Assembly: GCF_000430665.1 (NCBI RefSeq)
Contig: NZ_AUML01000002.1
Span: 124,001-188,000, forward strand
Length of the DNA: 64,000 bases
Direction of reading: 5' to 3'
Origin: Aquimarina muelleri DSM 19832
GTDB lineage: Bacteria; Bacteroidota; Bacteroidia; Flavobacteriales; Flavobacteriaceae
A program made the position numbers and the translations under genes. Shown here one piece after another: positions 1 to 64,000 of the stretch (within the stretch, counting starts at the first letter, position 1; the number at the start of each line of letters is the position of its first letter). A model generated the notes under the pieces. It was not told the origin of the DNA and did not search any database. It worked only from the letters and a program-made list of their open reading frames with translations.

Positions 1-1746
1 AACGGAGAAATAATTCATGATTATTATAATGATGATGAATCTTTGTTTCAACAATATTCTTGTTACAAAGACATAACTGCCGATATATTAAATTTAAAAA
101 ATCCACTAGGAACATATACCGTTGCTAATATTCCTGCTACTACTACATCTGTGAATAACGATGCTACTTTAGGAAATGGACTTGCTGGAGGTTGGACAAT
201 GGTAGTTATTTATCAAGATGATACTAAACCGCGAAAAAGATTTTATATTTATGATGGCTTCGTAAATATTGATTCTAAAGCAAAACCTGTCGCTTTTTCT
301 TTTAACAATTTTCAAACTATACCTAATGGCGCCGTTCATGGAAAAATAGGCGTTATAGCCTATGAAGGAGACAAGGGTATTATTGGAGATCGTTTTCAGG
401 TCATGTCTAACGAAACTAATAAATACAAAAGTCTTGCAGATGGCATTAATCCAATGAATAATTTTTTTAATGCAAATATTACTGAAAATGGTAAAAATAT
501 TACATCCAGAGTACCTGCTAGTCAAAATACCTTAGGGTATGATGCTGATTTGTTTGACATTAAAAATATAAGAAACAGCATCATAGGTAACAATCAAACA
601 GAAGCAAAATTTAGGCTACTAACTAACAATGATGGTTATTCTGTTATAGCAGTTGCTTTTAGCGTTGAAATATATGAACCATCAATTCATATTGTAAAAA
701 GATCAAAATATACTGCTACCAATAGCTACATACATCCTGATGATCTTTTAGTTCCCAATCAAGAAATAACATATAATCTTACTATATACAATGATGGTAA
801 TGACAATGCTAAGAATACAGTTATTAAGGATGTTTTACCTAAAAATGTAATATATTCAGAAAAATCTATAGTACTGCCTTCCAAAAAAATAAAAGTAAAA
901 TTTGATAAAGAATCAAGAACTTTGAATTTTACAGTACCTAATAAAATGATGAAAACGGATAGTGAACCTTTTAAAATTAGCTATAATGTAATTGTAGATA
1001 CGGGTTGTGAATCTATTAATACTTTAGATGATATAATGGTGGTTGATCAGCCTGTTACCGCAGAATTTAACGGCACACTAAACGAAACTGTAAAATACTC
1101 TAAAGGATATAACCATATTAATTCTTGCGACTTACCAGATTATTATCAGTTTAAATTAGCTATAGATATTAGTACTCTCAATTGCCCGAATGCTAATCGT
1201 CTGGCATCTATTCCTAAAAAAAGAATGGAAAATGAATTTGCTGCATTAATCCCTGGAGAAACTGATAAAGTAAAAAAATCTAATAATACAGAAAGTGGAG
1301 GTGTTTCTCCAGAAGGTATTGTACCTTCAAAAGCAAAACCAGATAAATCATTTTTAAAATCTAATGCAACATTAAGCAAGACAATTAATGATCTTATTAA
1401 CTTAAATGAGATCTATTTTGATTTTGACAAATGGGATATCACTGAAAAAGCAGAATCTGAACTAGATAAGGTAGTTAAAATCATGAATAATGACTACCCT
1501 GATATGATAATTAAAATTGAGACTCATTCCGACAGTAGAGGTAATGAAAACTACAATCTTACTCTTTCTCAAAAAAGAGCTGAATCGATATATAACTATT
1601 TATTAAGTAAAAATATTTCTGAAAACAGAATTCTTTCTTATGTTGGTTTTGGAGAAAGCAGACCAGTTAATAATTGTAAAGATGGTGATGATTGTTCTGA
1701 AGATCAATACCAAAAAAATAGAAGATCTAGTTTTGTTATAATGTAA
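1..1746 (+). CDS. DUF11/OmpA-family surface protein, 5' truncated by window
   Basis: The reading frame is open from the first base, so the N-terminus lies outside the window; the TTG at base 43 is not a credible start. About 581 residues are visible. Residues ~225-355 look like a DUF11-type adhesive repeat (ITYNLTIYNDGND, then a conserved VLP segment). Residues ~468-581 form an OmpA C-terminal peptidoglycan-binding domain with the classical FDFDKW entry, the THSDSRG motif and a C-terminal NRRSSFVI end. An NCKDGDDCSEDQ cysteine insert before the end matches the equivalent position in the OmpA protein at 8015-10114. Likely an outer-membrane or surface protein tethered to peptidoglycan; the exact ligand is unknown. 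Confidence 0.85.
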   Translation, partial: NGEIIHDYYNDDESLFQQYSCYKDITADILNLKNPLGTYTVANIPATTTSVNNDATLGNGLAGGWTMVVIYQDDTKPRKRFYIYDGFVNIDSKAKPVAFSFNNFQTIPNGAVHGKIGVIAYEGDKGIIGDRFQVMSNETNKYKSLADGINPMNNFFNANITENGKNITSRVPASQNTLGYDADLFDIKNIRNSIIGNNQTEAKFRLLTNNDGYSVIAVAFSVEIYEPSIHIVKRSKYTATNSYIHPDDLLVPNQEITYNLTIYNDGNDNAKNTVIKDVLPKNVIYSEKSIVLPSKKIKVKFDKESRTLNFTVPNKMMKTDSEPFKISYNVIVDTGCESINTLDDIMVVDQPVTAEFNGTLNETVKYSKGYNHINSCDLPDYYQFKLAIDISTLNCPNANRLASIPKKRMENEFAALIPGETDKVKKSNNTESGGVSPEGIVPSKAKPDKSFLKSNATLSKTINDLINLNEIYFDFDKWDITEKAESELDKVVKIMNNDYPDMIIKIETHSDSRGNENYNLTLSQKRAESIYNYLLSKNISENRILSYVGFGESRPVNNCKDGDDCSEDQYQKNRRSSFVIM

Positions 1747-1789
1747 ATTTCCTGCTTTTTTATTCCAATAATACTTTGATAAATTTATT

Positions 1790-2437
1790 TCAAGGAGATA
1801 ACCTATCCATAGACCAATTATTATCATTTTGCTCAATAAATCTTATTCGATCATGTAGTCTATTTGCTCTACCCTGCCAAAACTCAAATTGAGTAGGATG
1901 TATGCAATAACCACCCCAAAATTCTGGTTTAGGTATTTCTTTTTCTGCATACTGTTTTTCTAAAGCTTCTAATCTATTTTCCAGAGATTCTCTGGATGAA
2001 ATCACTTCACTTTGACAAGATGCCAAAGCGCCTAATTGGCTTCCTCTGGGACGAGATAAAAAATAACGAGTACTAGCTTCCTCTCCTATTTTTTGCACAA
2101 TACCTTTAACAATAACTTGTCTTTCGAGATTTGGCCAAAAAAAAGAAATACAAACCTTATTATTACCAGCAATAGCCTTTCCTTTTTCTGAATTATAATT
2201 TGTATAAAAAACGAAGCCATTTTTATCAAAATGCTTCAATAATACAATTCGTGTTTTAGGAAAACCATCAGATCCGATTGCAGCTATTGTCATTGCATTC
2301 GCCTCTTCTACTCCACCTGCGGTTTCAACCTCTTTAAACCATTTAGAAAAAAGAGTAAATGGAGATTCAGGAAGATCTTTTTCTTCCAAAAAACTTTTTT
2401 CATAAGATTTTCGATATGCGGTAAGATCTCTATTCAT
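1790..2437 (-). CDS. pdxH: Pyridoxamine 5'-phosphate oxidase
   Basis: Oxidises pyridoxamine/pyridoxine 5'-phosphate to pyridoxal 5'-phosphate with FMN and O2, the last step of vitamin B6 synthesis and salvage. The 215-residue length is typical. Recognisable PdxH signatures are the FMN-binding RIVLLKHFDKNGFVFYTNY block (~65-83), SRPRGSQLGALAS (~128-140) and the C-terminal FEFWQGRANRLHDRI segment containing the substrate-binding RxH. It is the last gene of a minus-strand row after rnz, but has its own candidate promoter inside the rnz 3' end. Housekeeping gene; nothing odd. Confidence 0.97.
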   Translation of the reverse strand: MNRDLTAYRKSYEKSFLEEKDLPESPFTLFSKWFKEVETAGGVEEANAMTIAAIGSDGFPKTRIVLLKHFDKNGFVFYTNYNSEKGKAIAGNNKVCISFFWPNLERQVIVKGIVQKIGEEASTRYFLSRPRGSQLGALASCQSEVISSRESLENRLEALEKQYAEKEIPKPEFWGGYCIHPTQFEFWQGRANRLHDRIRFIEQNDNNWSMDRLSP

Positions 2438-2465
2438 AGATACTTGAAATAACGTATTAGATTTG

Positions 2466-2498
2466 CAAAGTTAAAATAATTATTGAACTAATACTCAA
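2466..2498 (-). promoter_or_regulatory. Candidate promoter for pdxH
   Basis: On the minus strand TTG (2496-2498), 22 bases, then TAACTTTG (2466-2473), an exact fit to the Bacteroidota -7 consensus TAnnTTTG. It lies 29 bases before the pdxH start codon and overlaps the end of rnz. Inferred from motif only. Confidence 0.4.
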
Positions 2499-3393
2499 AC
2501 ACTTTACCATCATCTGCTATTTCGACTTTATCAAAAACTGTTTTTGCTTCTTCTTTAAACATTTCAATGTTCTCATATCTAGTAGAATAATGCCCTAAAA
2601 TCAGTGCTCCAACATTTGCTTTTTTTGCTATAGTTGCTGCTTCAATAGCCGAACTATGACCAGTTCTGGTACACAGGTGATTGTGACTTTCTAAAAATGT
2701 AGATTCGTGATACAAAACAGTAGTATTCTTAATTAAAGTAATTTTTGCTTCATCATACTTAGTATCGCTACAATATGCATAACTTTTAGCTGGCTTTGGC
2801 GGCATCGTAAGCTTTTCATTAGAAATTACAGTACCATTCTCTAAAATAACATCTTTCCCTTTTTTAATCGAACGATAATATGCTCTATCTATTTCATAAT
2901 TCTCTACTTCATTAATCAATAGGGTTCTATCCCCTAGTTTTTCCTTAAATAAAAATCCATTACAATATATCCTGTGTTGTAATGGTATTGTACTAACAAT
3001 GACTTTATCATCTTCAAAAACAACTTCAGATTCTGTATTTGTTAATTCATGAAAATATAACGGATAATCTGTCCACGAATTGGATAGTTTCAACTGTAAA
3101 GTAATTGCCTCCTTTATACCCTTAGGGCCATGAATATGTAACGGGGTATCTCTATTAAGCATCCTAAATGTAGAAACCAGCCCTATTAATCCAAAAAAAT
3201 GATCTCCATGAAGGTGAGAAATAAAAATATGTTGAATTCTCGAAAATTTAATTTTATTTCGTCTTAACTCTACCTGAGTACCTTCTCCGCAATCAATTAG
3301 AAAAATATGATTATTAATTTCCAATACCTGAGATGTAGGATTTGTAAATGTTCGGGGAGTTGCAGAATAACAACCTAATATTGTAAGTTTCAA
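2488..3393 (-). CDS. rnz: Ribonuclease Z (tRNA 3' endonuclease)
   Basis: Zinc-dependent endonuclease of the metallo-beta-lactamase fold that cuts the 3' trailer from tRNA precursors. The zinc motif HLHGDH is at residues 60-65, preceded by the EGTQ element (~37-40) typical of tRNase Z; the second-half ligands are visible in YCSDTKYD and HESTF and GHYSTRY. Its 301 residues match the short (bacterial/RNase Z-S) form, and the insertion around residues 150-205 corresponds to the flexible arm. It sits in a minus-strand row with a thioredoxin gene upstream and pdxH downstream. Confidence 0.96.
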   Translation of the reverse strand: MKLTILGCYSATPRTFTNPTSQVLEINNHIFLIDCGEGTQVELRRNKIKFSRIQHIFISHLHGDHFFGLIGLVSTFRMLNRDTPLHIHGPKGIKEAITLQLKLSNSWTDYPLYFHELTNTESEVVFEDDKVIVSTIPLQHRIYCNGFLFKEKLGDRTLLINEVENYEIDRAYYRSIKKGKDVILENGTVISNEKLTMPPKPAKSYAYCSDTKYDEAKITLIKNTTVLYHESTFLESHNHLCTRTGHSSAIEAATIAKKANVGALILGHYSTRYENIEMFKEEAKTVFDKVEIADDGKVFEY

Positions 3394-3456
3394 AATTATT
3401 TTTTCTATTTAGTATACAGATTGTGAATATAATTCAATCTAATACACAAATCCTAT

Positions 3457-3918
3457 TTAATGATTAAAAGAATTAAAAGAGGTCAATAAAGACATATATG
3501 ATTTTGCATCGAAACCTCTTCTATAACCTGTAACTCCTAACACTTTTCCTTCTTTATCTAAAACCAAAATTACAGGAAAAACCCATTTTTTATTATATTT
3601 ACTGGCTAGAGCTTCATTTTTATTTTGCTGCTCGACAGAAAGTCTATTTTTTCTTCGTTTTGGAAAATCAGCTTTAAGCCAAACAAAATTTTCTCTTGCG
3701 AATGTTATAAAATCTTTGTTAGAAAAAACATTCTTTTCTAACTTTATACATGGAGGACACCAATCTGATCCTGTAAAAAATAACACAATATTCTGATCTG
3801 TTTTTTTTGCCTGTAATTTTGCTTCTTCAAAATCATATTTCCAATCTTGAGCAATGACTACTTCTCCATTAAAAAAAACAAATAAGAATAAAAATATAAG
3901 ATGAACTAATCTTTTCAT
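3457..3918 (-). CDS. Exported thioredoxin-family protein
   Basis: A 153-residue protein with a clear signal peptide (hydrophobic ~4-22, cleavage likely near the IAQ at 22-24) followed by a single thioredoxin fold. The active site is W53-C54-P-P-C57, and the cis-proline side appears in KKWVFPVILVLDKEGK (~113-128). Both cysteines are present, so it should be redox-competent, probably in the periplasm as a disulfide reductase or DsbD/DsbE-like helper. The SDWCPPC-(I)KLE form is common among Bacteroidota thioredoxin-like lipoproteins. The substrate is unknown. Confidence 0.85.
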   Translation of the reverse strand: MKRLVHLIFLFLFVFFNGEVVIAQDWKYDFEEAKLQAKKTDQNIVLFFTGSDWCPPCIKLEKNVFSNKDFITFARENFVWLKADFPKRRKNRLSVEQQNKNEALASKYNKKWVFPVILVLDKEGKVLGVTGYRRGFDAKSYMSLLTSFNSFNH

Positions 3919-3967
3919 AATACATCAGACGAAATAAAAAGTAGATGATTACAGAATTATTCTTTTT

Positions 3968-4300
3968 TTAAAATCCTAAATCTCTTTCTATTTCTTCCAT
4001 TTCTATCAAATCATACGCTTCTTTCAATGTCGGAACAATCGTAATTTCACTAGAAACATCATCATAAGCTATTTTATTACTAACAATAACAAAAGAGCGT
4101 TTTGCTGCTTTATGCTTTTTTGATAATAATAAAAACTCGTTGATATCACTTAAAGAAATCTGTTTTAAAGAAAAAAGATTAATTACGATATTATCATTTT
4201 TCAAGGAATCGTATTTACTTTCAATACCATTAACAAATTCTACGACAGTAGTTTTTTCTTGTGTTATAATAGTTGTGGACCCTTCTTTATTGAAAATCAT
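3968..4300 (-). CDS. STAS-like conserved protein
   Basis: A 110-residue cytoplasmic protein lying 5 bases downstream of pyrB, almost certainly cotranscribed. The pattern strand-helix-strand-helix (NIVINLF, then SLSDINEFLLLSKKH, then RSFVIVS, then IVPTLKEAYDLIEMEEIERDLGF) suggests a small SpoIIAA/STAS-like fold, but no phosphorylatable serine motif is evident. Its place between pyrB and a thioredoxin/rnz block is a neighbourhood I associate with flavobacteria. No function can be assigned; the acidic C-terminal tail looks strongly conserved in style. Confidence 0.7.
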   Translation of the reverse strand: MIFNKEGSTTIITQEKTTVVEFVNGIESKYDSLKNDNIVINLFSLKQISLSDINEFLLLSKKHKAAKRSFVIVSNKIAYDDVSSEITIVPTLKEAYDLIEMEEIERDLGF

Positions 4301-4305
4301 AAATA

Positions 4306-5235
4306 TTATTGTTTAATTTTTGAAGCTAAAAGATAGATGACTGCCATCCGCACTGCGACTCCATTTTGTACCTGATCTAATATAATGGCTTGATTAGAAT
4401 CAGCAACATCGCTCGTAATTTCTACTCCACGATTGATGGGTCCTGGGTGCATAATTATAATTTCTTTATCTAAACTATCCAACAATTTTTTATTGACCCC
4501 AAATTGTTGCGTATATTCTCTGGTAGAAGGAAAATAGCTTATTTCCATCCTTTCATTTTGTACTCGTAACATATTTGCTACATCACACCACTCTAGTGCT
4601 TTTCGAAGATCCGTTTCTACTTGTACTCCTAGTTTTTCTATATACTTAGGAATAAGTGTTTTTGGCCCGCATACTTTTACTTCTGCTCCTTGTAATTTTA
4701 AAGCAAATATATTAGAAAGTGCTACTCTTGAGTGTAAAACATCTCCTACAATTACTACTTTCTTCCCTTTTACTTCTCCTAATTTTTCTCGAATAGAATA
4801 CGAATCTAACAAGGCCTGTGTAGGATGCTCATGTGCACCATCTCCTGCATTAACAATACTCGCATTTACATGCTTAGACAAAAACACCCCTGCTCCTGGG
4901 TTTGGATGTCTCATGACAACCATATCTACTTTCATAGATAAGATATTATTAACCGTATCTATAAGTGTTTCTCCTTTTTTTACAGAAGAAGAGGCTGCTG
5001 AAAAATTTATAACATCTGCAGAAAGTCTTTTTTCTGCCAATTCAAAAGACAATCTTGTTCTAGTACTATTTTCAAAAAAAAGATTTGCTATTGTTATATC
5101 TCTAAGCGAAGGAACTTTTTTAATTGGTCTATTAATTACTTCTTTAAAGTGATCTGCCGTTTCAAAGATTAAATTAATATCTTCTTTATTTAGATATTTT
5201 ATTCCTAGTAAGTGATCTACACTTAATTCGCTCAT
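4306..5235 (-). CDS. pyrB: Aspartate carbamoyltransferase catalytic chain
   Basis: Joins carbamoyl phosphate and L-aspartate to carbamoyl-aspartate, the second step of pyrimidine synthesis. The 309-residue chain has the carbamoyl-phosphate loop FENSTRTRLSFE (~54-65), the HPTQALLD helix start (~137-144) and the aspartate-side loop MHPGPINRGVE (~264-274). No pyrI regulatory chain is next to it; expression control probably comes through the upstream pyrR gene, 45 bases away on the same strand. Confidence 0.97.
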   Translation of the reverse strand: MSELSVDHLLGIKYLNKEDINLIFETADHFKEVINRPIKKVPSLRDITIANLFFENSTRTRLSFELAEKRLSADVINFSAASSSVKKGETLIDTVNNILSMKVDMVVMRHPNPGAGVFLSKHVNASIVNAGDGAHEHPTQALLDSYSIREKLGEVKGKKVVIVGDVLHSRVALSNIFALKLQGAEVKVCGPKTLIPKYIEKLGVQVETDLRKALEWCDVANMLRVQNERMEISYFPSTREYTQQFGVNKKLLDSLDKEIIIMHPGPINRGVEITSDVADSNQAIILDQVQNGVAVRMAVIYLLASKIKQ

Positions 5236-5280
5236 TCGTATTAATTTATATTTTCAACAAACAGTTTATACTCAGAATCT

Positions 5281-5820
5281 TTAACTCCCTATCAGATACA
5301 CTGCATCTTCATTATCATTCTCTGTCCAGAGAACTTTTACTTTTTCTTTATTTATAGCATCCACCTGTCTACCTCTATAATTAGGTTGTATTGGTAAATG
5401 TCTACTAAAACGTCTGTCTATTAGTGTTAGTAATTCTATTTCTTGTGGCCTTCCAAAAGATTGCATAGCAGTTAAAGCTGCTCTAATACTTCTGCCTGTA
5501 TATAATACATCATCTATAAACACAATACGCTTATCTTCAACTACAAAATCTATATGAGTTTTATTTGCTTCTAAAATTTTTTCTCCTCTTCTAAAATCAT
5601 CTCTATAAAAAGTGATATCAAGATATCCAAGATTTATTTCTTGAACTTGATATTTTTCAATTAAGATACTTTTAATCCTATTAGCAAGAAAAGCTCCTCT
5701 TGGTTGTATACCTATTAAAACAGTATCTTTAAAATGCGTATGGTTTTCTATTAATTGACAAGCCAAACGGTGCAGAATTATATCAATTTCTTTCGCACTA
5801 AGTAGTAGTTTTTGACTCAT
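5281..5820 (-). CDS. pyrR: Bifunctional pyr operon regulator / uracil phosphoribosyltransferase
   Basis: PyrR binds pyr mRNA in response to UMP/UTP in Gram-positives and also has uracil phosphoribosyltransferase activity. The PRPP-binding motif VFIDDVLYTGRSIRAAL is clear, as is the GIQPRGAFLA loop. I place the start at the methionine of MSQKLLLSAKEI (179 residues); the longer open frame adds a 32-residue AT-rich, non-homologous extension that overlaps the promoter and an inverted repeat. First gene of the pyrR-pyrB-STAS row. The RNA target in this lineage is not established. Confidence 0.93.
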   Translation of the reverse strand: MSQKLLLSAKEIDIILHRLACQLIENHTHFKDTVLIGIQPRGAFLANRIKSILIEKYQVQEINLGYLDITFYRDDFRRGEKILEANKTHIDFVVEDKRIVFIDDVLYTGRSIRAALTAMQSFGRPQEIELLTLIDRRFSRHLPIQPNYRGRQVDAINKEKVKVLWTENDNEDAVYLIGS

Positions 5821-5845
5821 AATCTCCAAATAGATATCTGGAGTA

Positions 5846-5853
5846 CAAAAGTA
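5846..5853 (-). promoter_or_regulatory. -7 box of the pyrR promoter
   Basis: TACTTTTG on the minus strand exactly fits TAnnTTTG. With a start site some 6 bases downstream, the 5' leader would be only ~20 bases and would carry a CTCCA/TGGAG hairpin (5824-5843) ending right at the start codon. No clean TTG is present at -33; that region is occupied by a perfect inverted repeat. Confidence 0.5.
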
Positions 5854-5857
5854 ATGA

Positions 5858-5895
5858 ATTTTTACTATTATTACATTAGTAATAATAGTAAAAAT
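5858..5895. repeat. Perfect 17-bp inverted repeat upstream of pyrR
   Basis: Arms 5858-5874 and 5879-5895 are perfectly complementary with a 4-base ATTA spacer. It lies directly upstream of the pyrR -7 box and covers the -33 region, where an operator would act. It has no U-tract of terminator type on the pyrR side and is separate from the rpsA terminator. Confidence 0.75.
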
Positions 5896-5920
5896 AAAAT
5901 TTTGCCATTTTCTCAAAAAT

Positions 5921-5952
5921 AAAAAAAGCCGTTCTTTCGAACGACTTTTTTT
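5921..5952 (-). terminator. Intrinsic terminator of rpsA
   Basis: Stem 5928-5934 / 5939-5945 (7 bp, one G-U) with a 4-base loop, flanked by an A7 tract on one side and T7 on the other, so it can work in both directions. It lies 30 bases past the rpsA stop codon. Confidence 0.85.
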
Positions 5953-5981
5953 TATAACAATGTATAAAAGTTTACAGAAAA

Positions 5982-7805
5982 TTAATTCTCTCCTTTTTCC
6001 ATTTTAGCTTTAAGATCTGCTAATGCGTCAATGTCACCAAGAGTAGTTTTCTCTGAAGAGGCACTACTAGAGGCTTTTTTAGCCGCTTGTTTAACAATCT
6101 TAGCTTCTTCTTCTTTAAATAAAGACGTATGAGAAGCAACAACTCTTTTGAATTCTTTATTAAATTCAATTATTTGGAATTCTGCTTCATCTCCTTGTTT
6201 TAATTTGCTACCATCTTCTTTTTCAAGATGACGAGCAGGAACAAAAGCAATGATATCTTCATTGAAATCGATTGTAGCTCCTTTGTCAACAATCTCTCCT
6301 ATTTTAGCTGTATGTTTAGTTCCTACAGCAAAATCAGCCTCATATTTATCCCAAGGATTTTCTTCCGTTTGCTTATGACCTAAACTTAATTTACGCCCTT
6401 CTACATCTAGTTCAAGAACCACTACATCTAGTGTATCTCCTACATTTGTAAAATCTGATGGGTGCTTTATTTTCTTAGTCCAAGATAAATCAGAGATATA
6501 GATCAACCCATCAATACCTTCTTCTAGCTCAACAAATACACCAAAGTTTGTGAAATTACGAACAATACCGTTATGCCTAGAACCTACAGGATATTTAGTA
6601 GTAATATCTGTCCAAGGATCTGGAGTTAATTGCTTAATACCTAGAGACATTTTACGCTCTTCTCTATCTAAAGTAAGAATTACAGCTTCTACCTGATCTC
6701 CAACTTTCACGAAATCCTGAGCAGAACGTAAGTGCGTAGACCAAGACATTTCAGAAACGTGAATTAATCCTTCTACTCCTTCTTCTACCTCGATAAAAGC
6801 ACCATAATCTGCAATAACAACTACTTTACCTTTAACTTTGTCACCTACTTTAAGTTCTTTATCAAGAGCTTCCCATGGGTGAGGTTTTAATTGTTTAAGA
6901 CCTAATTGAATACGTGTTTTAGCCTCATCAAAGTCTAAAATAACAACGTTTAGTTTTTGATCTAATTCAACAATCTCATTTGGATGGTTGATTCTTGACC
7001 AAGAAAGATCTGTAATATGAACAAGTCCATCAACTCCTCCAAGATCAACGAATACACCATAAGAAGTAACATTCTTAACAGTACCTTCTAATACCTGACC
7101 TTTTTCTAATTGACCAATAATTTCTTTTTTCTGCTCTTCGATATCTGCTTCGATAAGAGCTTTATGAGATACAACAACGTTTTTGAATTCGTGATTAATT
7201 TTAACCACTTTAAATTCCATTGTTTTACCAACATAGGCATCATAGTCACGGATTGGCTTTACATCAATCTGAGAACCTGGTAAGAACGCTTCGATACCGA
7301 ATACGTCTACAATCATACCTCCTTTAGTTCTGCATTTCACAAAACCATTTACTATTTCACCAGTATCATGAGCACCATTTACTCTATCCCATGCTTTAAT
7401 TACACGAGCTTTACGGTGTGATAACACTAATTGACCAGTAGAATCTTCGCGAACGTCGATTAAAACCTCAACTTTGTCTCCTACTTTAAGATCTGGGTTG
7501 TAACGAAATTCGTTTAATGAAATAACACCTTCACTTTTTGCATTAATGTCGATGATAGCATCACGATCCGTAATATTAATTACAGTTCCATCTACAACTT
7601 CATCATTTAAGGTGTCTACAAAATTTTCTGCCACCAACTGCTCAAACTCTTCTAATTTTGAATCTTCGATAGGGTCTATTCCCTCTTCGTAGTTGTGCCA
7701 GTTAAAATCTTTTAAGAATTGTTCAGGGTTTGCTTGTGCTGGAGATTGAGCTACTGCTGCATTCTCTACTTCCTGAACGTCTGTGTTTTTTGTTTCTTCA
7801 GACAT
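5982..7805 (-). CDS. rpsA: 30S ribosomal protein S1
   Basis: 607 residues with a short acidic N-terminus and six S1-type OB repeats: two divergent N-terminal ones (~55-200) and four regular ones (~235-305, 320-390, 408-478, 495-560), each with the G-x-V-x3-T/A-x-YGAFV/FGVFVEL pattern and SDLSW/SEMSW-type C-terminal turn. The tail is Ala/Ser/Lys-rich. S1 binds mRNA on the 30S subunit; in Bacteroidota, which lack strong Shine-Dalgarno use, it is expected to be important for initiation. Single-gene transcript with its own promoter and terminator. Confidence 0.97.
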   Translation of the reverse strand: MSEETKNTDVQEVENAAVAQSPAQANPEQFLKDFNWHNYEEGIDPIEDSKLEEFEQLVAENFVDTLNDEVVDGTVINITDRDAIIDINAKSEGVISLNEFRYNPDLKVGDKVEVLIDVREDSTGQLVLSHRKARVIKAWDRVNGAHDTGEIVNGFVKCRTKGGMIVDVFGIEAFLPGSQIDVKPIRDYDAYVGKTMEFKVVKINHEFKNVVVSHKALIEADIEEQKKEIIGQLEKGQVLEGTVKNVTSYGVFVDLGGVDGLVHITDLSWSRINHPNEIVELDQKLNVVILDFDEAKTRIQLGLKQLKPHPWEALDKELKVGDKVKGKVVVIADYGAFIEVEEGVEGLIHVSEMSWSTHLRSAQDFVKVGDQVEAVILTLDREERKMSLGIKQLTPDPWTDITTKYPVGSRHNGIVRNFTNFGVFVELEEGIDGLIYISDLSWTKKIKHPSDFTNVGDTLDVVVLELDVEGRKLSLGHKQTEENPWDKYEADFAVGTKHTAKIGEIVDKGATIDFNEDIIAFVPARHLEKEDGSKLKQGDEAEFQIIEFNKEFKRVVASHTSLFKEEEAKIVKQAAKKASSSASSEKTTLGDIDALADLKAKMEKGEN

Positions 7806-7887
7806 TGAAGATTATTATTTGTATCCTGTATATTACTGAGGATCAATACGAAAATTATACAGAAGTATTAATTTAAATTAAATGTAT

Positions 7888-7919
7888 TCCTTTTTAATCC
7901 TCTTATTCGCTAAAAAGGA
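7888..7919 (-). promoter_or_regulatory. Hairpin at the 5' end of the rpsA leader
   Basis: A 9-bp stem (7888-7896 / 7911-7919) with a 14-base loop sits at or just after the predicted transcription start of rpsA. The leader is ~110 bases. A structured leader would be consistent with S1 autocontrol, which is known in other phyla; here it is inference. Confidence 0.45.
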
Positions 7920-7922
7920 GTG

Positions 7923-7953
7923 CAAAACTACAATTTAATTTATTAGAAAACAA
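7923..7953 (-). promoter_or_regulatory. Promoter of rpsA
   Basis: TTG (7951-7953), exactly 20 bases, then TAGTTTTG (7923-7930) on the minus strand: a full match to the Bacteroidota housekeeping promoter TTG-N19-21-TAnnTTTG. This is the best promoter match found in the window. Confidence 0.75.
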
Positions 7954-8014
7954 TTATTTAATACTCTAGTTTACACTTTGATAATCAAGAAATATCTTTA
8001 AATCCTTAAATAAT

Positions 8015-10114
8015 TTAGAATTTAATAATTTCGAATTCACTCCTTCTGTTTATCTGATGATCTTCCTCTGTACATGCTTTATTATCACAATTAATTAAAG
8101 GTTCTGATTCTCCAAACCCGACAAATTGCATCCTTCGTGCATTTACATATCCAACCAACGCAAGATAATTACGTGTTGATTCTGCTCTTTTTGTCGATAG
8201 AACTTGATTGTATGTTTCTGTCCCTCTACTATCTGTATGTGAACTTATATTAATATATACTGTTTTATATTTTTCTAATTTTAAAGCTAGTTTATCCAGT
8301 ACTTTTTTAGAATCTGATCGTATATTCCATTTATCATAATCAAAATAAATCGGAGGCATATCAAAATATAGTTTTCCGTTTTTTTCTATTACTGGCGGTC
8401 CATCTTTATCTGCCAAAAGAATTTCTCTAAGTCTTTCTTTATTAATTTCTTCTTTTCTATTTTTTGTGTCTGAAGAATTTATTATAGTATGCTCTACAAT
8501 TGTTATTGTATCGTTATTAGAGGTTTTTTTTATTTGTTCTCCATGTTCATTAAAAGTGACATCCTCTTCTCTGCTTTTTGACTTATCTAAATAGACTACA
8601 TAAGTTTCTTCTTCTTTCTCTTTTACAATCAAAGGTTTAGTTCTTGTTCTATAACCTTCTGCCGAGGCTTTAAAATTGTACCTACCAGGAAATATTTTAA
8701 GATCAAAACTCGCTATAGAGTCTAATTGACTCTCATAAATCATTTTATTATCATTATTAAGTAAAACTACATCAGAGTTTTTTATATAGTTATCTGTAGT
8801 AAAATCTCTAACTTCAAAATAAGCTCTGTATTCCTTTGGAAAAATATCCCCTACTTGAGAAAAAGAGTAAATATCATCTCCTAATTTTTTACGGTTAGAA
8901 GCAAAAAAACCATCTGTTTTATTATAATAGGATAAAGAAAAATCATCATAACTAGAATTAATAGGCACTCCTAGATTAACTGGTCGTGTAAACTCTTCTC
9001 TTCTTAATTCTGAAACGAAAATATCCATCATACCTAATCCTAAATGCCCATTAGATGAAAAAAACAAATGTCCATCATTAGAAATAAAAGGAAATTGCTC
9101 TCTGTTTTCGGTATTAATAGTTGGTCCAAGATTAATAGGCTTTCCATAAGTACCATCTTGGTTAACATTTACATAATACAAATCAAAATCTCCATAACCT
9201 CCAGACATATTAGAACTAAAATATAGTTTAGTTTCCTCTGCATTTAGAGACGGATGTTCTATAGAGTAATTTACATTATTAAACTCTAGTTTTTCTGGCT
9301 TAGACCATTTTTCATCTACTTTGATGGATTTATATAAGTGAACAGAGTTATTATGAATACTGTCAAATTTCTTTTTTCCTTTTTCAGAATTACTTTTTGA
9401 CAAATACATGGTATTTCCATCTGCTGTAAAACAAAAATTACCCTCATGAAGTTTAGAATTTATTTCTTTTGAAATAGACTCTTCTTTTGTTATCGGATTA
9501 TTATCTTGGTCTACTTTAACTTTATAAATATCTAAAAATGCACGATGTGTCCATTTATAATTTTTATCTAAAGGGTTATAAGGATTCCTATCTGTTGTGA
9601 AATAGACGATACTATCTTTTTTTACTGCTCCAAATTCTGATGCTTCAGAATTAAAGGAAACACTTTTTATAGTGTAATCATCATCCTTTAATTTAAAATC
9701 TTCAATGATAGATATTGCATCCGATTTACTAAAATCTCTTATCGTATTATTCGTTTTATACAGAGATAAAAAGTCAATTGATTTTTCATATTCACCTAAT
9801 GCTGATAAAACCTGATACATCATAAAATTATATGTATTATCATAGGTTTTATCTTTATCATAAAACTTACCAGATGTTAATGTTTTCAAGTATCGGTATG
9901 CTTGTCTAAATTTAAAAATATTATAATATGAAGTACTTATGTTTTCAAGTATATGTTTTGTATACCCTTCTTGATTTAAATCTTCTTCATACTCTAAAGC
10001 AGCATTTAAATAATCTCCTTTTTCAAAAAAACGATCTGCTCTACTTTTACTTTGTGAAAAAGTTACCTGAGCAATTAGCAAGGTTGTTAACAAAAATATT
10101 TTAGTTTTCATCAT
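8015..10114 (-). CDS. TPR / PD40 / OmpA-family envelope protein (PorE-like architecture)
   Basis: A 699-residue protein with signal peptide (1-20), TPR-like helices (~25-125), WD40-like PD40 beta-propeller repeats (~170-415, with TMYLSKS, LYFSSNMSGGYGDFDLYY and LFFSSNGHLGLGMMDIF motifs), a carboxypeptidase-regulatory-like beta domain (~425-510) and a C-terminal OmpA domain (~585-699, IYFDYDKW and SHTDSRGTE). This order matches OmpA proteins encoded next to porP/sprF and T9SS CTD genes, such as PorE. Its start codon immediately follows the PorP stop codon, so it is the third gene of that operon. Probably links an outer-membrane complex to peptidoglycan. Confidence 0.88.
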   Translation of the reverse strand: MMKTKIFLLTTLLIAQVTFSQSKSRADRFFEKGDYLNAALEYEEDLNQEGYTKHILENISTSYYNIFKFRQAYRYLKTLTSGKFYDKDKTYDNTYNFMMYQVLSALGEYEKSIDFLSLYKTNNTIRDFSKSDAISIIEDFKLKDDDYTIKSVSFNSEASEFGAVKKDSIVYFTTDRNPYNPLDKNYKWTHRAFLDIYKVKVDQDNNPITKEESISKEINSKLHEGNFCFTADGNTMYLSKSNSEKGKKKFDSIHNNSVHLYKSIKVDEKWSKPEKLEFNNVNYSIEHPSLNAEETKLYFSSNMSGGYGDFDLYYVNVNQDGTYGKPINLGPTINTENREQFPFISNDGHLFFSSNGHLGLGMMDIFVSELRREEFTRPVNLGVPINSSYDDFSLSYYNKTDGFFASNRKKLGDDIYSFSQVGDIFPKEYRAYFEVRDFTTDNYIKNSDVVLLNNDNKMIYESQLDSIASFDLKIFPGRYNFKASAEGYRTRTKPLIVKEKEEETYVVYLDKSKSREEDVTFNEHGEQIKKTSNNDTITIVEHTIINSSDTKNRKEEINKERLREILLADKDGPPVIEKNGKLYFDMPPIYFDYDKWNIRSDSKKVLDKLALKLEKYKTVYINISSHTDSRGTETYNQVLSTKRAESTRNYLALVGYVNARRMQFVGFGESEPLINCDNKACTEEDHQINRRSEFEIIKF

Positions 10115-11032
10115 TTAGAAAAATCTTGGAGAGGAATATTTTTTACTGTATTTTAAAAGGTCCAAATTAAAAAGCAGTACTATCTCATGGCTACCATTAT
10201 TATAACCACTTAGCTTACTAACACTAAAATCATAAGAATACCCTACTTTTAGGTTTTGTGTAATATTAAAACCTGTTAATGCAATAAAAGAGTCGGTATA
10301 CCTGTAAGACACTCCTAATTCGAACTTATCATAAATTAATGAATTTATAGAAAGATCAAAAGTCAAAGGAGAATCTAAAACCTGCTTAATAACCATCGAG
10401 GGTTTTAACTTTACTTCATCAACAAAATCAAAAACATATCCAAAAACACCATATAGATGTGTTTTTGTTTGCGCTACTCCTATTCCATCAATATCTATAT
10501 TACTTGGCAAAAGATTTGGTGAAGAAACCCCTGCGTAAAAGTTACTGGTAAACAAATATATTCCTGCACCAATATTTAATTGTGTCGTAGATGTATTATC
10601 TGCAAATGCTGGATCTGTAGCTACGTCAGAATTTGAAGGATTGATTTTAAAACTATTGATCCCTGCTTTTAATCCGTAAGACAGTCTTGCCTTGTCAGAA
10701 ATCCTGGTTACATATGCAAAATCTATATTTGCATAATCATTAGTAACAGGTATAGCTTCTCCTATTTTATCATTTACATAATTCACACTTAATTCTATTT
10801 TTTCGCTCACAGGTATATTAGCAAAAACATTTGTTGTTCGAGGAGACCCTTCTATTCCTGTCCATTGTTTTCTATACAAAATACCTGTAGAAATCAGACC
10901 ACTCTGCCCAGTTGCATACGCTGGGTTAACAGTACTCATGTTATACATATATTGTGAGTACTGTGGTTCTTGCTGGGCATACGTTACCGAGCAGAAAACT
11001 ACAGTTAGGATAAAAATTAACTTTAACTTCAT
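10115..11032 (-). CDS. PorP/SprF family type IX secretion outer-membrane protein
   Basis: 305 residues with signal peptide and a beta-barrel pattern beginning QQEPQYSQYMYNMSTVNPAYATG, the classic PorP/SprF N-terminus (family TIGR03519). SprF-type proteins assist secretion and surface retention of a partner carrying a gliding-motility type B C-terminal domain; the partner here is the gene just upstream, 4 bases away. Ends in an aromatic residue (RFF), as outer-membrane barrels do. Confidence 0.93.
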   Translation of the reverse strand: MKLKLIFILTVVFCSVTYAQQEPQYSQYMYNMSTVNPAYATGQSGLISTGILYRKQWTGIEGSPRTTNVFANIPVSEKIELSVNYVNDKIGEAIPVTNDYANIDFAYVTRISDKARLSYGLKAGINSFKINPSNSDVATDPAFADNTSTTQLNIGAGIYLFTSNFYAGVSSPNLLPSNIDIDGIGVAQTKTHLYGVFGYVFDFVDEVKLKPSMVIKQVLDSPLTFDLSINSLIYDKFELGVSYRYTDSFIALTGFNITQNLKVGYSYDFSVSKLSGYNNGSHEIVLLFNLDLLKYSKKYSSPRFF

Positions 11033-11036
11033 TGTT

Positions 11037-13787
11037 TTATCTACTTAGGTAAAAACTTCCTTGAATTGGTAAGTTGTTTTCAAAATTTGGTGTGAAAATA
11101 TAAAAATAGGTTCCTGAAGGAAGATCGTCCCCTAATCTTACCGATATATTACTTTCTCCCCTAAACTCTTCAGTATTAATATTTCCTTCATAAACGATAC
11201 TACCATATCGATTATATATTTTTAAGTCAAAATCAGGAAATGCTTCAGGTATATTATATACTTCATCTATTAACAAATGAAATGTATCATTTTGGTTATC
11301 TCCATTAGGAGAGACTCCATCTTGAAAGTCAAGCGTACATAAATCTCCATTAGCAAATCTCTCTCCTGTATTTAAAATATTAATTAGCACCTCTAATCGT
11401 TCAGACTCACAATTATCTGTATCTACTGTTGCTATATAAAACACCTGATTATCATAAAGCAATGGATTATCAATAACTGGTGTATCGCTCTCTAAAGTAG
11501 TATACCAATTATAGTTTAAAACATCTACTTCGATATCTTCTAATCGTTTGGCATCCAGAATACAAAATTCTTGTGCAGGTACAACCGGAGTTGGCAAATC
11601 TACTATCTGAATTGAAACATTCAACGAAGATTGATCACATGGTTGTGTATTAGTTATCACATATCTAAAAGTGTAGATGTTGTTTGTCAAAGTTTCGAAT
11701 TCTACTATACCATCTTTAGTCAGAGCATTTGTATTATCTGTATCTTCAAAAATACCTGTACGTGGTGTATCTCTATCTAAAAGAGAGTATAAATTAACAC
11801 TTCCATCTATCTTACAAAAAGTTTCGCTACGATCAGTACCTATAGTTAATGGCTCTACAATAGTAATAGATACTGTAGATGTATCTGCTGTAGAACAGCC
11901 ATCACTACCAGGAACAATATAAAGATAGTTTCCTGCTCCTAGAACTGGCAACATAACATTGCTTATATCAAAAACACCCAAATGATCCGAGGATGTATAC
12001 CCAAATGGCCCTTTCCAAGTACCTGTAGTATCTGGATTACCACTTAATAAATCAAAAAGAGTTATTGTTAAATCATCTGAACATAATGTAGCTATTGAAC
12101 CTTCTCCTGCATTTGGTTCTTTATGTATCGTAAATACTAAATTTGTTGCTTCTACACAGCCCCCAGAGTTCGTGGTAGTATATGTAAATGTAAATGTTTG
12201 GCTACTGTTTAAATTAGGAAAAACAAATGTATTATTTATTACATCTCCAGTAGAATTTGTCCAAATACCAGTTGTTGCAATAGTATTTCCATTTGTAGTA
12301 AGTAAGCTTCTAAGATCTACTTGCTCTAAGGATTCGCATAGGTTAACATCTTTTGTATCTTCTCCCGTATATTCAAAACCAAATATTTCAATCTCTACTC
12401 TGGCAGTCATTACATCACAAGGATGTTCACAATAAAAAGAGCTTAAAGGATCTGTAGCATAAGGGTCGCAAGTATTAGCTGGGTCACTATTAATACTTGG
12501 GCTAACTCCATATTCGAAAATGTAAGTTCCTGGCTCTGCCTGAAAAGTATTAATGGTTCCTCTATGCGTATAGTCTGGATCTGGAGGTGACAATACATGT
12601 AATCCTAAACTAGATGAACCAGAAACTAAACGCCAATTAGTATTTGTATCACTAAAATACTCAAATGATTGACCATTTTCTACAGTAAATTCTAAAAAGT
12701 CGTATAAATCTATTTCTCCTGGTATATTATTACATATTTGAAACGGAGGATTACGTTGTTTAAATGGTCTAAGTTCTTCTAAAAACATAAAGCGAACAAC
12801 TGTAGTTTGGTCACCACATACAGCAGAACGTTGCTCTACCCCGTAAACGAAATTAAATCTTTCTATTCCAAACCGTAAATTATTACCATTATCTATAAGG
12901 TTATCATAAATAGCTCTAAGGTTGACCTTTGAGTCTTGTTCGTTTTCAATTTGCCCAGTACTTTCAGGAAACCATGTTCCTTCAATATCTTCTCCTGATA
13001 AATATTGATCGTTTGTTAAATCTATATCCAAATCATATACTCCTGCTAAAAGATCATCTTCACAGATATAAGTAGGTTCTGATTCTCCTGAATCTACTTG
13101 TCGAACCATAGCAACTCTTATTATAGTCTGTTCTATAGCACAACCAGAAACACCAGAAACTGTATATGTTAGTTCAAAAATCTCTTGATCTACTAATGGC
13201 AATCCAGGTTGGTAAGGAATCTCTACTAAAAGTAGAGAACCCATAATTTCTACAAAACTTGAACTCGATCCATTATATGTCCATTCTCCATTCAAATGTG
13301 GAGATGGTGTATTCTTGTCTAATGCAAATGCACTAAACAAATCAAAACCAATAAAATCACAACCTTGAGCATTTACATTATTAACTCCAGAAGGTGGTAA
13401 TGCAACTCCAGAATATGGTCCAAGAATTAATTTTGCTGTCCTAACAGGGTCTGTTCCACAGGTAGTATTATATAACTCGAAAAAATAATCATTTTGAGTC
13501 GCTACTGTTGATGCTCTTTTTAAAGCCCATGTAGACAAATTGCCTGTTGCTTCATCAAAAGCTGATCTAAATTTTGGATTTATAGTCCATGCTCCATCTG
13601 CAAGTGTCGTTCCTGTCTCTGTATAAATATTAATAATTCCATCAGGACCATCTACTCCATCAAAGTCTATGTTTTCCATATCACACTTTTCTATTGTGAT
13701 TAGACCTAAGTTACATTGAGAAGTTATTGCCTGTGTAATTAGAAATATAAAGATCAATGAAAAAAGTAATTTGTTTATATATTTCAA
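11037..13787 (-). CDS. Giant surface protein with gliding-motility-associated C-terminal domain
   Basis: 916 residues: signal peptide (1-23), a long series of Ig/PKD-like repeats with paired cysteines and the recurrent T/SGCxEQT, GSDGCSTADTSTVSI type turns, and at the end a type B T9SS sorting domain (~815-916: GVSPNGDNQNDTFHL, FDLKIYNRYGSIVYEG, DLPSGTYFYIF; TIGR04131). Such proteins are exported by the type IX system and displayed at the surface as adhesins. First gene of an operon with PorP/SprF and an OmpA protein, which fits the usual substrate-porin-anchor arrangement. Confidence 0.92.
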   Translation of the reverse strand: MKYINKLLFSLIFIFLITQAITSQCNLGLITIEKCDMENIDFDGVDGPDGIINIYTETGTTLADGAWTINPKFRSAFDEATGNLSTWALKRASTVATQNDYFFELYNTTCGTDPVRTAKLILGPYSGVALPPSGVNNVNAQGCDFIGFDLFSAFALDKNTPSPHLNGEWTYNGSSSSFVEIMGSLLLVEIPYQPGLPLVDQEIFELTYTVSGVSGCAIEQTIIRVAMVRQVDSGESEPTYICEDDLLAGVYDLDIDLTNDQYLSGEDIEGTWFPESTGQIENEQDSKVNLRAIYDNLIDNGNNLRFGIERFNFVYGVEQRSAVCGDQTTVVRFMFLEELRPFKQRNPPFQICNNIPGEIDLYDFLEFTVENGQSFEYFSDTNTNWRLVSGSSSLGLHVLSPPDPDYTHRGTINTFQAEPGTYIFEYGVSPSINSDPANTCDPYATDPLSSFYCEHPCDVMTARVEIEIFGFEYTGEDTKDVNLCESLEQVDLRSLLTTNGNTIATTGIWTNSTGDVINNTFVFPNLNSSQTFTFTYTTTNSGGCVEATNLVFTIHKEPNAGEGSIATLCSDDLTITLFDLLSGNPDTTGTWKGPFGYTSSDHLGVFDISNVMLPVLGAGNYLYIVPGSDGCSTADTSTVSITIVEPLTIGTDRSETFCKIDGSVNLYSLLDRDTPRTGIFEDTDNTNALTKDGIVEFETLTNNIYTFRYVITNTQPCDQSSLNVSIQIVDLPTPVVPAQEFCILDAKRLEDIEVDVLNYNWYTTLESDTPVIDNPLLYDNQVFYIATVDTDNCESERLEVLINILNTGERFANGDLCTLDFQDGVSPNGDNQNDTFHLLIDEVYNIPEAFPDFDLKIYNRYGSIVYEGNINTEEFRGESNISVRLGDDLPSGTYFYIFTPNFENNLPIQGSFYLSR

Positions 13788-13891
13788 AGCTATTTTTTTA
13801 AATAAATATTTGATATCTAAAACATTTCATATAACATATATGACATATCTCAAAAATTAATTTGGATATGGAAGGGTAGGAAAATTTCCTG

Positions 13892-13899
13892 CAAAGATA
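13892..13899 (-). promoter_or_regulatory. -7 box upstream of the CTD-porP-ompA operon
   Basis: TATCTTTG on the minus strand, an exact TAnnTTTG, 105 bases before the start codon; a TTG lies upstream but at an over-long 26-base spacing, so only the -7 element is supported. Confidence 0.45.
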
Positions 13900-13958
13900 T
13901 ATCTTTTTACTTTAAAATCATACTACAAAAATAGTTTCTATGCTAAATTAATACATAT

Positions 13959-14555
13959 CTAAATCCTTGATTTCAAAATTTCTTCAATATCCTGTAATGT
14001 ACACTCTTTTGCTTGCAATAATATTAAGTAATGAAACAACAAATCTGCACTTTCATTTAAAAACAATTCTTTATTATCATCTTTTGCTTCTATTACAACT
14101 TCTACTGCTTCTTCTCCTACTTTTTGTGCTATTTTGTTAATACCTTTTCTAAATAGAGATGCTACATAGGATGTTGTATCTTCCTTATTTTCTTTTCGAT
14201 TGCGTATTACTTTTTCTAATTGAGATAAAAATCCAAAAGAACTTTTATTCTCCAAATCCCAACATGTATCCGACCCAGTATGACAAGTTGGACCCACTGG
14301 ATTTACAAAAACCAATAACGAATCCCGATCGCAATCACTCTTTATGTCAACAAGGTTTAAAATGTTACCACTTTCTTCTCCTTTTGTCCATAATCTTTTT
14401 TTTGATCTACTAAAAAATGTAACTTTTTTAGTTTCTATTGTTTTATTATATGCCTCTTCGTTCATATACCCTAGCATCAATACGTTTTTAGTAACTGCAT
14501 CTTGTACAATTGCAGGCACAAGTCCGTCTGTGTTTTTTTGGAAGTCTATTTTCAT
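13959..14555 (-). CDS. hisIE: Bifunctional phosphoribosyl-AMP cyclohydrolase / phosphoribosyl-ATP pyrophosphatase
   Basis: Steps 2 and 3 of histidine synthesis in one chain of 198 residues. The N-terminal HisI domain (~1-105) shows MLGYMNEEAYNKT, KSDCDRDSLLVFVNP and GPTCHTGSDTCW with the zinc cysteines; the C-terminal HisE domain (~115-198) shows the KVGEEAVEVVIEAKD helix with acidic Mg ligands and the ESADLLFHYLILL helix. Last gene of the his operon, 86 bases after hisF. Confidence 0.97.
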   Translation of the reverse strand: MKIDFQKNTDGLVPAIVQDAVTKNVLMLGYMNEEAYNKTIETKKVTFFSRSKKRLWTKGEESGNILNLVDIKSDCDRDSLLVFVNPVGPTCHTGSDTCWDLENKSSFGFLSQLEKVIRNRKENKEDTTSYVASLFRKGINKIAQKVGEEAVEVVIEAKDDNKELFLNESADLLFHYLILLQAKECTLQDIEEILKSRI

Positions 14556-14641
14556 GTTTTTTTTATATTATTTTTAAAAGCCCTGAATTATATCCTTAAT
14601 AAAGATTATCCTTTAAATCTTATGAAATTTTATTTTCAAAT

Positions 14642-15397
14642 TTATAATCGTACGGGTATTTTGTTATCCTGTAATTTTTGTTTTAAATCTTTAATTTCTA
14701 TTTCTTTAAAATGAAAAACACTTGCAGCTAGTGCAGCATCTGATTTTCCTTTTGTGAAAGTATCTATAAAATGTTGCATATTACCTGCTCCTCCCGAAGC
14801 GATTATAGGAATATTTAATTCTTCGGATAATTTACATAATACTTCGTTAGCAAATCCATCTTTGGTACCGTCGTTATCCATAGATGTAAAAAGGATTTCT
14901 CCTGCACCTCGTTTTTCGACTTCTTTTGCCCAATCCAATAATTTTAGATCTGTTGGTACTTTACCTCCTACGAGGTGTACTATCCATTGTCCGTTAATTT
15001 GTTTTGCATCTATCGCAACTGTTATACATTGCGATCCAAATTTTGCTGCAAGATCATTAATTAGCTGTGGATTTTTAACTGCAGATGAATTTACAGAGAC
15101 TTTATCTGCACCATTTTGTAATAATATATCTACATCTTCTATAGAGGATATTCCGCCACCTACAGTAAAAGGTATATTCACTTTTTCGGCAACCCGAAGT
15201 ACTAAGTCTGCCAACGTTTTCCTTCTTTCTTCTGTAGCAGAGATATCTAAAAACACTAGCTCATCTGCCCCTGCTTTTGAATAGGCTTCGGCAAGTTCTA
15301 CGGGATCTCCAGCATCTCGCAAATCCACAAAATTGACCCCTTTTACAGTTCTTCCATTTTTTATATCCAAACAGGGTATAATTCTTTTTGTTAACAT
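14642..15397 (-). CDS. hisF: Imidazole glycerol phosphate synthase, cyclase subunit
   Basis: The (beta/alpha)8 barrel subunit that uses ammonia from HisH to make imidazole glycerol phosphate and AICAR from PRFAR. 251 residues, the usual length. Catalytic Asp in [19 protein letters not shown] (D11) and the second Asp in the [12 protein letters not shown] loop are both present, as are the two phosphate-binding loops VGGGISS and ASGGAGN. Acts with hisH, encoded two genes upstream. Confidence 0.98.
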
Positions 15398-15477
15398 GAT
15401 TTAATATTTTTCCACTTAAATACGTTTATGATTAACAAACCTCGCATCACAGGTTTTTAAGAAACGTAAGGTTTGAT

Positions 15478-16203
15478 TTATTGGTTCAGAATATAACTTT
15501 CTAATTGTTTTAGACTAATTCTATTTTCATAAATTGCTTTTCCTATAATAGTACCTTCGCAACCTATTTCGGCTAATTTGGGTAATTCATCAAATGTTGA
15601 AATTCCTCCCGATGCAATTAATTTAAGATTTTTTGTTTCTTTTAAAATTCTTTGATATAACTCAAAAGAAGGCCCTTGCAACATTCCATCCTTACTTATA
15701 TCGGTACAAACAACATAGGTGACTCCCTGTTTTTGATACTCATTAATAAAAGGAATTAATTCTTTATCGCTTTCTTCTTGCCAACCACTTACTGCTATTT
15801 TTTCGTTATTAGCATCTGCCCCTAAAATGATTTTATCTGCCCCAAATTTTTGTATCCACGATGTAAAAGTTACAGGATCTTTTACAGCAATACTACCTCC
15901 TGTTACTTGATCTGCACCACTTTCAAAAGCTATTTTTAAATCCTCATCTGTTTTTAGTCCACCACCAAAATCAATTTTTAAATTGGTTTTAGAAGCTATT
16001 AGCTCTAATATTTTGTGATTAACTATATGCTTAGATTTTGCACCATCCAGATCCACCAAATGTAAATATTCAATTCCATGTGCTTCAAACTCCTTAGCTA
16101 CTTCTAAAGGGTTTTTATTATATATTTTTTTGGTATCATAATCTCCCTTGGAGAGTCGAACGCATTTTGCGTCTATAATATCTATTGCTGGTATTATTCT
16201 CAT
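15478..16203 (-). CDS. hisA: ProFAR isomerase
   Basis: Isomerises ProFAR to PRFAR, step 4 of the pathway; a 241-residue (beta/alpha)8 barrel. [18 protein letters not shown] carries the catalytic Asp (D8), with the second acid in [15 protein letters not shown], and phosphate loops DFGGGLKT and ASGGIST. The 80-base gap to hisF contains a small AAACCT/AGGTTT hairpin but no promoter; transcription is expected to continue. Confidence 0.97.
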
Positions 16204-16301
16204 AATTTTTTAATATAATATGTATTAAGTATTAGGTTTTCCATAGATTTTTTCCAAACATTTAAATTCTCAAATTTATTCATGTATATATTACTTATTA
16301 C

Positions 16302-16898
16302 CTAATACTTTAAACCTTCTAACTTCAAGAAATTCTCTAATATTTTCTCTCCTGTTACACTACTTTTTTCGGGATGAAATTGAGTGCCATAAAAATTATT
16401 CTTCTGCAAAGCGGTACTATAGGTAACTCCATAATTAGTTTGTGCAACTGTATGCTCTGTTAATGGAGCATAATAACTATGTACTAAATAAATATATTCA
16501 CTTTCATCAATCCCATTAAACAAAGGAGAATCCAAAGCTTCTATTTGATTCCATCCTATTTGTGGTACTTTTACGTCTTTATTAAATCGAACTACATCTA
16601 CATCAAAGATTTCCAATCCTTTGGTATCTCCCTCTTGAGTATGATTACACATTAATTGCATTCCCAGACAAATTCCTAAAACTGGTTGTTTAAGCTCAGG
16701 AATTAATAAATCTAATCCTGAATCTTTCAGTTTTTGCATGGCACTACTCGCCTCTCCTACTCCTGGAAATATAACTTTATCTGCTGCTTTAATCACTTCT
16801 GGATCATTGCTTAATATGGCTTCATATCCTAATCGCTGTATTGCAAATTTTATAGATTGGATATTTCCTGCTCCATAATTAATAATTACAATTGTCAT
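16302..16898 (-). CDS. hisH: Imidazole glycerol phosphate synthase, glutaminase subunit
   Basis: Class I glutamine amidotransferase that supplies ammonia to HisF. 198 residues with the oxyanion motif FPGVGEASSAM, nucleophile Cys in VLGICLGMQLM (~78-86) and the His/Glu dyad in TQFHPEKSS near residue 178. Standard in every respect. Confidence 0.98.
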   Translation of the reverse strand: MTIVIINYGAGNIQSIKFAIQRLGYEAILSNDPEVIKAADKVIFPGVGEASSAMQKLKDSGLDLLIPELKQPVLGICLGMQLMCNHTQEGDTKGLEIFDVDVVRFNKDVKVPQIGWNQIEALDSPLFNGIDESEYIYLVHSYYAPLTEHTVAQTNYGVTYSTALQKNNFYGTQFHPEKSSVTGEKILENFLKLEGLKY

Positions 16899-16931
16899 AT
16901 TTTATATTTTATAGCTATTTAGTCTGCTTAC

Positions 16932-17399
16932 TTATATTTGTATACTAGTTTTTATTATTTTTTCAAAACAAACACTGTTTTTGACACCGGCATATTGACC
17001 ATAGTTAGTAATTAATTGATATCCATTCTTTTTGTATAGATGAATAGCTTCTGGTTGCTTAATTCCTGTTTCTAACAAACATTTTTGATACGATAATTCT
17101 GCTGCCCAGTTTTCTAATTCTAATAATATCTTAGAAGCAATACCTTTTCCTCTTGCTTTTGGATCTGTATACATTCGCTTTATTTCCATCGCAACTGTAC
17201 TATACTCTTTAATTGCTCCGCAAGCAACCGCTTCGTCATTATTATATGCTACAACAACATATTTAATTAGATCGATTTTATTGAATTGGTCATAAAAAGA
17301 ATGTTCTTCTCCATCTCTGATTGCTAAATCTATATCCAGATGTTTTACCAGTTCTATAAAATCTTTATTTTCTGAATTTGTTCTTACTATTTTTATCAT
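16932..17399 (-). CDS. GNAT-family N-acetyltransferase inside the his operon
   Basis: 155-residue acetyltransferase from the MIKIVRTN start; an upstream Met would add 8 residues with no homology value. The acetyl-CoA loop is MEIKRMYTDPKARGKGIASKIL (R/Q-x-x-G-x-G/A form, RGKGIA) followed by the ENWAAELSYQKCLLETG strand and the IHLYKKNGYQ helix, typical of small GNATs that modify a small molecule. It lies between hisB and hisH, 33 bases from hisH, on the same strand. The substrate is unknown; a link to histidine or an intermediate is only inference from position. Confidence 0.85.
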   Translation of the reverse strand: MIKIVRTNSENKDFIELVKHLDIDLAIRDGEEHSFYDQFNKIDLIKYVVVAYNNDEAVACGAIKEYSTVAMEIKRMYTDPKARGKGIASKILLELENWAAELSYQKCLLETGIKQPEAIHLYKKNGYQLITNYGQYAGVKNSVCFEKIIKTSIQI

Positions 17400-17436
17400 T
17401 AGATTTTCTTTCTCTACAATCAATTTTTGTTTTTAA

Positions 17437-17536
17437 TCAATAACTTCGGAGCAAGCTCACGAGGTATGCTTCCGAAAATATATTTTGTTCTCGAGGCAAG
17501 CCTTGGAGAATTAAACTCCACAATGTGGATTAAAAA
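17437..17536 (+). repeat. Dispersed hairpin repeat B, copy 1
   Basis: About 100 bp shared with 41813-41920 and 44662-44766. Conserved core: CACGAGGTATGCTTCCGAAA, a 12-bp AT palindrome AAAATATATTTT, then TTCGAGGCAAGCC, GGAG-AATTAAA-CTCC and CCACAATGTGG, ending in A6. The segments form a nested long imperfect hairpin followed by two small hairpins. This copy is inside the his operon, in the 124-base gap between hisB and the GNAT gene. Confidence 0.85.
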
Positions 17537-17547
17537 AGCCTAAAGAT

Positions 17548-18684
17548 TTACAAGACTCCTTTGGTACTTGGCAAAATCATTTTATCTGGATCCTGCTTTA
17601 CTGCTACTTTTATTGCTTTGGCAAAAGCTTTAAAAATAGCTTCTATTTTATGGTGTTCATTAGTACCTTCTGCTTTAATGTTTAGATTTGCTTTTGCTCC
17701 ATCGGTAAAAGATTTAAAAAAATGAAAAAACATCTCTGTAGGCATTTTACCTATCATTTCACGTTGAAATTCTGCTTCCCAAACCAACCAATTACGTCCT
17801 CCAAAATCAATAGCTACTTGAGCTAAACAATCATCCATCGGTAAACAAAAACCATAGCGTTCTATACCTAATTTATTACCTAAAGCTTTACTAAAAACTT
17901 CCCCTAAAGCTATTGCTGTATCTTCGATAGTATGATGTTCGTCTACCTCCAGATCCCCTACAACTTTAATGTCCAAATCCATTTGTCCATGACGTGCAAT
18001 CTGATCCAACATGTGGTCAAAAAAATCTAATCCTGTACTAATATTACTTTTACCAGTACCATCCAGATTAAGTTGTATATAAATATCGGTTTCGTTAGTA
18101 TTTCTGGAAATCTCTGCTCTACGGTCTTTTAGTTTTAAAAACTCATATATTTTTTGCCAATCATTACTCTCCAGAGCTATAAAATTATTTAGTTCTTCTC
18201 TTTTAATAGTAATCTCGCTAGTTCCTAAATTGGTGTTATCATTAATAAAAATACCTTTAGATCCCAGATTTTTTGCCAGCTCTATATCGGTTAAACGATC
18301 CCCTATTACAAATGAATTTTCTAAATCATACTCTTCAGAAAAATATTCGGTTAACAAACCTGTTCCTGGTTTACGAGTATTAGCATTTTCATGTGGAAAA
18401 GTTCTATCCAGAAATACTTTGTTAAATACTACTCCTTCATTTTCAAAAGATTTTATAATAAAATTATGTACTGGCCAAAAGGTGTTTTCTGGAAACACAT
18501 CAGTACCTAAACCATCTTGATTTGTAATCATTACTAGTTCATAATCTAATTCTTGAGCTATTTTTCCTAAGTATGTAAATGCTTTAGGGTAAAATATCAT
18601 TTTTTCAAATGCATCTATTTGCTCATCTACTGTTTCTTTAATGATCGTGCCATCACGATCGATAAATAGTACTTTCTTTTTCAT
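17548..18684 (-). CDS. hisB: Bifunctional histidinol-phosphatase / imidazoleglycerol-phosphate dehydratase
   Basis: Steps 6 and 8 of histidine synthesis in one 378-residue protein. The HAD phosphatase domain (~1-165) starts [12 protein letters not shown] with the nucleophile Asp, followed by TNQDGLGT and [14 protein letters not shown]. The IGPD domain (~185-378) has the metal-binding [25 protein letters not shown], and [14 protein letters not shown] motifs. The start codon directly follows the hisC stop codon. A dispersed hairpin repeat lies just after the gene. Confidence 0.97.
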
Positions 18685-19734
18685 CTATAATTGCTTTAAA
18701 GCTTCTATTAATATTTTATTCTCTTCTGTAGTTCCTACTGTAAATCTTAGCGTGTTTTCACAAAGGGCTTGTGTACTTCGATTACGTACTACAATTCCCA
18801 TGTTAATTAGTTGGTCATATCTTTTGTTTGCATCATCTACTCTAGCTAAAATAAAATTTGCATCGCTAAAAAATATTTTTTCTACAAAAGATATTGTAGA
18901 TAGTGCTTCTTGCAATTTAGCACGCTCTTCTATTATACTTTTTACTTCATTTTTAACCTTATCTTCTTCTAAAGTTCGTTGTAATGCTCGTTGTTGGGTT
19001 AACTCATTTACATTATATGGTGGTTTAATTTTATTTAAAACACTAATTATTTCTTCGGAAGCATAACAAATACCTAATCGAATACCTGCTAAACCATAGG
19101 CTTTGGATAACGTTTGTGTTACAATAAGGTTTGGATGTTCTTTAATAGCAGATATCCAACTTTTTTTATCTGTAAAATCGATATATGCTTCATCAATTAC
19201 TACCACTCCGTTAAATCTCTTTAAAATTTGTTGTATTCGATCTTGCTCGATTAAATTACCCGAAGGGTTGTTAGGAGAGCATATAAATACTACTTTAGAA
19301 TTCATATTAACCTTCCTAAATATTTCTTCTACATCTGGCTGAAAATCTTTATCTAATTGTACTTGTTGTTCTTCTATATTATTAATATTTGCTAATACCG
19401 TATACATACCATAAGTGGGTGGTAACGTTATAATATTATCTTCCCCTGGTTCACAAAAGGCTCTATATATTAAATCTAATACTTCGTCACTACCATTACC
19501 CAGAAGTATATTTTTTTCGGATATATTTTTTTGTTTTGCTAATACTGCTTTTAGATTTTTTTGTTGTGGGTCAGGATATCTGTTTACTCCGTTTTCATAC
19601 GGGTTTTCATTAGCATCCAGAAATATCATTTTGGCATCAAAATCTGTAAACTCATCTCTGGCAGAACTATAGGCTTTAAGATTTAAAATATTTTTGCGAA
19701 CCAGTTGTTTTATATCGAATTGTATTTTATTCAT
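18685..19734 (-). CDS. hisC: Histidinol-phosphate aminotransferase
   Basis: PLP-dependent class I/II aminotransferase making histidinol phosphate. 349 residues with NENPYENGVNRYPDP substrate region, GNGSDEVLDL, the PPTYGMY loop, CSPNNPSG, VVIDEAYIDF and the PLP-lysine motif TLSKAYGLAGIRLG. Overlaps the end of hisD by 8 bases, indicating translational coupling. Confidence 0.97.
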   Translation of the reverse strand: MNKIQFDIKQLVRKNILNLKAYSSARDEFTDFDAKMIFLDANENPYENGVNRYPDPQQKNLKAVLAKQKNISEKNILLGNGSDEVLDLIYRAFCEPGEDNIITLPPTYGMYTVLANINNIEEQQVQLDKDFQPDVEEIFRKVNMNSKVVFICSPNNPSGNLIEQDRIQQILKRFNGVVVIDEAYIDFTDKKSWISAIKEHPNLIVTQTLSKAYGLAGIRLGICYASEEIISVLNKIKPPYNVNELTQQRALQRTLEEDKVKNEVKSIIEERAKLQEALSTISFVEKIFFSDANFILARVDDANKRYDQLINMGIVVRNRSTQALCENTLRFTVGTTEENKILIEALKQL

Positions 19735-21046
19735 TTCGTTTATTTTTTTTCAATAAACCTTCAAGGTTTAAACTTTCTAACCTTAATGTTACTGCATTTT
19801 TATGTGCTTGCAAACCTTCTGTATCTGCCATTAACTCAATAGCATTTCCTATATTTAATATCCCTTGTTTAGATATTTTCTGAAATGTCATAGACTTCAT
19901 AAAACTATCCAAATTAACACCACTATATTGTTTTGCATAGCCATTAGTTGGTAAGGTGTGATTTGTTCCTGATGCATAGTCTCCTGCACTTTCTGGAGTA
20001 TAATTACCTATAAATACAGATCCTGCATTACTTATATTATCGATATAGAAGTCTTCATTTTTCATACATACAATAAAATGCTCTGGTCCATACTCGTTGA
20101 TTAGTTCTAGAGCTTCTTGATCGCTTTCTATATAAATGAGTTTTGAATTTGCAATAGCTTCGTTTGCAATTTCTTTTCTTGGTAATACACTACATTGTTT
20201 TATGATTTCTTTTTCTACATCTTCTATCATTTTTTTTGAGGTAGAAACCAAAATAACCTGACTATCTTTACCGTGCTCTGCTTGACTTAATAAATCAGAT
20301 GCAACAAAAGAAGCATTAGCTGTATCATCTGCAACCACTAATAATTCGCTTGGACCTGCTGGCATATCTATCGCTACACCAAATTTGGTGGCTAGCTGTT
20401 TTGCTACCGTTACAAATTGATTACCTGGTCCAAATATTTTATACACCTGTGGTATCGTTTCTGTACCAAACGTCATTCCTGCAATTGCTTGAATGCCTCC
20501 GACTTTACAAATTTTAGTCACCCCACAAAGGTCTGCTGTATATAATATAGCTGGATGTATTTCTCCTTCTTGATTAGGAGGTGTACACAAAACTATTTCT
20601 TTACATCCTGCTATATTAGCAGGAACGGTTAGCATTAAAATTGTAGAAAATAAAGGAGCCGTTCCCCCAGGAATATATAATCCAACTTTTTGGATTGGTC
20701 TTTTTTCTTGCCAACACTTTACTCCCGCCGTAGTTGTAACAGAAACTTTATCTGTTTTTTGTGCCGTATGAAAAGCTTCAATATTAGATTTTGCTAATAC
20801 TATAGCATTTTTTAAGTCCTGAGAGATATTACTTTTTGCAGTTTGAATTTCTTCAGCTGTTACTAAAACAGAATCTAATGTAACTTTATCAAACTTTTGA
20901 GTATACCTATCTATGGCTATATCCCCTTCTATATCTACTTCTTTAAAAACATTTAAAACTGTTTCTTCTATATCTGCTACACTTTGTGTAGGTCTTTTTA
21001 GAATTTCGCTCCAAGTATCTTTATTTGGGTTATATATTTTATTCAT
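19727..21046 (-). CDS. hisD: Histidinol dehydrogenase
   Basis: NAD- and zinc-dependent oxidation of histidinol to histidine in two steps. The 439-residue chain shows GLYIPGGTAPLFSTILMLT, the FGPGNQFVTVAKQLA loop, DMPAGPSELLVVAD, DLLSQAEHGKDSQ (zinc/substrate region) and GSVFIGNYTPESAGDYASGT. Second gene of the operon, 17 bases after hisG. Confidence 0.98.
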   Translation of the reverse strand: MNKIYNPNKDTWSEILKRPTQSVADIEETVLNVFKEVDIEGDIAIDRYTQKFDKVTLDSVLVTAEEIQTAKSNISQDLKNAIVLAKSNIEAFHTAQKTDKVSVTTTAGVKCWQEKRPIQKVGLYIPGGTAPLFSTILMLTVPANIAGCKEIVLCTPPNQEGEIHPAILYTADLCGVTKICKVGGIQAIAGMTFGTETIPQVYKIFGPGNQFVTVAKQLATKFGVAIDMPAGPSELLVVADDTANASFVASDLLSQAEHGKDSQVILVSTSKKMIEDVEKEIIKQCSVLPRKEIANEAIANSKLIYIESDQEALELINEYGPEHFIVCMKNEDFYIDNISNAGSVFIGNYTPESAGDYASGTNHTLPTNGYAKQYSGVNLDSFMKSMTFQKISKQGILNIGNAIELMADTEGLQAHKNAVTLRLESLNLEGLLKKNKRNE

Positions 21047-21063
21047 TTTATGATTCTAGAGAT

Positions 21064-21921
21064 TTATAATACCATTTTTTCGATTGGGCAAACTAATATG
21101 CCTTCTGCTCCTTGGGCCTTCAACTCATCTAGTATATCCCAAAATTTGTTTTTCTCTACAACGGTATGAATAGAACTCCATCCTTTTTCTGCCAATGGCA
21201 ATACTGTAGGACTTCGCATACCTGGTAATATATTAACAATAGCTTCAATTTTATTATTAGGAGCGTTTAAAAGCACATACTTAGAGTTTCTTGCTTTTAA
21301 AACAGCTTTAATTCTAAATTGTAATTTCTCTAGTATTTTTTTATTATCGTTAGATATTTTAGGAGAAACAGCAAGTACTGCCTCAGAAGTAAGCATTACT
21401 TCTACTTCTTTTAAATTATTTTTGAATAGCGTACTACCACTAGATACAATATCACAAATAGCATCTGCCAATCCTATATTTGGCGCAATTTCTACAGATC
21501 CAGATATTTGGTGTAATTCTGCAGATATACCTTGTTTATCCAGATACTCGTTAACAGTGTTGGGATAGGATGTTGCAATCTTTTTACCTTCTAAATCTTT
21601 GATGGAGTTATACACAAACTCTTTTGGAACAGCCAGAGAAACTTTACACTTAGAAAAATTAAGGCGCTCTGCTATACTAATATCTTTTCCTTTTTCGATA
21701 AGCACATTTTCGCCTATGATAGCAATATCTACAACACCATCTCTTAAGTATTGAGGAATATCACCGTTACGCAAAAACATAACTTCCATAGGGAAATTAC
21801 GAGTTTCCGCTTTTAATTGATCTTTACCATTATCTATCGAAATACCGCAGTCTTTTAAAATACTAACAGAATCTTCGTTTAGACGACCACTTTTTTGGAT
21901 TGCAATTTTAATCTTTGACAT
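21064..21921 (-). CDS. hisG: ATP phosphoribosyltransferase, long form
   Basis: Commits PRPP and ATP to histidine synthesis and is the feedback-inhibited enzyme. Start chosen at MSKIKIAIQKSGRLN (285 residues), because the extra 9 upstream residues are not conserved in the family. The catalytic part ends near residue 210 and an ACT-like C-terminal regulatory domain (~212-285) is present, so this is the long HisG that does not need HisZ. First structural gene of the operon, downstream of the attenuator. Confidence 0.96.
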   Translation of the reverse strand: MSKIKIAIQKSGRLNEDSVSILKDCGISIDNGKDQLKAETRNFPMEVMFLRNGDIPQYLRDGVVDIAIIGENVLIEKGKDISIAERLNFSKCKVSLAVPKEFVYNSIKDLEGKKIATSYPNTVNEYLDKQGISAELHQISGSVEIAPNIGLADAICDIVSSGSTLFKNNLKEVEVMLTSEAVLAVSPKISNDNKKILEKLQFRIKAVLKARNSKYVLLNAPNNKIEAIVNILPGMRSPTVLPLAEKGWSSIHTVVEKNKFWDILDELKAQGAEGILVCPIEKMVL

Positions 21922-21972
21922 AATTATTTTGTTTTTATGCCTGAACAATTCAAAAACAAGTTTTTAAAAAAC

Positions 21973-22005
21973 AAAAAACCCGTTTGAATTACTCAAACGG
22001 GTTTT
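21973..22005 (-). terminator. his attenuator terminator
   Basis: A perfect 13-bp stem (21975-21987 / 21993-22005) with a 5-base loop and a run of six U residues on the minus-strand RNA. It sits between the leader peptide stop and hisG, 52 bases before hisG, so it must be read through for the operon to be expressed. Confidence 0.85.
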
Positions 22006-22035
22006 AAATATTATTGTGTTATACACATATCATAC

Positions 22036-22092
22036 CTACCACGCCTGAGCGAAAATGTAAGAATGATGATGATGTACAATTATGTTTTTCAT
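22036..22092 (-). CDS. hisL: his operon leader peptide with four consecutive His codons
   Basis: A short frame of 18 codons: MKNIIVHHHHSYIFAQAW, stop TAG. The four CAT codons in a row, the position upstream of hisG, and the strong terminator 30 bases after the stop are the hallmarks of ribosome-mediated transcription attenuation as in the enterobacterial his operon. When charged tRNA-His is scarce the ribosome would stall at the CAT run and prevent the terminator. I could not identify a convincing classical antiterminator pairing by eye. The peptide itself needs no function. Confidence 0.8.
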   Translation of the reverse strand: MKNIIVHHHHSYIFAQAW

Positions 22093-22268
22093 TTTTTTTT
22101 CTAAATGTTACGCGAATTTATAAAAATTTATTTTATTGAAAAGCATTTAAACTTATTTTTTTGTTATTTATCTTCTTTCTTCTATTAATCTTATATAATT
22201 TATAATCTATAATAGTTTGATTATAAACATTTTTATAACTTTAAGATACTAATCATAATCGACATCTT

Positions 22269-23192
22269 ATGAAAAACTTATTCTCCTTTCTTATTTTTTT
22301 ATTATTTGCCTGTTTGGCAATGCGATGGTATTACTCCTGTAATTGGTGTAAAAAAGATATAGGTACAAATACTACTTATATAGAAGAAAAAATAGATCCT
22401 AATATAGAAGTTCTCGTAAAAAAGGCATACGAAGATAGTATTGCTACTTTATCAAAAACTGTAGGGTTATTTGCTAAAGGACCACAAAACCAAGAGATTT
22501 TTAGGTATATAGAAAACCTAAAAATCAATAACAGAAATACGAATGTATTTATACCTAAAACTTTAGAAGGTTTTGATCGACAAATTGTGGATTACCTAGG
22601 TAAACATCAAGATCAAGAACTTATTATTTATGGCTATAAAAGTAATGATGAAAATAACGATAGCATAGATACAGGTACTGCCAGAGCTAACTTTATTAAA
22701 GATATACTCATTGAGGCTGGTGTTAACCCTAATCGAATTATATCCAAATCCAAACCTTATGCATATCAATATTCTAATGATGGTACGTATGAAGGTGGAA
22801 TAGAGTTAGATTTTAAAACATTAAGTGAAACAAGAGTTATTGAAGTAGAAAAAAGTATTGCAACCCGAACGTTGCATTCTAACTTTGGTCAAAAAACCTT
22901 TCAACCTGATGCTACCTTATCTAACTATACTTTAGAATTAAAAAATTATCTGGATAAATACCCAAATAAGTTGGTTACTATTATTGGTCATACAGATGAT
23001 ATAGGAACGAATGAATCTAATTTATGGTATGGACAACAAAGGTCTAATAATGTAAAAGATTATTTGGTTTCGCAAGGTATTCCCGAAGATAAAATTAAAG
23101 CATTATCTAAAGGAGAATCTACCCCTATTGCTCTAAATGATAGTGAAGAAAATAGAGCTAAAAACAGACGAATTGAAATAACAATAAACTAA
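22269..23192 (+). CDS. OmpA-family protein with two OmpA-like domains
   Basis: 307 residues: an N-terminal hydrophobic anchor or signal (1-20), a first degenerate OmpA-like module (~85-180, with ELIIYGYKSNDENND and TARANFIKDILIEAGVNPNRI), and a C-terminal standard module (~205-307, TIIGHTDDIGTNESN, QQRSNNVKDYLVSQGI, ENRAKNRRIEITI). Only the second has the full peptidoglycan-binding Asp/Arg pattern. Followed after 13 bases by a small membrane protein; the two are one transcript ending at a clear terminator. Confidence 0.85.
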   Translation: MKNLFSFLIFLLFACLAMRWYYSCNWCKKDIGTNTTYIEEKIDPNIEVLVKKAYEDSIATLSKTVGLFAKGPQNQEIFRYIENLKINNRNTNVFIPKTLEGFDRQIVDYLGKHQDQELIIYGYKSNDENNDSIDTGTARANFIKDILIEAGVNPNRIISKSKPYAYQYSNDGTYEGGIELDFKTLSETRVIEVEKSIATRTLHSNFGQKTFQPDATLSNYTLELKNYLDKYPNKLVTIIGHTDDIGTNESNLWYGQQRSNNVKDYLVSQGIPEDKIKALSKGESTPIALNDSEENRAKNRRIEITIN

Positions 23193-23205
23193 ATACATTA
23201 CAACT

Positions 23206-23742
23206 ATGCTAGATTTTTTAAACGAAACGAACTGGTGGTGCCTATTATTACTATTATTCCTAGCTTTTTTATTAGGTTGGCTATTATCCCGATGGTCGCT
23301 TAAGAAAAAATACAAAAAAGCTTTAGAAGATTGTGAGAAAAAGAATACTTTGCTTAAAAGCTCTACAAAAGAAAAAGCTAATTCAACATTTTCTAATTCT
23401 ATAAATCTGGATGCCCCTGCATCAGACAATGATATTAAAGCTATTAAAACCAGAGATCATGGAGGAATATCTGTTAATAATGATCTGCAAAAACCGAAAT
23501 TAAATTTTGATAGTTTTGGCAAAGCAGACGCTTCTCAAAAAGATGATTTAAAATTAATCAGTGGGGTTGGTACATTTATCGAAGAAAAATTAAATAGTAT
23601 TGGTATTTATACTTTTGATCAAATCAGCAAATTTACCAAAGAAGATATAGAAACCGTTACAACTTTAATTCAATTTTTTCCTGGTAGAATTGAACGAGAT
23701 AAATGGACCGAACAAGCTCTAAAACTTAAAGATAAAAAATAA
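23206..23742 (+). CDS. Membrane-anchored protein with helix-hairpin-helix-like C-terminus
   Basis: 178 residues: one N-terminal transmembrane helix (~8-25, LLLLLFLAFLLGWLLS), a charged linker (~30-115), and a C-terminal domain (~118-178) beginning DDLKLISGVGTFIEEKLNSI and continuing YTFDQISKFTKEDIETV. That motif is the H3TH/helix-hairpin-helix type found in 5'-nuclease-like and ribosomal L21-linked tails, usually for nucleic-acid contact, but here it is tethered to a membrane. Cotranscribed with the double-OmpA gene; function unknown. Confidence 0.75.
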   Translation: MLDFLNETNWWCLLLLLFLAFLLGWLLSRWSLKKKYKKALEDCEKKNTLLKSSTKEKANSTFSNSINLDAPASDNDIKAIKTRDHGGISVNNDLQKPKLNFDSFGKADASQKDDLKLISGVGTFIEEKLNSIGIYTFDQISKFTKEDIETVTTLIQFFPGRIERDKWTEQALKLKDKK

Positions 23743-23774
23743 TTTCTTTTATGTGATTTTACATACTATAAAAA

Positions 23775-23809
23775 AACAACGTCTTCTTGTATTGCCTGAA
23801 GACGTTGTT
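23775..23809 (+). terminator. Terminator after the OmpA/HhH gene pair
   Basis: 12-bp perfect stem (23775-23786 / 23798-23809) with an 11-base loop, followed by a T-rich stretch. Located 32 bases after the stop codon. Confidence 0.75.
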
Positions 23810-23910
23810 ATATTGTTTCTTTTTTAATACTTTATGTATTAGATATATTTTGTAAAAATATAAGATTTGATTGCAGTAAAATCAGTAAATAAAAGATCTT
23901 ATTAGTTTAT

Positions 23911-24690
23911 TTATTTTAATTGCTTTTTCTTTTCTATCAGATCTGCTATATAATCCCATAATTTAATTCTTTCTTGAAGAGCTTGTTTAGCAATATCTAT
24001 AGTCTCTTGCCATTTTTCTGGGTGATCTTCACATAGTTCTGCTATCATTTTAAGAGAAAGAGGTCCATGTTCATCTCCATCCAGTTCAATATGCCTATCT
24101 AAGTAGTATGTCAATTTATTATATAGCTTATTCTCTGAATCTGCATTTTTTAAAATCTCTATAAACATATCTGGTATTATATCCTCTCTACCAAAAGTAA
24201 AGACAGAAGCTATTAAGTGTGGTTTTTGTGTTGCTATTGTATTAAAAGAAAATGTAACAAAATCTTTAATAGGTTTACCTATCTGGGCTTTATACAGCGC
24301 CTGATCAATATTATCTCCAGATTTAAGATTATCGATTAATAAATCTATTTGAACTGTATTTGCATTAATTTGCTGCATAGCATCCAGATACATCTCAAAA
24401 TGACTTTTTGGTTCTCCTAGTTCATTTATATCACTTTCTTCTCCATGAACAATTTCATTTATAAACCTAGACAAACTTGAGTTTTTTCTTGGAATCCAAG
24501 GTATTGAAACATTTGTTAGTTCTATCTGAAGAGCTTTAAGTAGTGACATAAAATCCCAAACAGCAAAAATGTGATTTTCCATAAAAATCTTAATATCTTC
24601 TATAGAAGATAAATTCTCATACAATCTATGAGACTTAAGCTGTATCCTTAACTCCTTAAGTTCACTTTCTATATAGTTTAATTTGTCCAT
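23911..24690 (-). CDS. DUF3050 (haem-oxygenase-like fold) protein
   Basis: 259 residues matching the DUF3050 family: [60 protein letters not shown] and [20 protein letters not shown]. The fold is expected to be the all-helical haem-oxygenase/TenA type. The spaced His, Glu and Asp residues ([24 protein letters not shown]) look like metal ligands, so an oxidase role is possible, but none is proven. Stand-alone gene between a terminator and an AT-rich gap. Confidence 0.8.
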
Positions 24691-24865
24691 TTATTTATTA
24701 TAATTTTTACTAACCTATTACAATACTATAGAAACCCTGCATTTTGATTACAAAGAAACGCTTTTTGTTTATTTCAAAATAAATTTCATTGGTTTTTCGT
24801 TTCAATACACCAACATTCCTTATTCATTTATATCTACTGTTTTTCTTTTTATGTAAATATTAGAT

Positions 24866-24903
24866 AAAAAAATCACAAAATATTATTGAAAATATTTTGT
24901 GAT
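24866..24903 (-). terminator. Terminator after the secreted protein gene
   Basis: 13-bp perfect stem (24872-24884 / 24891-24903), 6-base loop, followed on the minus strand by a run of T residues. It lies 80 bases beyond the stop of the gene at 24983-25624. Confidence 0.7.
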
Positions 24904-24982
24904 ACTAATCCAAAAATTCGGTAAGATTAATGAAATACAACTCTCATTTCATATTGAATAAACAAGCTTATAAAAAAACATT

Positions 24983-25624
24983 CTAATCCTTAACAACAAC
25001 TAGTGTTGCTTTAACACCAGCTATAAGGTTCCACTCGTTCCCTGTTATTAAATTTCCTTGATCGTCATATAGATGAAACTCTGCTGTATTAGGTGCTGCA
25101 TCTCCATTATTTAATGCTAAAATATCAATCGTATTAAATCCCTTTAGCAAAGTTATTTTTGTTGTTTGATAAGATCCTGTAAGATAAACTCTTCCATTTA
25201 TAATATCATCATTTAGAAAAATTCGAACTACATCTCCATCAATAGCACCATGATCTCTATATATTAATTGCACAAATTTTCCGCTGCTTTTAAATCCTCC
25301 TAAATATTGATCTTTTTTAAATTCTTCTTTAATTTCTTTTTCTGTTTTGAATGATTTTGGCGTAGCTTCAAATTCTGGTTTTAAAAAATCAGTTTCACCT
25401 GTCATATCAATAGTAGATGTACGCTGACCATATTCAGTCAATTCTTTTGGTGGAGTATATAGAGGAGAATTTAAATTTGGAGAAGACAAGCCTTTAGATA
25501 AATTAAAATTACTTGTTTTTAGTTCACTCCCATTGTTTATACGCAAGGAAGAATTATTTTCTATTTGAGCATAAATAATATTCCCTAAACATAACAAAAA
25601 AAAGAAAAACAATTTAGCTTTCAT
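24983..25624 (-). CDS. Secreted protein of unknown function
   Basis: 213 residues with a good signal peptide (1-19, ending IIYAQ). Residues ~20-105 are low-complexity Asn/Ser/Pro-rich and probably unstructured. The C-terminal ~110 residues form a beta-rich domain (VQLIYRDHGAIDGDVVRIFL, VYLTGSYQTTKITLLKGFNT, NTAEFHLYDDQGNLI) that looks like a small jelly-roll or lectin-like module. No family name can be given. Monocistronic, with terminator downstream. Confidence 0.75.
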   Translation of the reverse strand: MKAKLFFFFLLCLGNIIYAQIENNSSLRINNGSELKTSNFNLSKGLSSPNLNSPLYTPPKELTEYGQRTSTIDMTGETDFLKPEFEATPKSFKTEKEIKEEFKKDQYLGGFKSSGKFVQLIYRDHGAIDGDVVRIFLNDDIINGRVYLTGSYQTTKITLLKGFNTIDILALNNGDAAPNTAEFHLYDDQGNLITGNEWNLIAGVKATLVVVKD

Positions 25625-25989
25625 AACTTTTGTATTACTCTATATTTATATAACGTAAAGATAAATATTATACATTTTTAATACTGTTAATTAGTTATAA
25701 AAATACATATTAACTACCTCTACTAATTATAAAGACGGTATTATTACACAATGATTACACTATTTCCTTAAAATCAATATTAAATCTTAAACTATGTAAT
25801 ATTGAAAATTAGTCTAATTTGACTTTTTTAACATTATTTACGATTTTATTATGCTTTATTTAGTATAAATATAGTGTTTACTGCTTTTTATATAATAATA
25901 TATCAATTTATTAAAATCATGTAAAAAAATACATCATGATGTTTGTAAGATAATACCTATATTTCTTATTTTGTTCTTAAAAAAACAAT
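25625..25989. other. AT-rich divergent intergenic region, no gene seen
   Basis: 365 bases between two divergently transcribed genes. Nothing coding is visible. A TTG (around 25943) and TATTTTG (around 25970) before the kinase gene resemble a plus-strand promoter, and a TATCTTTA on the minus strand near 25660 could serve the secreted-protein gene. Confidence 0.4.
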
Positions 25990-27240
25990 ATGCTATATTA
26001 TATTATAGGAGCTATATTATTTATAACACTTCTCTTTGTATGGTTTCAATACAAAAAGACTAAAAAAGAACTTAAGAATAAAGATATCGAGTTACAATCT
26101 CTGGTTCAAGAAACAGATAAACAGCTTGATTTACAACAAGATCTTATTTCAATACTTAGTCAGGAATTAAGAACTCCTCTATATGGGATAATTGGATTAA
26201 CTAATCTTTTAGAAAATGAATATCCAGAATTAAAAAATGATAAAAATCTAAAATCATTAAAATTCTCAGGGGATTATTTATTTACTTTAATTAATAATAT
26301 TTTACATGTAAATTTTTTAAATTCTGAAGAAGTTAAAGCACAAAACATCTTATTTAATTTACAGGAAGTTATCCAAACCCTTATACACTCATTTAGCTAT
26401 GCCATAGAAAATAGCGATAATACACTACATTTTGAGTTTGATCCTGAAATTAATAAAATGATTAATGGAGATTCTGGGATTCTTTCTCAAATACTTATGA
26501 ATTTAATGAGTAATGCTTTACGGTTTACTAAAAATGGAAATGTTTATTTTTCTGTGACACTACTTAAGAAGAAAAATAATATTTCTACTATTTCTTTTAA
26601 AATAAATCATGATGGTGATGAAATATCTATAGAAGATAAAAAATCTATTTATCAAGAATTTATTAATGTAAAAAACACTAAGAAAACTTATTTAGGGACT
26701 GGTATTAATTCAAAAATTGTAAATATTCTTGCTCAATCCATTAATGGAAAAATAATTATCCCAGAAAACACATATAAAGGATCAGAGTATTTGCTCGTGG
26801 TTGATTTTAAAGAACAAACGGATGATATAAAAAAAACAAATCAAGCCACCTATTCTAATACATCTTTAAAAGCTTTAATTGTAGATGATAACAAATTAAA
26901 TCTTCTGATAGCCGATAAAATGTTGTCTAAAGAATCTTTTGATTGTACAACTGTAGATAATGGTTTTGATGCCATAGAGTTAGTTAAAAAAAATGACTAT
27001 AATATAATTTTGATGGATATTAATATGCCAAAACTAAATGGTATTGGAACCACAAAAAGAATACGTGAATTTAATACAAAAGTCCCTATAATAGCTTTAT
27101 CCGCAGTAGATGTTACTCAATTAAACCGACAAATTGTACAAGCTGGTTTAAATGATTACATATTAAAACCTTATAACAAAAGTCATTTACTAGAGATGAT
27201 TTACAAATACATGAATAACCCAGAAATGAAAAATGGATAA
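25990..27240 (+). CDS. Hybrid sensor kinase/response regulator with degenerate kinase part
   Basis: 416 residues: one transmembrane helix (~4-20), coiled coil (~21-50), an HisKA-like dimerisation helix (~50-115), an HATPase-like domain (~150-275) and a receiver (~294-410). The H-box reads SQELRTPLYGIIG: the phospho-acceptor histidine is Gln58 (codon CAG). The N-box NLMSNALRFTKNG survives, but the G1 box is DGDEIS rather than DxGxG and the G2 box is only GTGINSK. The receiver is intact: VDDN, phospho-acceptor Asp343 in LMDINMP, and Lys393. It is probably a pseudokinase whose receiver is phosphorylated by another protein. Confidence 0.85.
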   Translation: MLYYIIGAILFITLLFVWFQYKKTKKELKNKDIELQSLVQETDKQLDLQQDLISILSQELRTPLYGIIGLTNLLENEYPELKNDKNLKSLKFSGDYLFTLINNILHVNFLNSEEVKAQNILFNLQEVIQTLIHSFSYAIENSDNTLHFEFDPEINKMINGDSGILSQILMNLMSNALRFTKNGNVYFSVTLLKKKNNISTISFKINHDGDEISIEDKKSIYQEFINVKNTKKTYLGTGINSKIVNILAQSINGKIIIPENTYKGSEYLLVVDFKEQTDDIKKTNQATYSNTSLKALIVDDNKLNLLIADKMLSKESFDCTTVDNGFDAIELVKKNDYNIILMDINMPKLNGIGTTKRIREFNTKVPIIALSAVDVTQLNRQIVQAGLNDYILKPYNKSHLLEMIYKYMNNPEMKNG

Positions 27241-27263
27241 TAAGTACTACTGTAAAAAATATT

Positions 27264-28232
27264 TTAATTTATAATTATTTGTTGCCCAATTTTTAGTACC
27301 GAACTAGATCTTAGCGCATTAGTTTTACAAATCTCTGCAATAGCTAAGCCATATTTATTTGCTATCCTGCTTAAGGTATCCCCTTTTCGTACTGTATAAA
27401 TTTTTTGTTGCTCTTCTTCTATTTTTGCAATATCTTCTATCGTCTTGTGTAGTACTATATTACTTTTTCGAGTAGATTTATGGTATCTAGGAGTAGCCCA
27501 TTTTTTTGTTACAAAAAGAACATCAGATCTAACTTTATTATCACTAGTAAACTCAAATAGATATTCTGGATTAATACTTTTACCTTTATAACGCACTTCA
27601 AGATGTAAATGACTTCCTCTTGCATTTCCAGTAACACCTCCTTTTCCTATAGTCTGTCCTTTTTTAATATCTTCATTTTCTTTCACTAAAATTTGTGAAA
27701 GATGTGCATACACAGTCTCCAAACCATTATGATGTCTAACTACTACTGTATTACCATGCCCTCCATGATATCCAACATATCGTATTTTTCCATCTAAAAT
27801 AGATTTTACACTATCCCCAATATGCAAATCAATATCAATTCCTTGATGAGGTCTTCCTCTTCTCCATCCATATCGAGAAGTAACTACCATGTTACCATCC
27901 ACCGGAGATGAAAAATCTTCATCCTGAAACTCTAACTGAAAAGGAAAAGTAAGTTGTTCTCCCCAATACGGATTAAACTGTTGATTATCCCAATTCGTAG
28001 TGAATTCTTCCATGTTTTCAACTAACAAATCATCACTAATCTCATTCTCTGGAAGGTAATTATAATTTTTTGGATATATAGGTAAACATACTATTCTACC
28101 TTGCACTACTATTTTTTTATGCTCTACTACTATACTTTCCTTTTGCTCTAATATTTCTTGTGCAGAGATACTAACAAATGATAAGAAAATAAAGAAAGTA
28201 GTTACAAGCTTTTTATTACTCAAAAACATCAA
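27264..28232 (-). CDS. M23 peptidase with C-terminal LysM
   Basis: 322 residues: signal peptide (1-24), M23 LytM-type metallopeptidase (~108-225) with zinc motifs HQGIDID and HLHLEVR and the SRYGWRRGR entry loop, then a LysM peptidoglycan-binding repeat at the end (YTVRKGDTLSRIANKYGL, ~278-322). All zinc ligands are present, so it should be an active endopeptidase of cell-wall cross-links, acting in the periplasm. The order catalytic-then-LysM is common in Bacteroidota. Confidence 0.93.
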   Translation of the reverse strand: MMFLSNKKLVTTFFIFLSFVSISAQEILEQKESIVVEHKKIVVQGRIVCLPIYPKNYNYLPENEISDDLLVENMEEFTTNWDNQQFNPYWGEQLTFPFQLEFQDEDFSSPVDGNMVVTSRYGWRRGRPHQGIDIDLHIGDSVKSILDGKIRYVGYHGGHGNTVVVRHHNGLETVYAHLSQILVKENEDIKKGQTIGKGGVTGNARGSHLHLEVRYKGKSINPEYLFEFTSDNKVRSDVLFVTKKWATPRYHKSTRKSNIVLHKTIEDIAKIEEEQQKIYTVRKGDTLSRIANKYGLAIAEICKTNALRSSSVLKIGQQIIIN

Positions 28233-28566
28233 TTATTATATATTTTATTAATTAAATAGATATGAATTGTTGGCATAAATATTTTTTTATTAAAGAACTG
28301 CAAAAGTAATGTGTTATTACAACATATAATTAATTAATACATTAATAATGAAAAATATATTTCCAAAAAATACCTTGTATTTTGACTATCAACATTTTAT
28401 TGATCCTTTATGAATTTAATTACATTACAATATTTTTATAAAGTAATATCCGCTTCTATTCATTTAACATTTTTTAAGACATTGATAAGAAAATATTAAT
28501 AAACAACATCACAATAAATAAAATGTCTTGTAGTTAAAGTAACAACTAATAATTAATTGAATAACC
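28233..28566. other. Divergent intergenic region with M23 gene promoter element
   Basis: 334 AT-rich bases. The minus-strand octamer TACTTTTG at 28301-28308 fits the TAnnTTTG -7 box for the M23 peptidase gene, giving a ~65-base leader. No equivalent was found for the OmpA lipoprotein on the other side. No coding potential seen. Confidence 0.45.
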
Positions 28567-29400
28567 ATGAAAAGATCATTAACACTAGTTGCGGTGTCCG
28601 GAGTATTAATTATGACATCCTGTGTATCCAAGAAAAAGTATGTTGCTTTAGAGCAAGAATTACAGAACACGCAAAGTACTTTACAAAAAACTACAGTAGA
28701 AAAAGAAGAATTAGAAGGTAAATTTGCTAAAATAGAATCCAGAGTAGCAGACTATAACGCAAAAATTAATTCGTTGACACAAGAAAACGATGAAAAAATG
28801 GTAATGGTAGATGATATTGTAGCAATATCTAACAAAACTAAAGAAAAAATGAAGCAAACCTTAACCAGGGTTGATCAACAAAAACTACAAGGTGCAACGT
28901 CATTAAAAGACTCTATGAACCTTGCTGTATCACATAATTTGAAAAAATCATTATCTGATGACATAAAAAATGATGAAGACATTTCTATTGACATAGATAA
29001 TACAGTAGTGATGATATCTATATCAGATAAAATGTTATTTAATAGTGGGAGTTATAGAATTAGCAATAAAGCAGATAGTATATTAAAAAAACTAGCTGAT
29101 CTTATTAATTCTGAGCCAAGTTTAGAAGTTATGGTAGAAGGTCATACAGATTCTAGAACTATCAGTAATGCTGTTGTACAAGACAACTGGGATTTAAGTG
29201 TAAAAAGAGCTACGTCTATTGTTAGAAAACTACAATCAAAGTACTCTGTTGATCCTGCTAAATTAATCGCATCAGGAAGAAGTAGTTATAAGCCTTTAGT
29301 AGAAAATGATACTAAAGAGAATATGTCTATTAACAGACGTACAAGAATTGTTTTACTACCAAATATGGATAAGTTTTTCTCGATGCTTTCTTCTAACTAA
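28567..29400 (+). CDS. OmpA-family lipoprotein
   Basis: 277 residues: lipoprotein signal with lipobox MTSC (Cys19), a coiled-coil stalk (~25-95) rich in Glu/Lys, and a C-terminal OmpA/MotB domain (~135-260) with MLFNSGSYRIS, EGHTDSRTIS and NRRTRIVLLP. The stalk plus domain layout would reach from the outer membrane to peptidoglycan. Conserved in flavobacteria as a single gene; ends at a strong terminator. Confidence 0.9.
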   Translation: MKRSLTLVAVSGVLIMTSCVSKKKYVALEQELQNTQSTLQKTTVEKEELEGKFAKIESRVADYNAKINSLTQENDEKMVMVDDIVAISNKTKEKMKQTLTRVDQQKLQGATSLKDSMNLAVSHNLKKSLSDDIKNDEDISIDIDNTVVMISISDKMLFNSGSYRISNKADSILKKLADLINSEPSLEVMVEGHTDSRTISNAVVQDNWDLSVKRATSIVRKLQSKYSVDPAKLIASGRSSYKPLVENDTKENMSINRRTRIVLLPNMDKFFSMLSSN

Positions 29401-29420
29401 ACAATTTAATATATTGTTTA

Positions 29421-29474
29421 ATATCAAAAAAAGGGATAAAAACTATTATTAGTTTTTATCCCTTTTTTTGATAT
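29421..29474. terminator. Bidirectional terminator with 25-bp perfect stem
   Basis: Arms 29421-29445 and 29450-29474 are perfectly complementary around a 4-base loop, and contain A7 and T7 tracts, so it can stop transcription from both the OmpA lipoprotein and the convergent gene at 29494-30117. Confidence 0.9.
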
Positions 29475-29493
29475 TATCTATTTGGATTACACT

Positions 29494-30117
29494 TTATACT
29501 AGCTCACGTCGTAACTCATTTAAAGTGATATCACTATTAATTAACCTCGTTATCACTTCTTCTCGAAACTCTTCTAGGTCCTCATAATCATAATATTTAG
29601 CCCATTTATGAGTTTCTAATAAGTTCTTAATTTGTTTAATAAGCTTGCGAGTAGCATCTGCAGGTCTTAACACAGCTTCTGTATCATAATCTGGGTTATC
29701 TTTGTGCATATAACTCACTTTTTTAGTTTCAAAATCTACAGAAATATAATATGCATCTACATCTGGATCCAGATTCTCTCTAAAATCTTCCCAATTTGCA
29801 AAACCTAATCTTAGATCATCTATCTCTGCTGGTAAATCAGATACCAAACGCCATTGACATTTTGCTGCTCTACCCCAATGATTAGATAATCTGTAAACTC
29901 CTAATTTCGTATAATAATAAGTACTCCCAGATTCACTTCTATAATTTGGCTTTCTTCTTGATATTTCTCGTAATGAAACTCCTTTAAAAACACAATATGT
30001 TTTATTAAAAAAATTATATCGAGTATAAATTTTTAAATGCTCCTTTTCCTGATGTTCCAATATGATTGTTTTTTCCCGATGCAAAGAAATCACATTTTTA
30101 TTAGAAAGTAAAAACAA
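29494..30117 (-). CDS. Conserved protein of unknown function
   Basis: 207 residues, no signal peptide or membrane segment. It is rich in aromatic and charged residues, with a YYYTKLGVYRLSNHWGRAAK block, an SVDFETKKVSYMHKDN strand pair, and a long C-terminal acidic/basic helix (LIKQIKNLLETHKWAKYY to LRRELV). I do not recognise a family. Base use matches the neighbours. The downstream convergent terminator serves this gene too. Confidence 0.65.
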   Translation of the reverse strand: MFLLSNKNVISLHREKTIILEHQEKEHLKIYTRYNFFNKTYCVFKGVSLREISRRKPNYRSESGSTYYYTKLGVYRLSNHWGRAAKCQWRLVSDLPAEIDDLRLGFANWEDFRENLDPDVDAYYISVDFETKKVSYMHKDNPDYDTEAVLRPADATRKLIKQIKNLLETHKWAKYYDYEDLEEFREEVITRLINSDITLNELRRELV

Positions 30118-30860
30118 GTTTTTAACATATCATAAACCAAGCAATATAAAGTTCTTTTTAAACCTTAAAAATGATACATAATTAACACCAAATTATGTAT
30201 ATAGAAATACCAAATTCTACTCATCACTTTTTAGTTATACTCCACTACATATAGTTAATTTTTTTTTGAAAAATTCAAAAAACAATCTCCTTTTTAATTT
30301 TTTTTAGATAATTTTAGATAATTATTAACCAATTAACAAAAAATACTATATAAAAAATGTAATACCATATTATTGTTTTTAGAAAATTCAATTTTGACTA
30401 TATATCAAGATTTGTCTTGTTTTACTACCTTCTAATAAATAACAGTCTAAGTACACTTTCATCAACCCCAAGATGGCAGCTAATTTACCATTAAGTGTTT
30501 TTATTGATATTTTAGTTTTTTTACAAAAAGCACTAAAAGTAAAATTTTTAAAGCGAGGTATACTACACTGAATAACTTTTATCATTGTTTAAATTATAGC
30601 TACATATGATAAAAGCTAATAGTTATAAATACATATATTTTCAAAATCAGTTAACAAATATTTAACTCTGTTCTAATATATAATTTAGCTCAGATTTATT
30701 TCGACATAAAAAATTGCACATCAACAGTTTAATTTTATATAAAAAAACAAAAACACTATTTTACGGATAACCCCTAAATATTAGATGTTTATAACATAAA
30801 TCTATATTCTATTTAATAGCGAAATTCGTTTCCAATAACTAATTAACCAAATAGCACAAG
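30118..30860. other. Long AT-rich region before nrdA, no supported gene
   Basis: 743 bases. The only open frame, 65 codons on the minus strand (30388-30585), lacks a recognisable motif and has no promoter element, so it is not annotated. Poly-A and poly-T tracts are frequent. The interval may hold the nrdA promoter, but no good TAnnTTTG match was found and no NrdR-box pair could be recognised. Confidence 0.4.
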
Positions 30861-33257
30861 ATGCAAGTAAAAAAAAGAGATGGTCGTAAAGAGCCTATTA
30901 TGTTTGATAAGATTACCGCTAGGGTAAGAAAATTATGTTATGGACTTAACTCCTTAGTAGATCCTGTAAAGGTAGCTATGCGAGTGATAGAAGGATTGTA
31001 TGATGGTGTAACGACAAGCGAACTGGATAACCTGACTGCAGAAATAGCTGCAACCATGACCATAACACATCCTGATTATGCAAAGCTAGCAGCTCGTATC
31101 TCTGTTTCTAATTTACATAAAAACACAAAAAAGACATTCTCAGAGGTAGTTACCGATCTTTATGAGTATGTAAACTCCAGAACCGGTAAAAAAGCAGCTC
31201 TGATTGCAGATGATGTATATGATGTTATCACAGCTAACAAAGAAAAACTAGATTCTACCATTATTTATAATAGGGATTTTGGATATGATTATTTTGGTTT
31301 TAAAACATTAGAACGTTCTTATTTACTTAAGATTAACGGTGAAATTGCAGAACGTCCACAGCATATGCTAATGCGGGTTTCTATAGGAATTCATCTTAAT
31401 GATTTGGATGCAGCAATAGAGACGTATGAGCTAATGTCTAAAAAATATTTTACACACGCCACTCCTACTTTATTCAATGCTGGTACACCAAAGCCACAAA
31501 TGTCATCCTGCTTTTTATTAACCATGAAAGATGATAGTATAAATGGCATTTATGATACTTTAAAACAAACCGCTAAGATTTCGCAATCTGCAGGAGGTAT
31601 AGGGTTATCTATTCATAATGTTAGAGCTACAGGATCCTATATTGCAGGAACCAACGGTAAATCTAACGGTATTGTACCTATGTTACAAGTGTTTAATGAT
31701 ACAGCTCGTTATGTAGATCAGGGAGGCGGAAATCGAAAAGGAGCCTTTGCTATTTATATCGAGCCATGGCACGCAGATATTTTTGATTTCTTAGATCTTA
31801 AAAAGAACCATGGTAAAGAAGAAATGCGAGCACGAGATTTGTTTTATGCCATGTGGATCCCAGATCTATTCATGAAACGAGTACAAGATGATGCAGAATG
31901 GACATTAATGTGTCCTAATGAGTGCCCTGGACTATTTGATATACATAGTGATGCATTCGAAGAAGCTTATCTTCGTTTTGAAGCAGAAGAAAAAGGGCGA
32001 AGAACTATAAAGGCGAGAGAGTTATGGGAAAAAATACTAGAATCTCAGATCGAAACCGGTACTCCATATATGCTATACAAAGATGCTGCTAATCGTAAAT
32101 CTAATCAGCAAAATTTAGGTACTATTCGTTCTTCTAACTTATGTACCGAGATTTTAGAATATACCAGCCCAGATGAAGTAGCTGTTTGTAATCTAGCCTC
32201 TATTGCATTACCTATGTTTGTAAAAAACGGAGAGTTTGATCATAAGGAATTATTTAGGATAACCAAAAGAGTAACTAAAAACCTAAACAGAGTAATCGAT
32301 CGTAATTACTATCCTGTAAAAGAAGCAGAAAACTCTAATGTGCGCCATCGTCCAATAGGATTAGGAGTACAAGGATTAGCAGATGCATTTATACAATTGC
32401 GATTACCATTTACTAGTGATGGGGCAAAGAAGTTAAACCAAGAAATCTTTGAAACCTTATACTTTGCAGCAGTTACCGCATCGATGGAAGAAGCCAAAGA
32501 GGATGGCCCTTATCAAAGTTATGAAGGATCCCCTATTTCTAAAGGAAAGTTTCAATATAACCTATGGGGATTAAAAGATGAGGAATTAAGTGGTAGATGG
32601 GACTGGGATAAGCTACGAAAACAAGTGCTTAAAAACGGTGTTCGTAACTCCTTATTAGTAGCACCAATGCCAACAGCATCTACCTCTCAAATACTAGGTA
32701 ACAATGAAGCTTTTGAACCATATACTAGTAATATTTATACCAGACGAGTATTATCAGGAGAATTTATCGTAGTGAACAAACACTTACTAGAAGATTTAGT
32801 GAAATTAGGGTTGTGGAACGACTCGCTTAAAGATGCTATTATGCGAGCAAATGGATCGGTACAAAATATAGATATCATACCACAGGATTTAAAAGAGTTA
32901 TATAAAACTGTTTGGGAACTGAGTATGAAAGATATTATCGATATGTCTCGCCACAGAGGGTATTTTATCGATCAGTCACAATCTTTAAACCTTTTTATGG
33001 AAGGTGCAACTATGGCAAAACTAACCTCGATGCATTTTTATGCATGGAAAAGTGGCTTAAAAACAGGAATGTACTATTTAAGAACAAAATCTGCAGTAGA
33101 TGCCATTAAGTTTACACTAAAAAGTGAAAACAAAAAACAGATTACAACACAAACAAATCCATATCAAGAAGCAATTTCTATACACGAGTATCAAGCATTA
33201 ATCCAACAATCTAAAAACAATAATGAAGAGGATGATTGTCTAATGTGTGGAGGGTAA
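30861..33257 (+). CDS. nrdA: Class I ribonucleoside-diphosphate reductase, alpha chain
   Basis: 798 residues. N-terminal ATP-cone (1-90, [20 protein letters not shown]), the active-site region [20 protein letters not shown], the catalytic NLCTEI triad (Asn, Cys, Glu), the radical-transfer tyrosines in [11 protein letters not shown] and a C-terminal redox pair CLMC. It makes deoxynucleotides from ribonucleoside diphosphates. An allosteric ATP/dATP site is therefore expected. The beta chain nrdB, which usually lies next to nrdA, is not adjacent here. Confidence 0.97.
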
Positions 33258-33318
33258 TTCTATTTTTTAAACATATATCTAATAAAATTTATTAACCCAT
33301 ATTATATATAGTACACTA

Positions 33319-33948
33319 ATGAACAAAGAACAAATCATCAAAAAACAACTTGTATTTCATAAAAGAGGTAAAGCAGGATGCGCATTTTCATCTATTGCTG
33401 CAAGAAAACCTGATAATTATGAATGGGAACATAAAATTTTATGTTCGTATACTACAAAAGAAATAGATGAAGCTATAGAATATTACATCCAAAAAGAAGA
33501 GATATCTACAGTATCTCTTGTGTTTCCTACAGTAAGAACCGTATATGACTTATGCTCCTTAATACAAACACTCGAAAACTGTAAAAACATAATTACTATA
33601 AAAACAGAGTACCAAGATTTTCAATGTTTTGGATTTAGAGTTAAAGTAGAAGACAAATTATCTTGGGTAACTGGATTTGGTTCTTTTTCTTTTTTTCCTA
33701 AAACAAGACAAACTCCTTTTACCGAAATAGCTTTTCGGGTAAAACAAAAGCCCCAATATGAGTGGGAAATGAAAGAAAGCCCGGCAGAAACCCTTCATTT
33801 AGCACATATGAATATGCTAGATATGGAAGAAGATACATTTAAAAATATCTGGCAACATTCTTTAAACAATACCGAAAAAATATTAGGACATAAACCAGAC
33901 TTTATAAGCGCCGCAAAAACAACATTCTCCATACCAAAAACAATATGA
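33319..33948 (+). CDS. Conserved protein of unknown function, coupled to PnuC-like gene
   Basis: 209 residues, cytoplasmic by composition. Visible features: GCAFSSIAARK near the start, a Rossmann-like beta-alpha (STVSLVFPTVRTVYDLCS), FGFRVKVEDKLSWVTGFGSF, TRQTPFTEIAFRVK, AHMNMLDMEEDTFKNIW and a conserved-looking end SAAKTTFSIP. I cannot name the family. Its stop overlaps the next start (ATGA), so it is translated together with a half-size PnuC-like protein and an HD nucleotidase, suggesting a role in nucleotide or nicotinamide metabolism (inference). Confidence 0.7.
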   Translation: MNKEQIIKKQLVFHKRGKAGCAFSSIAARKPDNYEWEHKILCSYTTKEIDEAIEYYIQKEEISTVSLVFPTVRTVYDLCSLIQTLENCKNIITIKTEYQDFQCFGFRVKVEDKLSWVTGFGSFSFFPKTRQTPFTEIAFRVKQKPQYEWEMKESPAETLHLAHMNMLDMEEDTFKNIWQHSLNNTEKILGHKPDFISAAKTTFSIPKTI

Positions 33949-34169
33949 ATATAGATAACTTATCTTGGGTACTGGCTTTTGGTAGTCTTATCGGAGGACA
34001 ATTAGTGATTAACAAAAATAAAATCGGATATGTAATCTGGGTAATAGTAAATTTATTGTGGATAACTTATTTTATATATAAAGATATTTATTCTTCAGCA
34101 TTTTTATTTTTGGTGTATATGATACAATCTATCTACGGATATATAAAATGGAAAAAAAATGAAAAATAA
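33945..34169 (+). CDS. Half-size PnuC/SemiSWEET-like membrane protein
   Basis: 74 residues with three predicted membrane helices (~6-22, 27-46, 50-66). The pattern NKNKIGYVIWVIVNLLWI followed by a C-terminal SIYGYIKWKKNEK resembles one triple-helix half of PnuC, the nicotinamide riboside transporter whose fold is two SWEET-like bundles. At this size it would need to dimerise, as SemiSWEETs do. It overlaps the gene before by 4 bases and the HD-domain gene after by 11 bases, a strongly coupled arrangement. Confidence 0.7.
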   Translation: MNIDNLSWVLAFGSLIGGQLVINKNKIGYVIWVIVNLLWITYFIYKDIYSSAFLFLVYMIQSIYGYIKWKKNEK

Positions 34170-34767
34170 CATCGCCTTTTTATTAAGAAATTTTCTGGCA
34201 GACTCCGAAAAATTAAAAACAGAATTACGGCATAGTTATTTGTCTGATGGTAGAACTGAAAGTGTTGCAGAACACGTATGGCGTATGTCTTTATTAGCAT
34301 TAATGGTAGAACCATATCTAAAACAAAAGATTAATGTAGAGCGATTTCTTAAGATTATTATTGTACATGATCTGGTCGAAATTTATGCTGGGGATATTCC
34401 AATAACAGAGTCCGTAAAAAGTGAGCAAATAAAAAAGTTAAAAGAGATTAATGAAATAAAAGCTATAGAAAAAATAAAAACTAAACTCCCTTCTCTGATA
34501 GGAGAAAGTTTTTATGATTTGTGGTGGGAATACGAAAAAAATGAAACTATAGAATCCAGAGTTGCCCATGCATTAGATAAAATCGAAGCACAAGCACAAC
34601 ATAATGAAGCTGGTATTGATACTTGGGTAGAAGAAGAGTACCATTTTGCATATAAACTGTCTAATTATACTACTAATGAAAAAATATTAGAAGAGCTTTC
34701 TGATATTTTAATAGCCGAAACAGACGAGTTATTAAACTCTATTGGGTATCATAAAAAAACGATATAA
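34159..34767 (+). CDS. HD-domain nucleotidase (YfbR/HDDC2-like)
   Basis: 202 residues of HD-domain fold. Metal ligands are visible: His39 in SVAEHVW, His70-Asp71 in VHDLVEIYAGD and the fourth Asp in AHALDKIEAQAQHNE. This pattern and length match YfbR/HDDC2 proteins, which dephosphorylate deoxyribonucleoside 5'-monophosphates. Located downstream of nrdA and coupled to a PnuC-like gene, it may clear excess dNMPs or supply nucleosides for transport. Confidence 0.85.
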   Translation: MKNNIAFLLRNFLADSEKLKTELRHSYLSDGRTESVAEHVWRMSLLALMVEPYLKQKINVERFLKIIIVHDLVEIYAGDIPITESVKSEQIKKLKEINEIKAIEKIKTKLPSLIGESFYDLWWEYEKNETIESRVAHALDKIEAQAQHNEAGIDTWVEEEYHFAYKLSNYTTNEKILEELSDILIAETDELLNSIGYHKKTI

Positions 34768-34944
34768 AGAGTTCTATAATTACTAAAAAAGCTTCATAAA
34801 ATTAAACATAATAATTCATATTTCACCAAAATTATACAGATCAACCAGATTATGTCAAAGTATAAATATATTTTTTATTAAGATTTCTAAACTATATCGT
34901 TTAGCTAAGAAAAAACTTTTATAGTATCACAATGTAGATTTATT

Positions 34945-34970
34945 GGTCTTCAACAAGCTCAGACTGACAT
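34945..34970. repeat. Repeat C half-copy
   Basis: Contains CTCAGACTGACA preceded by GGTCTTCAACAAG. The 12-base core recurs in the mcrC-mcrB gap at 37165-37176. It resembles intergenic fragments frequent in Flavobacteriaceae (TGAGCTTGTTGAAGA on the other strand). Lies between two convergent genes. Confidence 0.5.
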
Positions 34971-34997
34971 TACAAAACCTTAATATATAGAATTTAC

Positions 34998-35618
34998 CTA
35001 ATCGAACAAAGATGGTTGCTTATTTTTGGAAGGATAATTGACTAAATCCATATACTTAGGATCCATTTTTTTTAACATATTCGGGATAGCCCTATAATAC
35101 GAAGGAGACACACTAATCTCATAAGCAAGTTTTTTTATACTCACAGGGTTTTTCTGCTGATCCAAATACCACATAATTCTATCTTTTATAGTATACGGTA
35201 TACTATCATAGGTAATATCTAATACGGTAAGCGTATCCCCTATTTTTATTTCTCCTTTATTAAGCACCGTACCTAAATAACCACGTTGGTGCTCTATTTT
35301 TTTAAGAGCTACTACATCTTTTATTTGCTTGCAAGGTTCACAATGATAGGTTAAACGTATTTGCACCTCTCCTATTTGTATTACTGTTCCTGAGGATAGT
35401 GCATGTATATCCAAACCATCGATTATTATATTTTCTTTAAGGTCTCCTGGTTCTAAATCAAATCTTTCTATTATCTCAGTCGTTAAAATCAAAATATGCC
35501 GTTGTGGCAAAGCCACTTTTGCTCCCACAATACCTTTTTTAGTAACCTCAAAACTGTCTACTTCGCGCAAGGTGTTTCCTAACGATTCTTTTAAAAATAA
35601 TTTTTGTACGGTTATCAT
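34998..35618 (-). CDS. MOSC-domain protein with extra C-terminal helical domain
   Basis: Start at MITVQKLFLKES (206 residues); the 17-residue upstream extension covers a candidate promoter. The MOSC fold (~5-140) is recognised by GIVGAKVALPQRHILILTTE, FDLEPGDLKENIIIDGLDIH and a conserved cysteine in YHCEPCKQI, the sulfur-carrying site in molybdenum-cofactor sulfurases. The C-terminal ~65 residues (DRIMWYLDQQKNP, IKKLAYEISVSPSYYRAIPN, LKKMDP) look like a small winged or helix-turn-helix domain, an uncommon addition. Function uncertain: detoxification of N-hydroxylated or oxidised compounds is the usual suggestion for stand-alone MOSC proteins. Confidence 0.75.
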   Translation of the reverse strand: MITVQKLFLKESLGNTLREVDSFEVTKKGIVGAKVALPQRHILILTTEIIERFDLEPGDLKENIIIDGLDIHALSSGTVIQIGEVQIRLTYHCEPCKQIKDVVALKKIEHQRGYLGTVLNKGEIKIGDTLTVLDITYDSIPYTIKDRIMWYLDQQKNPVSIKKLAYEISVSPSYYRAIPNMLKKMDPKYMDLVNYPSKNKQPSLFD

Positions 35619-35648
35619 GATATTTGTAGGTTTTATGTAAATACTACA

Positions 35649-35656
35649 CAAAACTA
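35649..35656 (-). promoter_or_regulatory. -7 box of the MOSC gene
   Basis: TAGTTTTG on the minus strand, exact TAnnTTTG, 30 bases before the chosen start codon; supports the shorter start. No TTG at the expected -33. Confidence 0.45.
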
Positions 35657-35691
35657 AGTAAAATATCACTAGTATTATTTTCTTACTTTAT

Positions 35692-35791
35692 CCAACTCAG
35701 GGATTCGAGTACCTCCCCCTTCGGAGATTGGTGGACTGCGAGGTTCGATAATTCGAGTGGACTTAGGCTCTCGAAGTTCATCCTACTAGTA
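35692..35791 (+). repeat. Repeat A, single copy downstream of mcrC
   Basis: About 100 bp, nearly identical to the copy at 39660-39760 and in the same orientation: ATCCAACTCAGGGATTCGAG, ACCTCCCCCTTCGGAGATTG, GTGGACTGCGAGGTTCGATA, TTCGAGTGGACTTAGGCT, CTCGAAGTTCATCCTACTAGT-like end. Internal TTCGAG/CTCGAA inverted pairs. A short degenerate continuation (CCTTCGAGTAACCTCAGGG) follows. Together with the copies upstream of mcrB it brackets the McrBC genes. Confidence 0.9.
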
Positions 35792-35885
35792 TCACCCTTC
35801 GAGTAACCTCAGGGTTCGGAGAATGGGGAATTAATTATTCCTAGACTCATAGACATCTTTTGTCCATTTATGTTTACATTTTCTA

Positions 35886-37115
35886 CTATATTTCTAATTG
35901 GCTTATAATATTTTGAGCAATATTGGTATCTAATTTATTCATATCATCTAATACGAAAACAAACCCTATTTTACATTGATGTTTTGGGTCATCAAATTCG
36001 TTTTCAAAATTTCTAAAATTACTACTGGTTTTATTACCAGGATATAATAACATCACCTTTTTTGCTTTCCAAAATCGGGCATACGTATATATCTGTCGCA
36101 TATCCTGTACACTTGTTTTGTCATTAGTTGCGATCTTCCATTTCGTATCTATAACACATACCTGATCTGTTCTTTTATCTGTGATTACTATATCTGGTCG
36201 CAAATAATTAGCTCCTATAAATCCTTTTGTTTGCTGTCCTTCTACCCTTAAATAAGGATACTTTTTATTACAACAGTCTTGCAACTGAACCAATATATAC
36301 TCCTCCCAAAGCTTATTCATATCGAATAACAGAGAAATCATTTTCTCTTGACCTCCTGAAATACTTGGGAAATAGTTAAGGATTATCAGCTTGGCTAGTT
36401 CTAAAGCATTAATATATGGTGCTGTTTTTTGGTTTAATTTAATTTGATCCAGTTGTTTCTTGGTCACTGTTATCCTCTTTACCTCTGGGAAATGTAATAG
36501 TACTCGTTGACAATAATCATATAAAAATGTTCCCTTACTAAATTGTGCTACAATTTCTAATACTTTATACAACACTTGATGTAAGATATGGTTTTTGTCA
36601 TACACCTGATGCGTAGTATAAAAACGTTCTTTATGCACCAGATTATGAAGTACATTACCTGCGAATTCCAGTTTTCCTTTTAACGTTTTTACATTGGCTG
36701 TTTGCTTACGGTATTGCTTAATTAATCCTCTATGTAGTAACTGACTCAACTCATTAAGGAATAACTCAAAATACACATCCAACAAATTAAGGTGGCCCTT
36801 GTTTACATTTGCATATCCTGCACTACTCGCTTTTAACCGTCCACAAGCTTGCAACATTTGTAATAAAACATCTTGCCAGTTACTATCCTCATCATTTTTA
36901 TCTGCTTTGGGGTGTATTTCTATAATAAACCCGTTTACCTGTATGACGCCTACATATTGCTTGAATTTAATACCATTGGCAATCGCATCAAAATAGGTAA
37001 ATTCATGATACTCGTTAAGTTTTAGTAAAGCTCTTAAATGATGCTCTTTAAATCCATTATCTCCAACAAATAGTCGTTGATGCTCATATACAGTTATAGT
37101 TTTTTGATTTTTCAA
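35886..37115 (-). CDS. mcrC: McrC-like subunit of a modification-dependent restriction system
   Basis: 409 residues. The N-terminal half (~1-260) is the McrC beta-rich region that contacts the McrB ring (VYEHQRLFVGDNGF, YVGVIQVNGFIIEIHPK, DVYFELFLNELSQLLHRGL). The C-terminal half holds a PD-(D/E)xK nuclease: LRPDIVITDKRT followed by VCVIDTKWK, with RQIYTYARFWKAKKVMLLYP. It should be the endonuclease partner of the AAA+ protein encoded 63 bases upstream. Type IV restriction of DNA carrying modified cytosine is the known role of the family; the modification recognised here cannot be told. Confidence 0.9.
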   Translation of the reverse strand: MKNQKTITVYEHQRLFVGDNGFKEHHLRALLKLNEYHEFTYFDAIANGIKFKQYVGVIQVNGFIIEIHPKADKNDEDSNWQDVLLQMLQACGRLKASSAGYANVNKGHLNLLDVYFELFLNELSQLLHRGLIKQYRKQTANVKTLKGKLEFAGNVLHNLVHKERFYTTHQVYDKNHILHQVLYKVLEIVAQFSKGTFLYDYCQRVLLHFPEVKRITVTKKQLDQIKLNQKTAPYINALELAKLIILNYFPSISGGQEKMISLLFDMNKLWEEYILVQLQDCCNKKYPYLRVEGQQTKGFIGANYLRPDIVITDKRTDQVCVIDTKWKIATNDKTSVQDMRQIYTYARFWKAKKVMLLYPGNKTSSNFRNFENEFDDPKHQCKIGFVFVLDDMNKLDTNIAQNIISQLEI

Positions 37116-37130
37116 TAAGTTTAATTATGA

Positions 37131-37176
37131 TGTCACACTGAGCTGAAGTGTAATTGACTTTGACCTCAGACTGACA
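37131..37176. repeat. Repeat C hairpin between mcrB and mcrC
   Basis: TGTCACACTGAG ... CTCAGACTGACA: 12-base arms with two mismatches around a 22-base centre that contains CTGAAGTG. Shares its right arm with 34958-34969. It fills most of the 63-base gap of the mcrBC operon and could form a hairpin in the transcript. Confidence 0.65.
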
Positions 37177-37178
37177 TT

Positions 37179-39290
37179 TTAGTTTTTATTAGTAGCTTTA
37201 TTTTTTACGTTTAATAGCGTATCTATTGCTTCTTTTATTTTAAAATTCTCATCTATAGGAATCAATTTATAATACCCCTCATTTAACTGGTCTCTACCTT
37301 GATATTCAAATGTCGGGAATAGATCTTCTTTAGGTTTAATATACCCTACAAACCCTTTTCCTAACACCAACCCAATCTTGCCATAATCTCCATAAAAATA
37401 TTCTTGTAATAAAGGAATCACTTTATCCTTAAAAACAAAGGTTAACTCTTCTAAAGAATGTATATCCATAAAATAGGAATGCCCTATGATATGATCTCTA
37501 TCTATTAGTGTCTCTATTCTTTGGTTAATAGTTTCTAATATTGATTGTAGATTTATCTCAGTAAATTTATAACCATCAAAATATGAAAGCTCGCTTGGGT
37601 TTTTCTCCTTTTTCATATTTTTCCAAATTCCTTTTCTTTTCTCATGAAGTTCTCCTCCAAAGAAATCAAACAGTTCTTTTTCTTTGTTTTTATATTCTGT
37701 ATCCTCCCAATCAACTTTTTCATATTTCCAAAGTAATCTACAATACATAGCAGAAGGGCTTAATAGCTCTGGTCTTGGCATCATTTCTACAAAAGAGAAA
37801 CGTCTGCGTAACGCAGTATCTAATGCTTCTACAGATCGATCTGCGGTGTTCATCGTACCATAAATATCTAAATTTGGAGGTACTGAGAATTCTTTTTTAG
37901 AATATGGCAATTGAACAAACATTTCGTTGGGCTGTCCCTCTCTTTTATCTGGTTCGATGAGTGTAATTAATTCTCCAAAAATCTGAGATACATTTCCCCT
38001 ATTGATCTCATCAATAAAAATTGCGTATCTATTGTTTAGATCTTTTCTCGCATCATTACAGAGTTTTTTAAACACTCCATCTTCAATACGATATTGCAAT
38101 TCAGAAGCAATATCTTTATCAGAGATCATAACAGGTTTAATTCCTTCGATAAAATCTTCATAAGAGAAGGATTGATGAAATGTAGTGAATTCGTATCGCT
38201 TAATTATTTTATCAGGATCTGGATCAAAGTTTTTTACCTTATCTATATAGTCGAATAACTCAGGAACTTGTTCCTTCACTTCTTCTTCTAAGATTTCCCA
38301 ATAAGAGTCTTTCGTTTTACTAAAAATTGCAGGAGATTGTCTCGATCTGACTTTTACATATTCGCAATCTTCAATAGTATGACTTTGCAATTGCGCCCAA
38401 AGAATAGGACTTACAGATTCAGTAGTAGATAACTCTGTTTTTTGCTTGACCCAAAGATGGTTCTTGATGTCTGCTACTTTTGCTTTTTTTAAATCTAGCA
38501 AAGCTATTGCGATTACCTGCCACCAGGAGCATTCTGATATAATGCTCCTAAAAAAGTGATCTTTTGTAATCAATGTTTCTTTAGATGTATATTTAGGAAA
38601 AAAATCTTTTTGTAAACTATATGTTTTCCCTGTTCCGGGAGGGCCGTATAGGATTTGGTTTACAGGTGTTTTTGTGTTAAATGCCTCTTTTTCATCTAAT
38701 GTATCCATACTTATTTTTGTTTCTATATCAGATTTTAATGCTTTAACTTCTGGATACAGTTTCGTCAATTTTATGATTGCTTCTGTACTTTTTCTTATCA
38801 ATTCATCCCAATCGGCAATCTCATCGAAACTATAGCGTATGACAATCTCAGAATTGTAAAAATCTCCGCGATACTTCTCATAGCTCTTTCTTAAGTCTTG
38901 ATGATTTTTAAGTCCAACCGTATCTATCTTTAGATCAAAATGGAAATCATCATCTAAACCAACTGTTATTGCCAACCATTTATCATCCAAATCTGTTTTA
39001 GTCGGATATATTTTTGCCCATAGATATCCATCAAATTTACTGGCTTGACTTGTTGGTTTTTTCCTAATCCTAATAACTCCATCCTTAACCAAGGAGTCTT
39101 TAATAAGATTAGCCCATTCTTCTACTTTTGTATAAGCATTAGACAAAACGTTGTATACATTAGCGAATTCGGGAATAGTTCTATCACACGTCTTTCCTTT
39201 ATATCGATCTAATAATTCAAATTCTTTTTTAGTAAAAAAATTCATTGAAGAGATTTTAACTCTAGAGTCTTCGTTAAATAACATACTCAT
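37179..39290 (-). CDS. mcrB: McrB-like AAA+ GTPase of a modification-dependent restriction system
   Basis: 703 residues. The N-terminal ~200 residues (WANLIKDSLVKDGVIRIRKK, FDGYLWAKIYP, DFHFDLKIDTVGLKNHQDLR) are the specificity part, not the EVE/McrB-N type of E. coli. The AAA+ motor follows: Walker A GPPGTGKT (~214-221), Walker B FIDEINRGN, GTP-signature MNTADRS, arginine finger region ALDTALRRRFSF. A ~140-residue insert between Walker A and the next motif (FFRSIISECSWWQVIAIALL to WAQLQS) is larger than in E. coli McrB and looks like a helical regulatory domain. Drives translocation for McrC. First gene of the pair. Confidence 0.92.
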   Translation of the reverse strand: MSMLFNEDSRVKISSMNFFTKKEFELLDRYKGKTCDRTIPEFANVYNVLSNAYTKVEEWANLIKDSLVKDGVIRIRKKPTSQASKFDGYLWAKIYPTKTDLDDKWLAITVGLDDDFHFDLKIDTVGLKNHQDLRKSYEKYRGDFYNSEIVIRYSFDEIADWDELIRKSTEAIIKLTKLYPEVKALKSDIETKISMDTLDEKEAFNTKTPVNQILYGPPGTGKTYSLQKDFFPKYTSKETLITKDHFFRSIISECSWWQVIAIALLDLKKAKVADIKNHLWVKQKTELSTTESVSPILWAQLQSHTIEDCEYVKVRSRQSPAIFSKTKDSYWEILEEEVKEQVPELFDYIDKVKNFDPDPDKIIKRYEFTTFHQSFSYEDFIEGIKPVMISDKDIASELQYRIEDGVFKKLCNDARKDLNNRYAIFIDEINRGNVSQIFGELITLIEPDKREGQPNEMFVQLPYSKKEFSVPPNLDIYGTMNTADRSVEALDTALRRRFSFVEMMPRPELLSPSAMYCRLLWKYEKVDWEDTEYKNKEKELFDFFGGELHEKRKGIWKNMKKEKNPSELSYFDGYKFTEINLQSILETINQRIETLIDRDHIIGHSYFMDIHSLEELTFVFKDKVIPLLQEYFYGDYGKIGLVLGKGFVGYIKPKEDLFPTFEYQGRDQLNEGYYKLIPIDENFKIKEAIDTLLNVKNKATNKN

Positions 39291-39369
39291 AGCGTAGTCT
39301 TTATTTTATTAGACATATCTAAAGGCAGATCCATATTTAATTTTAATATACAGTAAATAGTAAGAGGTT

Positions 39370-39384
39370 GATACGTAGCGTATC
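39370..39384. promoter_or_regulatory. Small palindrome upstream of mcrB
   Basis: GATACG-TAG-CGTATC, 80 bases before the mcrB start, in a region with no clear -7 box. A possible operator of the restriction genes; motif evidence only. Confidence 0.3.
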
Positions 39385-39519
39385 CAAGTTTTTTAATCAT
39401 TGTTGGTTAATTAAATCCTAGGGTAGATTAAACATACAGGCAATATAATAATTAATCCTATACAAGTCATTACGGAAACCCTTATTGCAGATACTATTTT
39501 GGTTTTTATTTATTACCAT

Positions 39520-39760
39520 CGGTGGACTGATGCTCTCGAAGTTCATCCTACTAATGTTCATCCAACTCAGGGTTCGAGTACCTCACCCTTCGGAGATTGG
39601 TGGACTGCGAGGTTCGATAATTCGCGTGGACTTAGGCTCTCGAAGTTCATCCTACTAGTGTTCATCCAACTCAGGGATTCGAGTACCTCCCCCTTCGGAA
39701 ATTGATCGACTGTGAGGTTCAATAATTCGAGTGGACTGAGGCTCTCGAAGTCCATCCTTT
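39520..39760 (+). repeat. Repeat A tandem block upstream of mcrB (partial + two copies)
   Basis: A partial unit (39520-39555), a full ~104-bp unit (39556-39659) and a second full unit (39660-39760), all in the same direction as the copy at 35692-35791. Units begin GTTCATCCAACTCAGGG and end TCTCGAAGTTCATCCTACTA. Short spurious frames run through it on both strands because the unit length keeps the phase. Each unit has TTCGAG/CTCGAA and GGAT/ATCC complementary ends. The block ends where the 21-bp array begins. Confidence 0.9.
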
Positions 39761-39796
39761 CCTATAAAAACCTGTTCCCTGCCATAAAAATTACAA

Positions 39797-40034
39797 GCGC
39801 GGAATATATTTATGTAAGCGCGGACATGGTTGACCCGGGCGCGGAGTACTTTTGGTCGAGCGCGGAGGTAGAACTCCAAGGCGCGTGGGGTGGTCAATCT
39901 CCCGCGGAGTACTTTTGGTCGCCCGCGGACATGGTTTACCCGAGCGCGGGTATAAATAACCAACCCGCGGGCATGGGAGAGGCGGGCGCGTGGCGCGCCC
40001 CACCTTACCTACTCCGCGGGCTAGTAATAGCAAG
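39797..40034. repeat. GC-rich array with exact 21-bp period (ten units plus one offset unit)
   Basis: The hexamer [G/C]CGCG[G/T] starts at 39797, 39818, 39839, 39860, 39881, 39902, 39923, 39944, 39965 and 39986, always 21 bases apart, and once more at 40014 (28 bases). Between hexamers lie 15-base variable segments. Two recur: ACATGGTTGACCCGG (39824) with ACATGGTTTACCCGA (39929), and AGTACTTTTGGTCGA (39845) with AGTACTTTTGGTCGC (39908), in reversed order. GC content is far above the surroundings. The array starts 6 bases beyond the stop codon of the 232-residue protein gene and ends ~40 bp from repeat A. No stop codons occur in several frames, giving heptad-periodic pseudo-proteins. Nature unknown. 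Confidence 0.9.
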
Positions 40035-40040
40035 GGTTTT

Positions 40041-40739
40041 CTATCTTTTATACCTACTAATATACCCTTTAAACCGTTCTGGATTCTTTCTGAATACATA
40101 TTTACCAGTTTCCTTAATCTCGGTCATGGCTTCTTTAAGGTGTGTATACGCTCTGTCCCTTAGTTCTTTGGCTTTAGAGTTATCCATAGTAGCTCCGTTA
40201 GCTTTGGCCAGTAGTTCTGCCAGATCGTTAGACATTTGTGCAGCAAGATCTAAACGGGTAAGATCATATTTAACTGCTTGTAGCTCGGTGGTATTTGCTT
40301 TACCCAATACACTAATATCCATTAAATCTTGTATCATATCTGCATCTCCTTCGCCATCTGCAATGGCACGTACTCTTGCTAATAAATCAGAACGCCTGCG
40401 AAATGCAAATCGAAAATCAGCCAATAAATCGTTTCTAAATGTATATGCCTTGGGAGCTTCTTCTTTCCACTCTTTGGCAGCTTCCTCTTGGCTATATCGT
40501 TCTTTCATCCAAACGGCTTGTGCATATCGACATGCGCCTGTGCGAATTGGTAGATCTAATACATAAACATTCCAATCTAGACCTGTATTTACTAATTGTT
40601 TTTTATCCTCTTGTGCCCAGATAAAGAGATTTTCAGATTCCTGTAAATAGACATCTATAGGATTTTTTGGTTTTTTCACCTCCTCCTGAGGTATTGCTTC
40701 TAATACGGCTAACTTTACGTCATAATTTTGCTTTGACAT
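40041..40739 (-). CDS. Uncharacterised 232-residue protein, adjacent to the 21-bp array
   Basis: Largely helical, charged, without signal or membrane segment. Visible features: a Pro/Lys-rich N-terminus (EEVKKPKNPIDVYLQESE), a W-rich segment (NLFIWAQEDKKQL, GLDWNVYVLDLP), ACRYAQAVWMKERYSQEEAA, FRFAFRRRSDLLARVRAIAD-GEGDADMIQDL, the long helix ELRDRAYTHLKEAMTEIKETG and the end YVFRKNPERFKGYISRYKR. I believe similar proteins occur in several copies in other Bacteroidota but know no function or domain name. GC content is somewhat higher than in neighbours. It lies next to McrBC and directly before the array (in its own direction of transcription). Confidence 0.8.
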   Translation of the reverse strand: MSKQNYDVKLAVLEAIPQEEVKKPKNPIDVYLQESENLFIWAQEDKKQLVNTGLDWNVYVLDLPIRTGACRYAQAVWMKERYSQEEAAKEWKEEAPKAYTFRNDLLADFRFAFRRRSDLLARVRAIADGEGDADMIQDLMDISVLGKANTTELQAVKYDLTRLDLAAQMSNDLAELLAKANGATMDNSKAKELRDRAYTHLKEAMTEIKETGKYVFRKNPERFKGYISRYKR

Positions 40740-40883
40740 ACTATATTATTGTTATAAATTAATAATCTACAATATTACAGCACAGAAGTTTCGTTTTTCG
40801 ACACTAGGAAAAATAATTTATGAGAATGCTACTACTTTTTCTTGTTTGAAAACAAAGATGAAGCACTTGTATCAAAATGTCTA

Positions 40884-40891
40884 TATCTTTA
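40884..40891 (+). promoter_or_regulatory. -7-like element before rlmF
   Basis: TATCTTTA, one base off TAnnTTTG. If used, the transcript would start near 40898, downstream of the only upstream ATG (40877), and the TTG at 40924 would be the first usable start. Confidence 0.3.
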
Positions 40892-40923
40892 CTGCCTAAA
40901 TCTATTAAAAACCGTATTATATT

Positions 40924-41781
40924 TTGCATCCAAACAATATACATAATTCTCCATACGATTTTGAAGCTTTACATACTACACATCCTGCTTTAGCACCTTA
41001 TATTTTTGTAAATACTTATGGTACTAAAACTATTGATTTTGCAGATAACAGAGCTGTTCTAGAACTTAATAAAGCTATTTTAAAGCACTACTATCATATT
41101 ACCGACTGGAATATCCCTAAGCATTATCTGTGCCCACCGATACCAGGAAGAGCAGATTATATACATCATATCGCAGACTTATTGGATAAGAATACTAATT
41201 TATCCAAAATACAAGGGCTTGATATTGGTGTTGGGGCCAACTGTATTTACCCTATACTAGGAGCCCAAATCTATGGTTGGAATATGGTTGGTGCAGATAT
41301 TCATACTATTGCTGTTACTTCTGCTTTAGCAAATGTAAATGCAACACCTGATTTAAAAGATAAAATAGAAATTCGACACCAAAAGGATAATGCTCATATT
41401 TTTGAAGGCATTATACTTTCTGGAGAGTATTATCATTTTACCATGTGCAACCCTCCTTTTCATGCTTCTAAAGAGATCGCCTCTAAAGGAACATTACAGA
41501 AACTAAAAAACCTACAGGTATCTAAATCTTTGGAACTTAACTTTGGCGGACAGGCTAACGAACTATGGTGTAATGGTGGAGAAACTTTATTTATTAAACG
41601 AATGATTAAACAAAGTGTAGCTTTTAAAACTCAGGTAGGTTGGTTTACTTCTTTGGTTTCTAAAAAAGAAAATTTAATAAAATTATACAAGCAATTAAAT
41701 AAACTAAAAGTAGAACACAGAACTATTGAAATGAGTCATGGTAATAAACAAAGTCGATTTATTGCATGGAGATTTGAATAG
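40924..41781 (+). CDS. rlmF: 23S rRNA (adenine-1618-N6)-methyltransferase
   Basis: SAM-dependent methyltransferase acting on A1618 of 23S rRNA. 285 residues from the TTG; the start of the family signature (LHPxNxHxxxYDFxAL) is seen as HPNNIHNSPYDFEAL. The SAM site is LDIGVGANCIYPILG and the catalytic motif NPPFHAS. In the family the L before HP is internal, so the N-terminus here is short; an ATG at 40877 is out of frame by one base and would come into frame with one extra T in the TTTT run at 40922-40925. Either a TTG start or a frameshift. Confidence 0.9.
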   Translation: MHPNNIHNSPYDFEALHTTHPALAPYIFVNTYGTKTIDFADNRAVLELNKAILKHYYHITDWNIPKHYLCPPIPGRADYIHHIADLLDKNTNLSKIQGLDIGVGANCIYPILGAQIYGWNMVGADIHTIAVTSALANVNATPDLKDKIEIRHQKDNAHIFEGIILSGEYYHFTMCNPPFHASKEIASKGTLQKLKNLQVSKSLELNFGGQANELWCNGGETLFIKRMIKQSVAFKTQVGWFTSLVSKKENLIKLYKQLNKLKVEHRTIEMSHGNKQSRFIAWRFE

Positions 41782-41812
41782 TGCGTTAGGATAATTATAC
41801 CTTTTTATTTAC

Positions 41813-41920
41813 AGATAATCCATAACCTCAAGAGCAAAATCACGAGGTATGCTTCCGAAAATATATTTTGTTTTCGAGACAAGCCTCGGAGGATTAAACC
41901 CCACAATGCGGATTAAAAAA
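41813..41920 (+). repeat. Dispersed hairpin repeat B, copy 2
   Basis: Matches copy 1 (17437-17536) through CACGAGGTATGCTTCCGAAA, the AAAATATATTTT palindrome and TTCGAG-CAAGCCTCGGAG, with changes such as CCTTGG to CCTCGG that keep or improve pairing with the CGAGG arm. Lies 32 bases after rlmF, in the same direction. Confidence 0.85.
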
Positions 41921-42041
41921 TACTCCCTGTTTTATAATACTACTATTATAATTTTATAAAGCAAATCCTAAAAACAATAGCTTTGCATACCCTGTTTTTT
42001 GTAAGAAAACACTGCTTATCAGTATTTTATGAATATTTTAT

Positions 42042-42072
42042 TTGTTTATATTACGGTTTTTCCGTAGTTTTA
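42042..42072 (+). promoter_or_regulatory. Promoter of the 83-residue protein gene
   Basis: TTG (42042-42044), 20 bases, TAGTTTTA (42065-42072), near the Bacteroidota consensus; start codon 29 bases further. Confidence 0.5.
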
Positions 42073-42101
42073 AAGTCCCAAAACTATAAAATTGATACCC
42101 T

Positions 42102-42353
42102 ATGCGTAAAATTACACATGAGCAACAGTTTAACTCCCTACAATTAGATACAAAATATCATAACATCTGGGATAGAGGTATTCATCTTTTTTCGATCAAT
42201 GATCAAAATCGTGATTTTTACTATTCTTTTTTCTATGTAGATTTATTATTTGTCCAAGTTATTTATAATAAGCTTACCGGAGATATTATAACTATTAAAA
42301 GCTTTACGGATAAATCAAAATTGATGTTCTTTCTAAAAGAAGATTTTTCTTAG
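42102..42353 (+). CDS. Small conserved protein of unknown function
   Basis: 83 residues, beginning MRKITHEQQFNSLQLDTKYH. Contains a strand-rich middle (GIHLFSINDQNRDFYYSFFY, VDLLFVQVIYNKLTGDIITI) ending in KSFTDKSKLMFFLKEDF. No signal peptide. Single-gene transcript with its own promoter and a terminator-like inverted repeat after it. Family not recognised. Confidence 0.6.
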   Translation: MRKITHEQQFNSLQLDTKYHNIWDRGIHLFSINDQNRDFYYSFFYVDLLFVQVIYNKLTGDIITIKSFTDKSKLMFFLKEDFS

Positions 42354-42362
42354 TAAAGAAAC

Positions 42363-42415
42363 ATAAGAGGTAAGATACAATAACCTACTAATACAAACAA
42401 TATCTTACCTCTTAT
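42363..42415. terminator. Convergent terminator, 15-bp stem
   Basis: Arms 42363-42377 and 42401-42415 are perfectly complementary with a 23-base loop. The right arm overlaps the last codons of the transporter gene on the minus strand. U-tracts are weak on both sides. Confidence 0.5.
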
Positions 42416-43232
42416 AAAAAACATTAAGAACCAGTCCTATTATAACGAGTAATACACCTATTATACTTAAAAAAGGATATACATCTGCAAACCAAAAACT
42501 TCCTGCAATCATAGTAAAAACAACCTCAATATACTTAAGAGATACTATTTTATTAGTTACTTGTGATTGAAAAGCTTTAGTCATAAATAGTTGCCCGAAA
42601 TATCCAAAAACACCCAAACTAAATAAATACAACCACTCCACTCCCACAGGTGTAATCCAATCAAATACAGACAAAAATCCCCCTACAACAACCGACACCC
42701 ACATAAAATAGTTTACAATTACTACAGGATGATCTTTAGCTCCTATTTTATTGATCAGTACATAAACCATCCCACTAAAAATAGCCGAACTTAGGACTAA
42801 TAGTAAACCGAAAGAATTTATATTAGGATCAAAACCTTTAATTAGCAATACCCCTACAAAAGCCATTAAAAAGAAAAACCATTGTATAAGTTTTACACGC
42901 TCTCTAAGGAAAAATACTGCAAGAATAGTCGCAAAAACAGGAGATAAATATCGCAAAGATACTGCCGAACCTATTGGCAAATACTGTACCGAAGCAAAAA
43001 ACAACCCCATAGAAGTTACTCCTGCCAATCCACGATACAATAACAACTTTTTTTGATTACCTAACATAGGAATTTTATGCCATAACAAAAATGACATCGT
43101 AAATAACAAAGAACCAAATGCCCGAAATAATACCAACTGCCCTCCTCCAAAATGAGACAGATACTTTATTAATAAATTCATTACTGTAAAACATACAGCA
43201 CTAATAAGCATATAATAAACAGCCTTTTTCAT
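42405..43232 (-). CDS. EamA/DMT-family transporter
   Basis: 275 residues from MKKAVYYMLISAVCF; a longer frame adds 19 unlikely residues. Ten predicted membrane helices arranged as two EamA repeats: first NLLIKYLSHFGGGQLVLFRA to VFATILAVFFLRERVKL, second SSAIFSGMVYVLINKIGAKD to ILLVIIGLVLNVFYKR. Family members export metabolites such as amino acids, purines or SAM; the substrate here is unknown. Confidence 0.9.
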   Translation of the reverse strand: MKKAVYYMLISAVCFTVMNLLIKYLSHFGGGQLVLFRAFGSLLFTMSFLLWHKIPMLGNQKKLLLYRGLAGVTSMGLFFASVQYLPIGSAVSLRYLSPVFATILAVFFLRERVKLIQWFFFLMAFVGVLLIKGFDPNINSFGLLLVLSSAIFSGMVYVLINKIGAKDHPVVIVNYFMWVSVVVGGFLSVFDWITPVGVEWLYLFSLGVFGYFGQLFMTKAFQSQVTNKIVSLKYIEVVFTMIAGSFWFADVYPFLSIIGVLLVIIGLVLNVFYKR

Positions 43233-43693
43233 ACGTTTTTCACACTCAAAAATTACAATCTTCAAACCTCTATATGATAAAAGACCCAAATGTAAATCAT
43301 TTCTACTACTATCCCTTAAATAGCATCATAAGGCTTAACATAATAATAAAACATGTTTTATCAAACAACACATAATCAAATCGAAATTATTATGTAAATA
43401 TTACTCAGAACTATATACAACGTAATGAAAGAAAAAAACTTAAAAGAGATTCACTAAAAGATCTAATTACCTAAACAACCAAACATCTAACAGATTTACA
43501 TAAAGCATTTAATACAAAACTTATAATTAACTAAAAACAAATAACTTAGTCTCGTATATTATTTTATATATCTAGAAAAAAAAATAAAAACAAGTAACAT
43601 ATAGCTTATCTACAAACTCTCTTTAGTATAAAAACAACTTCAATTGTGAATATATTTCATTATTTTAGTTTTTTGTAATCCCCCAAATGATCT
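43233..43693. other. AT-rich divergent intergenic region, no gene seen
   Basis: 461 bases rich in short A and T tracts. A TTG (43647) with TAGTTTTTTG (43666) about 20 bases later is an imperfect promoter for the secreted protein. Nothing else is recognisable. Confidence 0.4.
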
Positions 43694-44656
43694 ATGAAAA
43701 AGCTCTTTATCCTACTGTTATTGTTTGCGCAAATAATCTATTCACAGACATACACTGTTATTGATTCTATACAAAAAACGCCTATATCATATGCTACAAT
43801 TTCTTTTGGTAATGGAAAAGGTACATTTGCTGATGCAGATGGTAATTTTAGTTTTTCAAAAAAATGGTATCCAGATATAGATACTTTATATATATCTTCT
43901 GTTGGGTATAATGAAGTAGCAATTTTGACTACTGAGCTACCCAAAAAAATAGTATTAACCGAGAGTGTTGATGAACTGAAAGAGGTATATATAACTGCCG
44001 AAAAAAAGAGAAAGTATAAAATTAAAAAACTTCCTCCAGAAGTACATGATGATTATTTTAAGTGTTGGCTCCCAACGGTTGAATCTGAAATTGCTGTTTT
44101 TTTTCCAAAAGATTTCAAAAAAAACTCTAAAATAGCATCTGTTTATTTACCTATAAAAACAGATGATTCTAATAAAAATTCTAGTAGAAACCCTTCTTTT
44201 TCTACTTTGTTTAAAATGCAATTTTACACTAATAACAATGGTTCTCCAGAAAAGAGATTGCCATATGATGATATTATATTTTTGGTAAGTGATCAAGACA
44301 AATCTAATTTTGAACTAGACATTTCAGAACACAAAGTATTTATTCCAAAAGAAGGGATTTTTGTATCCATACAAGTATTAGGGTACGCTGATAAAAATGG
44401 TAAACTACAACAAACCAGAAAATATAGTGTAATTGAAACCAGAAAAGGTACTATTAAAGTTTCTACTACCTTTAGACCTTTATTACCTTTTACAGACAAA
44501 ATATCTAACTATAAAACTTTTACACGAAGAATTTTTTATAAAAATAGAGAATGGCAACGTTTTGATAAAAAATATAGCACGACTAATAACCTTATAAAAA
44601 ATAATAATACTAATTATGGTATGGGGTTACGATTACATCTATTTGAAGAAGAATAG
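43694..44656 (+). CDS. Secreted carboxypeptidase-regulatory-like domain protein
   Basis: 320 residues: signal peptide (1-18), then a CarboxypepD_reg-like/SusD-partner type beta domain (~20-98: TVIDSIQKTPISYATISFGN, GTFADADGNFSF, DTLYISSVGYNEV), and a ~220-residue C-terminal part (VESEIAVFFPKDFKKNSKIA, PFDDIIF-like strands, SVIETRKGTIKVSTTFRPLL) of beta character. Similar architectures occur in Bacteroidota outer-membrane or cell-surface proteins. Function unknown. Confidence 0.8.
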   Translation: MKKLFILLLLFAQIIYSQTYTVIDSIQKTPISYATISFGNGKGTFADADGNFSFSKKWYPDIDTLYISSVGYNEVAILTTELPKKIVLTESVDELKEVYITAEKKRKYKIKKLPPEVHDDYFKCWLPTVESEIAVFFPKDFKKNSKIASVYLPIKTDDSNKNSSRNPSFSTLFKMQFYTNNNGSPEKRLPYDDIIFLVSDQDKSNFELDISEHKVFIPKEGIFVSIQVLGYADKNGKLQQTRKYSVIETRKGTIKVSTTFRPLLPFTDKISNYKTFTRRIFYKNREWQRFDKKYSTTNNLIKNNNTNYGMGLRLHLFEEE

Positions 44657-44661
44657 GCAAA

Positions 44662-44766
44662 TCAATAACATCAGAACAATCTCACGGGGGTATGCTTGCG
44701 AAAATACATTTTGCTTTCGAGGCGGCAAGCTTCGGAGAATTAAACTCCACAACATGGATTAAAAAT
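44662..44766 (+). repeat. Dispersed hairpin repeat B, copy 3
   Basis: The most diverged of three copies: CTCACGGGGGTATGCTTGCG, AAAATACATTTTG, CTTTCGAGGCGGCAAGCTTC, GGAGAATTAAACTCC, ACAACATGG. It lies between two convergent genes, 8 bases before the SulP gene end. Confidence 0.8.
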
Positions 44767-44773
44767 CTTTTTA

Positions 44774-46537
44774 TCAATCCAGAAAAGATCTTCTTTTAGT
44801 GTTAAATTGTATTGCAGCCTCATGAATTGGTGCGTGCTTTGTACGGTTTTCAGCATAGTCTACAGCATCTGAAATTGTTAAATAGTAGTGATCTACTCCT
44901 AATTTATCCGTAAACCCAGACCTTTTTAAAAAGTCACGTACAGGACCTATAGTACCAACCATTAATAACTGTATCCCCAAAGTATCCAAATATTGTTGAA
45001 TATCTTCTAGCACGTGTAATCCCGTACTATCCATATCATGCATATTGGTATTATCCAGAATAAAAAAATTTGGTGTAGGTTTACGTTTAGATATATATGC
45101 CAGAATAGTATCTTTAAAATAACTAGAATTACCAAAATATAATTGGTTGTCAAATCGAATAATCAAATATTCTGGTGATTGCAAAGCATCTGGAAATCTA
45201 TTTATATTTCTATAATACTTAGTTCCTGGTATATTAACCAATTCTGCAATATGTGGACGAGCACTATAATACTGAAGAAAAACAAAAGACAATAATACTC
45301 CTATAAGAATCCCTTTTTCTACTCCGAAAATTAAAGTTCCTAAAAACGTAATAAGCATTACAATAAAATCTCGTCTTCTAAGCTTAAATAAATATTTAGC
45401 TTCGCTAAAATTTACTAATCCAAATACCGATACTATTATTATTGCTGCTAAAGTTGCCTTAGGAATATAATAAAAATAAGAGGTTAAAAACAATAAAGAA
45501 AACAATACCATAACCGCGGTAATGATAGAAGAAACAGCCGTCTTCCCTCCTGCTTCATCGTTGATTGCTGTTCTACTATAACTCCCAGAAGATGGTATTG
45601 CCTGAAAAAACGAACCGATAACCTTAGCAATACCCAAGGCAAATAACTCCTGATTAGGGCGTATAATATGATCTCTATTTTTCATTTGCATAGATTTAGC
45701 AATACCTATACTACCAACATACCCTATAAAAGTAACTGTTAATACAGATGGCATCAATGCAACCATTGTTTCATAACTCATTTCAGGAATTGTAAAAGAA
45801 GGTAATCCACTAGGTACATCTTTAATAATAGCTACACCATGATTATGTAAATCAAATAGATAAACAACTACAGTAGTTATTACCAATACCATCAATGCTC
45901 CAGGAAACGATCTTTTCCATTGTTTGAAAATATTAATAAATACAATTGAACCAACACAAATAGTTAATGTAATCCAGTTTACTTCAAAAAAATGACTAAT
46001 CGTATACCAAACGATCTGATGCGTATGTTTAAAATCTGGAATTTCAATACCTAATCCCTGTTCTAATTGAGAGACTATTATAATGATTGCTGCTGCAGAA
46101 ATAAAACCAGAAATAACAGGTTGCGAAATAAGGTTTACCAAAAACCCCATACGCAACACACTCATTATAATTTGCAATACCCCTATAAGAAACCCTGCAA
46201 ATAAAACTAATTCTATAAATTTTTCGGTAAATGGCTCTGCTAGTTGGCTTACTCCGCTCATTACTAAAATAGCAGTAACTGCTACAGGACCTATACTTAG
46301 TTGTCGCGATGTGCCAAAAATTGCATAAAGCACTAAAGGTACTAAACAAGCATATAAACCATATATCGGAGGAACTCCCATTAATAATGCATATGCTATT
46401 GCTTGCGGTATAAGAACCACTCCAACAGTAATACCAGCAATACTATCTGCCTTAAAAAAAGAACGATTGTATCCTTGGTCTTTGAAGGTCTGAAAAAAGG
46501 GAATTATTTTATATAATTTTTTAACGGTATTTACTAT
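44774..46537 (-). CDS. SulP-family anion transporter with STAS domain; abnormal start
   Basis: The membrane part (12-14 helices, ~1-430) has the SulP signature (VLIPQAIAYALLMGVPPIYG, FGTSRQLSIGPVAVTA, AGGAT-like GGKTAVSSI region) and the C-terminal STAS domain (~460-570: LIIRFDNQLYFGNSSYFKDT, FILDNTNMHDMDSTGLHVLE). The first ATG/GTG/TTG in frame (GTG at 46420) cuts through membrane helix 1; conserved N-terminal sequence (PFFQTFKDQGYN, FKADSIAGITVG) continues 39 codons upstream to an ATA at 46537 without any standard start. I give the extended range; start uncertain. Sulfate or bicarbonate is the likely substrate. Confidence 0.8.
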   Translation of the reverse strand: MVNTVKKLYKIIPFFQTFKDQGYNRSFFKADSIAGITVGVVLIPQAIAYALLMGVPPIYGLYACLVPLVLYAIFGTSRQLSIGPVAVTAILVMSGVSQLAEPFTEKFIELVLFAGFLIGVLQIIMSVLRMGFLVNLISQPVISGFISAAAIIIIVSQLEQGLGIEIPDFKHTHQIVWYTISHFFEVNWITLTICVGSIVFINIFKQWKRSFPGALMVLVITTVVVYLFDLHNHGVAIIKDVPSGLPSFTIPEMSYETMVALMPSVLTVTFIGYVGSIGIAKSMQMKNRDHIIRPNQELFALGIAKVIGSFFQAIPSSGSYSRTAINDEAGGKTAVSSIITAVMVLFSLLFLTSYFYYIPKATLAAIIIVSVFGLVNFSEAKYLFKLRRRDFIVMLITFLGTLIFGVEKGILIGVLLSFVFLQYYSARPHIAELVNIPGTKYYRNINRFPDALQSPEYLIIRFDNQLYFGNSSYFKDTILAYISKRKPTPNFFILDNTNMHDMDSTGLHVLEDIQQYLDTLGIQLLMVGTIGPVRDFLKRSGFTDKLGVDHYYLTISDAVDYAENRTKHAPIHEAAIQFNTKRRSFLD

Positions 46538-46685
46538 TTTGGTTACGTAGGTAAATCTACAATAGTTTAATAAGTTATACCAAATAATTTATAATTAACA
46601 TAGATAATATATTATTTAGCAATATTTTTTGTGTCTTAAATATATATTTTAAGACCTTTTCAACATCTCCTTAAAATGAAATATC

Positions 46686-46693
46686 TAATTTTG
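46686..46693 (+). promoter_or_regulatory. -7 box of the TauE/SafE gene
   Basis: TAATTTTG, exact TAnnTTTG, 39 bases before the start codon. No TTG at -33. Confidence 0.45.
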
Positions 46694-46732
46694 GAACTAA
46701 TATACTTTTATTGTTTTTCCTAATAACATACC

Positions 46733-47488
46733 ATGAATGAAAATTTACTTCTATGCATACTAGCAATAATAGGTTTTATTGCTGGGGTAATTAATACACT
46801 TGCTGGTGGTGGTTCTTTACTAACTTTACCTATGTTAATTTTTATGGGACTTCCTCCTGCTATTGCAAACGGTACTAATCGTATTGGAATTTTTATTCAG
46901 TCCATATCTTCTATAGCTGGTTTTAAAAGCAAAGGTATTCGACCAACATCTTTTGGAGTATACTTAGGTATATCTGCACTAATAGGATCTCTTATTGGAG
47001 CGCAAATTGCTATTGATGTTAAAGGAGAAACCTTTAATAAAATTTTAGCTATCATAATGATTATTGTAGTACTTATTATGGTATTTAAACCTAAAGTAAA
47101 CATCCAGAACCTAGCCGAAAGAACAAACGGAAAACACCTTTGGATATCTATTATCGCTTTTTTCTTTATCGGTATTTATGGAGGGTTTATTCAAGCTGGT
47201 GTTGGTATATTTATACTATTAGCATTAACCTCTATTAACTACTTGAATCTGGTTACGTCTAATGCTGTAAAAGTTCTGGTTGTTTTTATCTACACCATTG
47301 GTGCTTTAATAATATTTGCATACAACAACCAAATCGACTACTTATATGGTTTTGTCCTTGCTTTTGGAAATGCAACGGGAGGATGGATTGCCAGCAGATG
47401 GTCTGTTAAAAAAGGGGATGGATTAATCAAAGTATTTTTAGTTATAATGGTTACAGCAATGGCTGTTAAATTATGGTTAGACAATTAA
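46733..47488 (+). CDS. TauE/SafE-family sulfite/organosulfonate exporter
   Basis: 251 residues, about eight membrane helices in two repeats. Family marks: AGVINTLAGGGSLLTLPMLI near the N-terminus, PAIANGTNRI, and in the second half IGIYGGFIQAGVGIF and TSNAVKVLVV. Members move sulfite, sulfoacetate or other anions out of the cell. Divergent from a SulP anion transporter, so the two may handle related anions. Confidence 0.92.
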   Translation: MNENLLLCILAIIGFIAGVINTLAGGGSLLTLPMLIFMGLPPAIANGTNRIGIFIQSISSIAGFKSKGIRPTSFGVYLGISALIGSLIGAQIAIDVKGETFNKILAIIMIIVVLIMVFKPKVNIQNLAERTNGKHLWISIIAFFFIGIYGGFIQAGVGIFILLALTSINYLNLVTSNAVKVLVVFIYTIGALIIFAYNNQIDYLYGFVLAFGNATGGWIASRWSVKKGDGLIKVFLVIMVTAMAVKLWLDN

Positions 47489-47570
47489 TCCAATAATAAT
47501 ACATTAAAGATATCTGTAGTATTATTCTTATCTTTTGAATCTAAAAACAAATACATAAACCTATCCTATT

Positions 47571-48374
47571 ATGAAAAACTCTCCTTTTTATATTATTATT
47601 CTATGTCTCTTTTTTTTGAGTTGTAAATCTCAAAAAAAAGAAGAGTCTGATAGTATTAATGAAGAAATTACAGATACTATAGAAACCGTTTCGAAAAAAG
47701 TAGTAAATGATATTCTTATAGATCCAATAATGCATGCTTCCACTATTTTAGAATGGAAAGAAAAAACAATTTATATTGACCCAACAGGAGGTGCTAAAGC
47801 TTTTAAAAACAAGAAGGCTCCCAATTTAATTCTTATTACTGATATTCATGGAGATCATATGGATATTGAAACCTTGGACAGTTTAGACCTATCTAAGTCC
47901 GAAATTATCGTCCCTCAAGCTGTTGGAGAGAAACTTCCTGCTAAATATACCGATCAACTGATCATCATAAACAACGGGGAAACAAAAGAGATACAAGGGA
48001 TATCTATTGAAGCTATTCCAATGTATAACCTACGTGAAGAGGCTTTAAAATTTCACAGTAAAGGGCGCGGTAATGGGTATGTAATTACTTTAGGGGATAA
48101 ACGCATTTACTTTTCTGGAGATACCGAAGATATTAGGGAAATGAGAGATCTTAAATATATAGACATCGCTTTTGTATGCATGAATCTACCCTACACTATG
48201 ACTGTAGAAAGTGCTGCTAATGCTGTATTAGAATTTAAACCTAAACAAGTATATCCTTATCATTATCGTGGAACTGAGGGATTAAGTGATGTAGTAAAGT
48301 TTAAAAAACTAGTATCCAAAGACCCATCTATAGAAGTTTTACAGTTAGATTGGTATCCCAAAAAGAATCAGTAA
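47571..48374 (+). CDS. Metallo-beta-lactamase-fold lipoprotein
   Basis: 267 residues with a lipoprotein signal (LSC, Cys18) and an MBL fold of the UlaG-like/L-ascorbate lactonase type (~45-265): DPIMHASTILEW, IYIDPTGGAKAF, the metal site TDIHGDHMD, IYFSGDTED and YPYHYRG. The first ligand of the usual HxHxDH is Asp, as in some Bacteroidota members; others are intact. Likely an envelope-located hydrolase of unknown substrate. Confidence 0.88.
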   Translation: MKNSPFYIIILCLFFLSCKSQKKEESDSINEEITDTIETVSKKVVNDILIDPIMHASTILEWKEKTIYIDPTGGAKAFKNKKAPNLILITDIHGDHMDIETLDSLDLSKSEIIVPQAVGEKLPAKYTDQLIIINNGETKEIQGISIEAIPMYNLREEALKFHSKGRGNGYVITLGDKRIYFSGDTEDIREMRDLKYIDIAFVCMNLPYTMTVESAANAVLEFKPKQVYPYHYRGTEGLSDVVKFKKLVSKDPSIEVLQLDWYPKKNQ

Positions 48375-48437
48375 GTTAAAACACAAAAAAGGGAGGGTTT
48401 GGTAAAATACCAAACCCTCCCTTTTTTGTGTTTTAAC
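48375..48437. terminator. Perfect 30-bp bidirectional terminator
   Basis: Arms 48375-48404 and 48408-48437 are fully complementary around a 3-base loop, containing a GGGAGGG/CCCTCCC centre and A6/T6 tracts. It immediately follows the MBL stop codon and also serves the convergent cold-shock gene. Confidence 0.95.
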
Positions 48438-48465
48438 GTATGACTATTATAATATAGTAAAATAC

Positions 48466-48915
48466 TTAAGCTTTTTTAACACGAACTGCGTTCATGCCTT
48501 TTTGACCCCGTTCTAATTCAAAAGTAACTCTATCATTTTCTTTTACTTCATTGATCAGACCATTAACATGTACGAAATATCTTTCTTGCGTTTCATCATC
48601 ATTAATAAAACCATATCCTTTAGAGTCGTTAAAAAAAGCAACTTTTCCTTTTCGCACAGGATCAAACTCTTCTTTTTCTCTCTTAGGAACTCCTATTTCA
48701 ATATTTTCTGCCTTGATTTTTTTCTTCTTAGAAGGGTCTGGTGGCGTATCAGTAAGATACCCATTTTCATCTACATAAGCAATCATACTATCTAAGCCAT
48801 TTCCTTTATTAGAATTAGCCTTACGCTCTATTTTCTTTTTCTGCTTATCTTCTCTTTTTTTTAATTTCTTTTTTTCTTTCTCTATCTTATTGAAAGTTTG
48901 TTGTGATTTTGCCAT
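48466..48915 (-). CDS. Cold-shock-domain protein with basic N-terminal extension
   Basis: 149 residues: a Lys/Glu-rich coiled coil (~1-40), a flexible linker (~40-85) and a C-terminal cold shock domain (~87-149) with RNP1 KGYGFINDD and RNP2 RYFVHVNGL. Such long CSDs are typical of Bacteroidota. Binds single-stranded RNA/DNA. It has a long 5' leader (~170 bases) with several hairpins, as cold-induced csp genes often have. Convergent with the MBL gene through a shared terminator. Confidence 0.92.
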   Translation of the reverse strand: MAKSQQTFNKIEKEKKKLKKREDKQKKKIERKANSNKGNGLDSMIAYVDENGYLTDTPPDPSKKKKIKAENIEIGVPKREKEEFDPVRKGKVAFFNDSKGYGFINDDETQERYFVHVNGLINEVKENDRVTFELERGQKGMNAVRVKKA

Positions 48916-49236
48916 TCGTTTTTATAACTCTTTTTATTAAACCTACTTTACTCCGGCATATAGGTATGTAACCGGTTGTCATTGAAATACTAAACGAACA
49001 ATTGGAAAATGACAATTTTTAAGATTGATTTACCGAATAATTTACCCAGTGGTTGCAATAACTAGAATACAAAATGTATTCAAATTCTTTACAAAGGTAA
49101 GTTTTCATTTTTGATAAAAAAAAAACTCTTCACATAAATGAATATTATTCTACTAAATAGAGACCCTAATATATCAAAATTTGTAAATTACCGCCTTATT
49201 TTTTTTATTATAAACAAACCCTACTCTACTTTTTGA
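48916..49236. other. Long cold-shock leader and divergent promoter region
   Basis: 321 bases. The minus-strand TACCTTTG (49092-49099) is an exact -7 box giving a leader of about 170 bases for the cold-shock gene. Within it: an 8-bp TTGTCATT/AATGACAA stem (48976-49018), an AACCGGTT palindrome and a CCGG...CCGG stem. The other ~130 bases towards the pseudouridine synthase gene are AT-rich without a clear motif. Confidence 0.55.
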
Positions 49237-49827
49237 ATGGATCCTAATGTTAAACAACAAAACCATACGCATTTTGCTATCTACAAACCCTATGGCTATT
49301 TGAGCCAATTTATTAATAATGGACAAAAACAAAATTCAAAAAAACTATTAGGTGAATTATATGATTTTCCTAAAGGAACAATGGCTATTGGTAGACTTGA
49401 TGAAAAATCTGAAGGATTATTATTATTAACTACAGATGGAAAAACCAGTAACGATATATGTAGTGGCTCTACCGAAAAAGAATATTATGCCCAAGTAAAT
49501 GGAGAGATTACTACAGAAGCTATTGAATTATTAAGATCTGGTGTCCAAATTGGTTTTGATGGAAAAAAATATACTACTACGCCTTGTAAAGCTAATAAAA
49601 TAGAATCTGTTCCAGTGTTTCCTGAACGCTCAAAAAAAATACGAGACAGTAGACATGGACCTACAAGTTGGGTATCTATTACTCTACAAGAAGGCAAATT
49701 TAGACAAGTTCGGAAAATGACATCTGCTGTTGGTTTTCCTACCTTAAGACTAATACGTGTACGTGTAGGCTCTATTTACTTAAAAGGAATGGAGATTGGC
49801 GAAGTGCGAGAATTAGACTCGATATAA
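49237..49827 (+). CDS. RluE-like rRNA pseudouridine synthase
   Basis: 196 residues of the RsuA/RluE family lacking the S4 domain: FAIYKPYGYLSQF at the N-terminus, catalytic Asp55 in GRLDEKSEGLLLLTTDG, KEYYAQVNGEITTEA, and EGKFRQVRKMTSAVGFPTLR. The short form resembles RluE, which modifies U2457 of 23S rRNA in E. coli; the same target is likely but not proven. Confidence 0.92.
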   Translation: MDPNVKQQNHTHFAIYKPYGYLSQFINNGQKQNSKKLLGELYDFPKGTMAIGRLDEKSEGLLLLTTDGKTSNDICSGSTEKEYYAQVNGEITTEAIELLRSGVQIGFDGKKYTTTPCKANKIESVPVFPERSKKIRDSRHGPTSWVSITLQEGKFRQVRKMTSAVGFPTLRLIRVRVGSIYLKGMEIGEVRELDSI

Positions 49828-49991
49828 TTTTTTTAATACTATACTCCATTTTTACCTATCATTAAGAAGAAATATTTTCTAAAAACAATATTAAATTTCA
49901 ACGAAAAAAGAATAAAAAACATATTATTTAGTATAAAAAAGACTATAATTCTATTTTTATTATATTTTTTAGAAAATAAAACTTTTGTGTG

Positions 49992-49999
49992 TAGTTTTG
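49992..49999 (+). promoter_or_regulatory. -7 box of the histidine decarboxylase gene
   Basis: TAGTTTTG, exact TAnnTTTG, 20 bases before the start codon, implying a leader of about 15 bases. Confidence 0.5.
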
Positions 50000-50019
50000 A
50001 CTAAAATTATATACCTATC

Positions 50020-51147
50020 ATGAAATTACATGCAGCGGAACAACAACAGCTAGAACAATTATATCTTAGCATACAAAATACCACTCAAAATTTTTTAGGA
50101 TATCCAGTTTCAAAAGATTTTGATTATTCAGAATTAATGCCATTTTTACAATATCCATTAAATAATCTTGGAGATCCCTTTAGTGAATCTACATATCGTG
50201 TAGATTCCAGAGCTATGGAACGTGAGGTTGTTAATTTTTTTGCAGGACTATTTAGAGCACATACAGATGATATATGGGGATATGTAACTAATGGTGGATC
50301 TGAAGGTAATTTATATGGTTTATATGTTGCCCGTGAATTATATTCTAAAGGAATGGTATACTTTTCTGAAGCTACCCATTATAGTATTCAAAAAAATGTA
50401 ACGTTACTTAATGTAGATTATGTTATTGTAAAATCCTTACCAAATGGGGAAATGGATTATGAAGACTTAAAAGATGCAGTTGGGTATCATAGACACAGAC
50501 CTGCTATAATTGTAGCTAATATAGGTACAACAATGACTGAAGCCAAAGATGATACTAAAAAAATTAAAGGAATTTTAGAAAACATGGCTATCGAAAAACA
50601 CTACATCCATGCAGATGCAGCATTAGCAGGTGGTTTTGCTCCCTTTGTTACACCAAGACCTGCTTTTGATTTTGAAGATGGTATTGATAGCATCTCGATT
50701 AGCGGACATAAATTTATTGGTTCTCCTATGCCATCAGGCGTAGTAATAGTAAAAAAAGATAACAGAGATCGAATTGCCAGAAGAATTGCATATATAGGTA
50801 GTTCTGATGCAACTATAACCGGATCTCGAAATGGGCATACTCCATTATTTTTGTGGTATGCAATAAAAAAACTAGGCGTGGATGGCTTTAAAAAACGTAC
50901 AGAGCATAGTTTAGCTGTAGCTTCTTATACTGAAAAAAAACTAAAAGAACTTGGGATTAAAGCATGGCGAAATCCTAATGCTTTAACTATAGTTTTTCCT
51001 GCTCTTAGCGAAACTATAATAAATAAATGGCAATTAGCTACTGAAAAAGGCCAATCGCATATTATTTGTATGCCAAACGTGTCTTATGAGCAAATCAATG
51101 AATTTATTGCAGATGTAGAATTAGAAATGTGTACCTCTGCTATATAA
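50020..51147 (+). CDS. hdc: PLP-dependent histidine decarboxylase
   Basis: 375 residues of the group II decarboxylase family, matching bacterial histidine decarboxylases: FLGYPVSKDFDYSELMPFL at the N-terminus, TNGGSEGNLYGLYVAREL, ATHYSIQKNV, HADAALAGGFAPFV and the PLP lysine Lys231 in SISGHKFIGSP. It turns L-histidine into histamine and CO2, sometimes to feed siderophore or other secondary pathways; no such cluster is visible beside it. Single gene with its own -7 box. A related aromatic or serine substrate cannot be ruled out. Confidence 0.88.
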   Translation: MKLHAAEQQQLEQLYLSIQNTTQNFLGYPVSKDFDYSELMPFLQYPLNNLGDPFSESTYRVDSRAMEREVVNFFAGLFRAHTDDIWGYVTNGGSEGNLYGLYVARELYSKGMVYFSEATHYSIQKNVTLLNVDYVIVKSLPNGEMDYEDLKDAVGYHRHRPAIIVANIGTTMTEAKDDTKKIKGILENMAIEKHYIHADAALAGGFAPFVTPRPAFDFEDGIDSISISGHKFIGSPMPSGVVIVKKDNRDRIARRIAYIGSSDATITGSRNGHTPLFLWYAIKKLGVDGFKKRTEHSLAVASYTEKKLKELGIKAWRNPNALTIVFPALSETIINKWQLATEKGQSHIICMPNVSYEQINEFIADVELEMCTSAI

Positions 51148-51164
51148 TAATTATTTAGTAATCT

Positions 51165-51428
51165 CTAAAACTCTTTTAGATATTGACCAATATAATATCC
51201 ATCCATTAATCTATGATGCACATTAATTGCAATAGGTAAGCATAGTTTATCTTTAGAGTATTTACCAAATGAGAATTTTGGCACACTATTTTTACATTGA
51301 AAATGCCTGACGTGTGTATGTCTTGTAAAAGTATACCAAGGAATTGATGAGTAATGGATGGTATCTATGCGTTTCGCATTATCTGTATTTCGTAACCCTT
51401 TACTGTTTTGCGTTTCCAGATCTAATTT
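51165..51428 (-). pseudogene. 5'-truncated type A chloramphenicol acetyltransferase remnant
   Basis: About 85 codons in one frame end with a TAG and translate to the C-terminal part of a CatA-type enzyme: RIDTIHYSSIPWYTFTR, VPKFSFGKYSKDKLCLPIAI and the catalytic NVHHRLMDGYYIGQYLKEF, which keeps the HHxxxDG motif. Frame shows a stop (TGA) at 51441-51443 and no start; the N-terminal ~60% of the enzyme is absent. The break coincides with the left end of the inverted-repeat element. Not expected to be functional. Confidence 0.8.
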
Positions 51429-51585
51429 AGTCCTACTTTGTCATCTTATATATGCTTTTATTTCATTTTTAGATTACCATTAAAATCTCTCTACATCTCC
51501 CGTCATAGGGAGAATTTTATTCCTTCCTTTGAAGGAAGGTTGGGATGGATCTATTTTTAACTCCAAAATGACAAAGTAGGATTAG
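51422..51585. mobile_element. MITE-like element of ~150-165 bp
   Basis: 14-bp perfect terminal inverted repeats: TCCTACTTTGTCAT (51431-51444) and ATGACAAAGTAGGA (51568-51581), with a further CTAAT/ATTAG pair outside. The interior is non-coding and contains an 8-bp CCTTCCTT/AAGGAAGG hairpin (near 51514-51540) of a kind often seen in flavobacterial intergenic DNA. No flanking target duplication could be defined. Confidence 0.55.
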
Positions 51586-51594
51586 TTCTCTTTT

Positions 51595-52287
51595 TTATAA
51601 TATCTGTAATAGATCACTAGCTTTTGTAAAACTTTTAAAATTTGGATGATTTATTTCTTCATATATCATTTCATGTGCCCAAGTAGTATGAAATGGTATA
51701 TGAAATGCATGCGCTCCGATATTTAAAACAGGTAGAATATCTGATTTTAATGAGTTTCCAACCATTAAAAACTCATTTTCTTGAATATCCAGATGTTTCA
51801 CTAGTTTTTTATAGTGCTTTTCTGTTTTATCGGAAACAATTTCTATATGGTGAAAATATTTTTCTAGACCAGATTTAATTAATTTGCGCTCTTGATCCAA
51901 CAAGTCCCCCTTAGTAGCCATTACTAATCGATATTTTTTAGACAGCTCTTTTAACGTAATCTCTATACCATCTATTAGCTCTACTGGTGCTTCTAACATT
52001 TTTTTTCCTATATCGATAAGTTTCTGCACGAGCTCTATTGGCATGGTTCCTTTAGAAACAACTATGGCTGCTTCTATCAAAGAAAGTGTAAAGGGTTTGA
52101 TGCCATAACCATACAAAGGCAGATTTCCTATCTCCATATCAAAAAGCAACTTATTAGCTTCTTCTTTTGGCATATATCCTTCTAAAAGAGCACAAAAATC
52201 TTCTTCTGCTTTTCTAAAAAAAGTTTCATTTACCCATAGAGTATCATCTGCATCAAAGGCGATGACTTTTATGTTTTGTAGTGGCAT
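51595..52287 (-). CDS. HAD-family hydrolase
   Basis: 230 residues, haloacid dehalogenase superfamily with a helical C1 cap. Motif I is VIAFDADDTLWVNE (nucleophile Asp11, acid Asp13), motif II TKGD (VMATKGD), motif III lysine in KTEKHYKK, and motif IV VGNSLKSDILPVLNIG. Similar to YjjG/2-haloacid dehalogenase-like phosphatases; probable small-molecule phosphatase, substrate unknown. Confidence 0.88.
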   Translation of the reverse strand: MPLQNIKVIAFDADDTLWVNETFFRKAEEDFCALLEGYMPKEEANKLLFDMEIGNLPLYGYGIKPFTLSLIEAAIVVSKGTMPIELVQKLIDIGKKMLEAPVELIDGIEITLKELSKKYRLVMATKGDLLDQERKLIKSGLEKYFHHIEIVSDKTEKHYKKLVKHLDIQENEFLMVGNSLKSDILPVLNIGAHAFHIPFHTTWAHEMIYEEINHPNFKSFTKASDLLQIL

Positions 52288-52311
52288 TTTTTTTTAAAGT
52301 ATGTAAGTTTT

Positions 52312-52351
52312 AAATCAACACTCTGCAATGCAAAATGCAGAGTGTTGATTT
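52312..52351. terminator. Terminator after ettA
   Basis: 16-bp perfect stem (52312-52327 / 52336-52351), 8-base loop, containing CAACACTCTGCA; followed by T5 on the plus side and TAAAA on the other, 31 bases after the ettA stop. Confidence 0.75.
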
Positions 52352-52381
52352 TTCAATAATTTTACTAGTTTTTACCTCTAA

Positions 52382-54073
52382 TTATCGAACTAACTTCTTA
52401 TATTTAATACGTTTTGGCATTAAATCACCTCCTAAACGTTTCTTTTTATTTTCTTCATAATCCGAGAAGCTTCCTTCAAAGAAATATACTTGCGAATCTC
52501 CTTCAAAAGCTAATATGTGCGTACAGATTCTATCTAAAAACCAACGGTCGTGAGAAATCACTACGGCACATCCTGCAAAATTTTCTAAACCTTCCTCTAA
52601 AGCTCTTAAGGTATTTACATCCAAATCATTGGTAGGTTCATCTAAAAGCAAAACGTTACCTTCTTCTTTTAAAGTCATTGCAAGGTGTAATCGGTTACGC
52701 TCCCCCCCGGATAGTGTAGAAACTTTTTTGTTTTGTTCGCTTCCACTAAAGTTAAAACGACTTAGATATGCTCTTGAGTTTACTTGTCTGCCTCCCATCA
52801 TGACCAATTCCTGCTCGTCACTAAAGTTTTGCCAGATAGTTTTTTCTACATCTATATTACTATGGCTTTGGTCTACATACGCTATTTTGGCTGTGTCTCC
52901 TACAGTAAAGCTTCCTTTATCAGGTTGCTCCTCTCCCATTATCATTTTAAATATAGTGGTTTTACCTGCTCCGTTTGGACCAATAATCCCTACAATACCT
53001 GCTTGCGGAAGTTTAAAATTTAGATCTTCATATAGTAACTTATCTCCAAAAGCTTTACTTACTCCTGTAGCCTCTATTACATTGGATCCTAATCGTGGAC
53101 CATTTGGTATGTAGATTTCTAGTTTTTCATCTACTTGTTTCTGATCTTGGCTTAGTAATTTATCATAGTTACTTAAACGAGCTTTTTGTTTTGCCTGACG
53201 TCCTTTTGGAGCCATACGAACCCATTCTAATTCTCTCTCTAAGGTTTTTTGACGTTTCGAAGCTTGTTTTTGTTCTTGCGATAATTTTTTTGCTTTTTGG
53301 TCCAACCATGAAGAGTAATTTCCTTTCCAAGGAATCCCTTCTCCTCTATCTAACTCTAATATCCATCCTGCAACGTTATCTAAAAAGTACCTATCGTGTG
53401 TTACTGCAATTACAGTACCTTTATATTGTTGTAAATGATGCTCTAACCAATGTACAGATTCTGCATCTAAGTGGTTGGTTGGTTCATCAAGTAATAATAC
53501 ATCTGGTTCTTGTAATAAAAGACGACAAAGAGCTACTCTTCTTCGTTCTCCACCAGACAAAACTCCAATCTTTTTATCTGCATCTGGCGTACGAAGAGCA
53601 TCCATTGCTATTTCTAATTTTGTATCTAGCTCCCATGCGTTACTTGCATCGATCTGATCCTGTAGGCCTGCTTGTTTATCCATAAGTTCCTGCATTTTAT
53701 CAGGATTTTCATATACTTCTGGCAAGCCAAACATATCATTAATCTTATTGTACTCATCTAAAACAGCTACAGTTTCTGCTACTCCTTCTTTTACTACCTC
53801 GAGTACAGTTTTTTCGGGATCTAACTGTGGTTCTTGTTCTAATAAACCTACCGTATATCCAGGTGCAAAAACCACATCTCCTTGGTAGTTTTTATCTATT
53901 CCTGCTATAATTTTAAGTAATGTAGATTTACCCGAGCCATTAAGCCCCAGAATACCTATTTTAGCTCCGTAAAAAAAGCTTAGGTAAATATTTTTGAGAA
54001 CTGGAGTATTTGCACTTTTATAAGTCTTACTAACTCCCGACATCGAGAAAATCACTTTTTTATCGTCTGACAT
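52382..54073 (-). CDS. ettA: Energy-dependent translational throttle protein, ABC-F
   Basis: 563 residues with two ABC domains (Walker A GLNGSGKST and GPNGAGKTT; signatures LSGGERRRVALCR and LSGGERNRLHLAM; Walker B VLLLDEPTNHLD and VLLLDEPTNDLD), the arm insert of EttA and the P-site linker RQAKQKARLSNYDKLL. Binds the ribosomal E site and gates the first elongation steps according to ATP/ADP. Both catalytic glutamates are present. A CAL67264-family gene lies 53 bases upstream on the same strand, as is usual in flavobacteria. Confidence 0.97.
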   Translation of the reverse strand: MSDDKKVIFSMSGVSKTYKSANTPVLKNIYLSFFYGAKIGILGLNGSGKSTLLKIIAGIDKNYQGDVVFAPGYTVGLLEQEPQLDPEKTVLEVVKEGVAETVAVLDEYNKINDMFGLPEVYENPDKMQELMDKQAGLQDQIDASNAWELDTKLEIAMDALRTPDADKKIGVLSGGERRRVALCRLLLQEPDVLLLDEPTNHLDAESVHWLEHHLQQYKGTVIAVTHDRYFLDNVAGWILELDRGEGIPWKGNYSSWLDQKAKKLSQEQKQASKRQKTLERELEWVRMAPKGRQAKQKARLSNYDKLLSQDQKQVDEKLEIYIPNGPRLGSNVIEATGVSKAFGDKLLYEDLNFKLPQAGIVGIIGPNGAGKTTIFKMIMGEEQPDKGSFTVGDTAKIAYVDQSHSNIDVEKTIWQNFSDEQELVMMGGRQVNSRAYLSRFNFSGSEQNKKVSTLSGGERNRLHLAMTLKEEGNVLLLDEPTNDLDVNTLRALEEGLENFAGCAVVISHDRWFLDRICTHILAFEGDSQVYFFEGSFSDYEENKKKRLGGDLMPKRIKYKKLVR

Positions 54074-54126
54074 ATGTTCTGATATTATTATTTTTTATTA
54101 AGATGATTTGTATATATCTATTAGAA

Positions 54127-54303
54127 TTAGACTCTTCCTTTTAAGGCATTAAAAACCCAGGCAATTGCAAAAAAACCAATACCAACAGCGGCAAAACCAT
54201 ATCCTGACACATCTCTATATCTAAAAGCTCCTAATGCAATAAGTGCTAGTCCAACTAATATCATTATAAAAGTTGCCCAAGCTAAAACTGTATTTTTATT
54301 CAT
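54127..54303 (-). CDS. CAL67264-family small membrane protein
   Basis: 58 residues from the MNKNT start (another ATG lies 6 bases earlier). Two hydrophobic helices (LAWATFIMILVGLALIALGA and GFAAVGIGFFAIAWVFNA) joined by FRYRDVSGYG and ending ALKGRV. Matches the flavobacterial CAL67264 family, found upstream of ettA. Function unknown; probably cotranscribed with ettA. Confidence 0.85.
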   Translation of the reverse strand: MNKNTVLAWATFIMILVGLALIALGAFRYRDVSGYGFAAVGIGFFAIAWVFNALKGRV

Positions 54304-54309
54304 TCCCAT

Positions 54310-54632
54310 AAATTATTATTTAAGTTTAGTACGGTTGTTCAAATATTTAATAAATGAACAAATGCAAATATCGGTATTTTATCGTCAAAACACAGGTTTT
54401 TATAGAGTTCTTAAGACATAAAAACACCTTATCATCTGTTTTATAACAAATTAAAAAACGCTTTTAATAAAAAAACATTAAACAGGGATCTTAAAATAAT
54501 TTTATTAAATAACAAAAGAATAACATCTGTTATAATCTAATAATAGATTCATTTAAAATATTTTACTATCCTTTATAAACTCTATGTTTTTTGTATTTTC
54601 GTGCAAACAATACACACTCATAACACACACCA
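54310..54632. other. AT-rich divergent region before acyl-CoA carboxylase gene
   Basis: 323 bases. TATTTTCG at 54594-54601, one base off TAnnTTTG, is a candidate -7 box for the plus-strand gene, with a ~25-base leader. Otherwise only AT-rich DNA. Confidence 0.4.
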
Positions 54633-56261
54633 ATGGATATAAACTTTAATAAAAACGAAGATCATAATAAGCTTTTAGTATCAGATTTAAAACAGCGATT
54701 AGCTAAAGTAAAACTAGGGGGAGGCGAAAAACGGATTGAAAAACTTCATGCTAAAGGTAAATTAACAGCGCGCGAAAGAATTGATTATCTATTAGATAAA
54801 AATTCTAAATCTATAGAAATTGGAGCTTTTGCAGGAGAAGGTATGTACGAAGAGCATGGTGGTTGTCCTAGTGGAGGTGTGGTTGTAAAAATGGGGTACG
54901 TAAGTGGCAAGCAATGTATCGTAGTGGCTAATGATGCTACTGTAAAGGCTGGAGCTTGGTTTCCGATTACAGGAAAAAAAAATCTGCGTGCTCAGGAATT
55001 ATCTATCGAAAATAAATTACCCATTATCTATTTGGTAGATAGTGCAGGAGTTTATTTACCTATGCAAGATGAAATTTTTCCTGATAAAGAACATTTTGGG
55101 AGGATTTTTCGTAATAATGCTGTAATGAGTAGTATGGGGATTATTCAGATTTCTGCAGTTATGGGGAGTTGCGTTGCTGGTGGAGCTTATTTACCTATCA
55201 TGAGTGACGAAGCCCTTATTGTAGATAAAACAGGAAGCATATTTCTTGCTGGAAGCTATTTAGTAAAAGCCGCTATTGGCGAAAGTATCGACAATGAAAC
55301 TTTGGGGGGAGCTACTACCCATTGCGAAATTTCTGGAGTAACCGATTACAAAGCAAAAGATGATGCAGATGCTTTGGACACTATTAAAAATATAATGTCT
55401 AAAATTGGTGATTTTGAAAAAGCTGGTTTTAACCGAACTAAACCTACTGTTCCTAAAGAAAATCAAGAAGATATTTATGGCATTTTACCTAAAGCCCGAA
55501 ATGAGCAGTATGATATGATGGAAATCATTAAACGATTAGTGGATGATTCTGATTTTGAAGAATATAAAGCTGGATATGGACAAACTATATTAACTGGATA
55601 TGCAAGGATTGATGGTTGGGCTGTAGGTATTGTAGCTAATCAACGTAAAATTGTAAAAACCAAAAAAGGAGAAATGCAATTTGGTGGTGTCATCTATTCT
55701 GATTCTGCAGATAAAGCAACACGGTTTATCGCCAATTGTAATCAAAAAAAGATACCATTAGTATTTCTACAAGATGTTACTGGTTTTATGGTAGGGAGTA
55801 AAAGTGAACACGGAGGTATCATTAAAGATGGTGCAAAGATGGTAAATGCAGTGAGTAATAGTGTTGTTCCAAAATTTACTATCATAATTGGCAACTCTTA
55901 TGGAGCTGGTAATTATGCAATGTGTGGTAAAGCATATGATCCAAGGTTAATAGCCGCATGGCCTAGCGCAGAGCTTGCTGTAATGGGAGGTTCGCAGGCT
56001 GCAAAAGTTTTATTACAGATCGAAACCGCGTCTTTAAAAAAGAAAGGAGAACAATTATCTGAAGAAGATGAAAAAGCGTTATTTGATAAAATTAAAGCTC
56101 GCTATGACATGCAAACATCACCATATTATGCTGCAGCAAGAATATGGACGGATGCCATTATAGACCCTCTGGATACTAGAAAATGGGTTTCTATGGGTAT
56201 AGAAGCTGCTGATCATGCTCCTATCGAAAAGAAATTTAATTTAGGGATAATCCAAGTCTAA
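54633..56261 (+). CDS. Acyl-CoA carboxylase, carboxyltransferase (beta) subunit
   Basis: 542 residues with the two crotonase-like carboxyltransferase halves: GKLTARERIDYLLD, GGVVVKMGYVSGKQ, LVDSAGVYLPMQDEIFPD and GSCVAGGAYLPIMSDE in the first, and LQDVTGFMVGSKSEHGGIIK, GNSYGAGNYAMCGKAYDP and WPSAELAVMGG in the second. Transfers carboxyl from biotin to an acyl-CoA. The DEIFPDKEHFGRIF segment fits methylcrotonyl-/geranyl- or 3-methylcrotonyl-CoA carboxylase better than propionyl-CoA carboxylase, but the choice is uncertain. The biotin-carrying alpha subunit is not in the window. Confidence 0.9.
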   Translation: MDINFNKNEDHNKLLVSDLKQRLAKVKLGGGEKRIEKLHAKGKLTARERIDYLLDKNSKSIEIGAFAGEGMYEEHGGCPSGGVVVKMGYVSGKQCIVVANDATVKAGAWFPITGKKNLRAQELSIENKLPIIYLVDSAGVYLPMQDEIFPDKEHFGRIFRNNAVMSSMGIIQISAVMGSCVAGGAYLPIMSDEALIVDKTGSIFLAGSYLVKAAIGESIDNETLGGATTHCEISGVTDYKAKDDADALDTIKNIMSKIGDFEKAGFNRTKPTVPKENQEDIYGILPKARNEQYDMMEIIKRLVDDSDFEEYKAGYGQTILTGYARIDGWAVGIVANQRKIVKTKKGEMQFGGVIYSDSADKATRFIANCNQKKIPLVFLQDVTGFMVGSKSEHGGIIKDGAKMVNAVSNSVVPKFTIIIGNSYGAGNYAMCGKAYDPRLIAAWPSAELAVMGGSQAAKVLLQIETASLKKKGEQLSEEDEKALFDKIKARYDMQTSPYYAAARIWTDAIIDPLDTRKWVSMGIEAADHAPIEKKFNLGIIQV

Positions 56262-56263
56262 CA

Positions 56264-58093
56264 ATGAAAACATTATTTATAATTTTCATTGTTTTTAGTA
56301 GCTTTGGTATCCTTGCGCAATCTAATACCAATAACATAAAACAAATAGAGCTTAAATTAGCTGAATCCAAAGAGTTATTTCAAAAAAACTTAGATAGTTC
56401 TTTGTACTATTCTAATAGTGCATTGCAACTGTCTACGTTAATTAAAAATGATACCCTAATTGCTAAATCACATTTACAAAAAAGTAGTGTGCTTATTTTA
56501 AAAAAAAGATTTTCTGAAGCTGACTCTTTACTTCAAAATAATCTAAACAAAGATTTACCCAAACATATTAAAGGTCAAACTTTACATAATCTGGCTACGA
56601 TACAGTATTACAAACAGGATTTTGAAAAAGCTTTAGGTATTTATCTTAAAGCTGCTAAAATACTCGAACAGGCCAAAAACTCGAAGCAACTTGTTAATAC
56701 CTATACTAATATTGGGTCTATTAATGCTGCTCTTAAAAATTTCAAGAACGCGCAAAAATATTTAGAAAGAGCTTTGCCATTAAGTGAATTTAATGAAATG
56801 ATTAAGCTACAAATTCTGGTAAATTTATGTAATATTTATCTTGAACAAAAAATGTTTAAAAAATATACAGACAACATATTTGAAGCCGAAAAACTTGCTA
56901 AAAAATATAATTCTAAAAACACTCTTTCTGTTATTTATACTAACTTATCTAACTATTATACCGAAAATGACACAAACTACGATCTTGCTCTTACCTATGG
57001 AAAAAAAGCTATTTCTTTAAAAAAAGAGTTGAACCAAATACAAACTATAAACGTTACCTATAATAATGTTGGGCATTCTTATCTAAAAAAAGGAGAATAT
57101 AAAAAAGCCATAGCATACATGGATAGTGCTATGATTGGTGCTCAAGGAATACTAAAGACGTATATCTATAATAATTTAAAAGATTCTTATTTAGGGATAA
57201 ATAATTATAAAAAAGCATTGTTTTATGCTGATTTAAAAGATTTTCATAAAGATTCTATTGTAGATGCTAAACAAAAAGAGAAAGTAGCTGAACTGACCGA
57301 AAAATTTGAATCGGAAAAACAACAACAACAAATAGATATTCTAGATTCTAAAAATCAAATACAAGCGCTCACTATAAAACAGCAAAATTATATATTAGTT
57401 GCATTAATTGTTTTTGCTCTTTTACTACTAATTTTAGGATATTTTGGTTTTAAAAATTATAAAACAAAACAAAAATTAAATACTTTATTACTGCAACAAA
57501 AATTAAGAAAAATACAACTTAACCCTCATTTTTTATTTAATGCATTACAGAGTATTCAAAATTTTATACATCAAAATGATAAGGAGAAATCCAGCTCCTA
57601 TTTAACTAGTTATTCCAAATTAATTAGATTAATCTTAGAAAAATCTGATCATGATTTTATAAGTGTTGCAGAGGATAAACAAGCTTTAGAAGCTTATCTT
57701 GATTTGCAAAAAATTAATCAAAACAATGTTTTTTCTTATACCATACAAATACAAAATAATGTAGAAGAAGATTTTGATATTTTGCCTCCTTTAATTACCC
57801 AACCTTTTGTTGAAAATGCTATTCTTCATGGATTAAAAGATAAAACAGAAGGATTGATTACTATAAAATATTATAAAAATAACACAGATTTATGTGTTTC
57901 TATTAAAGATAATGGTAGAGGTTTTGAAATACATAAAGAGGATTCTAAAAAATTACATAAATCTATGAGTATGCAAATAGTAAGGGAGCAATTAAAAAAC
58001 CTAAATAAAACTTCTAAAAAAATTAATGGAAATGTTTCTATAGGATCTTCTCCCAAAGGAACAGAAGTAGTTTTAACATTTGCAGCTGCTTAA
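56264..58093 (+). CDS. LytS-type sensor kinase with TPR repeats
   Basis: 609 residues: signal peptide (1-19), about seven TPR repeats (~35-310) outside the membrane, coiled coil (~320-365), one transmembrane helix (~372-392) and a His_kinase/HATPase region (~405-609). The phospho-acceptor His422 is in KIQLNPHFLFNALQSIQNF; the ATP site has PPLITQPFVENAILHGLKD and DNGRGFE. It begins 2 bases after the carboxylase stop and is followed 12 bases later by its LytTR regulator. TPRs suggest a protein or peptide signal. Confidence 0.93.
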   Translation: MKTLFIIFIVFSSFGILAQSNTNNIKQIELKLAESKELFQKNLDSSLYYSNSALQLSTLIKNDTLIAKSHLQKSSVLILKKRFSEADSLLQNNLNKDLPKHIKGQTLHNLATIQYYKQDFEKALGIYLKAAKILEQAKNSKQLVNTYTNIGSINAALKNFKNAQKYLERALPLSEFNEMIKLQILVNLCNIYLEQKMFKKYTDNIFEAEKLAKKYNSKNTLSVIYTNLSNYYTENDTNYDLALTYGKKAISLKKELNQIQTINVTYNNVGHSYLKKGEYKKAIAYMDSAMIGAQGILKTYIYNNLKDSYLGINNYKKALFYADLKDFHKDSIVDAKQKEKVAELTEKFESEKQQQQIDILDSKNQIQALTIKQQNYILVALIVFALLLLILGYFGFKNYKTKQKLNTLLLQQKLRKIQLNPHFLFNALQSIQNFIHQNDKEKSSSYLTSYSKLIRLILEKSDHDFISVAEDKQALEAYLDLQKINQNNVFSYTIQIQNNVEEDFDILPPLITQPFVENAILHGLKDKTEGLITIKYYKNNTDLCVSIKDNGRGFEIHKEDSKKLHKSMSMQIVREQLKNLNKTSKKINGNVSIGSSPKGTEVVLTFAAA

Positions 58094-58105
58094 TTAATCA
58101 TTTAT

Positions 58106-58858
58106 ATGAATACTACTATATCTTGTTTTATTGTAGAAGATGACCCTCAGGCATTAGAATACTCCTCCTCTATTATAAAAAATTATGAAACCATGCATAT
58201 TGTGGGTAATTCAGATAGTATTACTGAAGCTGCAAGACTAATAAAAAAACTAAAACCCAATTTTATAATCTTAGATGTTTTTCTTAGAGATGGCAATGCT
58301 TTTGATTTTTTAAAACTGTTTGACGAAATTAACTTTAAAATCATCTTTACGACATCGTATGCCAAATATGCTATTGATGCTTTTAAATTTAGTGCGTTAG
58401 ATTATTTATTAAAACCTTTTGAAGAAAAAGAATTAATTACAGCCTTAGATAAAGTTTCAAAAGATATTCATAAAGATAATTACAAATATCAACTACACAC
58501 ATTACTTCATAATTTTTCTAATAATGAAGATTCAAGAAAAATAGTTCTAAAAAATGCAGATGCCATGCACATAGTTGTTTTAAAAGACATTCTCTATGCA
58601 AAATCTGATAATAATTATACCACATTTTTACTTACGAATGATAAAGAAATACTGGTTTCTAAACCTTTAAAATCATTTAATGAAAAACTTGTCCCTTATA
58701 ATTTTTATAGAGTTCATCAAAGTTTTCTAATCAATCTTCATCATATTTCTTCTTTTGATAAACGCAATGAAGAAGTTATTTTAAAACAATCTTATTCTGT
58801 TCCTGTAGCCCAAAGTAGAAAAAAAGACTTAATAGAATATATAAATCAACTTTTTTAA
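58106..58858 (+). CDS. LytTR-family response regulator
   Basis: 250 residues: receiver domain (1-120) with acidic pocket Glu11-Asp12-Asp13, phospho-acceptor Asp57 in FIILDVFLRDGNA and Lys in LLKPFEEKE, then a LytTR DNA-binding domain (~140-248) with DILYAKSDNNYTTF, KPLKSFNEKLVPYNFYRVHQ and SFLINLHHISSFDK. Cognate partner of the adjacent TPR kinase. Its targets are not evident. Confidence 0.94.
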   Translation: MNTTISCFIVEDDPQALEYSSSIIKNYETMHIVGNSDSITEAARLIKKLKPNFIILDVFLRDGNAFDFLKLFDEINFKIIFTTSYAKYAIDAFKFSALDYLLKPFEEKELITALDKVSKDIHKDNYKYQLHTLLHNFSNNEDSRKIVLKNADAMHIVVLKDILYAKSDNNYTTFLLTNDKEILVSKPLKSFNEKLVPYNFYRVHQSFLINLHHISSFDKRNEEVILKQSYSVPVAQSRKKDLIEYINQLF

Positions 58859-58988
58859 GATTCTTTTAAAACTCTATCGATTTCTAAAAATCTACCTTCT
58901 AATTCACATTTTCAAGAAACGCTGTTATTAATAAGTCTAATTTCGACTTATAATTAATCATTTCACTCACTTAGTTAACAGCAAAACA

Positions 58989-59621
58989 ATGACAAAAGTA
59001 CTTATAACTTTAATTTCTATTCTAGTATTATCATCCTGTGGGAAAGATAAAAAGGAAGAACAAGAACCAGGTTTATTCGATATTATAGAAGGGGTTTCTG
59101 ATTTACGAAAAGTAGCCGATGAAGCAGAAAAAATAGAAGAGGATAATGAGAAGTTAATGAATACAAAACCTATATCTAATGAAGAAATAAAAGCTTTTTT
59201 ACCAGAACAAATACTAGAGTATCCAAGAAAAAAGTTTTCTATTGGTAATCAATTTATGTCAGAAATTAGAATGGGAGAAGCTGAATATGAAAGTGAAAAT
59301 GGTCAGAAAATCTTATTATCCATAATAGATGGTGCTGGCGAAGCTGGAAGTTCTATGATTATGCTTGCTCGTTTAGGGTTTACACAAGATTTTGAAGAGC
59401 AAAATGAGCGAGGATACAAAAAATCGACAACAATTAATGGATATAAAGCTACAGAAGAAATAGAAAAAGATGCCTATAATGATGGCGAAAATTCTAAAAT
59501 TGAACTTCTTATTGCTAATAGGTTTTTGGTTTCTATGGAAGGAGATCAAGTTTCTCTAAATGAGTTAAAAAAGGGGTTTTCTCAACTCAATTCAAAAAAA
59601 CTAGAAGAAAAAGCTAATTAG
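58989..59621 (+). CDS. Lipoprotein of unknown function
   Basis: 210 residues. Lipobox LSSC (Cys17), then a charged helix (~20-60, LRKVADEAEKIEEDNEKLM), then an alpha/beta domain (~65-205: FLPEQILEYPRKKFSIGNQF, AEYESENGQKILLSIIDGAG, NGYKATEEIEKDA, IELLIANRFLVSMEGDQVSL). Resembles families of envelope proteins that measure or bind, but I cannot name one. First of three genes in the same direction with short gaps; TAATTTCG at ~58937 is a weak -7-like element. Confidence 0.75.
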   Translation: MTKVLITLISILVLSSCGKDKKEEQEPGLFDIIEGVSDLRKVADEAEKIEEDNEKLMNTKPISNEEIKAFLPEQILEYPRKKFSIGNQFMSEIRMGEAEYESENGQKILLSIIDGAGEAGSSMIMLARLGFTQDFEEQNERGYKKSTTINGYKATEEIEKDAYNDGENSKIELLIANRFLVSMEGDQVSLNELKKGFSQLNSKKLEEKAN

Positions 59622-59664
59622 TTCTACTCGATTCTAAAGTCTCCTAATTGATAATCAAAAAAAA

Positions 59665-60357
59665 ATGAAAAAAATATTTTCTATTAGTATTCTGCTATTT
59701 ATGATGCAATCTTGCTATGTAATGAAAAAATCAAATGAGTTTTTTGGAATAGAAACCTCTACCAAAAATACTTTGTACCTTATAGATATATCTGGTAGTA
59801 TGGAAGGAATTGATGAAGGTTCTGTAAAAGATCAGGTAATGCGAGAGGTTGGTAATAAAGCTGGCAATAAAGTAAGTAATCTTATTGGAGGCAAAGTTGG
59901 TAGCATACTAGGCAAACAAGTCACGAAACAAGCTACAAAGCTAGGTGCTGTAAAACGTAAACTAATCCCTGCTATTAAAGGGTTACCCGATGGTAAGAAA
60001 TTTACGATTTTTACTTTTGAAAACGATGTAAAAAAACAATCTACAGAATTTAGAATTGCTAATAATATGGTTCGAACATCGGCTAACATATTTGTAGAAA
60101 ACTTAAAAGCAGGCGGTGGTACTAATACGCTAGCTGGCTTATTAGAAGCTTTATCTTTAAACGAAGTACAGGAAATTGTATTGATGAGTGATGGATTACC
60201 TAATGATAGTCCTGATAGTATTTTAAAAGAAATCAGAAAAGTAAACATCAATAAAACTATCATACATACTATTGCTTTTGGAGAAGACGCAGATCATAAC
60301 TTTATGAGGTCATTAGCTGAAGAAAACAATGGCACTTTTATTACTTCAAAAATGTAA
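59665..60357 (+). CDS. Von Willebrand factor A lipoprotein with Gly-rich insert
   Basis: 230 residues: lipobox MQSC (Cys17); VWA domain from ~34. MIDAS motif D41-I-S-G-S, later Thr in GGGTNTLAG and Asp in LMSDGLPNDSP are all present, so a divalent metal should bind. Between the MIDAS strand and the next strand lies an unusual ~35-residue insert (61-95) with spaced glycines (EVGNKAGNKVSNLIGGKVGS), which could form a membrane-active or packing helix. Envelope-exposed; ligand unknown. Confidence 0.85.
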   Translation: MKKIFSISILLFMMQSCYVMKKSNEFFGIETSTKNTLYLIDISGSMEGIDEGSVKDQVMREVGNKAGNKVSNLIGGKVGSILGKQVTKQATKLGAVKRKLIPAIKGLPDGKKFTIFTFENDVKKQSTEFRIANNMVRTSANIFVENLKAGGGTNTLAGLLEALSLNEVQEIVLMSDGLPNDSPDSILKEIRKVNINKTIIHTIAFGEDADHNFMRSLAEENNGTFITSKM

Positions 60358-60362
60358 TTATT

Positions 60363-61070
60363 ATGAAAAATAAAATATCAAAAAACATAGTATTAACGCT
60401 GTGTTCTTTTCTAATTATATCTTTATCAAATGCTCAGGATTGTAATACAGTCCCTTTTATGAAAAAAGGAGCTATATTAGAATATACAGACTACAACAAA
60501 AAGGGAAAACAACAGAGTACTACCATACATGAAACTTTATCCTCTTCAAAACAAAATAAAAACACCAATGCTACTATAAAAGCAACAGTAGATAAAGGTA
60601 AAAATCATGAGAAATTTAGTGCCGAATATAATGTAACCTGTACTAATGGGTTATTTCAAATAGATATGCTTCGTTTTTTTAATTTAGATAAGCTTTCAGA
60701 GCAAAATAAAAATAATTTGAGTTTAAAAATAGATGGAGATGTACTTGAGTTTCCATCTGGTATGAAACCAGGTGATGAACTTAATGATGGTGCAATATCT
60801 ATTAAAGTTAATAGCAATAGCTTTACACTTGTTACCATGAACTTTACCGTTTTTAATAGAGAAATCATTGGAGAAGAAAAAATTACCACTTCAGCAGGAA
60901 CTTATCATTGTAAAAAAGTAACCTTTGATTTTGAATCCAAATTTGGTTTTTTGAACATAAAAGGGACTGGTATAGAGTGGTATTATAATGATGTAATGAT
61001 TATACGATCAGAATCTTATAATAAAAAAGGTAAGCTAATAGGTTATCACGAATTGACTAAAATACAATAG
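60363..61070 (+). CDS. Exported DUF3108-like (TapB-type) protein
   Basis: 235 residues with signal peptide (1-24, ending SNAQ) and a beta-rich fold: MKKGAILEYTDYNKKGKQQS near the N-terminus, GDVLEFPSGMKPGDELNDG in the middle and TSAGTYHCKKVTFDFESKFG, GTGIEWYYNDVMIIRSESYN towards the end. This matches the DUF3108-like family. Only 5 bases after the VWA gene, so cotranscribed. Function unknown; related proteins are periplasmic. Confidence 0.78.
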   Translation: MKNKISKNIVLTLCSFLIISLSNAQDCNTVPFMKKGAILEYTDYNKKGKQQSTTIHETLSSSKQNKNTNATIKATVDKGKNHEKFSAEYNVTCTNGLFQIDMLRFFNLDKLSEQNKNNLSLKIDGDVLEFPSGMKPGDELNDGAISIKVNSNSFTLVTMNFTVFNREIIGEEKITTSAGTYHCKKVTFDFESKFGFLNIKGTGIEWYYNDVMIIRSESYNKKGKLIGYHELTKIQ

Positions 61071-61115
61071 AATTTTTTGTATTGTAAGAAGGTATTTTTT
61101 ATAAAAAGTATAATT

Positions 61116-61135
61116 TACCTATTTATAAATAGGTA
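61116..61135. repeat. Perfect 20-bp palindrome
   Basis: TACCTATTTA-TAAATAGGTA, perfectly self-complementary, 46 bases after the DUF3108-like stop and ~90 before the next gene. Could be an operator or an end-of-transcript hairpin; no U-tract follows. Confidence 0.5.
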
Positions 61136-61226
61136 GAAATAGTCTAAGCAACTTATTACAATTTTAAAAACTACTTCCCTTATTATACTACTTTCTACAA
61201 GTAAATCGTTATAAATGTAAAAATTT

Positions 61227-61826
61227 ATGATGAAATTTATCTATCAATTTTCTATTCTTTCATTATTAACAATATACACTGCTAAAGGTCAGATTTACTC
61301 TAAACAAGAAAATCCATGGGTGCTTGGTATTGGAGTAAATATTATATATGATTCAGGTTCTTTATTTGATGGGATATTCAATATAGAAGATAATTACAAC
61401 TACAGTACACCTATTCATTTGTCTATAGAAAAAAGATTTAAAGATGATTATGGATTTGAAATTTCTAGTAGTTTTAATAAATTTTTGGTAGGCAAAAGAA
61501 TTAATAATAAGATATTAGACAAAAATATTAATATTTTTATCATAGATGGAGCTTTTAAATACTACATCACCAATAAGTATTTAAACAAATATAGAGCTAT
61601 TTACGAAGGATACCTTTCTATTGGTGGAGGGAGTAGCTTTTATGACAGATCTTCTGCAATAACAACCAACTTGGGTATAGGAATTAATTATTATATCTCT
61701 GAAAGTATTCGTTTGAATACTCAGGCTACTGGTAAAATATCTATAGATAATTCTTTGCAAGGCAGTAATTATATACAATATAACATTGGTCTTATTATTA
61801 GATTACAAGAATCTAATTTTAATTAA
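61227..61826 (+). CDS. Small outer-membrane beta-barrel-like protein
   Basis: 199 residues (a second Met follows the first at once). Signal peptide (1-22, TAKGQ), then alternating hydrophobic strands with aromatic ends: WVLGIGVNIIYDSG, PIHLSIEKRFKDDYGFEIS, YRAIYEGYLSIGGGSSFYD, TTNLGIGINYYISESIRLNT, YIQYNIGLIIRLQESNF. An eight-stranded OMP-like barrel is likely. Ends in F-N rather than a terminal aromatic. No specific family recognised. Confidence 0.75.
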   Translation: MMKFIYQFSILSLLTIYTAKGQIYSKQENPWVLGIGVNIIYDSGSLFDGIFNIEDNYNYSTPIHLSIEKRFKDDYGFEISSSFNKFLVGKRINNKILDKNINIFIIDGAFKYYITNKYLNKYRAIYEGYLSIGGGSSFYDRSSAITTNLGIGINYYISESIRLNTQATGKISIDNSLQGSNYIQYNIGLIIRLQESNFN

Positions 61827-62316
61827 CTTATTTTATAAGAAATATAAAATTAACCCTTACAAAAGTGTAATAGTCTTACTAAAAAATTATAAAATTAAAC
61901 ACTTAATACAGGATCTGCTAAATTTCTTATAATTGATAAAAAAGCTAAAATTGATGACTTTTTTAGGTTTTTTAGCTTATCCATTTATTATTAATAAATT
62001 GAATAATAGCATAGTATAAAATCAATAATTCATTCTTTAAACATCTATATTTAATAACGATTTCTAGCATATAAAAATCTTATTTTAGCTTGTCAATTTA
62101 TAGATAAAATAAATATAACCTCCATTTTAAAATATAGGTTTAAAATATTCGTTATCCATTTTTTTAGCAACACTCCTAGAGTAAAAAACAAAGCCTATAA
62201 AGTATTCAATAATCATGTGTTTAAAAATATGAAAATCCCCAAAGAAAATATTTATAGTCCCACAATTAATAATTGTTTAAAAAATAGGTTTTGGAAATAA
62301 AAATATCTTATCACCT
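61827..62316. other. AT-rich region before the flippase gene
   Basis: 490 bases with no credible gene. A hairpin (61942-61950 / 61970-61978, 9 bp, 19-base loop) may terminate the upstream gene. A TAGGTTTTG at ~62286 is near the TAnnTTTG motif but one base long. Confidence 0.4.
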
Positions 62317-63756
62317 GTGAGTAATTTAAAAACGAAAGCCACCAGTGGGGTTATCTGGAGTAGTATTGACAAGTCTTTTACTATGTTAATTCAGTTTGTT
62401 TTTGGTATTATCCTTGCCCGTTTATTAGTACCCGAAGATTACGGATTAATTGGTATGATTACCATATTTATTACTCTTTCTCAGGCTATTGTAGAAAGTG
62501 GTTTTAGCAGAGCATTAATTCAAAAAAAAGATACAGATCAATTAGATTATTCCACTACATTTTTTTTTAATTTTTTAATAAGTATACTTGTATATTTAGT
62601 ACTTTATTTTACTTCTTCGCTTATCGCAGATTTCTATGTTGAACCACTACTGGAAGATCTTGTTAAAATTGTTGGTCTAAATGTAATTATATCTTCTGCA
62701 GCAATTATTCAACGTACTATATTAATCAAAAAGATAGATTTTAAGACTCAAGCTATAGTAAATATTGTAGCAGGTATTGGTGGTGCGCTGATTGGTATTG
62801 GATTTGCTATATATGGATTTGGTGTATGGTCATTGGTGTTTCAATACTTATCTAGAAACTTTATGACCTCTATACTATTTTGGGTAATGAATGATTGGAG
62901 ACCTTCCTTAATTTTTAGCTTATCTTCCTTAAAAAAGCTTTTTAATTTTGGGTCTAAAATTTTAGCATCTACACTTTTATATGCTGCTTTTCAAAATATC
63001 TATTTGGTGGTAATAGGTAAAATTTATAAATCTGAAGAATTAGGATATTATACCAGAGCTACTTTATTTAAGCAAATCCCTGCAACCTTGGTTACTACAG
63101 TAATACAGAATGTTACTTTTCCTTTGTTAGTTGCTGTGATTGAAGATGACATTCAGGTAAGAGCAATCATGCAAAGAAGTGTTAAGTTAACCGCTTTTCT
63201 TATTTTTCCTATGGCAATAACTTTGATTGTTTTTGCACATCCTCTTATTTTAATATTACTTACAGAAAAATGGTTACCCACTGTTATTTTATTACAAATT
63301 CTTGCCGTTGGAGTTATTTTTTTTCCTATAAATAGTATTAATACTAATTTTATTAATGCAAAAGGGAGATCTGACCTATTTCTAAAATTAGAAATTATCA
63401 ATAACATTCTTACCATTCTAGCAATTGCTATTACCTATCGTTTTGGGATGACTACAATTGCAATTGGGTATGTAAGTGTTTCTTGTATTGGTTTTTTTAC
63501 TTATGCTTATTACAGCGGAAAATTTGTTACTTATTCTGGTGTAAAACAATTAAGAGATATGCTTCCTTATGCATTGGTTAGCATTATAGTAACTATATCC
63601 AGTGCTTTTATTTGGAAACTTGTAGATGATCAAATCATATATCTAAGTGGCGGTTTAATTACTAGTGCTATTGGATATATACTATGTTCTCATATTTTAA
63701 AATTTAAAGAATTAGAAGATATCAAAAATATAATAAGAACTAAAATCAAAAAATAG
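62317..63756 (+). CDS. Wzx-like polysaccharide flippase
   Basis: 479 residues starting at GTG (MSNLKTKATSGVIWSSIDK). About 14 membrane helices of the MOP exporter superfamily (polysaccharide synthesis group): RLLVPEDYGLIGMI, SGFSRALIQKKDTDQLDYST, FNFGSKILASTLLYAAFQNI, YKSEELGYYTRATLFKQIPA. Moves lipid-linked sugar units across the inner membrane. Probably opens a capsule, exopolysaccharide or O-antigen cluster that continues beyond the window. Confidence 0.92.
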   Translation: MSNLKTKATSGVIWSSIDKSFTMLIQFVFGIILARLLVPEDYGLIGMITIFITLSQAIVESGFSRALIQKKDTDQLDYSTTFFFNFLISILVYLVLYFTSSLIADFYVEPLLEDLVKIVGLNVIISSAAIIQRTILIKKIDFKTQAIVNIVAGIGGALIGIGFAIYGFGVWSLVFQYLSRNFMTSILFWVMNDWRPSLIFSLSSLKKLFNFGSKILASTLLYAAFQNIYLVVIGKIYKSEELGYYTRATLFKQIPATLVTTVIQNVTFPLLVAVIEDDIQVRAIMQRSVKLTAFLIFPMAITLIVFAHPLILILLTEKWLPTVILLQILAVGVIFFPINSINTNFINAKGRSDLFLKLEIINNILTILAIAITYRFGMTTIAIGYVSVSCIGFFTYAYYSGKFVTYSGVKQLRDMLPYALVSIIVTISSAFIWKLVDDQIIYLSGGLITSAIGYILCSHILKFKELEDIKNIIRTKIKK

Positions 63757-63790
63757 AAATCTATTTTACTAATTATCAAACTAGTACCAA

Positions 63791-64000
63791 ATGATGTGGA
63801 CTAAAGAATATTCAGGAATAGCAATAGTATTTTCTATACTAGTACTTAGTATACACATACTATTTTTCTCTGAGTATACTATGCCTTTATTTATATTACT
63901 AGGAGGTATGGGAATTATATTTTTATTTTTTATCTCCTTATGGTATTATACCAAATATTGGAAAGACATAAATTTTTTTACTAAAAAGCTTTTTTTTCAT
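63791..64000 (+). CDS. Membrane protein, 3' truncated by the window
   Basis: An ATG at 63791 opens a frame that runs to the last base (70 codons). The visible part has two membrane helices (~9-29, GIAIVFSILVLSIHILFF; ~36-55, LFILLGGMGIIFLFFISLWY) and then a basic segment (YTKYWKDINFFTKKLFFH). It begins 34 bases after the flippase. Probably a polymerase or other membrane component of the polysaccharide cluster; too short to classify. Confidence 0.6.
   Translation, partial: MMWTKEYSGIAIVFSILVLSIHILFFSEYTMPLFILLGGMGIIFLFFISLWYYTKYWKDINFFTKKLFFH

Follow-up and report, generated by a model that had tools for sequence, protein, structure and literature searches.

A short motif repeated every 20-21 bp follows most copies of a rare gene family of Bacteroidota, and arrays of the same kind also lie apart from the gene. 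The array described here falls within positions 39797-40034 of the window, i.e. the complete analysed stretch of 64,000 nucleotides from Aquimarina muelleri DSM 19832, and lies about 20 bp 3' of the stop of its partner gene. It is proposed that gene and arrays constitute a two-part system, in which a helical DNA-binding protein would bind its cognate phased arrays and the arrays would be mobilised and disperse. The probability of this reading is put at roughly 0.47, i.e. slightly below even. Held with somewhat less assurance is the wider claim that the system may represent an undescribed class, in which a non-HUH all-helical protein would read dyad-centred two-turn arrays, copy or anchor them chromosome-wide, and re-tune the motif with each gene copy, with several private sets per genome. 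Among the open-access full-text matches listed, such a gene-plus-array system is undescribed.

Architecture of the phased array

An earlier note on this DNA had described a hexamer that recurs ten times at a strict 21-base period and once more after a 28-base step, and this was borne out. The pattern SCGCGK-N15-SCGCGK yields nine overlapping matches on the + strand, which join ten hexamers from 39797 to 39986 in exact 21-bp steps, and one match on the - strand, belonging to a palindromic pair; it is absent from 100 dinucleotide-preserving shuffles of the sequence. The eleventh hexamer follows at 40014 after a 28-bp step. CGCG is invariant in the ten units (10/10 in four columns), the commonest base of the other 17 columns averages 53%, and 12 of the 25 CGCG sites of the 64-kb window fall in 39790-40025. 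Two 15-base segments were also said to occur twice each. Their recurrence stood, their identity did not: the copies at 39845 and 39908 differ at 1 of 15 positions, and those at 39824 and 39929 at 2 of 15. The related idea of modules drawn from a small repertoire holds insofar as this array and the second CGCG array of the genome both show recurring related modules, which is as expected of an old tandem duplication under selection for CGCG.

The array consists of two arms, to neither of which a strand is assigned. The long arm (39797-39990) comprises ten CGCG sites at exact 21-bp steps (sites 39798-39987), and the short, gene-proximal arm (39994-40019) comprises two sites, 39994 and 40015, 21 bp apart. 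Both meet at a likewise unstranded dyad centre, CGCG-TGG-CGCG (39987-39997), where the array reverses, which explains the step of 21+7 bases. The same kind of centre occurs in other arrays, many of which are two opposed runs joined at a short palindrome. Among 60 gene-linked arrays with a chain score >= 5.6 (without L137), 30 contain an inverted motif pair of 5 bp or more, with a centre of 1 or 3 nt in 17 of the 30. Such a pair is also present in 11 of 21 further arrays (20 gene-less ones plus the gene-linked one of Draconibacterium orientale, without L257), with a centre of this size in 9 of the 11. Round the dyad of the window array, folding of the transcript from the gene's strand predicts a stem (39976-40009, - strand) shortly past the stop; its position is terminator-like, without a clean T-run. 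The whole 261-nt fold after the window gene has a z of -3.23, and Rfam gave no match at gathering score in the window.

A coding function of the array was considered and rejected: an ORF on the + strand (39712-40566) spans the array, but it is antisense to the conserved gene. The earlier note had foreseen two objections to its view of the array, a position inside a conserved protein gene, and a period that breaks down with no comparable array elsewhere. The array lies outside the conserved coding gene, and comparable arrays were found in other genomes. The partner gene, the dyad and the gene-less arrays go beyond what that note had described. A GC-rich 105-bp tandem repeat (39522-39758, 2.3 copies, GTGGACTGAGGCTCTCGAAGTCCA type) adjoins the array; similar sequence adjoins the second CGCG array of the genome and other loci, and it perhaps constitutes a separate REP-like family. 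A McrBC-type restriction pair (35886-39290; Pfam McrBC, AAA_5) is located on the side of the array away from the partner gene.

The partner gene family and its protein

The partner gene (40041-40739, - strand) encodes a protein of 232 aa, whose family has no convincing relative in Pfam, NCBIfam, PHROG or PADLOC and none among PDB sequences. The weak matches comprise Pfam DUF7893, hit by 15 of 36 members (best E 0.001; the window protein scores 14.8 bits against a cut-off of 27), a single PHROG hit to one member (E 3e-4), and five sub-threshold NCBIfam rows. Nop, ParB, Rep, and toxin families gave no match among the family members in the Pfam/family libraries. The AlphaFold2 model of the protein is all-helical (pLDDT 93, pTM 0.69), and Foldseek finds nothing at E <= 0.001 for it in PDB or BFVD, so that the fold gives no independent pointer to DNA binding. 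The VIA structural rows reach a top Z of 8.2 (an S23-family four-helix protein, a Nop-like chain) and fall below the Z of about 13 that VIA gives helical bundles; rows to Nop-like helical chains (Z 6.5-8.2) are in a range that unrelated helical bundles also reach. The sequence, inspected by eye, suggests an internal duplication. A HEPN ribonuclease was considered on account of R194-x5-H200, which we take to resemble the HEPN motif, but was rejected, H200 being Tyr in several copies. The C-terminal tail is basic and conserved. Its charge amounts to 2 to 7 in 58 array-bearing copies, and two copies without a motif array (L154 and L155) have altered tails with charges of -1 and 0; a coupling of tail and array is not claimed, as the charge is 2 to 5 in 13 further copies whose chains are weak or missing.

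Ahead of the gene, the stretch 40767-40805 (- strand) resembles, by eye, the palindrome AGTTYC-N7-GAAACT together with a promoter-like sequence. It misses the strict palindrome pattern and was likened to the sequence before other Aquimarina copies; the strict pattern is present in 14 of 37 Aquimarina-type copies and in 16 of 79 copies overall. Solitary copies of this promoter/palindrome element were seen away from the gene at L120 (2117-2247) and L124 (2647-2817).

The family is rare and scattered through Bacteroidota. Matches to the protein occur in 29 of 66 Aquimarina genomes (up to four each, some partial) and in 1 of 395 genomes of a phylum sample, namely the A. muelleri genome itself. The locus set used for the counts below is the best 80 of 104 loci, which are related to each other, so that the counts are not independent. 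Besides Aquimarina, these best 80 loci include Fulvivirga, Microscilla, Draconibacterium, Prolixibacter, Sunxiuqinia, Mariniphaga, Marivirga, Galbibacter, and Joostella as well as MAGs, one labelled Deltaproteobacteria and one KSB1. A viral or plasmid origin was rejected, as no relative was found in the three sets searched (viral contigs, phages, and plasmids).

The array is the feature that accompanies the gene; no gene family is a neighbour of the copies at more than 7 of 80 loci. Within 420 bp downstream of the stop, lag 20/21 outranks the other lags from 10 to 30 in 64 of 78 copies (14 of 78 lack a leading 20-21-bp period), while it leads in 9/78 controls upstream, 12/71 far downstream, and 4/80 within the gene. 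The mean lag profile downstream of the gene has its top peak at 21, followed by 42, 63, 41, and 84. The period claim rests on this lag analysis, since chain finding permitted steps of 20-22 and 40-43 bp only; the per-locus mean motif spacing of 20.3-21.2 bp lies within these permitted steps. Units were aligned on the motif, purine-side up, which makes the motif GC-rich by construction; this does not apply to the AT-rich segment that is centred 12-15 bp past the motif, i.e. one helical turn on (mean of 59 loci). At L137 and L080, a 7-bp microsatellite (TTGATGG) is found downstream of the gene at the expected place of the array. Y1_Tnp (RAYT-like) genes follow the array or replace most of it at L153 (5129-5680) and L133 (4871-5440), yet a REP/RAYT partnership was rejected, as no such family is recurrent among the neighbours.

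The motifs vary among copies and include CGCG, GCGGGG, CCGGGA, GCAGGA, ACAGGA, GATGGG, GGTGA, and others. Motif similarity correlates with protein identity (Mantel r 0.30, 0/500 permutations, 59 loci); it is flat at 40-70% protein identity (median 0.39-0.41), increases only above 70%, and ranges from 0.17 to 0.61 in 16 pairs of paralogues from the same genome. The sequence between the motifs is inherited as well and often has its own consensus. Judged from these comparisons, the motif is inherited along with the gene and drifts fast. Because the similarity is flat below 70% identity, joint inheritance is shown rather than recognition; that the protein recognises the motif is supposed.

Gene-less arrays and possible movement

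The A. muelleri genome harbors ten gene-less arrays in addition to three gene-linked ones. The gene-less arrays carry CGCG once (the second CGCG array, on contig C27), CCGGGA at seven places, and CCCCGC at two, so that the motif of every one of the three gene copies also occurs in arrays elsewhere in the genome. No gene remnant was detected within the ca. 5 kb taken round each of the ten, and the 17 gene-less arrays checked for remnants gave one weak match (E 6e-5), at L258 from another genome. The arms of this gene-less array (around 2440-2560 of L258) are long and perfectly inverted, and one looks hairpin-copied from the other. The ten gene-less arrays of A. muelleri are located between long ORFs, with small ORFs overlapping some of them (simple ORF caller), and their orientation relative to the flanking ORFs, determined by reading, is mixed, some lying between divergent or antisense ORFs.

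Searches of the 66 Aquimarina genomes for two motif types link the arrays to the gene. S-GGGA arrays occur in 14 genomes, one of them being a 7-bp microsatellite, and the reversed-pattern control in 1/66. The remaining 13 genomes are all among the 29 with gene or remnant (Fisher p 3e-6), and in some of these 13 the match consists of the array beside the gene. Matches away from the gene are present in 7 genomes, all bearing the gene or a remnant (p 0.002; p 0.013 without the two least certain genomes, G010 and G022). In G022, a perfect 21-bp tandem repeat stands at the end of contig C66 and the start of C155, possibly a recently expanded array at which the assembly broke. CGCG arrays occur in 7/66 genomes; one hit (G068) was judged to be due to chance, five of the other six genomes have the gene, and in G029 a CGCG array is present with no gene detected. 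The reversed CGCG control matches 7/66 genomes, six of them array-bearing, and is not independent, as GCGC occurs inside the arrays. In a family sample, fourfold CGCG is found in 2/397 genomes, namely that of A. muelleri and G461, the latter with a minisatellite. Outside the genus, threefold CAGGR yields 34 matches on the D. orientale chromosome (L301, L303-L307) against 1 in the control. These form five arrays, one gene-linked and at least four gene-less, all of which were read as runs in opposite orientation on either side of a centre such as TCCTGC-AGC-GCAGGA. Three of the five are situated no more than 0.35 Mb from dnaA (identified by Pfam Bac_DnaA), a number too small to judge.

Arrays and gene-array units occupy different places in relatives. 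Several pairs of copies with proteins 90-97% identical have no flanking ORFs in common; the common stretch extends from 60-145 bp upstream (360 bp in one pair) through the gene to the end of the array, and comprises little else. L121 and L124, for example, share both flanks, and vertical inheritance is common. One gene-less array of A. muelleri sits between a gene of the phosphoglucomutase family, presumably glmM, and a lipid A acyltransferase gene. At this site, a test for six motifs found an array in 0/29 other Aquimarina loci (the comparison covers loci from 30 of 64 matching genomes), with the two genes 44-158 bp apart in 15 loci, 418-1413 bp apart in 7, and the second gene outside the examined flank in 7. 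This absence is most simply explained by a gain of the array without the gene. Neither transposon ends nor target duplications were seen in eight loci, and the boundaries are not sharp.

Proposed system, rival readings and known systems

A spacing of 20-21 bp corresponds to two turns of B-DNA and places every site on one face of the helix. In the proposed system, the first part would be an all-helical protein of about 230 aa, the second a cognate array with a motif of 4-6 bp every 20.3-21.2 bp or so, often in two opposed runs at a dyad. The opposed arms and the dyad suggest that the protein, probably a dimer, seats on the centre and fills successive sites cooperatively on one DNA face, outward in both directions. 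In several Aquimarina copies, the first units double as a terminator-like hairpin. The arrays would spread as dependent elements, and each gene copy with its arrays would form a private set; no nuclease or recombinase signature that would account for the spread was seen in the protein. Of the functions the earlier note had offered, phased protein binding on one helical face appears best supported, while the array may also be a mobilised or recombining element, given the gene-less arrays and the one position that is empty in relatives.

That the array is transcribed and acts as an RNA, either as a type III antitoxin RNA or as TIGR-Tas-like small guide RNAs, is regarded as quite unlikely. The combination of a gene with adjoining repeats that are uniform within each locus but differ from locus to locus resembles TIGR (PMC12045711), and the alternating double units of 41-42 bp in some arrays as well as the weak helical resemblance of the protein to Nop-type chains point in the same direction. 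So does the finding that the first 250 nt after the stop fold slightly better than expected in sense than in antisense (79 loci, p 0.001). This bias, however, stems from the initial 110 nt (sense z -3.41, antisense z -2.27; p 2e-6 for the difference), whereas the next 150 nt, i.e. the array body, have neither structure nor strand bias (z -0.41 sense, -0.47 antisense; p 0.65), the split being made for 63 of the 80 loci (chain score >= 5). RNA-level selection is therefore apparently confined to the stop-proximal part, and the array body behaves like DNA or unstructured RNA; the structured RNA considered in the earlier note is reduced to the stop-proximal hairpin. In the stems, G-T mismatches outnumber A-C ones by 106 to 78 (60 stems with score >= 9, of 79), a difference that is not relied on. 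An RNA function is further disfavoured by the inherited sequence between the motifs, which with its frequent own consensus is unlike spacers, by the mixed orientation of the gene-less arrays to their flanking ORFs, by the missing match to Nop or nuclease families, and by a terminator-like hairpin with a T-run within 260 nt of the stop in 50/80 loci, before, within or after the array. These hairpins could mean that the array merely terminates transcription of the gene or acts as an element at the 3' end of its mRNA: the stop-proximal hairpin of several Aquimarina copies consists of the first array units with a T-run behind them, and in some other lineages a terminator-like hairpin stands ahead of the array. 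Such an explanation is very improbable, as the arrays continue beyond the hairpin without RNA structure and also exist without the gene, some of them between divergent or antisense ORFs.

ParB-parS and MatP-matS are models for proteins that read sites of the host chromosome. The same recognition of array DNA by the protein might serve such host sites, e.g. in anchoring, segregation or nucleoid organisation, instead of a selfish element. Several arrays scattered through each genome, phased at two turns and symmetric about a dyad, would suit a spreading DNA-binding protein, and 3/5 D. orientale arrays lie <= 0.35 Mb from dnaA. This origin bias, however, concerns five arrays only, the gene is patchy (29/66 Aquimarina genomes, 1/395 in the phylum sample) with at most four matches per genome, the motifs differ, and the single array position that was compared is not conserved; host sites are considered unlikely. 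An ordinary GC-rich minisatellite, fixed by slippage and located beside the gene by chance, is hardly credible. Units were recently duplicated in some arrays (63-bp triplets in L030, 42-bp doublets in L152), and an unrelated-looking 21-bp minisatellite exists in G461, but the window array keeps the motif constant and not the whole unit, and chance is contradicted by a period that recurs beside distant homologues with other motifs and is far rarer in the controls.

If the two-part system of protein and phased arrays is true, it adds a protein family that has no known relatives and a new type of intergenic element in bacteria. The different motifs on the gene copies of one genome would then be a natural experiment in the change of DNA-binding specificity, and the phased array gives the clear prediction of a protein lying along one face of the DNA. 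Should the protein spread the arrays, this would be mobilisation without any recognised transposase.

Several known systems combine short repeated elements with a dedicated protein or with differing sequences between them. CRISPR arrays contain short constant elements separated by differing sequences; in contrast, the present motif is 4-6 bp long with about 15-17 bp in between, the arms are mirror images, and no neighbouring family accompanies the arrays beyond the frequency given above. Type III toxin-antitoxin systems consist of a protein and a tandem-repeat element with private specificity, whereas the array described here is located 3' of the gene, its body is devoid of RNA structure, and no toxin family matches. 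In ParB-parS, iterons, and cooperative site arrays, sites with helical-turn spacing lie beside the gene of their presumed binder. This likeness holds here too, but neither ParB nor Rep families match, the motif varies by copy, and a recurrent neighbour is again missing (none in more than 7/80 loci).

TIGR-Tas systems comprise a single gene and an adjoining short-repeat array that is constant within and variable between loci (PMC12045711). The TIGR units given there measure 36 nt (alternating repeats, 9-nt spacers), whereas the present period is 20-21 or 41-42 bp; moreover, the sequence between the motifs is not spacer-like, Pfam gives no Nop match, and the present system has a dyad and dispersed gene-less arrays, with no hit in viral contigs or phages. 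REPtrons have one gene type per element family, elements both beside the gene and in intergenic regions, and several private families per genome (PMC6006769). The present system differs in that no HUH/Y1 domain (Y1_Tnp) appears in the Pfam matches of 36 members, although the same library detects Y1_Tnp in two neighbouring RAYT-like proteins, and in that its element is a 20-21-bp phased array, whereas a REP is a short hairpin with a GT[AG]G foot. Both share the logic of one gene, private dispersed elements, and several sets per genome; in A. muelleri, gene-less arrays exist for all three local motif types, 'cognate' being meant by motif only.
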